Source: a virus. From it: a stretch of 41,985 nt of DNA. The position numbers and the translations under genes are program-made. Positions 1 through 41,985 of this stretch are shown here, one piece after another. The number at the start of each line of letters is the position of its first letter. Position 1 is the stretch's first letter. The notes beneath the pieces were generated by a model. It saw only the letters and a list, made by a program, of their open reading frames with translations. It searched no databases and was not told the origin of the DNA. The stretch lies in IMG/VR virus record IMGVR_UViG_3300010149_000043, positions 1 to 41,985 of that record, one strand, 5' to 3'.

Positions 1-2
1 AA

Positions 3-200
3 ACAGTTATAAAATTAGATTCAATTGAAATGTTATATACAAATAAAAAAATAAGATTATTAGATAATAATATTCAATTATATATTCAACGTGAAAAATA
101 TCTAAAACCAAAATGGTATGATCATAAAATTATATGGTTTGCATCTGGAATAGTAACTGCAGTAATGACAGGAAAAATGATTGTTGAAGTAGTTCAGTGA
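3..200 (+). CDS. C-terminal end of a small membrane-anchored protein (partial)
   Basis: An open frame enters from the left edge and stops at a TGA at 198-200, giving 65 residues of C-terminus. The last third, about residues 41-63 of the fragment, is a hydrophobic stretch (IIWFASGIVTAVMTG, then MIVEVV), preceded by basic and aromatic residues. It therefore looks like a single C-terminal membrane segment with the rest of the protein on one side of the membrane. The stop overlaps the GTG start of the terminase gene (GTGA), so the two are probably translationally coupled. The family cannot be named from the fragment. A lysis-associated protein such as a spanin is possible because of the membrane anchor, but nothing specific supports it. 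Confidence 0.6.
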   Translation, partial: TVIKLDSIEMLYTNKKIRLLDNNIQLYIQREKYLKPKWYDHKIIWFASGIVTAVMTGKMIVEVVQ

Positions 201-1777
201 GTAAAAAACAAAATATAAAAAAAATAATTCAAGAGCAATATAAAAAATGTGCAGAAGATCCTGTATATTTTATGCGTCAATTTTGTTATATTCAACATCC
301 TACTAAAGGCAAAATTAAATTTAATTTATTTCCATTCCAAGAAGAGTCATTAACTACATTACAAAATAATAGATACAATGTTATTCTTAAATCTAGACAA
401 TTAGGTATATCAACATTATCTGCAGGATATGCTTTATGGTCAATGTTATTTAATGAAGACTTCAACGTTTTAGTTATAGCAACTACCCAAGATGTTGCTA
501 AAAACTTAGTAAGTAAAGTTCAAATAATGAATGAAAATTTACCAAGTTGGCTAAAAACAAATATAGTTACAAATAATAAATTATCATTAAAATTTGCAAA
601 TGGCTCTCAAATCAAAGCAATATCAAGTGCATCAACGGGTGCACGATCGGAAGCATTATCACTATTAATAGTTGATGAAGCTGCGTTTATTAGAAATATC
701 GAAGAAATATGGGTAGCTTCTCAAGCAACATTATCTACTGGTGGTGGAGCAATAGTATTATCCACTCCAAATGGTATTGGTAATTGGTTTCATCAAACAT
801 GGGCAGATGCTGAAACAGGCGTTAATGGTTTTGAAACAATTAAATTAGATTGGAAATTACATCCAGAACGTGATCAATCGTGGAGAGATGAGCAAACACA
901 ATTATTAGGTGAGCGTGGAGCAGCACAAGAATGTGATTGTGATTTTATTTCATCTGGACATACCGTAGTAGATGGATTAATTCTACAAGAGTATGAATCA
1001 AAATGTATAGAGCCAATTGAAAAGCGTGGTTATGATAATTCATATTGGATATGGGAGTATCCAGATTATTCAAAAGATTATTTAGTAGTAGCAGATGTTG
1101 CTAGGGGAGATGGCGCTGACTGGTCTGCATTTCATGTAATTGAAGTTCAATCAATAAAACAAGTTGCTGAATATAAAGGAAAAATCCCTCCTAAAGACTT
1201 TGGCAATATGTTAGTTACCGTTGCAACAGAATGGAATAATGCATTATTAGCTGTCGAAAATGCTAATATAGGATGGGCTGCAATACAACCAGCATTAGAT
1301 AGAAGTTATGAAAATTTATTTTACACATATAAAGACGACGGATATGTAGATTTAGATATACAACTTCGAAAAGGATATGATCAAAAAGACAAATCACAAA
1401 TGGTTCCAGGAGTTTCTACTACATCAAGAACAAGGCCATTAATGATATCTGCATTAGAAATGTATATGAGAGAAAAAAGTCCTGTTATACATTCAAAAAG
1501 ATTAATACAAGAATTATTTGTTTTCGTTTGGTTAAATAGTAAACCTCAAGCACAAATAGGTTATAACGATGATTTAGTTATGAGCTTTGCAATTGCATTA
1601 TGGTTACGAGATACTAGTTTAAAATTAAGACAACAAGGAATTGAATTAAATAAACGAGCTTTATCACAATTTCAAAAAACAGATACTACTATATATACTA
1701 ACAAAGATAAAAATTCTACTGATACTTGGGATTGGAACAATGGTCAAGATAATGAAAATTTAACATGGCTTCTGTAG
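197..1777 (+). CDS. terL: Terminase large subunit (gp17-like packaging ATPase/nuclease)
   Basis: This is the DNA-packaging motor protein that docks on the portal, hydrolyses ATP to pump DNA into the prohead and cuts the concatemer. The ATPase domain has a deviant P-loop, K65-SRQLGIS-T73, where the lysine is at the start of the loop as in lambda gpA and the T4 lysine position is isoleucine. It is followed by Walker B LLIVDEAAF (156-164) and coupling motif LSTPNG (188-193). The RNase H-fold nuclease domain has D300 (VVADVARGDG), E354 (LAVENANIGW) and D458/D459 (GYNDDLVMS). The length of 526 aa is a little below T4 gp17 (610). The start is GTG and overlaps the upstream stop by four bases. No small terminase is visible in the window. 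The portal gene follows directly, as expected. Confidence 0.96.
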   Translation: MSKKQNIKKIIQEQYKKCAEDPVYFMRQFCYIQHPTKGKIKFNLFPFQEESLTTLQNNRYNVILKSRQLGISTLSAGYALWSMLFNEDFNVLVIATTQDVAKNLVSKVQIMNENLPSWLKTNIVTNNKLSLKFANGSQIKAISSASTGARSEALSLLIVDEAAFIRNIEEIWVASQATLSTGGGAIVLSTPNGIGNWFHQTWADAETGVNGFETIKLDWKLHPERDQSWRDEQTQLLGERGAAQECDCDFISSGHTVVDGLILQEYESKCIEPIEKRGYDNSYWIWEYPDYSKDYLVVADVARGDGADWSAFHVIEVQSIKQVAEYKGKIPPKDFGNMLVTVATEWNNALLAVENANIGWAAIQPALDRSYENLFYTYKDDGYVDLDIQLRKGYDQKDKSQMVPGVSTTSRTRPLMISALEMYMREKSPVIHSKRLIQELFVFVWLNSKPQAQIGYNDDLVMSFAIALWLRDTSLKLRQQGIELNKRALSQFQKTDTTIYTNKDKNSTDTWDWNNGQDNENLTWLL

Positions 1778-1782
1778 TTAGT

Positions 1783-1797
1783 TATATTTATAATAAA
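1783..1797 (+). promoter_or_regulatory. Late-promoter-like motif before portal gene
   Basis: The sequence TATATTTATAATAAA is an exact copy of the motif that recurs before most late genes in this window. Its core, TATTTATA, is the reverse complement of the T4 late-promoter octamer TATAAATA. The octamer ends 20 bases before the portal start codon. The promoter role is inferred from recurrence and position. Confidence 0.55.
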
Positions 1798-1812
1798 TTA
1801 AAAGAATAGATT

Positions 1813-3618
1813 ATGGCATCATTAAGAAAACGTTTGCAAAGATTATTTAGTACAAATGTAATCGTTAGAAAATATGGTAAAGAAAAATTACGTGTTGTAG
1901 ATACAAATAGATTACAATCTACTGGCAATATAGCACAGAGTAAAATTACAGATCGTTATTCTAGATTACATGGCACAAATAAACATGGATATGGATCATA
2001 TGGATCTGCGTATGGCGGATATGACGCAAATTATTATTCTCAACAAAATAGAAAACAATTATATGTTGATTATGAAATGATGGATAAAGATCCTATTATT
2101 TCTTCAGCATTAGACATATATTCTGATGAATCTACATTAGAAGATCAATTTGGCGATATATTAACAATTAAAACAAATAAAACTCATATACAAAAAATAT
2201 TATATAATTTATTTTATGATGTTTTAAATATTGAATTTAATATGTGGCCATGGATACGTAATTTATGTAAATATGGAGATTTCTTTTTAAAATTAGATGT
2301 AGCAGATGAAATTGGTATTTTAAATGCAAGACCATTATCGGCATATGAAGCAGAACGATTAGAAGAGTTTAATCCTGAAACAGGAGAATATGAAATAAAT
2401 TTTCAACATACTATTTCAGAAAATGTTAAATATGATGTCTTCGAAGTTGCACATTTCAGAATGATATCTGATTCTAATTTTTTACCATATGGTAGATCAA
2501 TGTTAGAAGGAGCTAGACAAGAATTTCAGAAATTAATGATGCTAGAAGATGCAATGTTAATTCATAGAATTATGCGTGCACCTGAAAAAAGAGTATTTAA
2601 AATTGATATTGGTAATATTCCACCTAACGAAGTTGATTCATTTATGGAACAAATTATCAATAAAATGAAAAAAGTCCCATATGTAGATAAAAATACAGGA
2701 AATTATAATTTAAAGTTTAATTTAAATAATATGCTAGAAGATTATTATTTACCAGTTAGAGGTGGTAATAGTCAGACACAAATAGATACATTACCAGGAA
2801 TGACTTTTACTGGCATTGAAGATATTGAATATGTTAAGCATAAAATGATGGCTGCTTTAAAAATTCCAAAACCTTTTTTAGGATATGACGAAGGAGTAGA
2901 AGGAAAAACTACGTTAGCTTCAATGGATATTAGATTTGCAAGAACTATTGAAAGAATACAAAAAATAGTAGTTTCTGAATTATCTAAAATTGCAATTGTG
3001 CATTTATATGCTCAAGGCTTTGAAGGAGAAGATTTAATTGGTTTTGAATTATCACTAACTCCTCCATCTATCATATATGATCAGCAAAAAGTTGCATTAA
3101 TGAATGAAAAAATTCAACTTGCTGTTGCAATGAAAGATTCAAAATTAGTTTCTGACAAGTACGTTTATGAATACATATTTAATATGTCTGAAGATGAATG
3201 GTTAGAAGAAAGAAATAACGTTGTAGAAGATTTAAAATTAAGATTTAGACAAAATCAAATAGAACAAGAAGGAAATGATCCTACACTAACAGGCGTATCA
3301 TATGGAACACCTCATGATTTAGCGTCAATGCATCAAAGCACAGATGACGTGACAGATACTGATAAAGGAGGACGTCCACCAGAAGGAATAAAATATGGTC
3401 AACATGCAAATGAATTAGGATGGGATCCAACTGGTGCAAAAACATTGAAACAAGCTTCAACATTTCAACCTGAATATAGAAGAAAGTCAAAAAATGTAGC
3501 TACTGAAAACGCAGATATTTTAAAAAAAATAAAGAAAAATAGATCAAAAGTATTGTTTGAAACAAAAAAAGAAATTGATGATAACGGATCAATGTTGGAT
3601 GAAAACAATATTTTATAA
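1813..3618 (+). CDS. gp20: Portal vertex protein (gp20-like)
   Basis: The portal forms the dodecameric ring at the unique capsid vertex through which DNA enters and leaves and on which the neck assembles. Family signs are the order and length (601 aa; T4 gp20 is 524), the position right after the large terminase, and the typical central segment with YGRSMLEGAR near residue 225 and PEKRVFKIDIGNIPP near residues 257-271. A later segment, KIPKPFLGYDEGVEGK, resembles other T4-like portals. The first 90 residues are basic and then rich in Gly and Tyr. The C-terminal roughly 100 residues are hydrophilic and probably flexible. The gene has its own promoter-like motif upstream and is followed by another before the next gene. 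Confidence 0.93.
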   Translation: MASLRKRLQRLFSTNVIVRKYGKEKLRVVDTNRLQSTGNIAQSKITDRYSRLHGTNKHGYGSYGSAYGGYDANYYSQQNRKQLYVDYEMMDKDPIISSALDIYSDESTLEDQFGDILTIKTNKTHIQKILYNLFYDVLNIEFNMWPWIRNLCKYGDFFLKLDVADEIGILNARPLSAYEAERLEEFNPETGEYEINFQHTISENVKYDVFEVAHFRMISDSNFLPYGRSMLEGARQEFQKLMMLEDAMLIHRIMRAPEKRVFKIDIGNIPPNEVDSFMEQIINKMKKVPYVDKNTGNYNLKFNLNNMLEDYYLPVRGGNSQTQIDTLPGMTFTGIEDIEYVKHKMMAALKIPKPFLGYDEGVEGKTTLASMDIRFARTIERIQKIVVSELSKIAIVHLYAQGFEGEDLIGFELSLTPPSIIYDQQKVALMNEKIQLAVAMKDSKLVSDKYVYEYIFNMSEDEWLEERNNVVEDLKLRFRQNQIEQEGNDPTLTGVSYGTPHDLASMHQSTDDVTDTDKGGRPPEGIKYGQHANELGWDPTGAKTLKQASTFQPEYRRKSKNVATENADILKKIKKNRSKVLFETKKEIDDNGSMLDENNIL

Positions 3619-3625
3619 ACATTAC

Positions 3626-3640
3626 TATATTTATATGAAA
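3626..3640 (+). promoter_or_regulatory. Late-promoter-like motif
   Basis: TATATTTATATGAAA matches the recurrent motif, with the octamer TATTTATA at 3628-3635, 21 bases before the ATG at 3657. It lies in the short gap after the portal gene. Confidence 0.5.
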
Positions 3641-3656
3641 GAACTTGTGTATTAAC

Positions 3657-4511
3657 ATGAAAAATCTTAAACATTCAAAGTATAAAAATACTGCTATTCT
3701 TTTCGAAATGTTAGTTAGAAAACTTACATCCGAGACTCTAACTTCAGATAAAACAGTTACTGTTGAAATAATAAAAAAATATTTCGGAAAAAATACAGCA
3801 TTATCAAAAGAGTTACAATTATATAATTCATTAATTAAAGAAAACTTAAAATCAGAAGCACAAGCATTAGATTTTATTAGAACTTGTAAAGATGCTCATA
3901 GCAAACTTAATAAAAGTTTATTACGTAGACAACGTTACAATTTAGTAAAAGAAATATCAGAAAATTTTGATTTTCAAAAAGTTTCAAAAATTAGAATTAA
4001 TAATTATAAAGAATTAGCATCTATATATAAACTATTTGAATATACTGAAGCTGATAATCCAAAGGATCTTTTAGAATGTAAAACATCAATTGTTAGTCAT
4101 TTATTAGGAGAAACTAAACAGTCTTTAAAATTAAGTCCATTATTAGAAAAATATAAAGGATATAAAAAAGATGTTCGTATATTAACTTATAAATTATTAG
4201 TAGATAAATTTAATTCAAAATATTCTGGATTAGATGAAAATCAGAAAAAAATATTAAATAAATATATTACACACGTTAATGATTCTGAATCTGTTAAACA
4301 ATATCTTGAAGAAATTATTCCAAGTATAAAAAAAGAATTAAAAGAACAAGTGTCATCAATAACAGATAAAGCAACAAAAATTAAAGTTGATAAATTATCT
4401 GAAATGCTTTGTAATGTTGAAACAATTAAAACTATAAAAGAATCACACGTTTTAACTATATTACGATATTATGATTTAATCAAAGAATTAAAAGAGGTCA
4501 ATTCCAAATGA
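3657..4511 (+). CDS. Unknown protein of the head gene cluster
   Basis: A 284-residue basic, mostly helical-looking protein (NLKHSKYKNTAILFEMLVRK at the N-terminus). I do not recognise a catalytic motif. The frame is open from a TTG at 3645, but the ATG at 3657 is preferred because it is a stronger codon and gives a better distance from the promoter-like motif. It sits between portal and prohead protease, where T4-like phages carry small head-assembly genes (T4 has gp67 and gp68 there), so a role in the prohead core or in head assembly is a reasonable guess from context only. Its stop overlaps the next start (ATGA), indicating coupled translation. Confidence 0.85.
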   Translation: MKNLKHSKYKNTAILFEMLVRKLTSETLTSDKTVTVEIIKKYFGKNTALSKELQLYNSLIKENLKSEAQALDFIRTCKDAHSKLNKSLLRRQRYNLVKEISENFDFQKVSKIRINNYKELASIYKLFEYTEADNPKDLLECKTSIVSHLLGETKQSLKLSPLLEKYKGYKKDVRILTYKLLVDKFNSKYSGLDENQKKILNKYITHVNDSESVKQYLEEIIPSIKKELKEQVSSITDKATKIKVDKLSEMLCNVETIKTIKESHVLTILRYYDLIKELKEVNSK

Positions 4512-5245
4512 AATCATTTTTAAAAGAAATAGAATCTAAATTTAAAGAAATTCAAGAACAAGATCAAGACGGAGATAAAGATCAAGATTTTGCAGATGTT
4601 CAAATTGCTAGAATGGTAGCCTCCGGAATGTCTAAAGAAGATGCAATTGCAAAAGTTAAAGGTAAAAAATATAATGAAGAAGCTAAACCTGACTTTTTAG
4701 ATTTAGATAATGATAATGATAAAGAAGAGCCAATGAAGCTAGCTGCTAAACAAGCTAAAGCTAATGAAGCTACAATTGAAGTACCTCAAGAAAAATTAGC
4801 ACAAGTTAAAGCACAAGCAGACGATGATGATACTATAAAAGTTGTCGACGAAGAAATTGATGAACAAAATGTAACAGGAGCTATAGCTGGATATAATACA
4901 CCAAATGCATTTTCAACAAAAGCACAAGCTAAAAAGAAAAAGAATATGAAATATGAATCAGTACAAGCCGCAATGGATCAAAAGTATGCTGCAATGATTG
5001 AATCATATTCTAAATTTTCAACGGGTAATCCAAAGTCTACTCCATCACAAACAGTTAATGGAACAATAAAAGAAGTAGCAAAAAAATTACAAGAAATAGA
5101 ACAACTAGTTAAATATACATCTCGATTAAAAAATGAATCTGGTATAGCCGGATCAACATATGGTAAATCTACTCATAATGCATTAAAGAGAATTTCAGAA
5201 AGATTATTAAAAATATCTGAAAGAGTTAGAAGTTTAGGAGAATAA
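4508..5245 (+). CDS. Acidic protein of the head cluster with an Asp-rich loop
   Basis: A 245-residue protein with alternating acidic and Ala/Lys-rich stretches, probably mostly helix and disorder. Residues 61-77 (PDFLDLDNDNDKEEPMK) have the alternating-Asp pattern of EF-hand or dockerin-type calcium loops, and an earlier DGDKDQDF (21-28) is similar. Its N-terminus, MKSFLKEIES, contains LKE, and IQE follows at 15-17. These fit the (L/I)-x-E cleavage rule of the T4 prohead protease. Together with its place immediately before the protease gene, this makes a prohead core or internal-protein role plausible. The function is not established. It overlaps the previous gene by four bases, and the protease start follows two bases after its stop. 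Confidence 0.82.
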   Translation: MKSFLKEIESKFKEIQEQDQDGDKDQDFADVQIARMVASGMSKEDAIAKVKGKKYNEEAKPDFLDLDNDNDKEEPMKLAAKQAKANEATIEVPQEKLAQVKAQADDDDTIKVVDEEIDEQNVTGAIAGYNTPNAFSTKAQAKKKKNMKYESVQAAMDQKYAAMIESYSKFSTGNPKSTPSQTVNGTIKEVAKKLQEIEQLVKYTSRLKNESGIAGSTYGKSTHNALKRISERLLKISERVRSLGE

Positions 5246-5246
5246 T

Positions 5247-5870
5247 ATGAGTAAAGCTTTATTAGTAGAATATATACCATTTAAACCAATTGGCCCAGTT
5301 AATGAGCAAATGGGCAAACAATATGGAATACCTGGTGGATTAGTTGTACAAGGAGTATTACAAAGAGCAGGAGCTAAAAATCAAAACGGCAGAGTATATC
5401 CTAAAAATATATTAGATAGAGAAGCTAAAAAATATCAAAAAGAATATATTGATCAAAATAGAGCATTAGGAGAATTAGATCATCCTGAATCTTCGGTAGT
5501 CAATTTAAATAACGTTTCTCATAATGTCTTAAAAATGTGGTGGAATGGCGATGATTTAATGGGAGCAGTACAAATATTAGAAACACCTGCAGGGAAAATA
5601 TTAAAATCGTTATTTGAATCTGGCATAACATTAGGAATATCTAGTAGAGGATTAGGGTCAGTTAAAGAACTTTATAAAGAATCAGCAGTTGAAGTTCAAG
5701 AAGACTTTGAATTAATTTGTTTTGACTTTGTATCAAACCCATCTACCCATGGAGCATTTTTAAGACCAATGAATGAGTCAGTAACTAGCAAAACAAAAAA
5801 TTATAAAAAAGTAAATGAAATTATTACATCAATATTATGTGATAGTGGCAAATGTAGGATTTTACCATGA
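5247..5870 (+). CDS. gp21: Prohead core protease (gp21-like)
   Basis: A serine protease of the phage prohead family that digests the scaffold and trims the capsid proteins during head maturation. The family motif GELDHPE supplies H79, and GISSRGLGS supplies the serine (S132 or S133). An acidic residue near FDFVSNPS (around D160) would complete the site. Its length of 207 aa is close to T4 gp21 (212). It lies in the conserved position between portal and scaffold. The C-terminal 35 residues are basic and include two Cys (DSGKCRILP at the very end), possibly a removable tail. Its stop overlaps the next start (ATGA). Confidence 0.93.
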   Translation: MSKALLVEYIPFKPIGPVNEQMGKQYGIPGGLVVQGVLQRAGAKNQNGRVYPKNILDREAKKYQKEYIDQNRALGELDHPESSVVNLNNVSHNVLKMWWNGDDLMGAVQILETPAGKILKSLFESGITLGISSRGLGSVKELYKESAVEVQEDFELICFDFVSNPSTHGAFLRPMNESVTSKTKNYKKVNEIITSILCDSGKCRILP

Positions 5871-6232
5871 AATTTAAAGAAATATTAGAAGCACTAGAAA
5901 GAGAGCCAGTTAAACTTACAAATGAACAAAAACGTGAATTTGTAGAAGCAGTTAAAGGATATTCCACATTAGGAGAATCTGTTTATGGTAAAGGAGATCT
6001 TAAAGAATTATGTGGACGTGTTAAATATATGGTAGAAATGGCTCAACAAGTTACTTTGTCTGAAGGAGATTGGTTTGATGGAATTACTGTTAATAGACAT
6101 ATGAAAGGATTAAATGATTCATATAAAGTTTTTGAAAAAACAGCTCAAGAAATTTCACAACTACAAGAAAGACTTTCAGCAGCATATGAAGATATTGGTC
6201 AAGGTTTAGGTAAATATTTTGATGTAAATTAA
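5867..6232 (+). CDS. Small unknown protein, possible prohead component
   Basis: 121 residues, predicted helical with heptad-like stretches in the second half (KVFEKTAQEISQLQERLSAAYEDI, given here as two pieces: KVFEKTAQEIS and QLQERLSAAYEDI). It starts with MKFKEILEALE, which carries ILE, a possible prohead-protease site. It starts on the protease stop (ATGA), so it is co-translated with the protease. No recognised domain. A role as internal, core or capsid-associated protein is inferred from context only. Confidence 0.8.
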   Translation: MKFKEILEALEREPVKLTNEQKREFVEAVKGYSTLGESVYGKGDLKELCGRVKYMVEMAQQVTLSEGDWFDGITVNRHMKGLNDSYKVFEKTAQEISQLQERLSAAYEDIGQGLGKYFDVN

Positions 6233-6273
6233 TTTTGATTATTAACAAAAAATTATTATAATAAAGGAAATAA

Positions 6274-6642
6274 ATGTCAACAGTTGATAACATGTATCAT
6301 CAATTTTTTGGAATGAAGCCACAAACAAATGAAGCTGACTTATTAAATAAGTTAACCGATTATAAAGGCGGATTTTTATATAAGTTAATAGATCCAGCTA
6401 CTGCAGGTAATGTTAAAGCTGATATACAAGCATTTTTAAATAAAAAAGGAATGCATGTTATTAAGACAAAATTTGACGACACAGCTGGTAAAGGATTTTT
6501 TTATATTAGATTAGGAGAAGATCCTGCTAAAGAATCACAAAGAGTTCAAGGATTTATAAGTCAATTACCAGAAGTTGAAAAATTTAAGTTTACATTGAGA
6601 CCAATACAAAAACAACAAGTTATATCCCCAGAAAATGAATAA
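6274..6642 (+). CDS. Small unknown protein
   Basis: 122 residues with a clear ribosome binding site (AAAGGAAATAA before the ATG). It is mixed alpha/beta in appearance, with a strand-like FFYIRLGEDP and a C-terminal FKFTLRPIQ. No motif was recognised. It overlaps the start of the bS21-like gene by eight bases, so the two are co-transcribed and probably coupled. Genes of this size are common between protease and scaffold in T4-like genomes, but I cannot match it to a named one. Confidence 0.8.
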   Translation: MSTVDNMYHQFFGMKPQTNEADLLNKLTDYKGGFLYKLIDPATAGNVKADIQAFLNKKGMHVIKTKFDDTAGKGFFYIRLGEDPAKESQRVQGFISQLPEVEKFKFTLRPIQKQQVISPENE

Positions 6643-6871
6643 ACAAATAAAACACCACAAATCAATAGTTCCAGGAAATTGTAAATCAACAAAAGTAATT
6701 AATCGAGATATTAATTTTGCATTAAGACTTTGGAAAAAACAAGTTAAATCTGCAGATTCAATTAATAAATTAAAATCATTAAAAGAATTTGAAAAACCTA
6801 GCATTACTAAAAGAAGACAAAAACAAGCAGCTGTATATAAACAAAAAATAGCTGACTTATATTCTGCGTAA
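6635..6871 (+). CDS. rpsU-like: Phage-encoded ribosomal protein bS21 homologue
   Basis: 78 basic residues that align along most of their length with bacterial bS21: DINFALRLWKKQVKSADS corresponds to the 'ALRRFKR..EKAG' helix, and EFEKPSITKRRQKQ with AAVYKQK corresponds to the 'Y/F-x-KP(S/T)..R' segment. The ending KPSITKRR followed by AAVY and KQ is of the Bacteroidota type (KPSV..RR, then A-x-Y-x-Q) rather than the E. coli type. Tyr68 aligns with the tyrosine that stacks on the anti-Shine-Dalgarno end of 16S rRNA in flavobacterial ribosomes. It has about 15 extra N-terminal residues. Phage bS21 genes are known in several lineages. The likely role is to replace or compete with host bS21 on 30S subunits late in infection. 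It is the last gene before a terminator. Confidence 0.85.
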   Translation: MNKQIKHHKSIVPGNCKSTKVINRDINFALRLWKKQVKSADSINKLKSLKEFEKPSITKRRQKQAAVYKQKIADLYSA

Positions 6872-6883
6872 TACAATTAATTG

Positions 6884-6909
6884 ATAGTCCTGATTTAGTT
6901 CAGGACTAT
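6884..6909 (+). terminator. Hairpin terminator after the bS21-like gene
   Basis: A perfect 10-bp stem, ATAGTCCTGA (6884-6893) with TCAGGACTAT (6900-6909), closes a 6-base loop and is followed by TTTACTGTTTTTT. It ends the portal-to-bS21 transcription unit. Confidence 0.85.
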
Positions 6910-6931
6910 TTTACTGTTTTTTGATTTTGTT

Positions 6932-6946
6932 TATATTTATAGTAAA
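6932..6946 (+). promoter_or_regulatory. Late-promoter-like motif before scaffold and capsid genes
   Basis: TATATTTATAGTAAA has the octamer TATTTATA at 6934-6941. It follows the terminator and lies 98 bases before the scaffold start, the longest leader seen for this motif, which would give these abundant proteins a long 5' untranslated region. Confidence 0.55.
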
Positions 6947-6989
6947 TACGTTATCTCTATATAGCGTCAATTATAATTAATATTCTTAT

Positions 6990-7009
6990 TAAGATTTACA
7001 ATAATCTTA
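6990..7009 (+). other. Hairpin in the scaffold/capsid mRNA leader
   Basis: A perfect 7-bp inverted repeat, TAAGATT (6990-6996) and AATCTTA (7003-7009), with a 6-base loop. It lies in the leader about 20 bases before the AAGGAG ribosome binding site of the scaffold gene. It could stabilise the mRNA or modulate initiation. It is AT-rich and could be chance. Confidence 0.35.
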
Positions 7010-7039
7010 TTTCCAATAAAAAATTTAAGGAGAAATGTA

Positions 7040-8104
7040 ATGAACGAGAAATCGGACTTACTTAAAGAAGCAATTGCAGATGCAAAAGCCGTTAAGGAAA
7101 CTGCATTAGCAAACGCTAAAATAGCTCTTGAAGAAGCTTTCGCTCCTAGAATTCACAACATGCTATCAACCAAATTATCAGAAGATTTGTATGAAGACGA
7201 AATGAATATGGATATGGATGCAGAAGCAGAAATAGAAGCACCTATGGAAGAACCATCAGTAGTTGTCGACGGCGAAAAATATGTCAAAGCCGACGATGCT
7301 GAAGGAGCTGAAATTGATGTAGATATGGATGCTGCACCTGACATGGACATGGGTGAAGAACCAATCAATGATGATATGGCTTTAGAAGATGGTATGATGA
7401 ACGACGCAGATGAAGATCCAACGGATTTAAACAGCGGAGTTGAAGAAGATCTAGAACTAGAAGCAATCATAAGAGAGTTAGAAGAAGATTTAAATGAAGA
7501 AGAATTAACTGAAGAAGAGTTAGCAGAAGATGCTCACAATTCTGACGCAGCTGATTCTACTGATGCAAAAGGCAATGATTTAATGGCTGAACCAAAAGAA
7601 ATGAAAAATGAAGAATTCAATATTGATGAAATCATTGAAGAAATTCTTTCGGAAGAAGACAAAGAAGAAGAACCTAAGGATAAAGTAGAAGAAGGTGAAG
7701 ATCATGATGATAAAGAATCTAAAGAAAAAGTAGAAGAAATGACTGAAGAATTAACTGAAGCATATGACACTATTGAATCTTTAAGAGACACTATCAATGA
7801 AGTTAATCTTTTAAATGCAAAACTTCTTTACACGAATAAATTATTTAGAAATTTTGAATTATCAGAAAGTCAAAAAATGACAGTTATCGAAAATTTCGAT
7901 AGAGCTGGTAATACAAGAGAAGTTAAACTTGTATTTAGTACATTAGCAGAAAATTTTACAGTTCCTGTAAAAAAGAGAAAAGTGGTAAAAGAAGGCAGTG
8001 CCTCTAAGCCAGTTGAATCAACTGCTCCTGCAACTAAAACAATAATCAATGAAGGTAATCAATTAGCTAACAGATGGAAGAAGTTAGCAGGATTACTAGA
8101 TTAA
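7040..8104 (+). CDS. gp22: Prohead scaffold/core protein (gp22-like)
   Basis: The scaffold fills the prohead and is later degraded by the gp21-like protease. The protein (354 aa; T4 gp22 is 269) is extremely acidic from about residue 45 to 240, with long Glu/Asp runs. It then has a helical segment (ESLRDTINEVNLLNAKLL near residues 248-265, and TNKLFRNFELSES) typical of T4-like scaffold proteins, and a basic end, NRWKKLAGLLD. It lies in the canonical place between protease and major capsid protein. A strong AAGGAG precedes the ATG by 7 bases. The major capsid gene follows after 19 bases. Confidence 0.9.
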   Translation: MNEKSDLLKEAIADAKAVKETALANAKIALEEAFAPRIHNMLSTKLSEDLYEDEMNMDMDAEAEIEAPMEEPSVVVDGEKYVKADDAEGAEIDVDMDAAPDMDMGEEPINDDMALEDGMMNDADEDPTDLNSGVEEDLELEAIIRELEEDLNEEELTEEELAEDAHNSDAADSTDAKGNDLMAEPKEMKNEEFNIDEIIEEILSEEDKEEEPKDKVEEGEDHDDKESKEKVEEMTEELTEAYDTIESLRDTINEVNLLNAKLLYTNKLFRNFELSESQKMTVIENFDRAGNTREVKLVFSTLAENFTVPVKKRKVVKEGSASKPVESTAPATKTIINEGNQLANRWKKLAGLLD

Positions 8105-8123
8105 TTAAAAAGGAAAATTAAAA

Positions 8124-9794
8124 ATGGAAATTTCATCTTTATTAGAAGATAATAATCCTTCCCAAAGAAATGCAGCGTTAAAAACTGTAAATAAATGGGA
8201 AAGAACCGGTCTCTTAGAAGGACTTAAGTCCGAGACCGAAAAAGCCGGAATGGCTCAACTTCTAGAAAACCAAGCAAGACAACTTGTAAAAGAAGCGTCT
8301 TCAACTGGTACAACAGAAGGATCAGAAGAATGGGCTGGTGTAGCACTTCCATTGGTAAGAAGAATCTTTGCTGAATTTGCAGCAAAAGAATTTGTTTCTG
8401 TACAACCAATGAACTTGCCATCAGGACTAGTATTTTATTTGGATTTCAAATACGGTACTGCACAACCTGGATTCGACGACGATAACGCAGATAATTTAGC
8501 ACAAACAGGTGAGCCTTTTGGACCACAAAGTGCAGCAGATTCTATGTTCGGTATAACTACTACAGAAAATGACCCATCAGGCGGTCTTTATGGTGCTGGT
8601 AGATTTGGATATTCAATCAATGAATTAGCAGTTACTGCTTCAGGTACTGTTTCAACTGCAACATCATCATCTGTAAATTATGATTCTGCATATACTGATA
8701 TTGCTGGATTTGGTGCTGCTGGTGGATACAGTATTGTTTCTGTACCATTATCATCATTATCTGGATCAGATTCTACTGCAGTAAGATCATTTATTTTATC
8801 AACTGCATCTGCAGGAACAGTAAATCAAATTAGTGCATTTACAAGATTAAATGATGCTAAGACACATGTTAACTTTGTAATTACTGGATCAGACGGATTA
8901 GCTCCAGCTGGAACTCGTGATTATATTGTAAAATATAGTGCTCAACCATCTGATATATCTAGAGGTGACTTCGAAGACTCAAATCCTTTCAAAGGATCTG
9001 GAGCTAACGGAATCAATCAAGGTACTGACATTGATATTCCAGAAGTAAATCTTGAAATGCAATCAGATCCTATAGTAGCTAAGACAAGAAAGTTAAAGGC
9101 TGTTTGGACTCCTGAATTTGCTCAAGATTTAAATGCATATCACTCAATTGACGCTGAAGCTGAATTAACTTCAATGTTAAGTGAATATGTATCAATGGAA
9201 ATTGATCTCGAAATCTTAGATATGTTAATTAACGGCGCTGTAACAACAGAATATTGGTCAGCTGTATCAAATCAATTCTTTGATGCTGCTAACAATAAAT
9301 TTGTTGGAAGAGATGTCCAAGGAGGCGGATATTATAATACGCAAGGAGAGTGGTTCCAAACTTTAGGAACTAAACTTCAAAAAGTATCTAACAAAATTCA
9401 CCAAAAAACATTAAGAGGTGGCGCTAATTTCTTAGTAACTAGTCCTGCTGTTGCAACTATCCTAGAATCTATTCCTGGATTTGCTGCTGACACAGACGGT
9501 AACAAAATGGAATTTGCTGCTGGTGTTCAAAAAATTGGTGCAATCAATAATAGATACACAGTATATAAAAACCCATACATGAAAGAGAACGTAATCCTTA
9601 TGGGATACAGAGGAGCTCAATTCCTTGAAACTGGTGCAGTATATGCTCCATATGTACCTCTAATCATGACTCCACTTGTATACGATCCTGTTAACTTCAC
9701 CCCAAGAAAAGGTGTAATGACAAGATATGCTAAGAAAATGGTAAGACCAGAATTCTATGGTAAAGTATATGTTGCTGGATTAAATTCTATTTAA
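8124..9794 (+). CDS. gp23: Major capsid protein (gp23-like)
   Basis: The HK97-fold subunit of the capsid lattice (556 aa; T4 gp23 is 521). The stretch VRRIFAEFAAKEFVSVQPM with NLPSGLVFYLDFKYG aligns with the corresponding T4 region (VRRAIPNL...VQPMNSPTGQVF). The N-terminal 57 residues are the helical propeptide that the prohead protease removes. The best match to the T4 cut after LTE65 is LVKE57, followed by ASST. Residues about 150-270, rich in Ser, Thr and Gly, look like an insertion or surface domain. The C-terminus (PEFYGKVYVAGLN) is typical. The gene is closed by a terminator. Confidence 0.95.
   Translation: MEISSLLEDNNPSQRNAALKTVNKWERTGLLEGLKSETEKAGMAQLLENQARQLVKEASSTGTTEGSEEWAGVALPLVRRIFAEFAAKEFVSVQPMNLPSGLVFYLDFKYGTAQPGFDDDNADNLAQTGEPFGPQSAADSMFGITTTENDPSGGLYGAGRFGYSINELAVTASGTVSTATSSSVNYDSAYTDIAGFGAAGGYSIVSVPLSSLSGSDSTAVRSFILSTASAGTVNQISAFTRLNDAKTHVNFVITGSDGLAPAGTRDYIVKYSAQPSDISRGDFEDSNPFKGSGANGINQGTDIDIPEVNLEMQSDPIVAKTRKLKAVWTPEFAQDLNAYHSIDAEAELTSMLSEYVSMEIDLEILDMLINGAVTTEYWSAVSNQFFDAANNKFVGRDVQGGGYYNTQGEWFQTLGTKLQKVSNKIHQKTLRGGANFLVTSPAVATILESIPGFAADTDGNKMEFAAGVQKIGAINNRYTVYKNPYMKENVILMGYRGAQFLETGAVYAPYVPLIMTPLVYDPVNFTPRKGVMTRYAKKMVRPEFYGKVYVAGLNSI
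8207..8238 (+). repeat. Nested inverted repeats inside the capsid gene
   Basis: CGGTCTC (8207-8213) and GAGACCG (8232-8238) flank TTAGAA and a perfect 12-base palindrome, GGACTTAAGTCC (8220-8231). It lies within codons for the propeptide, residues about 29-39. It can fold as an RNA hairpin or bind a dimeric protein as DNA. The function is unknown. Confidence 0.5.
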
Positions 9795-9826
9795 TAGTTA
9801 ATTATTAAATTAATTTAAACAATGAG

Positions 9827-9846
9827 AGGGATGATTCGTCATCCCT
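9827..9846 (+). terminator. Terminator after the major capsid gene
   Basis: An 8-bp stem, AGGGATGA (9827-9834) with TCATCCCT (9839-9846), is closed by a UUCG tetraloop and followed by TTCTTACTGTTTTG. The extra-stable tetraloop and the position after gp23 support a strong transcript end. Confidence 0.85.
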
Positions 9847-9859
9847 TTCTTACTGTTTT

Positions 9860-9874
9860 GATATTTATAATAAA
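9860..9874 (+). promoter_or_regulatory. Late-promoter-like motif
   Basis: GATATTTATAATAAA has the octamer at 9862-9869. It comes 14 bases after the terminator stem and ends 9 bases before the next ATG. It is the clearest terminator-to-promoter junction in the window. Confidence 0.55.
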
Positions 9875-9883
9875 AGAAGTACT

Positions 9884-10159
9884 ATGGCAGCCCCAAGAAC
9901 AAAATATTCAATACAAGCAAGAATAAGATATAAAGGTAATTTAGTTGACGTTTTAGATAGACTACGAGCTATACGTATGGTATTAATGGTTCATATAGAA
10001 CAAGATCTAGGTAAAGGAGCTGAATTAATAACAATGAAAGTTCTATCACCATATTCAGCTAAAAAAACGTTTCAAGCAATTCAACAGTTAAGCACAAAAA
10101 AAATTGAAACGTTAGAACAAATGCAATTATTAAATAGTACATTAACAAAATTAGAATAA
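9884..10159 (+). CDS. Small unknown protein before the neck genes
   Basis: 91 residues, basic at the N-terminus (AAPRTKYSIQARIRYKGN) with an alpha/beta look: strand-like SIQARIRYKG, helix NLVDVLDRLRAIRMVLMV, strand ELITMKVLSP, helix KKTFQAIQQLSTK. The regular beta-alpha-beta-alpha order suggests a small compact fold, but I do not recognise a family. It is the first gene of the unit that continues into the neck proteins, nine bases before gp13. A capsid- or neck-associated function would be guesswork from position. Confidence 0.8.
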   Translation: MAAPRTKYSIQARIRYKGNLVDVLDRLRAIRMVLMVHIEQDLGKGAELITMKVLSPYSAKKTFQAIQQLSTKKIETLEQMQLLNSTLTKLE

Positions 10160-10168
10160 GGATTATTA

Positions 10169-11395
10169 ATGGCAGATTATAGTGTAAATAAACCCATATG
10201 GCCTGGTAGCTCCTCGTTTACTACAGGATCTACTCCATTTGGATTTTTTGATAATGACGCAATGTTTCAATCACATGCAGATAGTTTTTCTAAGCATGCT
10301 GCACAAAACGTTGGTTATCCAATTATGGATGTTGAATTAATAGATATAAATTTTTATAATGCATTTGAATCTGCAGTTATAGAATATTCAAATCAAGTTA
10401 ATCAAGTTAATATTGCAAATAATTTATTAAATACATTAGGTATAAATACAGGATCTAGTTTTTTAACAGACAATTCATTTTCTGATACATTAATTGGTGG
10501 ATCATTATCATATATTACAAAATTATCAAAAACATATGGAACAGAAGCAGATTCAGGTGGAAACTTAAAATGGTTTTCTGCATCACTTGATGTTAATCCA
10601 GGTCAACAAACATATAGTATAAGAGCTGCCGTATCTAAAAGTTTAGGAATTGAATTAACAAATACAAGTTCTATAGAAATTAAAAGAGTATTACACACAG
10701 TTCCTCCAGCTATTATTAGATATTTTGATCCATTTGTTGGAACAGGGCTAGGCTCTCAAAATTTAATGGATGCCTTTGACTTTGGAGGATTTTCTCCGTC
10801 TGTAAATTTTATGTTAATGCCATTACATCAAGATTTATTAAGAATACAAACCATAGAATTTAATGATAGAATTAGAAAATCACATTTTTCATTTGAAATC
10901 CATGGAGATGATTTAAGATTATATCCAACGCCTGGAACAACAGGAACAGCAGCTACTCCATTCTATAAAAACGTTTGGTTTGAATTTATATTTGAAGATA
11001 AAAAAGCAGATGAAGCAGTACTATTCGGAAATACAGCAGCAATGAATAGTGTAGTATCAGATGGATCTAATATTCCATATACATATCAAAAATATTCTCA
11101 AATAAACGATGTAGGACGGTCTTGGGTATTTAGATATGGATCAGCACTAGTAAAAGAAATGTTAGGATATGTTCGAAGTAAATATTCAACAGTACCAATT
11201 CCAAATTCAGAAGTAACATTAAATGGATCTGATTTAGTAACACAAGGACAATCAGAAAAAGAAGCATTAATTACCCAATTAAGAGAATTTTTAGACAAAT
11301 TAACAAAAGAAAGTATGATGACAAGACAACAATCAGAAAATGATTCAATGAATGAAATATTGTCAAAAGTACCAACTAAAATATACGTAGGATAA
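10169..11395 (+). CDS. gp13: Neck protein (gp13-like)
   Basis: A head-completion/neck protein that, with gp14, closes the portal and provides the site for tail joining. The N-terminal segment GFFDNDAMFQSHADSFSKHA and then GYPIMDVELIDINFYNAFES closely matches the gp13 family pattern (GYPIMDVEL, then an aromatic helix with FE.AV.EY..QVN). At 408 aa it is longer than T4 gp13 (309), the extra being in the middle. The C-terminus carries the helix EALITQLREFLDKLTKE. The gp14-like start follows one base after the stop, so translation is coupled. Confidence 0.85.
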   Translation: MADYSVNKPIWPGSSSFTTGSTPFGFFDNDAMFQSHADSFSKHAAQNVGYPIMDVELIDINFYNAFESAVIEYSNQVNQVNIANNLLNTLGINTGSSFLTDNSFSDTLIGGSLSYITKLSKTYGTEADSGGNLKWFSASLDVNPGQQTYSIRAAVSKSLGIELTNTSSIEIKRVLHTVPPAIIRYFDPFVGTGLGSQNLMDAFDFGGFSPSVNFMLMPLHQDLLRIQTIEFNDRIRKSHFSFEIHGDDLRLYPTPGTTGTAATPFYKNVWFEFIFEDKKADEAVLFGNTAAMNSVVSDGSNIPYTYQKYSQINDVGRSWVFRYGSALVKEMLGYVRSKYSTVPIPNSEVTLNGSDLVTQGQSEKEALITQLREFLDKLTKESMMTRQQSENDSMNEILSKVPTKIYVG

Positions 11396-11396
11396 T

Positions 11397-11918
11397 ATGG
11401 CGTTATTTGGAACTCAACGAGATGCTAAATTTCTAGCATCGATTAATGCAGAATTATTAAATGCAATAGTTGACACTGAAATAGAATTCTACAAATTAAT
11501 TATTGAAGATTCAAATTCAAATATATATGGAGAGTCTGTTAATAAAACTTATTATAATTATATACTTATTCCGGCCTTAATCACAAAAGAAGGAAAAACT
11601 GGAGAAATGGATGATTATGGACATTCATATACAAGAACAGCACAATTTGGTATATCTAGAGATATTTTAGAAAAAGCATCATTTTATCCAGAAGTAGGAG
11701 ATATTATTAAATGGGACAATGAATTCTATGAACTAGATAACGTTGATGCTAATCAATATTTTGCTGGCAAGAATCCTGACACATGGGCTAATGGTAATAA
11801 GTTTGGATATAGTGTTTCTGTATTATGTGATGCTCATGTAACAAGACAAACTCCAACTAATATCAGAAAAATGAGATTTGGTATAACTGGAGACAATCAA
11901 TCATATAAAGGATTTTAA
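11397..11918 (+). CDS. gp14: Neck protein (gp14-like)
   Basis: 173 residues. The second half has the gp14 hallmarks: FYPEVGDIIKWDNEFYELDNV, then NQYFAGKNPDTW, then SVSVLCDAHVTRQTP. T4 gp14 is 256 aa, so this is a shorter version, as in many marine T4-like phages. It partners gp13 in the collar. Its start is immediately downstream of gp13, and its stop overlaps the start of the next gene (TAATG), so the three neck genes are coupled. Confidence 0.85.
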   Translation: MALFGTQRDAKFLASINAELLNAIVDTEIEFYKLIIEDSNSNIYGESVNKTYYNYILIPALITKEGKTGEMDDYGHSYTRTAQFGISRDILEKASFYPEVGDIIKWDNEFYELDNVDANQYFAGKNPDTWANGNKFGYSVSVLCDAHVTRQTPTNIRKMRFGITGDNQSYKGF

Positions 11919-13159
11919 TGTCTAGATATAGAAATTATAATATTGATAGAAAAATAGATAAACCAGATATTCGTAATACTGAATCTGTTAGAGATGATCA
12001 AACATTTGATAGATCTTCGCAAGTTCGTAGAGATGATGATCTAGTTAAAACTCCTAGAAGAACTGTATATAATATTGATTTTGCATTAAAATGGTATATT
12101 GAGAATATAATACAACCAAAAATTACTGGACCAGAAAATAATTTAATAGATGTTCCAGTTATATATTCAAATGCAGAAAAATGGGATAGTGTAAGAAGAT
12201 TAGGATATCTTCGTGACGAAAAAGGAATGTTACAATCTCCTTTAATAATATTGAAAAGAAATTCGTTACAAGAACGAGATCAATTAAAAAAATTAGATGT
12301 TAATCGATTTATTTCTGGTAATAGTATTATATATCGACAACAATATAACGCAAGAAATCAATATATAGATCAATTATATCCAATACCTAGTAAACAACGA
12401 GAACAATCTGCAGAAATGTATTCAATAAATATTCCAGAATATGTAGATGTCGAATATGATTTACTTATGTGGACAGATTTTACTACACAAATGAATGAAC
12501 TAGTAGAACAAATTATGCCATATGGTGGATTTGCTTGGGGGAATGAATCAAATAAATATAGAACTCATATAAGAACATTGAATTTTGAAACGGTTAATAC
12601 AGTTGGAAATGATAGACTAGTAAGATGTACTGCACCATTAACAGTAAATGGTACATTATTAGGAGAACAAGAATATAGATTATCAACAGTACAAAAGAAA
12701 TACTCTTTGAAAAAATTAGTATGGGAATTTGTAATTGATGTAGATGAAGATATATTCGGAACAGTAGAAGTTCCACAAGCTTTATTAGATGTAGAATCTA
12801 AAATTATAAGCGGAGGAAGAGTAGTAATTTCAAGAACGGGCGGAGGATCCCAATTAGTAATAGATGCAAACACAATGGAATATTTAACACAATTACAAGA
12901 AAAAACTGCTACGGTACAGAATGCAACAACTGTAACAGTTAATGATGCAGCAGGAACTAATCCAGTAACATTAACAGCTGCAACAAAAAAAGAATTTAAT
13001 ATTTATATCAACGGACAGTATATCGATAAAGCTTTGTATACATGGACTCCTACAACATCAAGTCCACAAACAATTGTTTTTGATACTGCTCAATTAGACT
13101 ATGAATTAGACTCTAACGATATAATTATAATAAATGGAAGATGGACTTTAAATCCATAA
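11918..13159 (+). CDS. gp15: Tail terminator/sheath stabiliser (gp15-like)
   Basis: 413 residues. The central part matches the gp15 pattern: IDVPVIYSNAEKWDSVRR, a LIILKRNSL strand, and then NIPEYVDVEYDLLMWTDFTTQMNELVEQIMPYGGFAWG (given as family features: a Tyr-rich strand, the MW-TDF turn and the helix ending in EQIMPY). In T4, gp15 caps the tail at its head-proximal end. The protein is longer than T4 gp15 (272). The first 45 residues are charged and probably disordered. The last 120, from about residue 290, look like an added beta domain (EFNIYINGQYIDKALYTW). It follows gp14 by overlap, the same order as T4 13-14-15. Confidence 0.75.
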   Translation: MSRYRNYNIDRKIDKPDIRNTESVRDDQTFDRSSQVRRDDDLVKTPRRTVYNIDFALKWYIENIIQPKITGPENNLIDVPVIYSNAEKWDSVRRLGYLRDEKGMLQSPLIILKRNSLQERDQLKKLDVNRFISGNSIIYRQQYNARNQYIDQLYPIPSKQREQSAEMYSINIPEYVDVEYDLLMWTDFTTQMNELVEQIMPYGGFAWGNESNKYRTHIRTLNFETVNTVGNDRLVRCTAPLTVNGTLLGEQEYRLSTVQKKYSLKKLVWEFVIDVDEDIFGTVEVPQALLDVESKIISGGRVVISRTGGGSQLVIDANTMEYLTQLQEKTATVQNATTVTVNDAAGTNPVTLTAATKKEFNIYINGQYIDKALYTWTPTTSSPQTIVFDTAQLDYELDSNDIIIINGRWTLNP

Positions 13160-13175
13160 ATAAACTATATATAAA

Positions 13176-13400
13176 ATGTCTAGAAGATTAAGAGGAAAAC
13201 AATTAGCAAAACATTTGCGATTAACAGGGTCATTAGCAATTTCTGGTTCAGGAAATACTTTACCTAATTCAGCATCATTATCAATTGATGGAGGAATAAA
13301 TAGAAGTGATTCAACAATAGGTCATTTATTAGGAAATTTTGACGCAGGATCATTTCATGACGATTTACCAACCCCTGAAACTAAAATAATAATACCATAA
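13176..13400 (+). CDS. Small fibre-like protein
   Basis: 74 residues. A basic N-terminus (SRRLRGKQLAKHLR) is followed by LTGSLAISGSG, the same 'TGSL-x-ISGS' phrase that recurs in the large fibre proteins downstream. It could be a short attachment or connector peptide of the fibre assembly, or the remnant of a longer fibre gene. There is no catalytic motif. It starts 16 bases after gp15. A promoter-like motif follows it. Confidence 0.65.
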   Translation: MSRRLRGKQLAKHLRLTGSLAISGSGNTLPNSASLSIDGGINRSDSTIGHLLGNFDAGSFHDDLPTPETKIIIP

Positions 13401-13418
13401 CGCTTTTCTATAAAATTT

Positions 13419-13433
13419 TATATTTATATTAAA
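13419..13433 (+). promoter_or_regulatory. Late-promoter-like motif before the fibre cassette
   Basis: TATATTTATATTAAA has the octamer at 13421-13428, 33 bases before the ATG of the first large fibre gene, with AAGGATT as ribosome binding site. Confidence 0.5.
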
Positions 13434-13461
13434 TAATAAATCAACTTAAGGATTACAATCA

Positions 13462-15963
13462 ATGTCACAAATTATTCAGCATCGAAGAGGTAGCTTAGCA
13501 AGTATTAAATCATTAAATACTAATGGACCAATTCATCGAGGAGAAATATTAGTAGCCACCGGTTCATTATATATATCATCAGGATCTTCTGATTCAGATA
13601 ATTATCATTTATCTGCTTCAATTTTCTTCGGAGGATCATTAACAACTGATGGGTCATCTAATTATAGACCACTTACACAAGTTATATCTGGATCTGGATT
13701 ACCTTCTGTAACAACAGGAACATATGGAAGAACATTAGATGGTATTTTATATATTAATACTGATGATAATAAATTATATAGATTAGTTGCAACAGCAGAC
13801 GCAAATCCTGCAACATCTGGAAACTTTACTGGATCACATCAATTAATATCTGGCGGAGGAGGCGGAGGATCATCCGATTATCCTTCAATAGGAACACCAG
13901 ATGATGGAACATATACTGATGGCGTATTTCCATTTACTGCTACTACAACAATAGCAAATGCAATCGATCAAATAAATGAAGTATTAAAAGTAATTGCTCC
14001 ATCTAGTCCACCAAATTATGAAGGATTGAGTTTTGCTGCTAGTGGAACTAAAACTGGAAAATTATCTTTTGGTGATAATCATGCTATATCTAGTTACACA
14101 AATGTTGGAGACAATATTGGTCAAACATATGGAGGATCTGATTATGCTAGTATACAAACAAAAGTACCAGCAACTGGATCATCACCAGCCGTTGTTTCAT
14201 CTGATAACACCGGTGGATTTAAAGGAATATATGGAGACGCTTCTTCAACTACAGGAACTGTCAATGATATTGCAACAAGAACAGGTAAAGGTAATCCTGC
14301 AGTAGGAGCTGGAGCATCTGGTGCATACAATCAATATGCAGTAGGTGATGGTCAATCTGGTGTATTAGCAATGTATTTGAATGGAGCATTATTTTTATCT
14401 GGGTCACTTTCTGGATCAGTTGCATCAATAACTAAAACTTCTGACAATTCATCCAATTTAACAATATCAGCAACACAAAGTGTATTTTTCAGCGACGGAA
14501 TACAAAAATTAGATGGAGCTGAATATAGAACATTTACATATTCAATTAATACGGCAGATATGAGAAATGGTCATAATTATATAACTGTTAGACATGAATT
14601 AGCAGGAAGTACAAGAACAGCAGCTAAACATGATTGGGTACATGATAATTTTGCAGGAACCATGACTGCTGATAGTAGTGCAACATCTTCATTAAGTGCT
14701 GCTCAAGGATTTGATGCATCAAAAATTCATAATGTATCTGGAATTAAATTTTATAGTGATGGATTTGAAGATACAATTGTTCAATCTTATACTTCTTCAT
14801 TCTCTGGAATATATCAAAATGTATATCCTAGTTCTGGTGGAATTACCATGACTGTTACAAATCAATCGATTAGTAATAGCACTAAAAAAATTCAAGGAAG
14901 TAAAATAGAAACATTAACTGGAACAGACGCAACAAGATTTCCAGATTTAGATGTAGTAAATTTTGCTACTACTACAGAAGATAGTAACATGACAATGTCA
15001 TTTGCTGCAACACCAACTATAACTACTAATATATTTCATTCACCTCCTGGAGGAGAAACATCTACTAGCGCTAGATGGAATTTTGGATCATCTGTTACTC
15101 CATTATTAAGAAGTGCATTAACACCATCTGTTATACCACATGAAAATAGATTCATGTATAATACATTAACATCAGGATCTACAGAAAATAACTTTGAAAC
15201 ATTTAGAGGAGAAAGATTTAGACAAGATTATGCAGCTGGTTCAATAGGAACGACTATTGGAGCTTGGACCTCAACTCAAAATTTAGCTGCAGCAGTAGGT
15301 GGAGAATTATATGCGACTCAATATAATAGCGGATTAAGTGCACCAGAACGAATTGGTAATAGTGGAGATTTTACCACATTTCACGGACCTTCAAGTCAAC
15401 CAAATTATACTACCGGAAATAGAGCAGCTGGAACTAGAAAATATGTTAGATTCTTTAAAAATACCGGTGGAGATGGAATAGGAAGTAAAAATTATTCAAT
15501 TCAAATATCTGTAGTAGGAACTGGAGATGCTGTTCTAGTAACAGATAATTCTAGTTTATTTACTACAAATTCTTCTAAATTTAGAATGTATTGGTTTAAT
15601 AGTAAAAGAAATACTAGTCCAACTGCATGGCTTGATGTTTTAGATGATACATATATTAATGGAGCTCAAATAAAAGCGTCTTTTGCAAATACTGATGGAA
15701 TAGAATGTCCTGGACAAGGTACCATGGGATCAAGATCTGGAAATATTTCATATACTGTAGCTACATCGAATTCACCAGGAGGCAATGTACAAGTACCAAA
15801 AGGAGTTGTAAAATTAGCCGGCGGTGCTTCAGATGGCGTAATTGCTCAAGATGATATAATAGGAATCATGATTGAGATTCCAGAAGGATTTACTCATCAT
15901 ATAGATGCAATTCGATTTAATTGGGGAACCTCTGAAACATTAATGGGAACATCTGCATTATAA
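13462..15963 (+). CDS. Large tail fibre/adhesin protein
   Basis: 833 residues, rich in Ser, Thr, Gly and Asn and poor in Cys, as in phage fibres and spikes. The N-terminal about 130 residues (HRRGSLASIKSLN, then HRGEILVATGSLYIS) resemble the fibre-attachment domain with the 'RRG...GE(I/L)' signature that also occurs in the 17080 gene. A glycine linker, SGGGGGGSS, near residue 133 separates it from a long beta-rich distal part. No catalytic residues were recognised. It is likely virion-exposed and involved in receptor binding. It is the first gene of a fibre cassette that lies between tail terminator and sheath, where T4 has gp3-16-17. Confidence 0.75.
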   Translation: MSQIIQHRRGSLASIKSLNTNGPIHRGEILVATGSLYISSGSSDSDNYHLSASIFFGGSLTTDGSSNYRPLTQVISGSGLPSVTTGTYGRTLDGILYINTDDNKLYRLVATADANPATSGNFTGSHQLISGGGGGGSSDYPSIGTPDDGTYTDGVFPFTATTTIANAIDQINEVLKVIAPSSPPNYEGLSFAASGTKTGKLSFGDNHAISSYTNVGDNIGQTYGGSDYASIQTKVPATGSSPAVVSSDNTGGFKGIYGDASSTTGTVNDIATRTGKGNPAVGAGASGAYNQYAVGDGQSGVLAMYLNGALFLSGSLSGSVASITKTSDNSSNLTISATQSVFFSDGIQKLDGAEYRTFTYSINTADMRNGHNYITVRHELAGSTRTAAKHDWVHDNFAGTMTADSSATSSLSAAQGFDASKIHNVSGIKFYSDGFEDTIVQSYTSSFSGIYQNVYPSSGGITMTVTNQSISNSTKKIQGSKIETLTGTDATRFPDLDVVNFATTTEDSNMTMSFAATPTITTNIFHSPPGGETSTSARWNFGSSVTPLLRSALTPSVIPHENRFMYNTLTSGSTENNFETFRGERFRQDYAAGSIGTTIGAWTSTQNLAAAVGGELYATQYNSGLSAPERIGNSGDFTTFHGPSSQPNYTTGNRAAGTRKYVRFFKNTGGDGIGSKNYSIQISVVGTGDAVLVTDNSSLFTTNSSKFRMYWFNSKRNTSPTAWLDVLDDTYINGAQIKASFANTDGIECPGQGTMGSRSGNISYTVATSNSPGGNVQVPKGVVKLAGGASDGVIAQDDIIGIMIEIPEGFTHHIDAIRFNWGTSETLMGTSAL

Positions 15964-15996
15964 AAAAATTAAAAATAAAAAAAAAGGAAATAAATC

Positions 15997-17076
15997 ATGC
16001 CAGTAGTATCGTCTACATTAACTGAAATTGCTATTAAGCGAATCTCCGGAAAAGCTCAAGCAAGTACTAAATTAGGAGTAAATCAAGAAGCAATTGGTTC
16101 AAATGTACAATCAGCAGCACAATCAGTATTTGGAGAAGCAGTTCCTAATAACCCTAGTAGAACATTATTTACCGCTCAAACAAATGCTGCGGGAAAACAA
16201 GTAGTTCAATATGTTAAATTTGAATTAAATCCTATAACAGAAGGATTTTTTGCTAATGATGCTGACGAAGCTTCTGCCGGCCCAACAACAAATCAACAAC
16301 ATTCATATGCTTTAAGATTAACAGGTTCATATGAATCAGAAACTGCAAATAATTTTTCAGGAAAAGGATCTGGAGTATTTGTTAATAATTCAATGCCATC
16401 TGGATCGGTAGGTAAACTTCAAATAGTTCCATCAAATTTATCAAGTATTTTAGGGGATGATAATCCATATGTTCCTAGAGTATCTGCATCAGCTGGAAAC
16501 AGAATAGGTCCTGCAGACGATGTAGATTGGTATCTAGATACATTTGCTGGAATATTATATGTACAAGATGCAGATTCAACAGTAGCTTCAATTGTTCCAA
16601 CATCAATTGACTGTTTTATATATACAGGAGATATGGTTGATACTGCATTAGCTAATGGCGGAGGTAGTGGAGGTGGAGGAAATGCTCAATTTATATCATC
16701 AGGATCAGTATCAGCTTCAATTAATGTAGGGTCTAATGATATATTTAAAATTACTAGTGGTTCAGATGATTTAGTTACATTATCAACTTCTGGAGGAGAA
16801 ACTAATTTCAATATTAATGGTAATTTAGTAGCAACTAGATACATAGTTTCATCTTCTGTAACATTTATGACTCAATCATTTTCTTCTGGTTCAACTATAT
16901 TTGGCGATTCATTTGATGATACTCATTTATTTACAGGATCATTATTTATTACTGGAAGTCAAACATTTACAACTATGAGTAATTCTAGCTATAATGAAAT
17001 TGCATATGTCTCAAAATCTGCAGATGGTAGAACAGAACTTAGATTTAGTCATGTTATAGATGGAGGCTCATTTTAA
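15997..17076 (+). CDS. Tail fibre/structural protein with Gly-rich hinge
   Basis: 359 residues. The first 215 form a structural domain with VKFELNPITEGFFAND and VDWYLDTFAGILYVQD. A hinge, NGGGSGGGGN, lies near residues 220-229. The last 130 residues are short beta repeats with FISSGSVSASINVGSND and LFITGSQTFT, typical of trimeric fibre shafts. An AAAAAAGGAAATAA ribosome binding site precedes the ATG. The 17080 gene starts three bases after its stop. It is probably part of the same fibre complex. The family is not recognised. Confidence 0.7.
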   Translation: MPVVSSTLTEIAIKRISGKAQASTKLGVNQEAIGSNVQSAAQSVFGEAVPNNPSRTLFTAQTNAAGKQVVQYVKFELNPITEGFFANDADEASAGPTTNQQHSYALRLTGSYESETANNFSGKGSGVFVNNSMPSGSVGKLQIVPSNLSSILGDDNPYVPRVSASAGNRIGPADDVDWYLDTFAGILYVQDADSTVASIVPTSIDCFIYTGDMVDTALANGGGSGGGGNAQFISSGSVSASINVGSNDIFKITSGSDDLVTLSTSGGETNFNINGNLVATRYIVSSSVTFMTQSFSSGSTIFGDSFDDTHLFTGSLFITGSQTFTTMSNSSYNEIAYVSKSADGRTELRFSHVIDGGSF

Positions 17077-17079
17077 ATA

Positions 17080-17454
17080 ATGTCAACTGGAAATGTAATA
17101 AGATTAAGAAGATCTACGACAGCTGGATCAACCCCGTTAGTAAATACTTTACAGGCAGGAGAACTATCAATTAATGTATATGATGGAAAATTATTCTTTA
17201 AAAGATCAAAAGATGGTAGTGATACAATAGAACAAATATTTACTACTGATACTTTTACTACTGGATCATTACAATTCAAACCAGATGATACAACCACAAA
17301 TATATTAGAAGTTCATGAAAATGATAGTACTTCAGCTTTGATAATAACATCTCAAAGTATAATGAATTTAAGAAAACAAGAAAGATTAACTCCTATCCCT
17401 TCTTCTGGAGGAATCATGTATTCCGGAAGCTCATTTTGGATAGGTATAGATTGA
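17080..17454 (+). CDS. Short fibre protein with phage-tail attachment domain
   Basis: 124 residues. The N-terminus has VIRLRRSTTAGSTP and then LQAGELSINVYDGKLFFKRS, the well-known fibre domain pattern 'LRRxT...L..GEL.IN..DGKLF.K' seen at the N-terminus of many marine-phage tail fibres. The rest is short beta strands ending in SGSSFWIGID. Alone it is too short to be a full fibre, so it may cap or connect others. It begins three bases after the previous gene and ends the transcription unit. A promoter-like motif follows. Confidence 0.72.
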   Translation: MSTGNVIRLRRSTTAGSTPLVNTLQAGELSINVYDGKLFFKRSKDGSDTIEQIFTTDTFTTGSLQFKPDDTTTNILEVHENDSTSALIITSQSIMNLRKQERLTPIPSSGGIMYSGSSFWIGID

Positions 17455-17474
17455 TTGTGTTTTTTTAATATAAC

Positions 17475-17489
17475 AATATTTATATATAG
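17475..17489 (+). promoter_or_regulatory. Late-promoter-like motif
   Basis: AATATTTATATATAG has the octamer TATTTATA at 17477-17484, 65 bases before the next ATG (17550). The intervening leader is almost pure A/T, with AAAGGAATTAAAA as ribosome binding site. Confidence 0.45.
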
Positions 17490-17549
17490 TATAAAGTATA
17501 CATAATATAATAAAATAAAAATATAATAAATTAAATAAAAGGAATTAAA

Positions 17550-18785
17550 ATGGCAACATGGAAAAAAGTCATTGTCTCAGGATCCACAGCAGCCTTTGCT
17601 AATGTCATTAATGATGGTATTGCTTCTAATCAAGTAGTAGTAGGCGCAGGAGCAGGAGCAAATCAAGTTGGTAAGGCATTAACAGCCGGCCAAATATTAA
17701 TGGGGAACGCAAGTGCTGTCCCAACAGGAACTAGTGTTTCTGGAGATATAACATTATCAAATGCAGGTGTAGCAACTATAGGATCTGATAAAGTAACAAC
17801 CGCAATGTTATCAGGAAGTGTAGCTGATACACCAGTAGCAGGACAAACAGTTAAAGTTGGTGCAAACGGAGCATTTACATTCGACGATGCATCTACTTTA
17901 TTATCTGCAGGTTTAGGCATTACAATTACAAATAATAAAATTTCATCATCAATTGCAAACCCAGGCAGCGTTGTAGAAAATCCAGGTAACTCTTTTGGTA
18001 CTTTGGCAACAACAGAATTCACCGGTTCGTTTACGGGATCTGGTCTTATTTCTTCGGCAATTGATGCAACTAATGCAACTAATACAACCAAGGTTAATTT
18101 ATCTGACAATGAATCTACAGATGAAAACAATGTTTTAGTATTTGGTGCAGGTGCAAGTGCTACAGGTAACACAGCTTTAGAAACTGATGGCGATCTTACT
18201 TATAATCCAGGCAAAAGTAGATTATCAGTACCTCAAGTTACTGCATCAGCAGGATTTAAAGGTAACGTAACTGGTAATGTAACTGGTAATTTAACCGGTA
18301 CTGTACAAACTGCAGCACAAGGAAATATTACAAGTGTTGGTACATTAACATCACTTGATGTAAGTGGTAATACAACTTTAGGTAATGCTGCAACTGACAC
18401 CGTAACTATAGCAGGAGACTTAATAGTACAAGGAAATACCACAGAAGTACAAACTACGAATTTAAATGTTAAAGATGCATTAATATTATTATCTTCAGGT
18501 TCATCCGGTGCAACTAAACAAGATTCTGGACTAATATTTTCTGGTAATAATATCGGTCTTTCTGTAGATGCACCTGCAGTTAATTCTGGATCTGCACTTT
18601 TTGTTGATTCTACTTTGAAACGTTTATCTGTAACTGCTGATGGAACTCATGCAGGTGCATCTGCTACAAGTTTAACGGTAGGAGGATTTGTTCCTCTTGT
18701 AACTACAGGATCACAAACCTCATTTGATCAAATAGGTAACTTTAAAGTTAACTCTACTGGTGATCTATTTGTATATGCAGGATAA
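17550..18785 (+). CDS. Tail fibre protein, WKKVI-type N-terminus
   Basis: 411 residues. It starts MATWKKVIVSGSTAAF, the same opening as the larger fibre at 19254 (MPNWKKVILSGSNAVL), which suggests a common docking peptide. The body is low-complexity beta repeat. It includes NVTGNVTGNLTGT near residue 240 and then repeated 'SLDVSGNTTLGNAATDTVTIAG' type units (here split as SLDVSGNTTLG and NAATDTVTIAG), a phrase common in phage and bacterial collagen-like or trimeric adhesin fibres. GC content is higher than in neighbours. A strong terminator follows 34 bases after the stop. Confidence 0.75.
   Translation: MATWKKVIVSGSTAAFANVINDGIASNQVVVGAGAGANQVGKALTAGQILMGNASAVPTGTSVSGDITLSNAGVATIGSDKVTTAMLSGSVADTPVAGQTVKVGANGAFTFDDASTLLSAGLGITITNNKISSSIANPGSVVENPGNSFGTLATTEFTGSFTGSGLISSAIDATNATNTTKVNLSDNESTDENNVLVFGAGASATGNTALETDGDLTYNPGKSRLSVPQVTASAGFKGNVTGNVTGNLTGTVQTAAQGNITSVGTLTSLDVSGNTTLGNAATDTVTIAGDLIVQGNTTEVQTTNLNVKDALILLSSGSSGATKQDSGLIFSGNNIGLSVDAPAVNSGSALFVDSTLKRLSVTADGTHAGASATSLTVGGFVPLVTTGSQTSFDQIGNFKVNSTGDLFVYAG
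18261..18296 (+). repeat. 12-bp tandem repeat in a fibre gene
   Basis: Three consecutive copies of GGTAA(C/T)(G/T)TAAC(T/C) encode G-N-V-T/G-N-V-T/G-N-L-T. Such short in-frame repeats can change copy number and alter fibre length. Confidence 0.8.
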
Positions 18786-18818
18786 TATATACTAAAGTTT
18801 TTAATTTATTATATTGAG

Positions 18819-18848
18819 AAGCGGAGATTAATTTCTCCGCTTTTTTTT
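18819..18848 (+). terminator. Strong intrinsic terminator after a fibre gene
   Basis: A 9-bp stem, AAGCGGAGA (18819-18827) with TCTCCGCTT (18834-18842), has a 6-base loop and runs straight into T residues (18841-18848). It is the most canonical rho-independent terminator in the window and the only one of the four without TTACTGTTT behind it. Confidence 0.9.
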
Positions 18849-18867
18849 ATATAAAATTAATATGTTA

Positions 18868-18882
18868 AATATTTATTAATAT
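18868..18882 (+). promoter_or_regulatory. Weak copy of the late-promoter-like motif
   Basis: AATATTTATTAATAT differs from the octamer at its last base (TATTTATT). It lies just after the terminator and 26 bases before the next ATG. Confidence 0.35.
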
Positions 18883-18908
18883 ATAATTAAAATTGAAATA
18901 TATAGTTT

Positions 18909-19163
18909 ATGCCTATTATCAGAAATCCTAAAAAACAAAATAAAATAAAAATCGATAATAACGTTGTTAAAGAGTCATATGAACAATTTAAAGCATTAAA
19001 AGAACAAGCCGTTCAAGAAACCCAATTTCAACCACAATTCACAAAAGATGAAGCAATATGGATGATGGGCTTAATTAAAAATTGTACCTTTAAAGGTGAA
19101 GATGTACAAAAGGTTTATGAAGCAGTTGTTAAGTTACAATTAATTGTTAATGAATCTAAATAG
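18909..19163 (+). CDS. Small unknown protein in the fibre cassette
   Basis: 84 residues. Basic N-terminus (PIIRNPKKQNKIKI), then helices with QFKALKEQAVQE and DEAIWMMGLIKNCTFKGEDV and a final VVKLQLIVNE. It is not fibre-like in composition, which is unusual in this stretch. It could be a regulator, a fibre-assembly chaperone or simply a conserved small protein. Nothing in the sequence decides. It lies in its own unit between a terminator/promoter pair and the next promoter-like motif. Confidence 0.7.
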   Translation: MPIIRNPKKQNKIKIDNNVVKESYEQFKALKEQAVQETQFQPQFTKDEAIWMMGLIKNCTFKGEDVQKVYEAVVKLQLIVNESK

Positions 19164-19166
19164 TTA

Positions 19167-19181
19167 TATATTTATATTAAA
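19167..19181 (+). promoter_or_regulatory. Late-promoter-like motif before the main fibre gene
   Basis: TATATTTATATTAAA has the octamer at 19169-19176, 77 bases before the ATG of the 856-residue fibre gene, leaving a leader that contains a 14-base palindrome. Confidence 0.5.
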
Positions 19182-19214
19182 ATAAACTTATTATTGGCCT
19201 GAAAAGGAAGTGGG

Positions 19215-19228
19215 CAGTATTAATACTG
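19215..19228 (+). repeat. Perfect 14-base palindrome in the fibre leader
   Basis: CAGTATTAATACTG is exactly self-complementary. It lies between the promoter-like motif and the fibre start codon, 25 bases before the ATG. It could be a protein-binding operator or a small hairpin affecting translation. Confidence 0.5.
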
Positions 19229-19253
19229 TAACCAACCATGATAGGAGAAGCAA

Positions 19254-21824
19254 ATGCCAAACTGGAAAAAAGTCATTTTATCTGGCAGTAATGCCGTCTT
19301 AGCAGAAATAACTGCATCAGGGAATTTATCGGGTAGTAGAACAGCTACCGCATCATATGGGTTATTCACCGGATCTTTCGGAGGAAACGGAACAAATCTA
19401 GATTTATCAAGTAACACATCAATTTCAACATTACCATTCCCATTTGAAGGAGATGCTCAAATATCTGGTTCATTAATAGTATCTCAATCCTATACAGTAG
19501 GAGACACAGACTCAACCGCATTAAGATTAATAGGATCTGGTTCAGTAAGCCAATCAGGAATATTTGAAGTAGAAGGATCAGCAGGCCCTTTATTCTCAGT
19601 AGCAGATGGATTAGATGGTGTTTTAATGGAAGTAAACAATATTTCAGGTTTACCATTATTTCAAGTATCATCTTCCAATGAAGTATTTATAAATAGAGGT
19701 AATTTAACATCTGGGGTTAATACAGCTACTGCTTCATTTGCGAATTTTTCAGGTTCATTCCAAGGTGATGGTACTAATTTAAATTTAGCTAGTAATACTA
19801 CAATACCAGCAGGTCCAACACCAACATTAGCACAAGTAGTAACAGAAGGTGCAAGCGCTACAGGAGATGTTTTAATAACAGGATCATTAACAATATCAGG
19901 ATCATTTAGTGCATTTACATTAGATTCAGATAATATAGTATTAGGATCGGGTTCTGGTGTAGCAATGCAAGCAAGTGCAAATAATAATGTTATATTAGGT
20001 ACTAATACCGCAGATAGTTTAACTACAGGTGATCAAAATGTTGCTATTGGGCATCAAGCTTTACAATCTTTAAGTAGTAATTCAGGAAATACAGCTATTG
20101 GATTTGAAGCTGCAAAAGCCTACACAAATTCTAATTCTGTTTTTATAGGATATAAAGCAGGTTTAGCTTGGAGTACTGGAAATGATAATGTTGTAATAGG
20201 TAAAGAAGCAGCAGATAGTCATACTGCAGGTTCTACAAATGTTTATATAGGATACTCAGCAGCAGGTGGTTCAACCGGAGGAGGAAGTTACAATCTTGCT
20301 ATAGGAGGCAATTCTGGTAAGAATTTAACTACAGGTACTAATAATGTTACATTAGGTAAAAATGCAGGTTTTAACCTTAATTCAGGTAAAGAGAATATAG
20401 CTATAGGTACAAATGCTTTAGATTCTATAGCTTCAGGTGAAATGAATATTGCTATAGGATATTATGCTGGAGCAAGTTTAGATAATGATGATGGAAACAT
20501 CATGATAGGATTTGGTTCTGCAGCTGATGGAACAGGAAATGGTGAATTAAAAATAGGTAGTGGAAGTATAACCACTATACAGGGTAATTTAGCAACTGGA
20601 GATGTAACATTCTACAATACAGCATCAGCACCAAATTTCTCTGGTTCATTCCAAGGTAATGGTTCACAACTAACAAATTTACCAGCATCAGATCCTTTCC
20701 CATTCTCCGGAGATGCTCAAATAACAGGATCATTAACAGTATCAGGATCACTTGTTCCTGGTGGAAGAAATAGATTAAGCACTAATAATGTAGTAATAGG
20801 TAGAGCAGCTGGAGAAAATATGTCAATTTCTTCTACATCCGCTTTAGATAATACTCTTATAGGAGCAGTAGCAGGTAATGATTTAACTAGTGGTAATAAT
20901 AATGTTTTAGTAGGTTATAAAGCTGGAGAATATTTAACTACAAGTCAAGATGTTATAGCTATAGGTAAAACTGCATTAGGAGCTGATAGTACCGCAGGAA
21001 ATGCTCTTAATTATGTCATAGCAATAGGAACAAGTGCAGGAGGAAGATTACAAGGAGGTATTGGAGATGGAGATCATCATGGAATTTATATAGGTAGAAA
21101 TGCCGGTATTAACATCGATAGTAATGATGGTAATCAAAATAATATATTAATAGGTCATAGAAATGTTGGTCCAAGTAGTCAAGGACATTTTGGAGAAGGT
21201 CATCTTAGAATAGGGCAAGGTACGGATTCTAATGCAGTAATATTTCCAATATCTGCATCATTAACTTCAGGTTCAGTTCTTATACCACAGTTAAAAGTAG
21301 ATAGTGTTAACACAGCAAATTCAGCTTCGGGAGCAACATTAACAGTAGAAGGCTCAGGTTCAACAGTATTTGAAGTAATAGGATCAGAAGGTACACTATT
21401 TGCAATAGACGATGATTTAGATGGAACTATATTCACAGCAAACGATAAAACAGGTCTTCCAGTACTAGAAGCATCAGCTTCAGGAGAAGTTTACATAGGC
21501 AAATCACCTCAATCTTTATACACAACCGCAGTCATAAGTTCTAATAACGCTAACGTAACGCAGTCAATTTATGGATTGGATACAAGTTCATATGGAGGAG
21601 CATTCTTTGAGTACACGGCTCATTCGGGGTCAAATGCACGTGCAGGAAGCATAATGTCAGTATGGAACGGTTCGAGTCTTAATTTCACAGAGACTACCAC
21701 AACCGATATTGGCTCAACATCAGATTTAGTGATGAAAGTTCATATATCCGAAAGTCAAGCACAATTAGCAGCTTTCTCTACAACAGCAGGTTACAATATT
21801 AAAACAATAATAAAATCAATATAA
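19254..21824 (+). CDS. Major tail fibre with YadA-head-like beta-roll repeats
   Basis: 856 residues. It opens MPNWKKVILSGS, shared with the 17550 protein. Two blocks (residues about 243-440 and 510-654) consist of repeats of the type N-x-(V/A)-x-IG-x-x-A, for example NVAIGHQAL, NTAIGFEAA, NVVIGKEAA, NNVLVGYKAG, the signature of the left-handed beta-roll in YadA-like trimeric adhesin heads. A module of 'VEGS...LF..DD.LDG..' type occurs twice (about residues 102-145 and 700-752). The C-terminal 100 residues (FFEYTAHSGSNARAGSIMSV) are a compact domain often seen at the end of marine-phage fibres. It is likely the trimeric receptor-binding fibre. The LamG-like gene follows one base after its stop. 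Confidence 0.82.
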   Translation: MPNWKKVILSGSNAVLAEITASGNLSGSRTATASYGLFTGSFGGNGTNLDLSSNTSISTLPFPFEGDAQISGSLIVSQSYTVGDTDSTALRLIGSGSVSQSGIFEVEGSAGPLFSVADGLDGVLMEVNNISGLPLFQVSSSNEVFINRGNLTSGVNTATASFANFSGSFQGDGTNLNLASNTTIPAGPTPTLAQVVTEGASATGDVLITGSLTISGSFSAFTLDSDNIVLGSGSGVAMQASANNNVILGTNTADSLTTGDQNVAIGHQALQSLSSNSGNTAIGFEAAKAYTNSNSVFIGYKAGLAWSTGNDNVVIGKEAADSHTAGSTNVYIGYSAAGGSTGGGSYNLAIGGNSGKNLTTGTNNVTLGKNAGFNLNSGKENIAIGTNALDSIASGEMNIAIGYYAGASLDNDDGNIMIGFGSAADGTGNGELKIGSGSITTIQGNLATGDVTFYNTASAPNFSGSFQGNGSQLTNLPASDPFPFSGDAQITGSLTVSGSLVPGGRNRLSTNNVVIGRAAGENMSISSTSALDNTLIGAVAGNDLTSGNNNVLVGYKAGEYLTTSQDVIAIGKTALGADSTAGNALNYVIAIGTSAGGRLQGGIGDGDHHGIYIGRNAGINIDSNDGNQNNILIGHRNVGPSSQGHFGEGHLRIGQGTDSNAVIFPISASLTSGSVLIPQLKVDSVNTANSASGATLTVEGSGSTVFEVIGSEGTLFAIDDDLDGTIFTANDKTGLPVLEASASGEVYIGKSPQSLYTTAVISSNNANVTQSIYGLDTSSYGGAFFEYTAHSGSNARAGSIMSVWNGSSLNFTETTTTDIGSTSDLVMKVHISESQAQLAAFSTTAGYNIKTIIKSI
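19980..21215 (+). repeat. Two blocks of degenerate beta-roll repeats in the fibre gene
   Basis: Block 1 (about 19980-20575) and block 2 (about 20783-21215) encode repeating N-x-(A/V)-x-(I/L)G-x-x-A units about 18-25 residues apart. The repeat is at protein level, and the DNA copies have diverged. The two blocks are separated by a short shaft that repeats the phrase SGSFQGNGSQLTN. Confidence 0.75.
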
Positions 21825-21825
21825 T

Positions 21826-22536
21826 ATGGGAATCAGAAGAGGTTCAATATCAACTCCAATAATAGCGGATGGGCTAGTATTCAACATGGATGCTACAAAT
21901 AAAGCCAGCCATACAGGAACTGAAACATCTATATTTAATACGTTACAAACTTCCCAATCAGGATCTATAAATAATGTAGCTACTAATAAATTAAATTTAT
22001 CACAAAACTCAGCAAAATATATAGAATTGGACGGTACAGATGATTATATTGAATTATCGGACACTAAAAATTCTTCTTATACTAATATAACTGTTGGTAT
22101 GTGGGTAATGGGAGATACGGCAGCATCAGGAGGAAATTATTGGTTAGCAGCTCCTATAGATAATTCTGCAGGTACTTTTTGGATTAATGGGGGTAACGGT
22201 GCTACTAAATTTGGAATTAGAACAAATTCAGAAATATCATCTGCATCTACAACAACATCTTCTACTTCTGAATTTCAATACTTAACAGGTACTTGGGATG
22301 GTAGTAATATTGTATTTTATAAAAATGCATCTATAATACAAACAAAATCAGTAACAGGTACTTTAATGTGGAGTTCTACATATAATTGGAATATAGGAGC
22401 ATATGGAGGACCATTTGGAGCTGGGGGGTTAAATGGAAATTTAAGTTTTTCATGCTTTCATTTTTATAACCGTGCCTTATCAGCAAATGAAGTTCTACAC
22501 AACTACAATGCTTTAAAATCAAGATTTGGAATATAA
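21826..22536 (+). CDS. LamG/concanavalin-like lectin protein of the tail
   Basis: 236 residues. About residues 65-230 show the LamG-type jelly-roll pattern: IELDGTDDYIELSD, then ITVGMWVMGD, FQYLTGTWDGSNIVFYKNA, and NGNLSFSCFHFYNRALSANEVLHNYNA at the end (features: the W-x-GSNI-x-FYKN strand and the F-YNRALS-x-NEV tail). This fold binds carbohydrates, so a role in recognising surface glycans fits. The N-terminus (MGIRRGSISTPIIADGLVFNMDATN) is a usual start of such phage proteins. It follows the main fibre gene by one base and probably sits at its tip or on the baseplate. Confidence 0.8.
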   Translation: MGIRRGSISTPIIADGLVFNMDATNKASHTGTETSIFNTLQTSQSGSINNVATNKLNLSQNSAKYIELDGTDDYIELSDTKNSSYTNITVGMWVMGDTAASGGNYWLAAPIDNSAGTFWINGGNGATKFGIRTNSEISSASTTTSSTSEFQYLTGTWDGSNIVFYKNASIIQTKSVTGTLMWSSTYNWNIGAYGGPFGAGGLNGNLSFSCFHFYNRALSANEVLHNYNALKSRFGI

Positions 22537-22576
22537 ATAAATTTTTATTATAATAAAATTAAAAGAAAGTTACAAC

Positions 22577-22849
22577 ATGAAATCAAAAAAACTTGCAAAA
22601 GCAGACATTGAATCCATAACAAATATCCAAGGACAATTCACAGAATACACCAACACATTAGGGTTAATGCAAATCGATGAAAAAACAATTAACAATCAAT
22701 TGGTAATGATCGAAGAAAAGAAAAATGAAATGTTTCAAAAGCTGGATGAGTTAAGAAATCAAGAACAAGAATTATTTAATTCATTACAAGAAAAATACGG
22801 GCAAGGTCAAATAAATCTTGAAGAAGGCACATTTACGCCAAATAACTAG
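22577..22849 (+). CDS. Small coiled-coil protein before the tail sheath
   Basis: 90 residues, mostly one predicted coiled coil (about residues 25-75, with EEKKNEMFQKLDELRNQEQE), ending QEKYGQGQINLEEGTFTPN. Proteins with this ending are frequent in marine T4-like and other tailed phages, with no assigned function. Its place immediately before the sheath gene suggests a tail-assembly or fibre-attachment role, but this is context only. Confidence 0.75.
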   Translation: MKSKKLAKADIESITNIQGQFTEYTNTLGLMQIDEKTINNQLVMIEEKKNEMFQKLDELRNQEQELFNSLQEKYGQGQINLEEGTFTPNN

Positions 22850-22867
22850 TTTTTTCAAGTTTTGTTA

Positions 22868-22882
22868 TATATTTATAATAAA
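22868..22882 (+). promoter_or_regulatory. Late-promoter-like motif before the tail sheath gene
   Basis: TATATTTATAATAAA is an exact copy of the consensus, with the octamer at 22870-22877, 27 bases before the sheath ATG. TAGGAGAATAATCG provides a strong ribosome binding site. Confidence 0.57.
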
Positions 22883-22904
22883 CATAATTATAGGAGAATA
22901 ATCG

Positions 22905-25376
22905 ATGGCCGAAAGAATCGTATCGCCAGGTGTATTTACTAATGAAATAGATCAGTCATTTTTACCCCAAGGAATTGGTGAAATAGGTGCTGCTTTAATT
23001 GGACCTACTATTAAAGGCCCGGCACAAATACCAACACAAGTAAAAAATTATGCTGAATTTGAAAGTATATTTGGATCATATACAGAAGATTCATATCTAC
23101 CATTTACAGCAAAAGAATATTTAGATAACGCAGGAACATTAACAGTAACAAGATTATTATATGAAAATGGTTACAAATTAACTAATGGAGCATTAGCAGT
23201 TATTGCAGAGTCTGGCTCTGGCGCAGGAAAGAAAAGTGTTGTATCTCATATTATTCACCCAACCGTTCCTATAAATTATTCTGCAGATGATAATGTTTTT
23301 GAAAATTCAAGCATTGCTAGTGGAGAGTCAGGATCATTTTCCATAACAATTTCTGGTTCATATAGTGTTGATAATACATATCCTGGATATTCTGGATTTG
23401 CTTCTACTACAGGAGTTAACACAACAATTTCTGCTTCTATAAATAATTCAAGCAATTCATATATAGAAAAAATATTTGGAAGTAATCCTAAATCAATTGA
23501 TTATCCTGTATATGTTCAATATGAAAATGAAAATATTAAAAATGAATTTAGTAATATAGGCAATGTATCAGTTAAGTTACAAATTATTGACAATTACGAA
23601 TATTTACAAGACTTTAAAGCTCCCGCTTCTCCATTTATTACTTCCCAAAAAATAAGCGGAACATCAAGAAACTTATTTAAAGTACATGCATTATCTCATG
23701 GAACGGGTGAAAATTATGATTTTAAAATAGGTATACAAAATATTATAACAGCTGCTGAAAATCCTGAACAAACAGGATATGGTAAATTTGATTTAATAGT
23801 AAGAGCTGTTAATAGTAAAAATATTTTATTATCTCCATTTGATTCTGACGATACTGACACATCACCAGCAATTCTAGAATCATTTACTAATTTAAATTTA
23901 AATCCAGATTCTCCTCGATATATTTCAAAAGTAATTGGTGATGTTCATAAGTATATTGACCCATCTTCTAAAAGATTGGTTGAATCAGGAACTTTTGATA
24001 ATAATTCAAAATATATAAGAGTTGAGGTAACAACTGCAGTTGAAAATAAAATTAATCCTAGTGCAATACCATTTGGATATAAAGCAGTAAGTTCTCCAAT
24101 ATTAAATCCATCAGCAAGTATTAATTTAGTTGCTAGTTCAAATGTAACTACACAAGTTGGAACATCTGGATATAATTCAAATATATTCTTTGGATTTGAT
24201 TATACGAATACAAATAACTTAAATTATCTTGCTCCAATTCCAACTTCTGGATCAACAACAGGTAATAACTCAGATTTTTATTTGGGAGATTTAAATCAAG
24301 ATGCTGGAGCTAGCTTTCCATCATCTGCACCATATTCTGGATCAATTGGAACAGCATTAGACGCCGGCATTATAAATGCTAACATAGCTATTGGAACAAG
24401 AAAGTTTATAATTCCTATACAAGGAGGATTTGATGGAGCTAGACCAAATCTACCAAAATATTCTGGAGAAAATATTTCTTCTACGAATGCATTCGGATTT
24501 GATTGTTCAGCTGACGGAAAATCTGGAACAACTGCATATAAAAACGCATTCAATACATTGTCAAATACAGATCAATATGATTTCAATATGTTAATAACAC
24601 CAGGGGTAGTTCATGAAATACATCCTTCAGTAACTAATGCTGGTATATTATTATGTGAATCAAGAGCTGATGCTTTTTATGTAATGGATCCTGTTGGAAA
24701 AACAAGTAACATTAGCACAGCTAAGAATACTGTTAAAACATTGGATTCAAGTTATGCAGCAACATATTATCCATGGGTATTAGCACAACCAGCTGGTGCA
24801 CCTAAATCATTATGGGTACCACCATCAGTTGTTGTTCCTAGTGTGTTATCATTTACAGATAGAATTGCACATCCATGGTTTGCTCCTGCAGGACTAAATA
24901 GAGGTGGATTATCAATGGTATCTAAAACATATATAAGATTATCTCAATCTGATAGAGATGAATTATATGAAAATAGAATTAATCCAATTGCTAATTTTCC
25001 AAACGAAGGAGTATGTATTTGGGGACAAAAAACATTACAAGCATTACCATCTGCATTAGATAGAGTTAATGTTAGAAGATTATTAATCACCGTTAAGAAA
25101 TTTATTGCTTCTGCTACTAGATTTTTAGTATTTGAACAAAACACTGCATCAACAAGAAATAGATTTTTACAAATAGTAAATCCTTATTTGCAAGATGTAG
25201 TAGCTCAATCAGGTTTAAGTGCATTCCGTGTAATAATGGATGAAACAAATAACACACCGGATGTAATTGATCAAAACTTTTTAGTAGGACAATTATTCTT
25301 ACAGCCAACCAGAACTGCAGAATTTATTGTGTTAGACTTTACTATTCAACCAACTGGTGCTTCATTTCCTGATTAA
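22905..25376 (+). CDS. gp18: Tail sheath protein (gp18-like)
   Basis: The contractile sheath subunit. The N-terminus AERIVSPGVFTNEIDQS, followed by IGPTIKGPAQIPTQV and FESIFGSY, is diagnostic of contractile-tail sheaths. The C-terminal domain has the typical VNVRRLLITVKKFI, then FLQIVNPYLQDVVAQSGL, then FRVIMDETNN, ending with a beta strand (RTAEFIVLDFTIQPTGASF) that swaps between subunits. At 823 aa it is longer than T4 gp18 (659), the extra being in the variable surface part (about residues 130-480). It is followed by the tube gene in its own promoter unit. Confidence 0.95.
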   Translation: MAERIVSPGVFTNEIDQSFLPQGIGEIGAALIGPTIKGPAQIPTQVKNYAEFESIFGSYTEDSYLPFTAKEYLDNAGTLTVTRLLYENGYKLTNGALAVIAESGSGAGKKSVVSHIIHPTVPINYSADDNVFENSSIASGESGSFSITISGSYSVDNTYPGYSGFASTTGVNTTISASINNSSNSYIEKIFGSNPKSIDYPVYVQYENENIKNEFSNIGNVSVKLQIIDNYEYLQDFKAPASPFITSQKISGTSRNLFKVHALSHGTGENYDFKIGIQNIITAAENPEQTGYGKFDLIVRAVNSKNILLSPFDSDDTDTSPAILESFTNLNLNPDSPRYISKVIGDVHKYIDPSSKRLVESGTFDNNSKYIRVEVTTAVENKINPSAIPFGYKAVSSPILNPSASINLVASSNVTTQVGTSGYNSNIFFGFDYTNTNNLNYLAPIPTSGSTTGNNSDFYLGDLNQDAGASFPSSAPYSGSIGTALDAGIINANIAIGTRKFIIPIQGGFDGARPNLPKYSGENISSTNAFGFDCSADGKSGTTAYKNAFNTLSNTDQYDFNMLITPGVVHEIHPSVTNAGILLCESRADAFYVMDPVGKTSNISTAKNTVKTLDSSYAATYYPWVLAQPAGAPKSLWVPPSVVVPSVLSFTDRIAHPWFAPAGLNRGGLSMVSKTYIRLSQSDRDELYENRINPIANFPNEGVCIWGQKTLQALPSALDRVNVRRLLITVKKFIASATRFLVFEQNTASTRNRFLQIVNPYLQDVVAQSGLSAFRVIMDETNNTPDVIDQNFLVGQLFLQPTRTAEFIVLDFTIQPTGASFPD

Positions 25377-25390
25377 TTTTTAGAAATGAA

Positions 25391-25405
25391 TATATTTATA
25401 TAAAA
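25391..25405 (+). promoter_or_regulatory. Late-promoter-like motif before the tail tube gene
   Basis: TATATTTATATAAAA has the octamer at 25393-25400, 16 bases before the ATG at 25417. It allows the tube to be transcribed independently of the sheath. Confidence 0.5.
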
Positions 25406-25416
25406 TAGGATATAAA

Positions 25417-25983
25417 ATGTCAATAAACATAGATTTACTTAAAGAATTACCAAATCAAGGTCAAACTCAATTAGAACAAAATTTAGCAGGAGTCGATTAT
25501 ACCGATTTATTTGCAAAAGCGTTTGATTGGGAACCTAAAATGACCAATAGGTTTATTATGGAATTTCAAGATATTCCATCTCATTTAATAAAAGCATCTG
25601 GTAGACCAAGTGTTAATAACGGAAATGTCGTTTTAGATCATATTAATGTTGAAAGAAAAGTTAAAGGAAAAACAAGATGGCAAGACCTAAGTATAACATT
25701 ATATGATGCAATTGTTCCATCTGGTGCACAAGCAGTGATGACATGGATTCGTAGTCATCATGAATCATTAACTGGTAGAGATGGATATGCAACTGGTGCT
25801 TCATCATATAAAAGAAATATTAATTTTTATTCTTTATCACCAACAGGCGAAAAAATAGAAGAATGGGAATTGGTAGGAGCATATATTAATGATGCATCAT
25901 TTGGAGATATGGATTGGTCAAACGAATCTGCAGTTGAAATTTCATTAACATTGTCTTATGACTATGCAGTATTAAAGTATTAA
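25417..25983 (+). CDS. gp19: Tail tube protein (gp19-like)
   Basis: 188 residues, forming the inner tube through which DNA passes. After a short N-terminal extension come FDWEPKMTNRFIMEFQDIP, then RKVKGKTRWQDLSITLYDAI, and the C-terminal GAYINDASFGDMDWSNESA with LTLSYDYAVL. These are the strand-strand-helix features of the Hcp/gp19 tube fold. The length is close to T4 gp19 (163). It lies directly after the sheath as in nearly all myoviruses. A terminator follows. Confidence 0.92.
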   Translation: MSINIDLLKELPNQGQTQLEQNLAGVDYTDLFAKAFDWEPKMTNRFIMEFQDIPSHLIKASGRPSVNNGNVVLDHINVERKVKGKTRWQDLSITLYDAIVPSGAQAVMTWIRSHHESLTGRDGYATGASSYKRNINFYSLSPTGEKIEEWELVGAYINDASFGDMDWSNESAVEISLTLSYDYAVLKY

Positions 25984-25994
25984 TTTTTTCAAAT

Positions 25995-26017
25995 AATGGG
26001 AGTTTATTGCTCCCATT
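25995..26017 (+). terminator. Terminator after the tail tube gene
   Basis: An 8-bp stem, AATGGGAG (25995-26002) with CTCCCATT (26010-26017), has a 7-base loop and is followed by TTTACTGTTT. It isolates the structural unit from the following exported-protein gene. Confidence 0.85.
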
Positions 26018-26030
26018 TTTACTGTTTAAA

Positions 26031-26045
26031 AATATTTATTATAAA
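26031..26045 (+). promoter_or_regulatory. Variant late-promoter-like motif
   Basis: AATATTTATTATAAA has TATTTATT in place of the octamer, 14 bases behind the terminator stem and 46 bases before the ATG at 26092. It would drive the exported-protein gene on its own. Confidence 0.4.
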
Positions 26046-26091
26046 GAGTTTATTCAACTTCATACTGTTACAATTTAAATTTAGGTAACAT

Positions 26092-26661
26092 ATGAATTGT
26101 ATATTTATTGTATTTTTATCCTTATTAAGTTTTAATATATTTTGTCAAGATACTATCTTTCGATTTGAAGAAAAACCAATTATTGGAAAAATAGTATTTG
26201 CTGATAATAATATTATATTATACAATAAAAATAATTTTCTTAAAGATATATCAACAGAATTTGTATTTGGATACAAACAAAATAATAAATTATCTATATT
26301 ATATAAAGAAAAAGAACAACCATTTACTACAATACAAATGAATGATTATGTAATGGGTAGAACAAAAGGATATCAAGATCATATTCCAGGAATACCATTT
26401 ACTATAGGATTTTTTAGTTCTTATTTTTATACATATTACAATACTAGAGGTTTAACTAGAAATCCAAAAGTTTCATCACTAGCATTTACTGCAGTTCCAT
26501 CAATTGTATTTACATATGTAAAGCCTAAAGCAAATAAAAAATGGAGTTTAGAAAAAAGAACTGGGTATCGATTATCTAGATCTGAAAAAAATCAAGTTTC
26601 TTCTTGGTGGGGTGCAGCATTAGGAACTACTGTTATATATATTCTTTACTTTTCTAGATAA
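26092..26661 (+). CDS. Exported, Bacteroidota-like membrane-associated protein (moron candidate)
   Basis: 189 residues. A typical signal peptide (MNCIFIVFLSLLSFNIFC) is followed directly by QDTIFRFEEKPIIGKIVF. Bacteroidota genomes contain many small exported proteins that begin '..QDTI..KDGK.I.GKI' and this matches that style. Two more hydrophobic stretches occur, near residues 100-118 (PGIPFTIGFFSSYFY) and 173-187 (WWGAALGTTVIYILY), so the mature protein may be membrane-associated. It lies between tube and gp26-like genes, enclosed by a terminator on the left and promoter-like motifs on both sides, like a cargo gene acquired from a host. Possible roles are superinfection exclusion or envelope modification, neither shown by sequence. 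Confidence 0.75.
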   Translation: MNCIFIVFLSLLSFNIFCQDTIFRFEEKPIIGKIVFADNNIILYNKNNFLKDISTEFVFGYKQNNKLSILYKEKEQPFTTIQMNDYVMGRTKGYQDHIPGIPFTIGFFSSYFYTYYNTRGLTRNPKVSSLAFTAVPSIVFTYVKPKANKKWSLEKRTGYRLSRSEKNQVSSWWGAALGTTVIYILYFSR

Positions 26662-26663
26662 TA

Positions 26664-26678
26664 TATATTTATAATAAA
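26664..26678 (+). promoter_or_regulatory. Late-promoter-like motif before the gp26-like gene
   Basis: TATATTTATAATAAA is an exact consensus copy, with the octamer at 26666-26673, 25 bases before the ATG at 26699. AAAAGGAG serves as ribosome binding site. Confidence 0.57.
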
Positions 26679-26698
26679 GTTATTAAAAGGAGTTTTAT

Positions 26699-27478
26699 AT
26701 GACAAAAGTAACAGATCGTTATGACGATAAAAATTTAATTAATTTAGCAAAACAACAATACGATAAAAAACAAAAATCAAAACTACCAGCTGACATAGTA
26801 AAATTACCATCTGCAGGTAAAATATATCCAGAAGATAGTTTATTAAGACAAGGTAGTGTTGAAATGCGTCATATGACCGCATATGATGAAGATATATTAA
26901 CAAATGCATCATATATAAATGAAGGAGTGGTATTAGATAAACTTTTAGATTCATTGATAACTTCTGACATTGATATCAATGAATTAGCTGTTTTCGATAA
27001 AGAAGCATTGATTGTAAATGCCAGAATTTCAGCATATGGAAGTAAATATCCAATCATAGTTAAAGACCCAAAAACAAAAAATAAAATTGATCGTTCTGTA
27101 GATTTAAATAATTTAAAATTTAAATCGGTTAATTTAGATACAAATGAAGCTGGCGAATGTATATATCATTGTGAAGATGGATCTATAATTCATTATTCAT
27201 ATGCTCCAAAAAAACAAAATATCGAAGTTACAGAATCAAATCGTATTTCATCATTTTTGTTAACATTGATACGTGAAATTAATAAAAAAAGAAATATAGA
27301 AGATATAAAAAAATATATTCAATATGACTTTACATTTCACGAATCTAAAAAGTTTCAAAAACATGTTTTAGATAATATGCCTGGATTGGTAACAGAAATA
27401 GAAGTTGAAGGTGAAGACGGAGGCACCTTTACTGCCGGGTTTCAATTTGGACCAGACCTTTTTTGGCCTAACCTCTAA
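26699..27478 (+). CDS. gp26: Baseplate hub assembly protein (gp26-like), possible tail-assembly chaperone
   Basis: 259 residues. The segment VKLPSAGKIYPEDSLLRQGS, then VEMRHMTAYDEDILTNASYI, then VLDKLLDSLI is the signature of the T4 baseplate protein family that includes gp26 (LPS.G..Y, EM..MTA.EEDIL). T4 gp26 is 208 aa. In gene order this protein stands between the tail tube and the tape measure, the slot used by the G/GT chaperones of lambda and the E/E' pair of P2. Its last 74 bases overlap another ORF in the +1 frame and contain a T6 run (see next entries). The protein ends FGPDLFWPNL if no frameshift occurs. Confidence 0.83.
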   Translation: MTKVTDRYDDKNLINLAKQQYDKKQKSKLPADIVKLPSAGKIYPEDSLLRQGSVEMRHMTAYDEDILTNASYINEGVVLDKLLDSLITSDIDINELAVFDKEALIVNARISAYGSKYPIIVKDPKTKNKIDRSVDLNNLKFKSVNLDTNEAGECIYHCEDGSIIHYSYAPKKQNIEVTESNRISSFLLTLIREINKKRNIEDIKKYIQYDFTFHESKKFQKHVLDNMPGLVTEIEVEGEDGGTFTAGFQFGPDLFWPNL

Positions 27479-27689
27479 AGACAGACCAAAGTTACACTCT
27501 AATCTATTTGATTTATTATGGCTTGGAGAAGGAAAATGGGACTGGGAGACATTATACTATATGCCAGTATATCTCCGATCATTTTATATAAAAAAATTAG
27601 AAAAAATATATAATGATAAAAAGGAAGCTCAACAAAAACAACAATTGGGAAATAAATCGTCTAAACAAATAGAAAAAGGTCCTTTTTAA
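27405..27689 (+). CDS. Overlapping ORF, probably a frameshift extension of the gp26-like protein
   Basis: An open frame, +1 relative to the gp26-like gene, overlaps it by 74 bases and continues for 70 codons beyond its stop. The unique part (DRPKLHSNLFDLLWLGEGKW, then YYMPVYLRSFYIKKLEKIYN) is protein-like: aromatic, helical, and with the 'Y.MP..LR.FY' phrase found in small ORFs after gp26-type genes of other T4-like phages. It has no ATG; only TTG (27405) or GTG (27411) could start it, without a clear ribosome binding site. It is therefore more likely made as a fusion by ribosomal frameshifting, as in tail-assembly chaperones, although weak re-initiation or a homopolymer error in the assembly cannot be excluded. 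Confidence 0.7.
   Translation: MKVKTEAPLLPGFNLDQTFFGLTSKDRPKLHSNLFDLLWLGEGKWDWETLYYMPVYLRSFYIKKLEKIYNDKKEAQQKQQLGNKSSKQIEKGPF
27458..27467 (+). other. Possible +1/-2 frameshift site in the gp26-like overlap
   Basis: In the gp26 frame the codons are CTT TTT TGG, within CCTTTTTTGGCC and 12 bases before its stop. A +1 step, or a -2 slip on the T6 run (27459-27464), joins the frame to the downstream ORF, giving a junction of the type PDLF-GLTSK or PDLFF-GLTSK. No stable stimulatory hairpin was seen after it. Confidence 0.5.
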
Positions 27690-27703
27690 ATATTTATAAA
27701 AAA
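27689..27703 (+). promoter_or_regulatory. Late-promoter-like motif before the tape measure gene
   Basis: AATATTTATAAAAAA has the octamer at 27691-27698, 17 bases before the TTG start. It overlaps the stretch that also holds the AAAGGA ribosome binding site. Confidence 0.42.
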
Positions 27704-27715
27704 GGATATTCAAAG

Positions 27716-29341
27716 TTGTCAATACAAAATCAATTATATAATTTAAAACAATTACCCAAAACATCTCAGATCCCAGACCTAGGTGATGATCCGGTTAATG
27801 CATTAGAAAAAGTAAAACAGGAGCTTCAAAAGTTACAAGATGGATATGAAGATTTAATTCCAGCTGGTGTAGAATTCAACTTATTACTAGAAAAACAAAT
27901 TGCTTTATTACAATTAATCGAAGGAACAACTAAAAATGCTGTTACACGTTTTGATATTTTAGAACAAAGAGCAAAAGGAATAAATGAAGCATTTGATATA
28001 TCAGCTAATAGATCCATAGCATTTGCAAAAAGTATTGATCAAGTTGGAAAATCATTAAATATTAATACCAGGTCTGCAAAAACATATGTAACAGAAATAA
28101 ATAAATTAATACCTGGACTAGGAAGATTAGATAAAGGAAATCAAGGTTACTATAAAAATTTACTTCGAGGTAATGAAATATTACGAGAACGTTTAGGATT
28201 AAGTGCAGATGAAGCATTAGCAGTAAGACGATTATCTAATTTACAAAATACAGAGTTAATACCATCAATTGGAGAATATATTAATACAGCAAAAGCATTA
28301 GATGATGAAGGTATTACTGGAGGATTTCAAACATTTTTTGCAGAAATATCAAATACTAGTACAGACATAATCGCACAATATAGTAAAATGTTACCAGATG
28401 CATTAATGAGAACAACTATTGATGCTAGAAGATTAGGATTAACATTAACTGATTTAAAGAATACTGGCGATAACATGTTGGATATTCAAAAACAAACTCA
28501 AGCATCATATGATTTTCAATTGTTTACCGGCAAAGCTTTAGAAACACAAGAATATAAAAACATTGCAGCTGCATATAATAGAGCAACTCTAGAAGGAGAT
28601 GCTGCAGAACAATTAAAAATAATTGAATCATTAACTAAAGAACATGGCAAGGATCTAAAAACCAATTTAATGGCTCGAGAAGCTGCAGCTGCACTGTTAG
28701 GAATTGATCAAGGAAAATTGTTAGAGATAGTTAATTTACAACAAGAATTATCTGATATTGAAAATGAAAAAGAAGCTAGTTTAACAAAACAACAAAAGAA
28801 AAATCTAGCAATATTAAATACACAACGAACTGCAGATATAATATCAAGAAAAACAGCTCTAGAAGAATCATCTGCAGTTGCTGGTTCACAAGCACAATTT
28901 GACGTTAATGCTGTTACAGCACCCGGAGGTGTTGTAGATCAGATAATAAAAAAATCTTCAGATTTTGTAAATGAAACTGAAGTGGGTAAAATGGTTGTAC
29001 AAGCATTAACTGTAGCAGGAGCATTAAATTTTACCGGTGATACATTAGAATCATTGAAACAAGGATTAAAAGCAGCGGATGCCCAAACACCAGGAAAAGC
29101 TACTGGCGGTCCTGTAGCAATGGGAAAATCTTACATGGTCGGAGAGTTAGGACCAGAATTATTTACACCAACTTCAGCTGGAACGATAACTACAACAAGT
29201 CAATTAGCATCTGCAGGTGGTGGAGGATCAAGAGCAATTGTAGAAGCATTAAAAGGAATGCAATTTAATGTTATAAATAATTTTGATGGAAGTTCTATAC
29301 TAACATCAATTGAATTAGCAGAAGGAAATAGATTAACATAG
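27716..29341 (+). CDS. Tape measure protein (gp29-like)
   Basis: 541 residues, mainly alpha-helical. The C-terminal part contains KATGGPVAMGKSYMVGELGP and then ELFTPTSAGTI, the 'GG.V..G..Y.VGE.GPELF.P...G.I' motif found near the end of many tape measure proteins. Tape measures determine tail length and are ejected before the DNA. The size is close to T4 gp29 (590), so the tail should be of T4-like length. The start is TTG, chosen because AAAGGA lies 9 bases upstream and no ATG occurs early in the frame. It follows the gp26-like pair, as expected of a tape measure. Confidence 0.85.
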   Translation: MSIQNQLYNLKQLPKTSQIPDLGDDPVNALEKVKQELQKLQDGYEDLIPAGVEFNLLLEKQIALLQLIEGTTKNAVTRFDILEQRAKGINEAFDISANRSIAFAKSIDQVGKSLNINTRSAKTYVTEINKLIPGLGRLDKGNQGYYKNLLRGNEILRERLGLSADEALAVRRLSNLQNTELIPSIGEYINTAKALDDEGITGGFQTFFAEISNTSTDIIAQYSKMLPDALMRTTIDARRLGLTLTDLKNTGDNMLDIQKQTQASYDFQLFTGKALETQEYKNIAAAYNRATLEGDAAEQLKIIESLTKEHGKDLKTNLMAREAAAALLGIDQGKLLEIVNLQQELSDIENEKEASLTKQQKKNLAILNTQRTADIISRKTALEESSAVAGSQAQFDVNAVTAPGGVVDQIIKKSSDFVNETEVGKMVVQALTVAGALNFTGDTLESLKQGLKAADAQTPGKATGGPVAMGKSYMVGELGPELFTPTSAGTITTTSQLASAGGGGSRAIVEALKGMQFNVINNFDGSSILTSIELAEGNRLT

Positions 29342-29350
29342 AATTGAGAT

Positions 29351-31507
29351 ATGGCAAATTTTTATGACATAAGCAAACAATACGTACCTAATACGTCTGG
29401 TAATGGATTTATAACTAAATTCAATTTAACCAATGAAAGATATGATCCAACTCTAGAAGTATCGACATCTTTAGAAAAAATTAAACCATATACAATTGAT
29501 TTAAATCAATCAGGTAAAGGAACTCCTAGTGTTTTATATTCTATAGACTTATCACAATCAGGTAAAGGAACTCTTAGTACAGAATATAATGTAGATACAA
29601 ATCAATCCACGAACGGAGCTCCTAGCACAGAATACAATGTAAACACAAATCAATCCACAAACGGAACTCTTAGCACAGAATACAATGTAAACACAAATCA
29701 ATTTTCAAATACAATTCCATTTACACTTTATACTGTAGATACCTCACAAACATCAACTAATATTCCAGCTAATCAAATGAATATTATTGATACAACACAA
29801 TCATCTACTGGCAGACCAAGTATTGTAATGCCAATATTACAAATATTACCTATAGGTACTCTAGTTAACAGACAATATCAACAACCAGCTCAACAAGAAT
29901 CTGCTGAAATAGGACCAACATTCAAAAGTAATGATGGAACAATTACAACTAATTCATTTTTATCAAATAAGAAATATGAAAATAAAACAATCAATTTAAA
30001 TGCATCTCCAGATGATGAACAACGAGCATTAAATGCACGAAATCAATTTAAAGGATTAAATTCAAAAACTGATATTTTAGAAACAACAAGTAATAGATTA
30101 GCCAATAAAATATTGAATGGAGCTACTGCATTATTTGGATTAGATAATATTAATTCATCATATGCCTTAAAAGGAACATTTGAAACATTACCATTTTCAA
30201 AATTACGTCCAGATCCAAATTTAGCACCAGGAGCAACATATCAAGATTTTCGAAGTAGACTACCTGTTTCTTCTAAACGAATGGATGGCGCAGCTGCAGC
30301 ATCTAGGGGCAGTATAAAAGCCGGATCATATTTTTCTGCTACTAGAACATTGCCTGGTGGAGCATATTCTATATTTAATTTGGAAAATACATATGGATTT
30401 CCAATAACCTCTGCAGCTGTTGGAAATGATTTCACAAAAAGATCAGAAGTAGCTACTAGCTGGAATCCTTTAGCTGGTACTGATATAAAAGACGCATTAA
30501 TAAAAGCTAAAAATTTAAAAGATGGAGCAAGTTTTAATCAAAATACAGGAGCATGGGTACGTTCAAAGAATCCATTAGAACTAACAACAAGATTTACAGG
30601 AGACAAAGTTACAGTTATTGACTTTGGAAAAAGATCTAATAGTTCAATATATCAATGGAAACCGGAGGGAGCTTTAGCTGGAGCATTAAATAAAGCTGAA
30701 ATTTTTGGATCAACTATTGGAGAAACATTAGGAGTAGGTAGAACAAGTGATTTAATTAAATTCTTTTTTAACGGCCCTAAATTATATCCTGGATCAACTG
30801 AAGTTGATGATGTTATTGTATTTAGAGCAATTATAAATTCTTTAACTGATTCATTTTCTGCCAATTGGAGTCCTGTACAGTTTATAGGAAGAGCAGATCC
30901 TAACTATACATATCAAGGATTTTCAAGAAATTTTGATATAGGATTTACGGTATATGCTTCAAATCGTGATGAATTAAAACCAATATACAGAAAATTAAAT
31001 TATTTAGCTAGTTATACAGCTCCTGAATATTCAGATGATACATTGGTAATGAAAGCTCCATATTTAAGAATGACCGTAGGTGATTTATTAGTCCAACAAC
31101 CAATTGCAGTATCTAGCGTATTTTATACTTTTCAAGATGCTGAAACAACATGGGAAACAAATATTGAACAAGATCCAACTAATATGGAAGTGCCTAAAAA
31201 GATTGATGTAACTTTATCTGGATTCTTGATTACCGATTATCTACCACAAAAAGGAGGAAGATTCTATACGTTGGCAAAAGAGTTTGATAAAGAAGGACAA
31301 CCTAAACCAGGAAACAATGATTGGTTGAGTGATTCAGTACCAACTGACGCAAAAACATTGTCATTTGATGATTTATCAAGAAGACAGCAAAAACAAGCTG
31401 AAAAGTTGGTTAAAAAAGGAAATAAGTTAAAAAGCAAACAAGAAACAGTTGAAACTATTGGAGTAAAGCAAATAGAGTATAATACGCCTACTCTTAGAAC
31501 TTTATAA
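29351..31507 (+). CDS. Baseplate protein with an N-terminal 16-residue tandem repeat
   Basis: 718 residues. Residues 47-159 are about seven copies of a 16-residue repeat (type Y-N-V-N-T-N-Q-S-T-N-G-T-L-S-T-E). The rest is folded. Near residues 495-600 it has VIVFRAIINSLTDSFSANW, then FSRNFDIGFTVYASNRDELK, then YLRMTVGDLL. The C-terminus is a Lys/Gln-rich helix. It lies between tape measure and the gp53-like gene, where baseplate tube-initiator or wedge proteins (gp48, gp54 in T4) are found. I do not recognise a firm T4 equivalent. A structural baseplate role is inferred from neighbours and size. Confidence 0.75.
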   Translation: MANFYDISKQYVPNTSGNGFITKFNLTNERYDPTLEVSTSLEKIKPYTIDLNQSGKGTPSVLYSIDLSQSGKGTLSTEYNVDTNQSTNGAPSTEYNVNTNQSTNGTLSTEYNVNTNQFSNTIPFTLYTVDTSQTSTNIPANQMNIIDTTQSSTGRPSIVMPILQILPIGTLVNRQYQQPAQQESAEIGPTFKSNDGTITTNSFLSNKKYENKTINLNASPDDEQRALNARNQFKGLNSKTDILETTSNRLANKILNGATALFGLDNINSSYALKGTFETLPFSKLRPDPNLAPGATYQDFRSRLPVSSKRMDGAAAASRGSIKAGSYFSATRTLPGGAYSIFNLENTYGFPITSAAVGNDFTKRSEVATSWNPLAGTDIKDALIKAKNLKDGASFNQNTGAWVRSKNPLELTTRFTGDKVTVIDFGKRSNSSIYQWKPEGALAGALNKAEIFGSTIGETLGVGRTSDLIKFFFNGPKLYPGSTEVDDVIVFRAIINSLTDSFSANWSPVQFIGRADPNYTYQGFSRNFDIGFTVYASNRDELKPIYRKLNYLASYTAPEYSDDTLVMKAPYLRMTVGDLLVQQPIAVSSVFYTFQDAETTWETNIEQDPTNMEVPKKIDVTLSGFLITDYLPQKGGRFYTLAKEFDKEGQPKPGNNDWLSDSVPTDAKTLSFDDLSRRQQKQAEKLVKKGNKLKSKQETVETIGVKQIEYNTPTLRTL
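29489..29827 (+). repeat. 48-bp tandem repeats in a baseplate gene
   Basis: About seven in-frame 48-bp units. The third and fourth (about 29585-29680) are nearly identical at DNA level, with the phrase CAATCCAC(G/A)AACGGA and AGCACAGAATA in both, which shows recent duplication. Outer copies have diverged. Unit consensus at protein level: Y-x-(V/I)-(D/N)-(T/L)-x-Q-(S/T)-x-x-G-x-P/L-S-x-x. Confidence 0.85.
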
Positions 31508-31523
31508 AATATAATTCAAGATT

Positions 31524-31802
31524 ATGAATAGATACGAAAACATACCAATTATAAAAACAAATGCAGGTAAGCGAAGATTTGCTTCTAGCTTTTTACCAAC
31601 AATACCAACATCAGAACAAGATATTTATATAGTTACTACATCAGTTGAACGGTTAGATCATTTAGCTAAACAATTTTATGATGATGAAAATTTATGGTGG
31701 GCAATTGCATTAGTTAATAGTATTGGAAAAGGAACTATATATGTTCCTGTTGAAACAAGATTACGAATACCACCTAAAAGTACTATAGAAGAATTAATAT
31801 AA
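31524..31802 (+). CDS. gp53: Baseplate wedge protein (gp53-like, LysM-type fold)
   Basis: 92 residues. The segment VTTSVERLDHLAKQFYDDEN, then LWWAIALVNSIGKGTIYVPV and RLRIPP has the LysM/P2-gpX pattern used by gp53-type baseplate proteins (YDD...LWW.IA..N.IG...I..G..LRIP). T4 gp53 is 196 aa, so this is a minimal form. In T4 gp53 helps join wedges into the baseplate ring. It lies between two larger baseplate genes, ending nine bases before the next. Confidence 0.82.
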   Translation: MNRYENIPIIKTNAGKRRFASSFLPTIPTSEQDIYIVTTSVERLDHLAKQFYDDENLWWAIALVNSIGKGTIYVPVETRLRIPPKSTIEELI

Positions 31803-31811
31803 AAAAAAGTT

Positions 31812-33992
31812 ATGGCAGGAGATCTTTATTATTCACAAGTTAATTCAAGTTTAAAAAAAGAACTATTAGCAAGATCTGCTACAGGTAAACTAAATAGATC
31901 TCCAGAATCTATAGACTTCATGTTAAACAAGCTAACCAATGTAAAAATATATGCATTTGAAGGAGATACTGTAACAACTGATCCTATAGGCGTATTAGGA
32001 GGCGGACTAGTAACTCAAAATTCAGAAAATGGATATTCATATTTACCTGGTGGCCCATCTGGATACGCAACTAATATTTCTACAAGGCCTGGGCCAGTAA
32101 TCACCGGCGTTACAGTTAATATTGCAGATCAAGGAGAAAAGGGAATAAATACTGCAACTATTAATTTAACAATAATGGATCCATCTCAATTAGTAGAAAT
32201 TGAAGATACATTTTTTAGACCCGGGAGACCATTGAAAATAGAAATAGTACAACCAGATGATGTTATACAAAATACAGAATCTGGAACAGGAGCGTTGTTA
32301 AACAGAGATGAATTATTATATACTACTAAAATATTGCAACAACAATATAAAGGTACTAATCAAGATCTAGACGAATTTCGAAAAATGAATCAACTAATAT
32401 TTACTGGTCTTGTAGATGGATTTAAAGTTGAATATAATGTAGATGCAACGTTAAATGTAACATTAACTACAAGATCGATTTTTGGTATTTATCCAGATGT
32501 ATCATTGTTTATATCAAATCCTCAAATTCCAAATTCTTCTATAGATCAAACTATAACTAAAACGTTTTCTGACACATTAAAAGGAGATATTAATAACGAA
32601 GTAGAAAGATTAAAAAAAGATTATCCAGATGGATTTATTCAACAGTTTCAAATTTTAGATCAAATAAAAAACGAAACTGATCGTGCAATGTTATATGGAC
32701 CTATATATAAATCTAGAGACAATCAAAAATATGGATATACAACAATGATATCTATAGGATTATTAATAGACTTTTTATATAAATATATTTATCTACCAGC
32801 TGTTGATACAAAAGATAATGATTCTCCTATAATTGTTCCAAATATGCAGATTGTATGTGATGATAGATTATGTAAAACAAATTATTATGAAGAACTAGTT
32901 TCAGCAAATCCAAGTAGAATTTTATTATACCAAGGAAATACAGAAGAATCAAAAACAAATGATTATATAAGACAAGCTGGTACTGGAGATGGAATAGAAG
33001 TAACAGAAGGAGGTTTACGAATTGCAGATAGCATAGACGATCTAGGAAACGAAGAAACTATAGCAACAGAAGATTATGTTATTAACTATTATGATGGTAT
33101 TGAAAATATAGGAAATATTCCAGGATTCTATCAAGTATCTGACAAGGATGAAGTAAATCCAACCTCTGAATCAACTAAATATGGATGTTTATCAAGAATA
33201 TTAATTAATGTAGAAACAATTGCAGAACTAGAAAGTAAATTACGAGAACAAACCACCAGGCCATTTACTATTAAAAATTTTATGATTGAAATATCAAATG
33301 AAATTAAAAAACAATTGGGTTATGCAATATTTCCTGGTTTAATTTATCATTCAGAATCACCAAGTACTTTATTGTTTTATGATCAAAATTATTTTGGACC
33401 AGATTTACAAATAGCAGAATTTGAAATACCAGTATTTTCTAGCAAATCTCAAGGTACAGTCGTACGTGATATAAAATTATCATATGATGTGCCAGATAAA
33501 TATAAAAATTTATTATTTGGATTTAGATCACAAGCAGTATCTCCTACTAAAGTTGCTTCATATAATCCATATCTAATATCTAATTCTTCGAAAGCTCGTG
33601 AAGAAGAACAAGAAAAATGGAAGGAAAATCACGAAAAATCATTAACACAATTAGCAGACGCAAAATCAGAATTAACAAAAGACATTTATGATAAATCATA
33701 TATTGATAATTTACAAAATGCATTGGAATTATATGTAAAATATTCTGAACCATCATTACAAGAATCTATAGATCAACAAAAACCTAGATGGTTATATACA
33801 TTAGAATTTACAGTTGACGGTATTAATGGATTTAAATTTGGAGATGTTTTACAATTTAGAGGATTGCCAAAAAAATATAATCAAGATTATGTTTTTATTG
33901 TAGATAAAATAACACATAAAATAGATGCAACTGGTCAATGGACTACTACTTTAAATTGTGGAACTAGAGCAAGAAGCACATCAATAATATAA
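31812..33992 (+). CDS. Baseplate hub protein (gpD/gp27-like)
   Basis: 726 residues. The N-terminal part has VITGVTVNIADQGEKGINTA, ATINLTIMDPSQL and FFRPGRPLKIEI, the beta architecture of hub domains. The C-terminus has DGINGFKFGDVLQF, LPKKYNQDYVFIVDKITHKI and GQWTTTLN, the conserved end of late-control gpD/gp27-type hubs (FGD..QF..LP..Y....F.V..I.H.I...GWT T.L). The middle (about residues 280-560) is a long insertion with a charged helix (EEEQEKWKENHEKSLTQL). No lysozyme domain is seen. The next start overlaps the stop by one base (TAATG). Confidence 0.8.
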   Translation: MAGDLYYSQVNSSLKKELLARSATGKLNRSPESIDFMLNKLTNVKIYAFEGDTVTTDPIGVLGGGLVTQNSENGYSYLPGGPSGYATNISTRPGPVITGVTVNIADQGEKGINTATINLTIMDPSQLVEIEDTFFRPGRPLKIEIVQPDDVIQNTESGTGALLNRDELLYTTKILQQQYKGTNQDLDEFRKMNQLIFTGLVDGFKVEYNVDATLNVTLTTRSIFGIYPDVSLFISNPQIPNSSIDQTITKTFSDTLKGDINNEVERLKKDYPDGFIQQFQILDQIKNETDRAMLYGPIYKSRDNQKYGYTTMISIGLLIDFLYKYIYLPAVDTKDNDSPIIVPNMQIVCDDRLCKTNYYEELVSANPSRILLYQGNTEESKTNDYIRQAGTGDGIEVTEGGLRIADSIDDLGNEETIATEDYVINYYDGIENIGNIPGFYQVSDKDEVNPTSESTKYGCLSRILINVETIAELESKLREQTTRPFTIKNFMIEISNEIKKQLGYAIFPGLIYHSESPSTLLFYDQNYFGPDLQIAEFEIPVFSSKSQGTVVRDIKLSYDVPDKYKNLLFGFRSQAVSPTKVASYNPYLISNSSKAREEEQEKWKENHEKSLTQLADAKSELTKDIYDKSYIDNLQNALELYVKYSEPSLQESIDQQKPRWLYTLEFTVDGINGFKFGDVLQFRGLPKKYNQDYVFIVDKITHKIDATGQWTTTLNCGTRARSTSII

Positions 33993-34669
33993 TGAGAAAA
34001 AAAGAATATTATAACAAAGAAGAAATTGTTGAAAATCAATATACTACTGGTAAAGAGTATATGACTAAAAATCGTGTTGAATATACTGGATTATATCACA
34101 AGTATATTACTGGCGAAGTTTATACATTAGCTACATTTAATGCTAATAAATCAATTCCGCTAATAACTTATCAAGAAGAATCTGCAGATATTAAATTATA
34201 TAAAGCTAACAAATCAAAAATAAAAACTAAATACAATACTCCGAATATATTATATCCATCTCCTACTGCAGATGATATTAAGAAAAAGCGTATGACAAGA
34301 TATGTTTTAAAAAATGTATCTACAAATCAAATTTTTGAAACTAATTTACAAACAGTTAAAAATTATCAAAAAAAGAAAATTGACAATAATTTATATCAAT
34401 TAGAAACAATTGAATGGAAAATCACCGGTCCGTTAAATACCACAACAATAAATGGAATTACTCAAATAGGAGTGATAGAAGAAAATATTGAAACAATACG
34501 TAATAAAACAAAAAAAATGTCAGGATTATTACAATATTTCAAATTATATTCTGAATTTTATACAGACACTACATATGAAATACCAGAAAATATAAATCAA
34601 TCTTTTTCATCTACGCCTATACAAACCACCGCCACTTCAACTCCTACATCAGTATCTACTTCATACTAG
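33992..34669 (+). CDS. Unknown baseplate-associated protein
   Basis: 225 residues, basic, starting on the stop of the hub gene (TAATG). Residues about 25-70 contain KNRVEYTGLYHKYITGEVYT, a phrase like the 'EY.G.YH.H..G..MTG' of small structural proteins of marine T4-like phages. The last 25 residues are Thr/Ser/Pro-rich and disordered. There are no enzyme motifs. Coupling to the hub suggests it is a baseplate component. It is the last gene of the structural region. Confidence 0.72.
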   Translation: MRKKEYYNKEEIVENQYTTGKEYMTKNRVEYTGLYHKYITGEVYTLATFNANKSIPLITYQEESADIKLYKANKSKIKTKYNTPNILYPSPTADDIKKKRMTRYVLKNVSTNQIFETNLQTVKNYQKKKIDNNLYQLETIEWKITGPLNTTTINGITQIGVIEENIETIRNKTKKMSGLLQYFKLYSEFYTDTTYEIPENINQSFSSTPIQTTATSTPTSVSTSY

Positions 34670-34673
34670 AATA

Positions 34674-34690
34674 TTTTGATTTTATCAAAA
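34674..34690 (+). terminator. Weak AT-rich hairpin after the structural module
   Basis: TTTTGAT (34674-34680) and ATCAAAA (34684-34690) form a 7-bp stem with a 3-base loop, in the gap between the last structural gene and the polymerase-like gene. It is weak and not followed by a long T run, so its role as terminator is uncertain. Confidence 0.3.
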
Positions 34691-34711
34691 GATTTATTAT
34701 TATATTAATGT

Positions 34712-36040
34712 ATGATAATAATAGACGATTCAAAAGAACTAGATTCGTTATTACAAGATATTGAAAATGAGACTCATATATTGGTAGTTCCAATATTAGC
34801 AGATCATCAATTACACCCATCTATCAATAAAATATCATGTATATACGTATATTCAAGCAATGAAATTGAATTCATTGTTCCTATACATCATACTGAACAA
34901 ATAACCGGGTTTAAAGAACATCTAAATAAACTACTCGATCTGGAATCTATATTTGTTCATGACAAAAAGTTATGGTTACAAATGGGCGGAAATAACAATG
35001 TTTATGATGTTAAAACTCTATGGTGGTATACATATGGAGAAGCATACGACGAAAATCATTATTATACATCAGCTCATCATTTTTATTGGAGAAGACATAC
35101 TAATTTGCAGCATGTTAACACAATTGTTCCTTTAATGAAACATATAGAAATGTGTCAAAAAATACGCAAGTATGCAATGCCAATGATAATTAACTCAAAA
35201 TTATCAAACTCATATAAAAAATTTAATAATTATTATCCAAAAATATTTTCTGAAATTGAATCTAACGGGATGCAAACAACTAATTCATTTAAAATGAAAG
35301 AGTTAATTAAAGATGGCCGTGTTTATTCTCAATATCATTATCATACAACTACAGGCCGACCATCTAATGCATTCCGTGGATTTAATTTTGCAGCAATGAA
35401 TAAACAAGATGGCACAAGAGATTCATTTTGTAGTAGATTTGAAAATGGTGCATTAGTTGAATTTGATTTTGATGCATATCATGTAAGATTAATAGCTCAA
35501 TTAATTGGATATGAACTACCCAAAGGATCTATACATACATATTTTGGTAAGTTCTATTTTGGTACAGATTCATTAACATCAGAACAATATGAACAAAGCA
35601 AACAAATAACATTTAGATTGTTATATGGTCATATAGAAAAAGAATTTTTAAAGATTCCATTTTTTAAACAAGTAAATAATTTTGTTTATTCGTTATGGAA
35701 TGATTGGAAAAATAATGGATATATAAAGACTCCAATATTAAAAAGAGTATTAAGTAAAGATAATTTGTCTAACATGAATCAAAATAAATTATTTAATTAT
35801 TATTTACAAGCTTTAGAAACAGAATTTACAGCTACTAGATTAAATAAATTATTATTGTTATTAAAAGAATATAAAACATGTATTATATTATATACATATG
35901 ATTCAGTGTTATTTGATGTTCCAATTCATGAAGCGAAACAAATATTACCAAATATAAAATCATGTTTAGAAGGAAATGATTTCCCTGTTAAATGTAAAGT
36001 AGGCAATATTTATAGTAAAATGAATGACTTCAAGTTATGA
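34712..36040 (+). CDS. Compact, divergent family A DNA polymerase homologue with degenerate exonuclease domain
   Basis: 442 residues with the polymerase landmarks in order. TTTGRPSNAFRGFNF (212-226) is the TGR..S motif. Motif A is FDFDAYHVRLIA (251-262, catalytic D252). Motif B is KQITFRLLYG (297-306), where K297, F301 and Y305-G306 match K758, F762 and Y766-G of Klenow. Q366 falls at the QGTAAD position. Motif C is YTYDSVLFDV (394-403, D397). Substitutions are notable: E710 becomes His257, R754 becomes Tyr293, and the H-D-E of motif C becomes Y-D-S. The N-terminal 150 residues keep the 3'-5' exonuclease outline (SINKISCIYVYS, VHDKKLW, VYDVKTLWWYTYG) but lack its metal ligands. Both polymerase aspartates remain, so activity is possible. 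T4 replicates with a family B enzyme, so this is an accessory. The next gene overlaps by four bases. Confidence 0.78.
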   Translation: MIIIDDSKELDSLLQDIENETHILVVPILADHQLHPSINKISCIYVYSSNEIEFIVPIHHTEQITGFKEHLNKLLDLESIFVHDKKLWLQMGGNNNVYDVKTLWWYTYGEAYDENHYYTSAHHFYWRRHTNLQHVNTIVPLMKHIEMCQKIRKYAMPMIINSKLSNSYKKFNNYYPKIFSEIESNGMQTTNSFKMKELIKDGRVYSQYHYHTTTGRPSNAFRGFNFAAMNKQDGTRDSFCSRFENGALVEFDFDAYHVRLIAQLIGYELPKGSIHTYFGKFYFGTDSLTSEQYEQSKQITFRLLYGHIEKEFLKIPFFKQVNNFVYSLWNDWKNNGYIKTPILKRVLSKDNLSNMNQNKLFNYYLQALETEFTATRLNKLLLLLKEYKTCIILYTYDSVLFDVPIHEAKQILPNIKSCLEGNDFPVKCKVGNIYSKMNDFKL

Positions 36041-37296
36041 TAAATAAAATTATTAATGAATGGACATATCAATTAGATTCTGGATATCCAACCAAAGAAT
36101 CAGATTATGAAGTTCTTCGTACGGTATTACAAGAAACCAATATGCTTTCTGAACAAGAAATTGATCAAACAATTCTGCTAGCAAAAGGATTACATGAACA
36201 ATCACCGGAGCCAACAAATACACAACTTTTATCAGAAGAAGATTTAAGATCAAGATTATCAGATATAAAAATACCTAATGATTTAATTAATATAATCATA
36301 ACTATATATTCCGGATTATCAGATACAGAGAAACAAGAATTTTCAAAAAATTTTAGAATACATTCAATTGAATCATTTATACAACAAGGATATATTCCAT
36401 TTCGAAAATTTTATAATGTTATACCTGGAGGAGCTGCATCTGGAATGGGACGAGGCGAAATGATGACATTATTAGCAGTAAAAGATTCTGGCCCGGGCGG
36501 TACTGAACGACATGATATTGTTATGCCAAATGGCGAATGGGAAGTTAAAGAATTAGAAAAGAAAGCTTTTAGACCAGCAAAAAAAGGAATGGCATTTGCT
36601 TTTGATTTTGCTCCAAAAATTATAAAATTTTATAATGATATTATTGTTCCATTTTCAAACATAGGAGATCCTGGCGATGAATTAATACCAATGGTAGATG
36701 ATAGATCAAAACCATTAGTAAAAAAATTAATTGATATATTAGAATCTAGATTTGAATCCGTTGCTGATATGAATAAAATAAAAAGTGCTAATGAATGGAA
36801 ATTAATGTTATTTCATAATTGGTATGAAGGATTTAAAGAATTAAACCAATTATTTTATCAAACAAAATTTGATAGTGATGTAAAAGATACCAGATTAGTT
36901 GTTAAAACTGGAGGTAAAGAAAAAGCATATTGGATATCAGATACAGATGCTGATAATATTGAATTAAAGTCCGGGGAAGCCGATCCAGCAAATATTAATG
37001 TTGGTGATGCTATTGATAATGTAAATCAAAATATACAAATTTGGTTTAAACGAATTGAATTTAATGAATTTATTAAAAATCCAAGAATTTTTATAGAGGA
37101 ATTAAATACTGTTAAACATACATTTTTTGAAGGAGTATTGGGAGTTATATATTATTTAAAAGAAGCTAAAGATCAAAAACCATATTTATCTAATCCTTCT
37201 GATTTTCTTATATATCAAATTTCACAAGGTCAATATCGTTTTAGATTAACAAATCATAGTGCTAATAATAAACCATATCAATTAGATCAAAATTAG
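36037..37296 (+). CDS. PD-(D/E)XK nuclease-like protein overlapping the polymerase gene
   Basis: 419 residues. GMGRGEMMTLLAV supplies a motif I Glu (E141). HDIVMPNGEWEVKELEK supplies D160 and E169-x-K171, the D-(x)n-E-x-K core of PD-(D/E)XK nucleases, with the usual beta-hairpin between them. A glycine-rich GPGGTERHD precedes it. The N-terminal 110 and C-terminal 230 residues are helical and unrecognised. The gene overlaps the polymerase stop (ATGA), so the two are made together and may act on the same DNA, for example in repair or end processing. A virion-associated or recombination nuclease is also possible. The nuclease fold is inferred from motif spacing only. Confidence 0.68.
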   Translation: MINKIINEWTYQLDSGYPTKESDYEVLRTVLQETNMLSEQEIDQTILLAKGLHEQSPEPTNTQLLSEEDLRSRLSDIKIPNDLINIIITIYSGLSDTEKQEFSKNFRIHSIESFIQQGYIPFRKFYNVIPGGAASGMGRGEMMTLLAVKDSGPGGTERHDIVMPNGEWEVKELEKKAFRPAKKGMAFAFDFAPKIIKFYNDIIVPFSNIGDPGDELIPMVDDRSKPLVKKLIDILESRFESVADMNKIKSANEWKLMLFHNWYEGFKELNQLFYQTKFDSDVKDTRLVVKTGGKEKAYWISDTDADNIELKSGEADPANINVGDAIDNVNQNIQIWFKRIEFNEFIKNPRIFIEELNTVKHTFFEGVLGVIYYLKEAKDQKPYLSNPSDFLIYQISQGQYRFRLTNHSANNKPYQLDQN

Positions 37297-37304
37297 GATA
37301 AGAA

Positions 37305-37688
37305 GTGAGGACACAATTACTGTGCACATTTGCACATAAAAATAACTTAGACATAGTTACAGAATATATCAAACAAAACTTTGAAATTCCAGAAAATAGA
37401 ATATTTGTATTTTCAAACTATGAAAATAGAAATGATTTGTATTGCACATTTAATGCCGAAGACAACGGATATCGTGGTAAAAATACAATATCAATTCACA
37501 GAAAAAAAGAAACTAACACATTGTATACGGTTAATGCATTAAATGAAGTTATCAAAGATTTAAACAATGGTATATTAGATAAAACAATGATATTACCATG
37601 GGAAGCATTTGAAAATTCTTTTTTATTAACTGATGACAATGGTTATCGTAGAGTAGATTTGGTATTTTATAAAAGAATTAATTTTTAA
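37305..37688 (+). CDS. Unknown 127-residue protein
   Basis: Starts at GTG (37305), with AGGATAAGAA upstream, eight bases after the nuclease-like gene. The protein begins RTQLLCTFAHKNNLDIVTEY and continues with NRIFVFSNYENRNDLYCTFNA, an alpha/beta pattern, and ends VDLVFYKRINF. Proteins of this style (QLLCTF.HK..L, then I.FVFSN..N...L..TFN) are, to my memory, found in other T4-like phages near replication or regulatory genes, without assigned function. It is the third gene of the polymerase/nuclease unit and closes it. Confidence 0.75.
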   Translation: MRTQLLCTFAHKNNLDIVTEYIKQNFEIPENRIFVFSNYENRNDLYCTFNAEDNGYRGKNTISIHRKKETNTLYTVNALNEVIKDLNNGILDKTMILPWEAFENSFLLTDDNGYRRVDLVFYKRINF

Positions 37689-37689
37689 C

Positions 37690-37704
37690 TATATTTATAT
37701 ATGT
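37690..37704 (+). promoter_or_regulatory. Late-promoter-like motif
   Basis: TATATTTATATATGT has the octamer at 37692-37699, 23 bases before the ATG at 37723. It is the last copy in the window; the replication genes beyond 38692 lack it. Confidence 0.47.
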
Positions 37705-37722
37705 AATAAAGAAAATACTATC

Positions 37723-38184
37723 ATGATTAAATTAAAAAGCTTATTAAAAGAAACATATGCGTGGGAACGTAGAGCAAATGGATCTTTACCTACATTAAAA
37801 GATGTTCAAAAAGAATATAACAAGAAAAAAGCTCAAGAAGCGGTAACCGATCAGGTAAAAGAAGTTTTAAAAGACAAAGACGGAAACGTTCGTACAGATT
37901 TAAAATATACAGACAATCAAAACTATCAACCAAGAATTGAATTAAAAGATACAAAAATGGATAGTGGTACAAATCTTACAATAACAGTTAGTATAGACGG
38001 AAGCACTCCATTTGATATAGAATTTGATGATTATGATGAAGTTGATGATCATGGATATGAAAAAGCAATCTACTTAATGGGAGCTGACGATGGTGGTAAT
38101 GAATGGGGAATGGAAGGATCAATGGCATTTCATGGAGAATTAGAAGATTTTGATATTGACACATTAGAAAAAATGGAAAAATAA
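37723..38184 (+). CDS. Unknown acidic protein with a possible capsid-targeting N-terminus
   Basis: 153 residues. The N-terminus IKLKSLLKETYAWERRANG is of a type shared by small marine T4-like phage proteins and contains LKE, the (L/I)-x-E cut site of prohead proteases. The C-terminal half is very acidic (FDIEFDDYDEVDDHGYEKAI) with a beta look. It has a late-promoter-like motif. Delivery into the capsid as an internal protein is a possibility suggested by the N-terminus and late-type promoter, not by homology. The next start overlaps the stop (TAATG). Confidence 0.75.
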   Translation: MIKLKSLLKETYAWERRANGSLPTLKDVQKEYNKKKAQEAVTDQVKEVLKDKDGNVRTDLKYTDNQNYQPRIELKDTKMDSGTNLTITVSIDGSTPFDIEFDDYDEVDDHGYEKAIYLMGADDGGNEWGMEGSMAFHGELEDFDIDTLEKMEK

Positions 38185-38585
38185 TGAGTAAATTGCAAGA
38201 AAATATGAGAAGATTTAGAACTAAAAATCTTCAAGAACAATCATTATACAAAACTATGGCTGACATGTATAAAGCTTTAAAGTCTGGTCAAGTTGATGCT
38301 GCAGGAATGGCAGAAATATTAGAAATAGCAGATGCACCGGCTATATCAATTACTACATCCGGAATAGGGTTAGGAAATGATTCAGAAGCAGCTATACAAA
38401 GCGTATTTGCTGCAATCAAAGATATTAACACATTAAATAAAGTATTTCAGATATTAAAAAGATCAGTAGAAGATTATATTGATGATGTCGGCGATGAGTT
38501 ATATGATAAAAATTTTCATGGCGGAGTAAATGTTCCTACAGTTAGACAATCATTACAAAGACTTGGATACCAAATTAAACAATAA
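38184..38585 (+). CDS. Unknown protein, co-translated with the previous gene
   Basis: 133 residues, starting on the stop of the preceding gene (TAATG). The N-terminus SKLQENMRRFRTKNLQEQS is basic and contains LQE twice, both possible prohead-protease sites. The rest is helical, with EAAIQSVFAAIKDINTLNKV and the ending SLQRLGYQIKQ. No recognised family. As with its partner, an internal capsid protein is a hypothesis from the N-terminus and late-type transcription. Confidence 0.72.
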   Translation: MSKLQENMRRFRTKNLQEQSLYKTMADMYKALKSGQVDAAGMAEILEIADAPAISITTSGIGLGNDSEAAIQSVFAAIKDINTLNKVFQILKRSVEDYIDDVGDELYDKNFHGGVNVPTVRQSLQRLGYQIKQ

Positions 38586-38612
38586 AAAAATTAAACAATT
38601 ACACAATTAACT

Positions 38613-38640
38613 TTGAATTAACGAATTAATTACTTATAAT
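38613..38640 (+). promoter_or_regulatory. Sigma70-like promoter before the ssDNA-binding protein gene
   Basis: TTGAAT (38613-38618), a 16-base spacer and TATAAT (38635-38640) lie 52 bases before the gp32 ATG, in a roughly 100-base gap made of A/T-rich direct repeats (AATTAAACAATTA occurs twice). It differs from the late motif, suiting an early or middle gene. Bacteroidota sigma factors use other elements, so this is tentative. Confidence 0.42.
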
Positions 38641-38691
38641 ATAATTAATAAATAAACAAATAATAACAATTAAACAATTAAAGGATACAAT

Positions 38692-39462
38692 ATGAGTTTA
38701 GACTTAAACGCCATAAAGGCAAAACTTAACCAATTAACAACAACCAACGACAGAAAAAATAATTATTTCAGACCAGAACCTGGTAAGCAAAGAGTAAGAA
38801 TTGTCCCTTACGTTCACAGAAAAGAAAACCCTTTCCTAGAAATGTATTTCCATTATGATATTGCAAAGAGAAGTATGCTCTCTCCAATAACATTCGGCAA
38901 TGCAGATCCAGTAGTTGAATTTGCTGACAAGTTAAAGAAAACTGGCGATAAGGATGATTGGGTTATGGGTAGAAAAATAGAACCTAAAATGAGAACTTAT
39001 GTTCCTGTTATCGTAAGAGGTAAAGAATCAGAAGGCGTTAAATTTTGGGGATTCGGTAAGACTATTTACTCTGAATTATTATCTATTATAGCAGATCCAG
39101 ATTATGGTGATATTACCGACTTAATGAATGGTAGAGATATCGATGTTGAATTTACCCCATCAGAAGGGCCAGGACAATATCCAAAAACTGCTATTAGAGT
39201 TAAGCCAAATACATCAGCTGCGACTGAAGATAAAGCAATTGCAAAATCAATAATGGATCAACCTAAGATTACTGACTTATTTCCAGAACCAACGTATGAA
39301 GAGTTAGAAAAAGCATTAAATGATTGGATGAATCCAGAAAGTGCTGACTCTGATACTACAACTACAAAAGCAGATACATCTACTAGTCAAACAAGTGCAA
39401 CAGAAACTGTTACTAAAAAAACAGATGTAGCTGAAGCATTCAACGATTTATTTAACGATTAA
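38692..39462 (+). CDS. gp32: Single-stranded DNA-binding protein (gp32-like)
   Basis: 256 residues. After a basic N-terminal arm come RPEPGKQRVRIVPYVHRKEN and a core with RTYVPVIVRGKESEGVKFWG and FGKTIYSELL, matching the OB-fold of gp32 (...R.KT.YW.NILVVKD...G.VFKYRFGKKIW.K). The C-terminus is a Thr/Ser/Asp-rich linker ending AEAFNDLFND, the acidic tip that recruits replication proteins. There are no cysteines at all, so the zinc-binding subdomain of T4 gp32 is missing, replaced by a short loop near residues 60-80. AAAGGATACAAT precedes the ATG. It heads the replication and recombination module. Confidence 0.9.
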   Translation: MSLDLNAIKAKLNQLTTTNDRKNNYFRPEPGKQRVRIVPYVHRKENPFLEMYFHYDIAKRSMLSPITFGNADPVVEFADKLKKTGDKDDWVMGRKIEPKMRTYVPVIVRGKESEGVKFWGFGKTIYSELLSIIADPDYGDITDLMNGRDIDVEFTPSEGPGQYPKTAIRVKPNTSAATEDKAIAKSIMDQPKITDLFPEPTYEELEKALNDWMNPESADSDTTTTKADTSTSQTSATETVTKKTDVAEAFNDLFND

Positions 39463-39477
39463 TAAAGGACCAGTTAT

Positions 39478-40635
39478 ATGGCAAAGAAAAAGAGCGAACT
39501 GGAAGATTCGTTAGCTGCAACTCTTGCAGATAGTATCAATAAACAATTTAAAGGACAAAATTATAAGTCAGCATTTTTCTTAGATGGTGACGAAGATGCT
39601 CCTACAAATGTTAATGAATGGGTATCAACTGGATGTTCAATGTTAGATCTAGCTATTTCAAATCGTGCAAATGGAGGTTTTCCTGTTGGTAGAATTACCG
39701 AAATAACAGGACTAGAAGCTTCGGGTAAATCCTTGTTAGCAGCTCACACCTTAGCAGAGACACAAAAAAGAGGCGGATTAGCAGTATATATTGATACAGA
39801 ATCAGCTAGTAGTGCAGAATTTTTAACAGCAATTGGCGTAGACTTAAAAACTATGCTTTATGTTCCATTAGAAACAATAGAAGAAATATTTGAAACTATT
39901 GAGACTATTGTTGAAAATGTTAGAAAGTCTGATAAAGATAGATTAGTAACTATAGTAGTCGACTCGGTAATGGGTGCATCTACTAAAATAGAAATGGCAA
40001 TGGAATATGATAAGGATGGATATGCAACTTCTAAATCTATTATATTAAGTAAAGCTATGAGAAAAGTTACTAATTGGATAGCTAGAGAAAGAATATGTTT
40101 AATCTTTACTAATCAGTTAAGAACTAAATTAGGCGTATCTTTTGGAGATCCATGGACAACTGCAGGTGGTAAAGCATTACCATTTCACTCATCAGTTAGA
40201 CTTCGTTTGAAAAACACCGGAATGATTAAAGCTAGAGTGAATGGAACAGATCAAGTAGTTGGAAATAAAACCAATGTACATGTTGTGAAAAATAGAATGG
40301 GTCCTCCTAATAGAAAAATTGATTATGAAATATATTATGATAGTGGAATTGACAACTATGGTGGTTGGTTAAATATCATGAAGAATTTTAAATTAGTTTC
40401 TCAATCAGGAGCTTGGTATTCGTTAGACGATGTTGATCCAGATACTGGAGAAGTTCTAGATACTATTAAATTTCAAAGTAAAGATTTTATGGAAAAGGTA
40501 ATACAAAATCCTGAAATGAAAGATAGATTGTATAATAGAATTTGCGAAGCATATATTTTTAAATATCGTGCTGGCATTGATGGCGGTATTGACGATGTAG
40601 TAGTCGACGAAGAAGTTATAAACGAAGAAGGATAA
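39478..40635 (+). CDS. uvsX: RecA-like recombinase (UvsX)
   Basis: 385 residues (T4 UvsX is 391). Walker A is GLEASGKS (78-85), the catalytic Glu is in DTESA (106-110), Walker B is LVTIVVDSV (156-164), TNQL (211-214) is the switch Gln, and TAGGKALPFHSSVRLRL marks the C-terminal end of the ATPase core. It forms filaments on ssDNA, with gp32 as partner, for strand exchange and recombination-dependent replication. The C-terminus is acidic (DGGIDDVVVDEEVINEEG). It starts 15 bases after gp32 and overlaps the next gene by one base (TAATG). Confidence 0.95.
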   Translation: MAKKKSELEDSLAATLADSINKQFKGQNYKSAFFLDGDEDAPTNVNEWVSTGCSMLDLAISNRANGGFPVGRITEITGLEASGKSLLAAHTLAETQKRGGLAVYIDTESASSAEFLTAIGVDLKTMLYVPLETIEEIFETIETIVENVRKSDKDRLVTIVVDSVMGASTKIEMAMEYDKDGYATSKSIILSKAMRKVTNWIARERICLIFTNQLRTKLGVSFGDPWTTAGGKALPFHSSVRLRLKNTGMIKARVNGTDQVVGNKTNVHVVKNRMGPPNRKIDYEIYYDSGIDNYGGWLNIMKNFKLVSQSGAWYSLDDVDPDTGEVLDTIKFQSKDFMEKVIQNPEMKDRLYNRICEAYIFKYRAGIDGGIDDVVVDEEVINEEG

Positions 40636-41684
40636 TGAACAAATACCAAGAATTATTTAAACAACTTCAAAAAGAAAAAGAAAGTATTAATCAGAGTCCT
40701 GACGATCATATTATGATTTTTGACGGACTCAATACTTTTATTAGATCATTTTCAGCAACTCCTTCAACTAACGAAGATGGTGAACATATAGGAGGTATTA
40801 CTGGATTTCTATATAGCATTGGAAAATGTGTTAGAGATTTCAAGCCTTCTAGATGCATTATTGTATTTGATGGAGTTGGTGGATCTAAGCGAAGAAAAAA
40901 GATTTATAAAGATTATAAAGGTAATCGAGCTAATAAAACAAGATTACGAAGACATGATCATCATATGCCTAGCATTGAACATGAGCAAGAAGCTATGAGA
41001 CATCAATTTAGTAGACTAGTATCATATTTAGATGCATTACCAGTTACATTTTTATCTATGGATGGAATTGAAGCAGATGATACTATTGCATATATTACTC
41101 AAATGTATGAAGCAAAAAGTAAAAAAATTACAATTGTATCAACAGATCGTGATTTTTATCAATTAGTTAATAATCAAATTGAAATATGGTCTCCAATTAA
41201 AAAGAAAATGTATGATACAGAACGTATATTAAATGAATTTGGGGTACATCCTAAAAACTATGTTATGTATAGATCATTTACTGGTGATAAATCAGATAAT
41301 ATACCAGGAGTAAATGGAATAGGACCTAAAACATTATTAAAACATGTTCCTAAGTTAAATTTAGAACAAGAATATAAATTAGACACTTTATGGGAAACAT
41401 GTAATGATAAAATAGATGAGTCTAAAACATATAAAAAGATATTAGATAATCAGAATATTATTTCTGACAACTGGAGACTAATGAATCTAAAACTATTAGA
41501 CATTCCAGCTCAAACAAAAAGTAATATTAGAAGAATAATGGAATCACAAATACCAGAATTAGATAAAATAGAATTTAGAAAATTATTTATGGAAGATAAA
41601 ATGTGGTCAGTTATGAAAAATATGCCGGATTGGTTAAACAATACTTGGTTATCATTGAGTGCTTTTGCACAAAAAACAAAATAA
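40635..41684 (+). CDS. rnh: RNase H / 5'-3' exonuclease (FEN-like)
   Basis: 349 residues (T4 Rnh is 305). The FEN/PIN metal ligands are D30 (IMIFDGLN), D79 (IIVFDGVG), E146, D148 and D149 (GIEADDTI), D171 and D173 (STDRDFYQ), and D218/D221 (GDKSDNIPGV), followed by the helix-hairpin-helix GVNGIGPKT. YKGNR (94-98) is also typical. It removes RNA primers from lagging-strand fragments. The C-terminal 100 residues are a helical extension. It starts on the uvsX stop, and the helicase follows after 34 bases. Confidence 0.93.
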   Translation: MNKYQELFKQLQKEKESINQSPDDHIMIFDGLNTFIRSFSATPSTNEDGEHIGGITGFLYSIGKCVRDFKPSRCIIVFDGVGGSKRRKKIYKDYKGNRANKTRLRRHDHHMPSIEHEQEAMRHQFSRLVSYLDALPVTFLSMDGIEADDTIAYITQMYEAKSKKITIVSTDRDFYQLVNNQIEIWSPIKKKMYDTERILNEFGVHPKNYVMYRSFTGDKSDNIPGVNGIGPKTLLKHVPKLNLEQEYKLDTLWETCNDKIDESKTYKKILDNQNIISDNWRLMNLKLLDIPAQTKSNIRRIMESQIPELDKIEFRKLFMEDKMWSVMKNMPDWLNNTWLSLSAFAQKTK

Positions 41685-41718
41685 TTGGATTTAGTAATTA
41701 TTTTTTATATAATAATTT

Positions 41719-41985
41719 ATGACAGATAAGTTAAGTGAGTATGGTTGGTCGTTTCAAATAAAAGTTTTAGCAGCAATGTTCGTTGATAGAACATTTCTTC
41801 AACAAATTGCTGATATTATACAAGCAGATTATTTTGAATCAGATGCAAATAGTTGGTTGTTAGAAGTAGTATTAGATCATTTTCGTGAATATAAAACTCC
41901 CCCATCAAAAGACGTATTAAAAGTTAAAGTTACAGAGATAGATAATGATGTTCTAAAAACAGCAATATTAGAACAATTAAAAGAA
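41719..41985 (+). CDS. gp41: Replicative DNA helicase (gp41/DnaB-like), N-terminal part
   Basis: An ATG-started frame runs off the right edge after 89 codons. The sequence (FQIKVLAAMFVDRTFLQQIA, then YFESDANSWLLEVVLDHFRE, then YKTPPSKDVLK) matches the N-terminal helical domain of T4 gp41-type helicases (L...YFES..A..TF.LI..H..EYH..PS). The ATPase domain is outside the window. The position after uvsX and RNase H is consistent with a T4-like replication cluster. Confidence 0.8.
   Translation, partial: MTDKLSEYGWSFQIKVLAAMFVDRTFLQQIADIIQADYFESDANSWLLEVVLDHFREYKTPPSKDVLKVKVTEIDNDVLKTAILEQLKE

Follow-up and report, generated by a model that had tools for sequence, protein, structure and literature searches.

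The window analysed here, a 41,985-bp stretch of viral DNA, encodes at positions 34712-36040 a protein that sequence comparison and structure prediction identify as a small family A DNA polymerase with no recognisable site for proofreading. It belongs to divPolA1, a family named by Yutin et al. 2024 (Virol J 21:200, PMC11348598) in 14 phages including Flavobacterium phage immuto; as described in the text of that paper, divPolA1 is an extra PolA with an intact palm, a short thumb and a dead exonuclease, encoded upstream of replication genes, and is suggested to participate in replication. Our literature search found the name elsewhere only in the preprint of the same paper. Since the family was published in 2024, the window gene is a further member of a kind already known: it is homologous to the immuto member, shares the palm, thumb and exonuclease features, and has no defining difference from the family, its own group carrying a family B polymerase (PolB) as well. 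Metagenomic contigs extend the family from the 14 phages given in the text of that paper to hundreds of members. We propose, with a probability of roughly 0.6 for the parts taken jointly, that divPolA1 is a competent, template-directed, proofreading-free family A polymerase that works besides the main replicase and makes short patches of DNA.

A compact polymerase resembling the Klenow fragment

The gene is a 442-codon open reading frame with an ATG start:

34712..36040, + strand: divPolA1 gene, 442-aa accessory family A polymerase (PF00476, structural model, homology to immuto)

When the protein was searched against Pfam, DNA_pol_A (PF00476) was the sole domain found (E 2.1e-9, 37.3 bits against a cut-off of 34.3), and the family B polymerase domain PF00136 was not found; PHROG 17, 'DNA polymerase', was matched with E 1.1e-14. 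A sequence search of the PDB with the single protein gave weak matches to Klenow and Taq. With a profile of 72 relatives the Klenow match reached E 3.4e-7, with motif A, the O-helix and motif C in register, and profile-profile alignment to a PolA set gave 99.7% probability over the whole 442-aa length. PF00476 was found in 61 of 72 diverse divPolA1 members (E 0.01).

The AlphaFold2 model (mean pLDDT 94, pTM 0.91) has a palm/fingers polymerase fold and resembles the Klenow fragment end to end, with a TM-score of 0.79, normalised to the query, against Klenow 1kfd in a Foldseek search of the PDB. The 50 PDB matches listed are exclusively family A polymerases, as are the named matches in a viral structure library. 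Pol theta and Pol nu are among the best Foldseek matches, though Klenow has the higher TM-score. Thus the original prediction of a miniature family A polymerase with its motifs in order, which had called for a structural check of the palm and fingers, is borne out by the Pfam match, the Klenow alignments and the model. Compared with Klenow, the window protein has the whole fold and motif order in common, and is shorter by about 160 residues, mainly in the exonuclease domain and thumb. T4 gp43, a family B enzyme, serves T4-like replication of the same type, but has a fold unrelated to that of divPolA1.

An invariant active site with histidine at the steric gate

Residue conservation was scored in 242 distinct full-length sequences, the window's own included. 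The polymerase motifs lie as follows:

35351..35368, + strand: TGRPSN motif, residues 214-219, with R216 equivalent to Klenow R668 (R216, P217 and N219 in 242/242)
35465..35488, + strand: motif A, D252-F-D-A-Y-H257-V-R259, with the catalytic D252 and His at the Glu710 position (D252 and H257 in 242/242; Klenow alignments)
35588..35629, + strand: O-helix, Y293-x3-K297-x3-F301-x3-Y305-G306 (K297, F301, Y305 and G306 in 242/242; Y293 in 196/242, otherwise Arg)
35786..35821, + strand: helix K359-x2-N362-Y-x2-Q366-x2-E369-T370, with Q366 equivalent to Klenow Q849 (K359, Q366, E369 and T370 in 242/242)
35891..35905, + strand: motif C, L393-Y-T-Y396-D397, followed by S398, with the catalytic D397 (Y394, Y396 and D397 in 242/242)

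Besides H257, fifteen of these positions (R216, P217, N219, D252, K297, F301, Y305, G306, K359, Q366, E369, T370, Y394, Y396 and D397) are identical in all 242 sequences. In Klenow numbering, D252 corresponds to D705, H257 to E710, Y293 to R754, K297 to K758, F301 to F762, R216 to R668, Q366 to Q849, and Y396-D397-S398 to H881-D882-E883. The window protein therefore has equivalents of D705 and D882, R668, K758, F762, Y766 and Q849, and departs from Klenow in having His for E710, Tyr for R754, Tyr for H881 and Ser for E883. Alignment to Klenow agrees with the earlier observation that D252, D397 and the K-x3-F-x3-YG of the O-helix are intact; no homologue among the 242 has lost D252 or D397, and K297 is likewise invariant. 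Template-independent synthesis, which had also been suggested, has nothing in its favour and is unsupported because the template- and dNTP-binding residues R216, K297, F301, Y305 and Q366 are invariant.

The substitutions differ in how far they characterise the family. Tyr before the O-helix Lys, noted in the original prediction, holds for the window protein (Y293) but fails as a family trait: the Arg754 position is Tyr in 196 and Arg in 46 of the 242 sequences, every Arg case falling within the window-like group, and Y293 was accordingly rejected as a divPolA1 signature. The Tyr and Ser on either side of the motif C Asp are likewise as first described, but loss of the Glu is not special. divPolA1 has Ser or Ala at the Glu883 position, and its lack of Glu is unremarkable, given that Gln or Ser fills this position in the ordinary phage PolAs examined; the motif C Ser was rejected as a signature too. 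The change of Glu710 to His, also noted there, extends to the whole family, H257 being His in 242/242 across five groups. The canonical Pol I-type steric-gate Glu of motif A is thus absent from divPolA1; it is present in 60/60 immuto-type PolAs, in three other phage PolAs and in E. coli Pol I. These immuto-type regular PolAs (L094:16587-18917; relatives L343-L422) carry Leu in place of Phe762 in 60/60 cases, and divPolA1 retains Phe. The Glu710-to-His change is absent from the text of PMC11348598, figures aside, and the invariance of H257, as read from the alignment, is an addition to the published description. Loss of Glu710 together with frequent loss of Arg754 probably alters nucleotide insertion, making it slower or less selective than in Pol I.

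Family A polymerases use Glu710 as a steric gate to keep out ribonucleotides (PMC13228545, PMC7200780), and loss of the carboxylate at this gate in Bst (E658) admits rNMPs (PMC7200780). The His found in every divPolA1 at the position of E710 in Pol I and E658 in Bst could therefore signal relaxed sugar selection, that is, use of rNTPs or the starting or extension of RNA primers, and dnaB lies close downstream, as would suit a primer-making or primer-extending enzyme. Yet His is still bulky and could itself serve as the gate, and F301, the partner of the gate, is retained. Moreover, immuto already has a gene of the DnaG primase type (a weak PF08275 match), which also weakens priming as the main role of divPolA1. 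We regard this explanation as quite improbable.

A degenerate exonuclease domain and a short thumb

The substitutions in the polymerase site are accompanied by changes in the N-terminal third of the protein:

34712..35131, + strand: N-terminal degenerate 3'-5' exonuclease-like domain, residues 1-140 (Klenow profile alignment, model, columns by clade)
35132..35290, + strand: shortened thumb, residues ~141-193, with ~80 Klenow residues missing after it (alignment gap, model helices)

The exonuclease outline was expected to have lost its metal ligands, and the comparison, which covers D355 and E357 by profile alignment and D424 by secondary structure, agrees. The exo I ligands D355/E357 are replaced by P27/L29; when the strand-loop-helix of the model (around residues 81-90) was aligned by hand to VGQNLKYDRGIL, D424 of exo II probably corresponded to W88, and K422 to K86. 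At position 88 the residues found are W, F, L, I, M, V, A and C, and an acid occurs in 0/242 sequences. According to the text of PMC11348598, all three exonuclease Asp are replaced in two other divPolA1 members. H60 and K86 are present in 242/242 sequences, and H35, K85 and D99 in nearly all; because its own residues are so strongly conserved, the degenerate domain probably retains a structural or binding role. In the thumb, a gap in the profile alignment leaves ~80 Klenow residues without a counterpart, and the model has two long helices.

Persistence of an inactive exonuclease domain has precedents. The large fragments of Taq and Bst are family A polymerases in which the 3'-5' exonuclease domain persists without activity; both keep the steric-gate Glu that divPolA1 does not, and neither is a phage accessory enzyme. 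The divPolA2 of barbaviruses, as described in the text of PMC11348598, is like divPolA1 an extra divergent PolA beside a PolB, with no active exonuclease; unlike divPolA1, by that description its N-terminal domain is unrelated, its neighbourhood varies and no thumb can be recognised.

One continuous family under purifying selection

Full-length homologues occur in six of 50,697 public phage records: four Flavobacterium phage immuto records, the uncultured 484-kb phage LR756508 and Microcystis phage Mel-JY01. The immuto protein matches that of the window with tblastn E 2e-50 and 30.7% identity over residues 28-432 (92% of the length). Four scans of IMG/VR returned 212, at least 546, 312 and 109 candidates, and 84,980 cellular genomes gave a single match, in a metagenome bin. 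When the LR756508 protein was used as the query, no further relatives were found.

The 242 full-length sequences scored for conservation were drawn from these sources. Profile searches and a tree place them in one continuous family of five groups (window-like, the 40% group, immuto-like, Mel-JY01-like and LR756508), of which the window-like, immuto-like and Mel-JY01-like groups each occupy one side of a tree branch. Identity between groups is ~25-42%. The Mel-JY01 gene (PP395634.1 50397-51623; L004:11968-13194) is annotated as hypothetical, and its group is missed by Pfam DNA_pol_A; since that group is too diverged for this model, Pfam-based counts of the family are too low. Among 940 close pairs the median dN/dS is 0.09 and the maximum 0.28, indicating purifying selection.

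Degeneration of the exonuclease, loss of Glu710 and the divergence between groups, which share 25-31% identity in the search of phage records, are what might be expected if divPolA1 were a polymerase-derived scaffold without catalytic activity. Strong purifying selection would hardly be expected of such a scaffold, nor would the lack of any variation, among 242 sequences, at the two catalytic Asp and all the O-helix contacts, and we consider this explanation highly improbable.

Replication and recombination genes lie downstream

In the window, terminase, portal and capsid genes are followed by tail genes, divPolA1, and then genes for gp32, UvsX and a 5'-3' exonuclease:

38692..39462, + strand: gp32-like single-strand DNA binding protein (PF08804, E 6e-13)
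39478..40635, + strand: UvsX/RecA recombinase (PF00154, E 1e-54; PHROG 97, UvsX-like)
40635..41684, + strand: 5'-3' exonuclease of the Pol I N-domain/RNase H type (PF02739, E 2e-34; PF01367)

Downstream order was counted over 241 loci from five groups, using for each gene the contigs that are sufficiently long. gp32 follows divPolA1 in 122/122, uvsX in 97/97, the 5' exonuclease in 22/22 and dnaB in 18/19. Conversely, a survey seeded with UvsX found divPolA1 in 26 of the 27 contigs that extend 6.5 kb upstream. The 27th (L498) has a 127-aa gene at 1968-2366 preceded by a 528-aa ORF and ends before the place of divPolA1; true absence was rejected here, as the contig stops short. Another contig without divPolA1, L496, has only 4.2 kb upstream of UvsX. 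Gene order in these contigs shows an association of divPolA1 with replication and recombination, not the step at which it acts.

The adjoining uvsX and gp32 genes also bear on whether divPolA1 could be a translesion or mutagenic polymerase, tolerant of lesions through absent proofreading and an altered nucleotide pocket. The missing exonuclease ligands, the invariant H257 and mostly Tyr at position 293, which change the dNTP pocket, and the resemblance to Pol theta and Pol nu, which score below Klenow in TM-score, would all fit. However, divPolA1 is fixed in its group, its ties are with core replication genes and not with a repair cassette, and no lesion-bypass loops or insertions are seen in a protein that is shortened, not extended. 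The error-prone or translesion activity proposed originally is possible as judged from sequence; as an account of what divPolA1 is for, we think it unlikely.

A small companion protein

Two further genes lie between divPolA1 and gp32, the first of them separating divPolA1 from the second:

36037..37296, + strand: 419-aa protein, present in most window-group relatives (no Pfam/PHROG family)
37305..37688, + strand: 127-aa conserved companion protein, no matching known fold (210/211 loci; six phage records; model)

No homologue of the 419-aa protein was detected in the other divPolA1 groups, and it matched no Pfam or PHROG family. The 127-aa protein, in contrast, accompanies divPolA1 at 210 of the 211 loci that offer 3 kb of space for it, almost invariably on the same strand and downstream, and among the 50,697 phage records it occurs in exactly the same six as divPolA1. 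It is the better conserved of the pair (similarity between groups ~36-54%, against ~25-42% for divPolA1) and has the motif H-[RQ]-K-[KR]-x-[ST]-N-T-[LIM]-Y-[TS]-[IV]-N-[AS]-L-N. Its model is confident (pLDDT 94.5) and matched no PDB fold under E 0.001; no Pfam family was found, and 45 members gave one weak PHROG match. These patterns make the 127-aa protein a candidate partner of divPolA1. Their co-occurrence may instead reflect descent rather than function, because the phages that carry divPolA1 may share ancestry.

One could further imagine divPolA1, with sugar selection changed by its His gate, and the 127-aa protein forming a two-part enzyme that would, for example, extend or replace RNA-containing primers at lagging strands or D-loops and be kept while the main replicase swaps between families A and B. 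We hold this to be distinctly unlikely.

Relatives also encode a regular polymerase

Of 28 related records, 23 contain a full-size regular polymerase; the remaining five stop short of where it would lie downstream. In the IMG/VR contigs the count is 20 of 25 (17 PolB and 3 PolA), the five without one ending ~3-17 kb downstream of divPolA1. The PolB gene lies 12-18.5 kb downstream of divPolA1 in the window-like group and up to ~23 kb downstream in the Mel-JY01-like group. The window itself is a fragment that ends 6 kb downstream of divPolA1, before the expected place of PolB. In immuto the regular enzyme is a PolA of 777 aa with an exonuclease domain; Mel-JY01 has a PolB, and LR756508 has pieces of one. 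In the gp43-type PolBs of relatives, the exonuclease domain PF03104 is intact in the regular enzymes tested.

In LR756508, divPolA1, a DnaE-type match (in a 575-aa frame) and PolB in two frames were located (47415-48068, 260623-261162, 266583-266900); the PolB is divided between two frames, one of 1022 and one of 625 aa, which an intein or intron may have separated. In the record of L323 (G017:C1:53555-55532, - strand), from another divPolA1 phage, PolB occupies adjacent frames of 610 and 306 aa, possibly owing to an intron, intein or frameshift. A family C polymerase as the regular partner was rejected, the DnaE-like match being confined to LR756508.

The idea that divPolA1 stands in for gp43 as the sole replicative polymerase drew on its being the first polymerase found in the window, ahead of the replication genes. 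It is refuted for the relatives, which carry a gp43-type enzyme with PF03104 (12-23 kb downstream) in addition to divPolA1 or, in the immuto-like case, a full-size PolA, with the remaining records cut off; for divPolA1 in general, it can scarcely hold. Four groups pair divPolA1 with a PolB and one with a PolA, the position of divPolA1 being unchanged throughout. This change of companion between groups around a constant divPolA1, as seen in the contig sequences, is new here.

Discussion

How might a small polymerase without proofreading serve phages that already encode a replicase? We favour a role for divPolA1 in making short DNA patches during lagging-strand maturation and recombination, because it consistently neighbours the 5' exonuclease, gp32 and UvsX, and because another enzyme is there for bulk replication. 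The 5' exonuclease domain is the one that is fused to the polymerase in bacterial Pol I. In our proposal, the 5' exonuclease would remove RNA primers or flaps, UvsX and gp32 would make and protect joint molecules, and divPolA1 would fill the resulting gap or extend the invading 3' end in a D-loop. Together with the 5' exonuclease, UvsX and gp32, divPolA1 might thus do the work of a Pol I divided between two genes, leaving bulk copying and any proofreading to the main PolB (or PolA).

divPolA1 occurs together with a normal replicase in a large group of aquatic, T4-like phages. The constancy of divPolA1 through swaps of that replicase suggests that it has a separate, essential job in phage replication, and its invariant steric-gate His poses the question of how rNTPs are discriminated in a naturally small, exonuclease-free polymerase.
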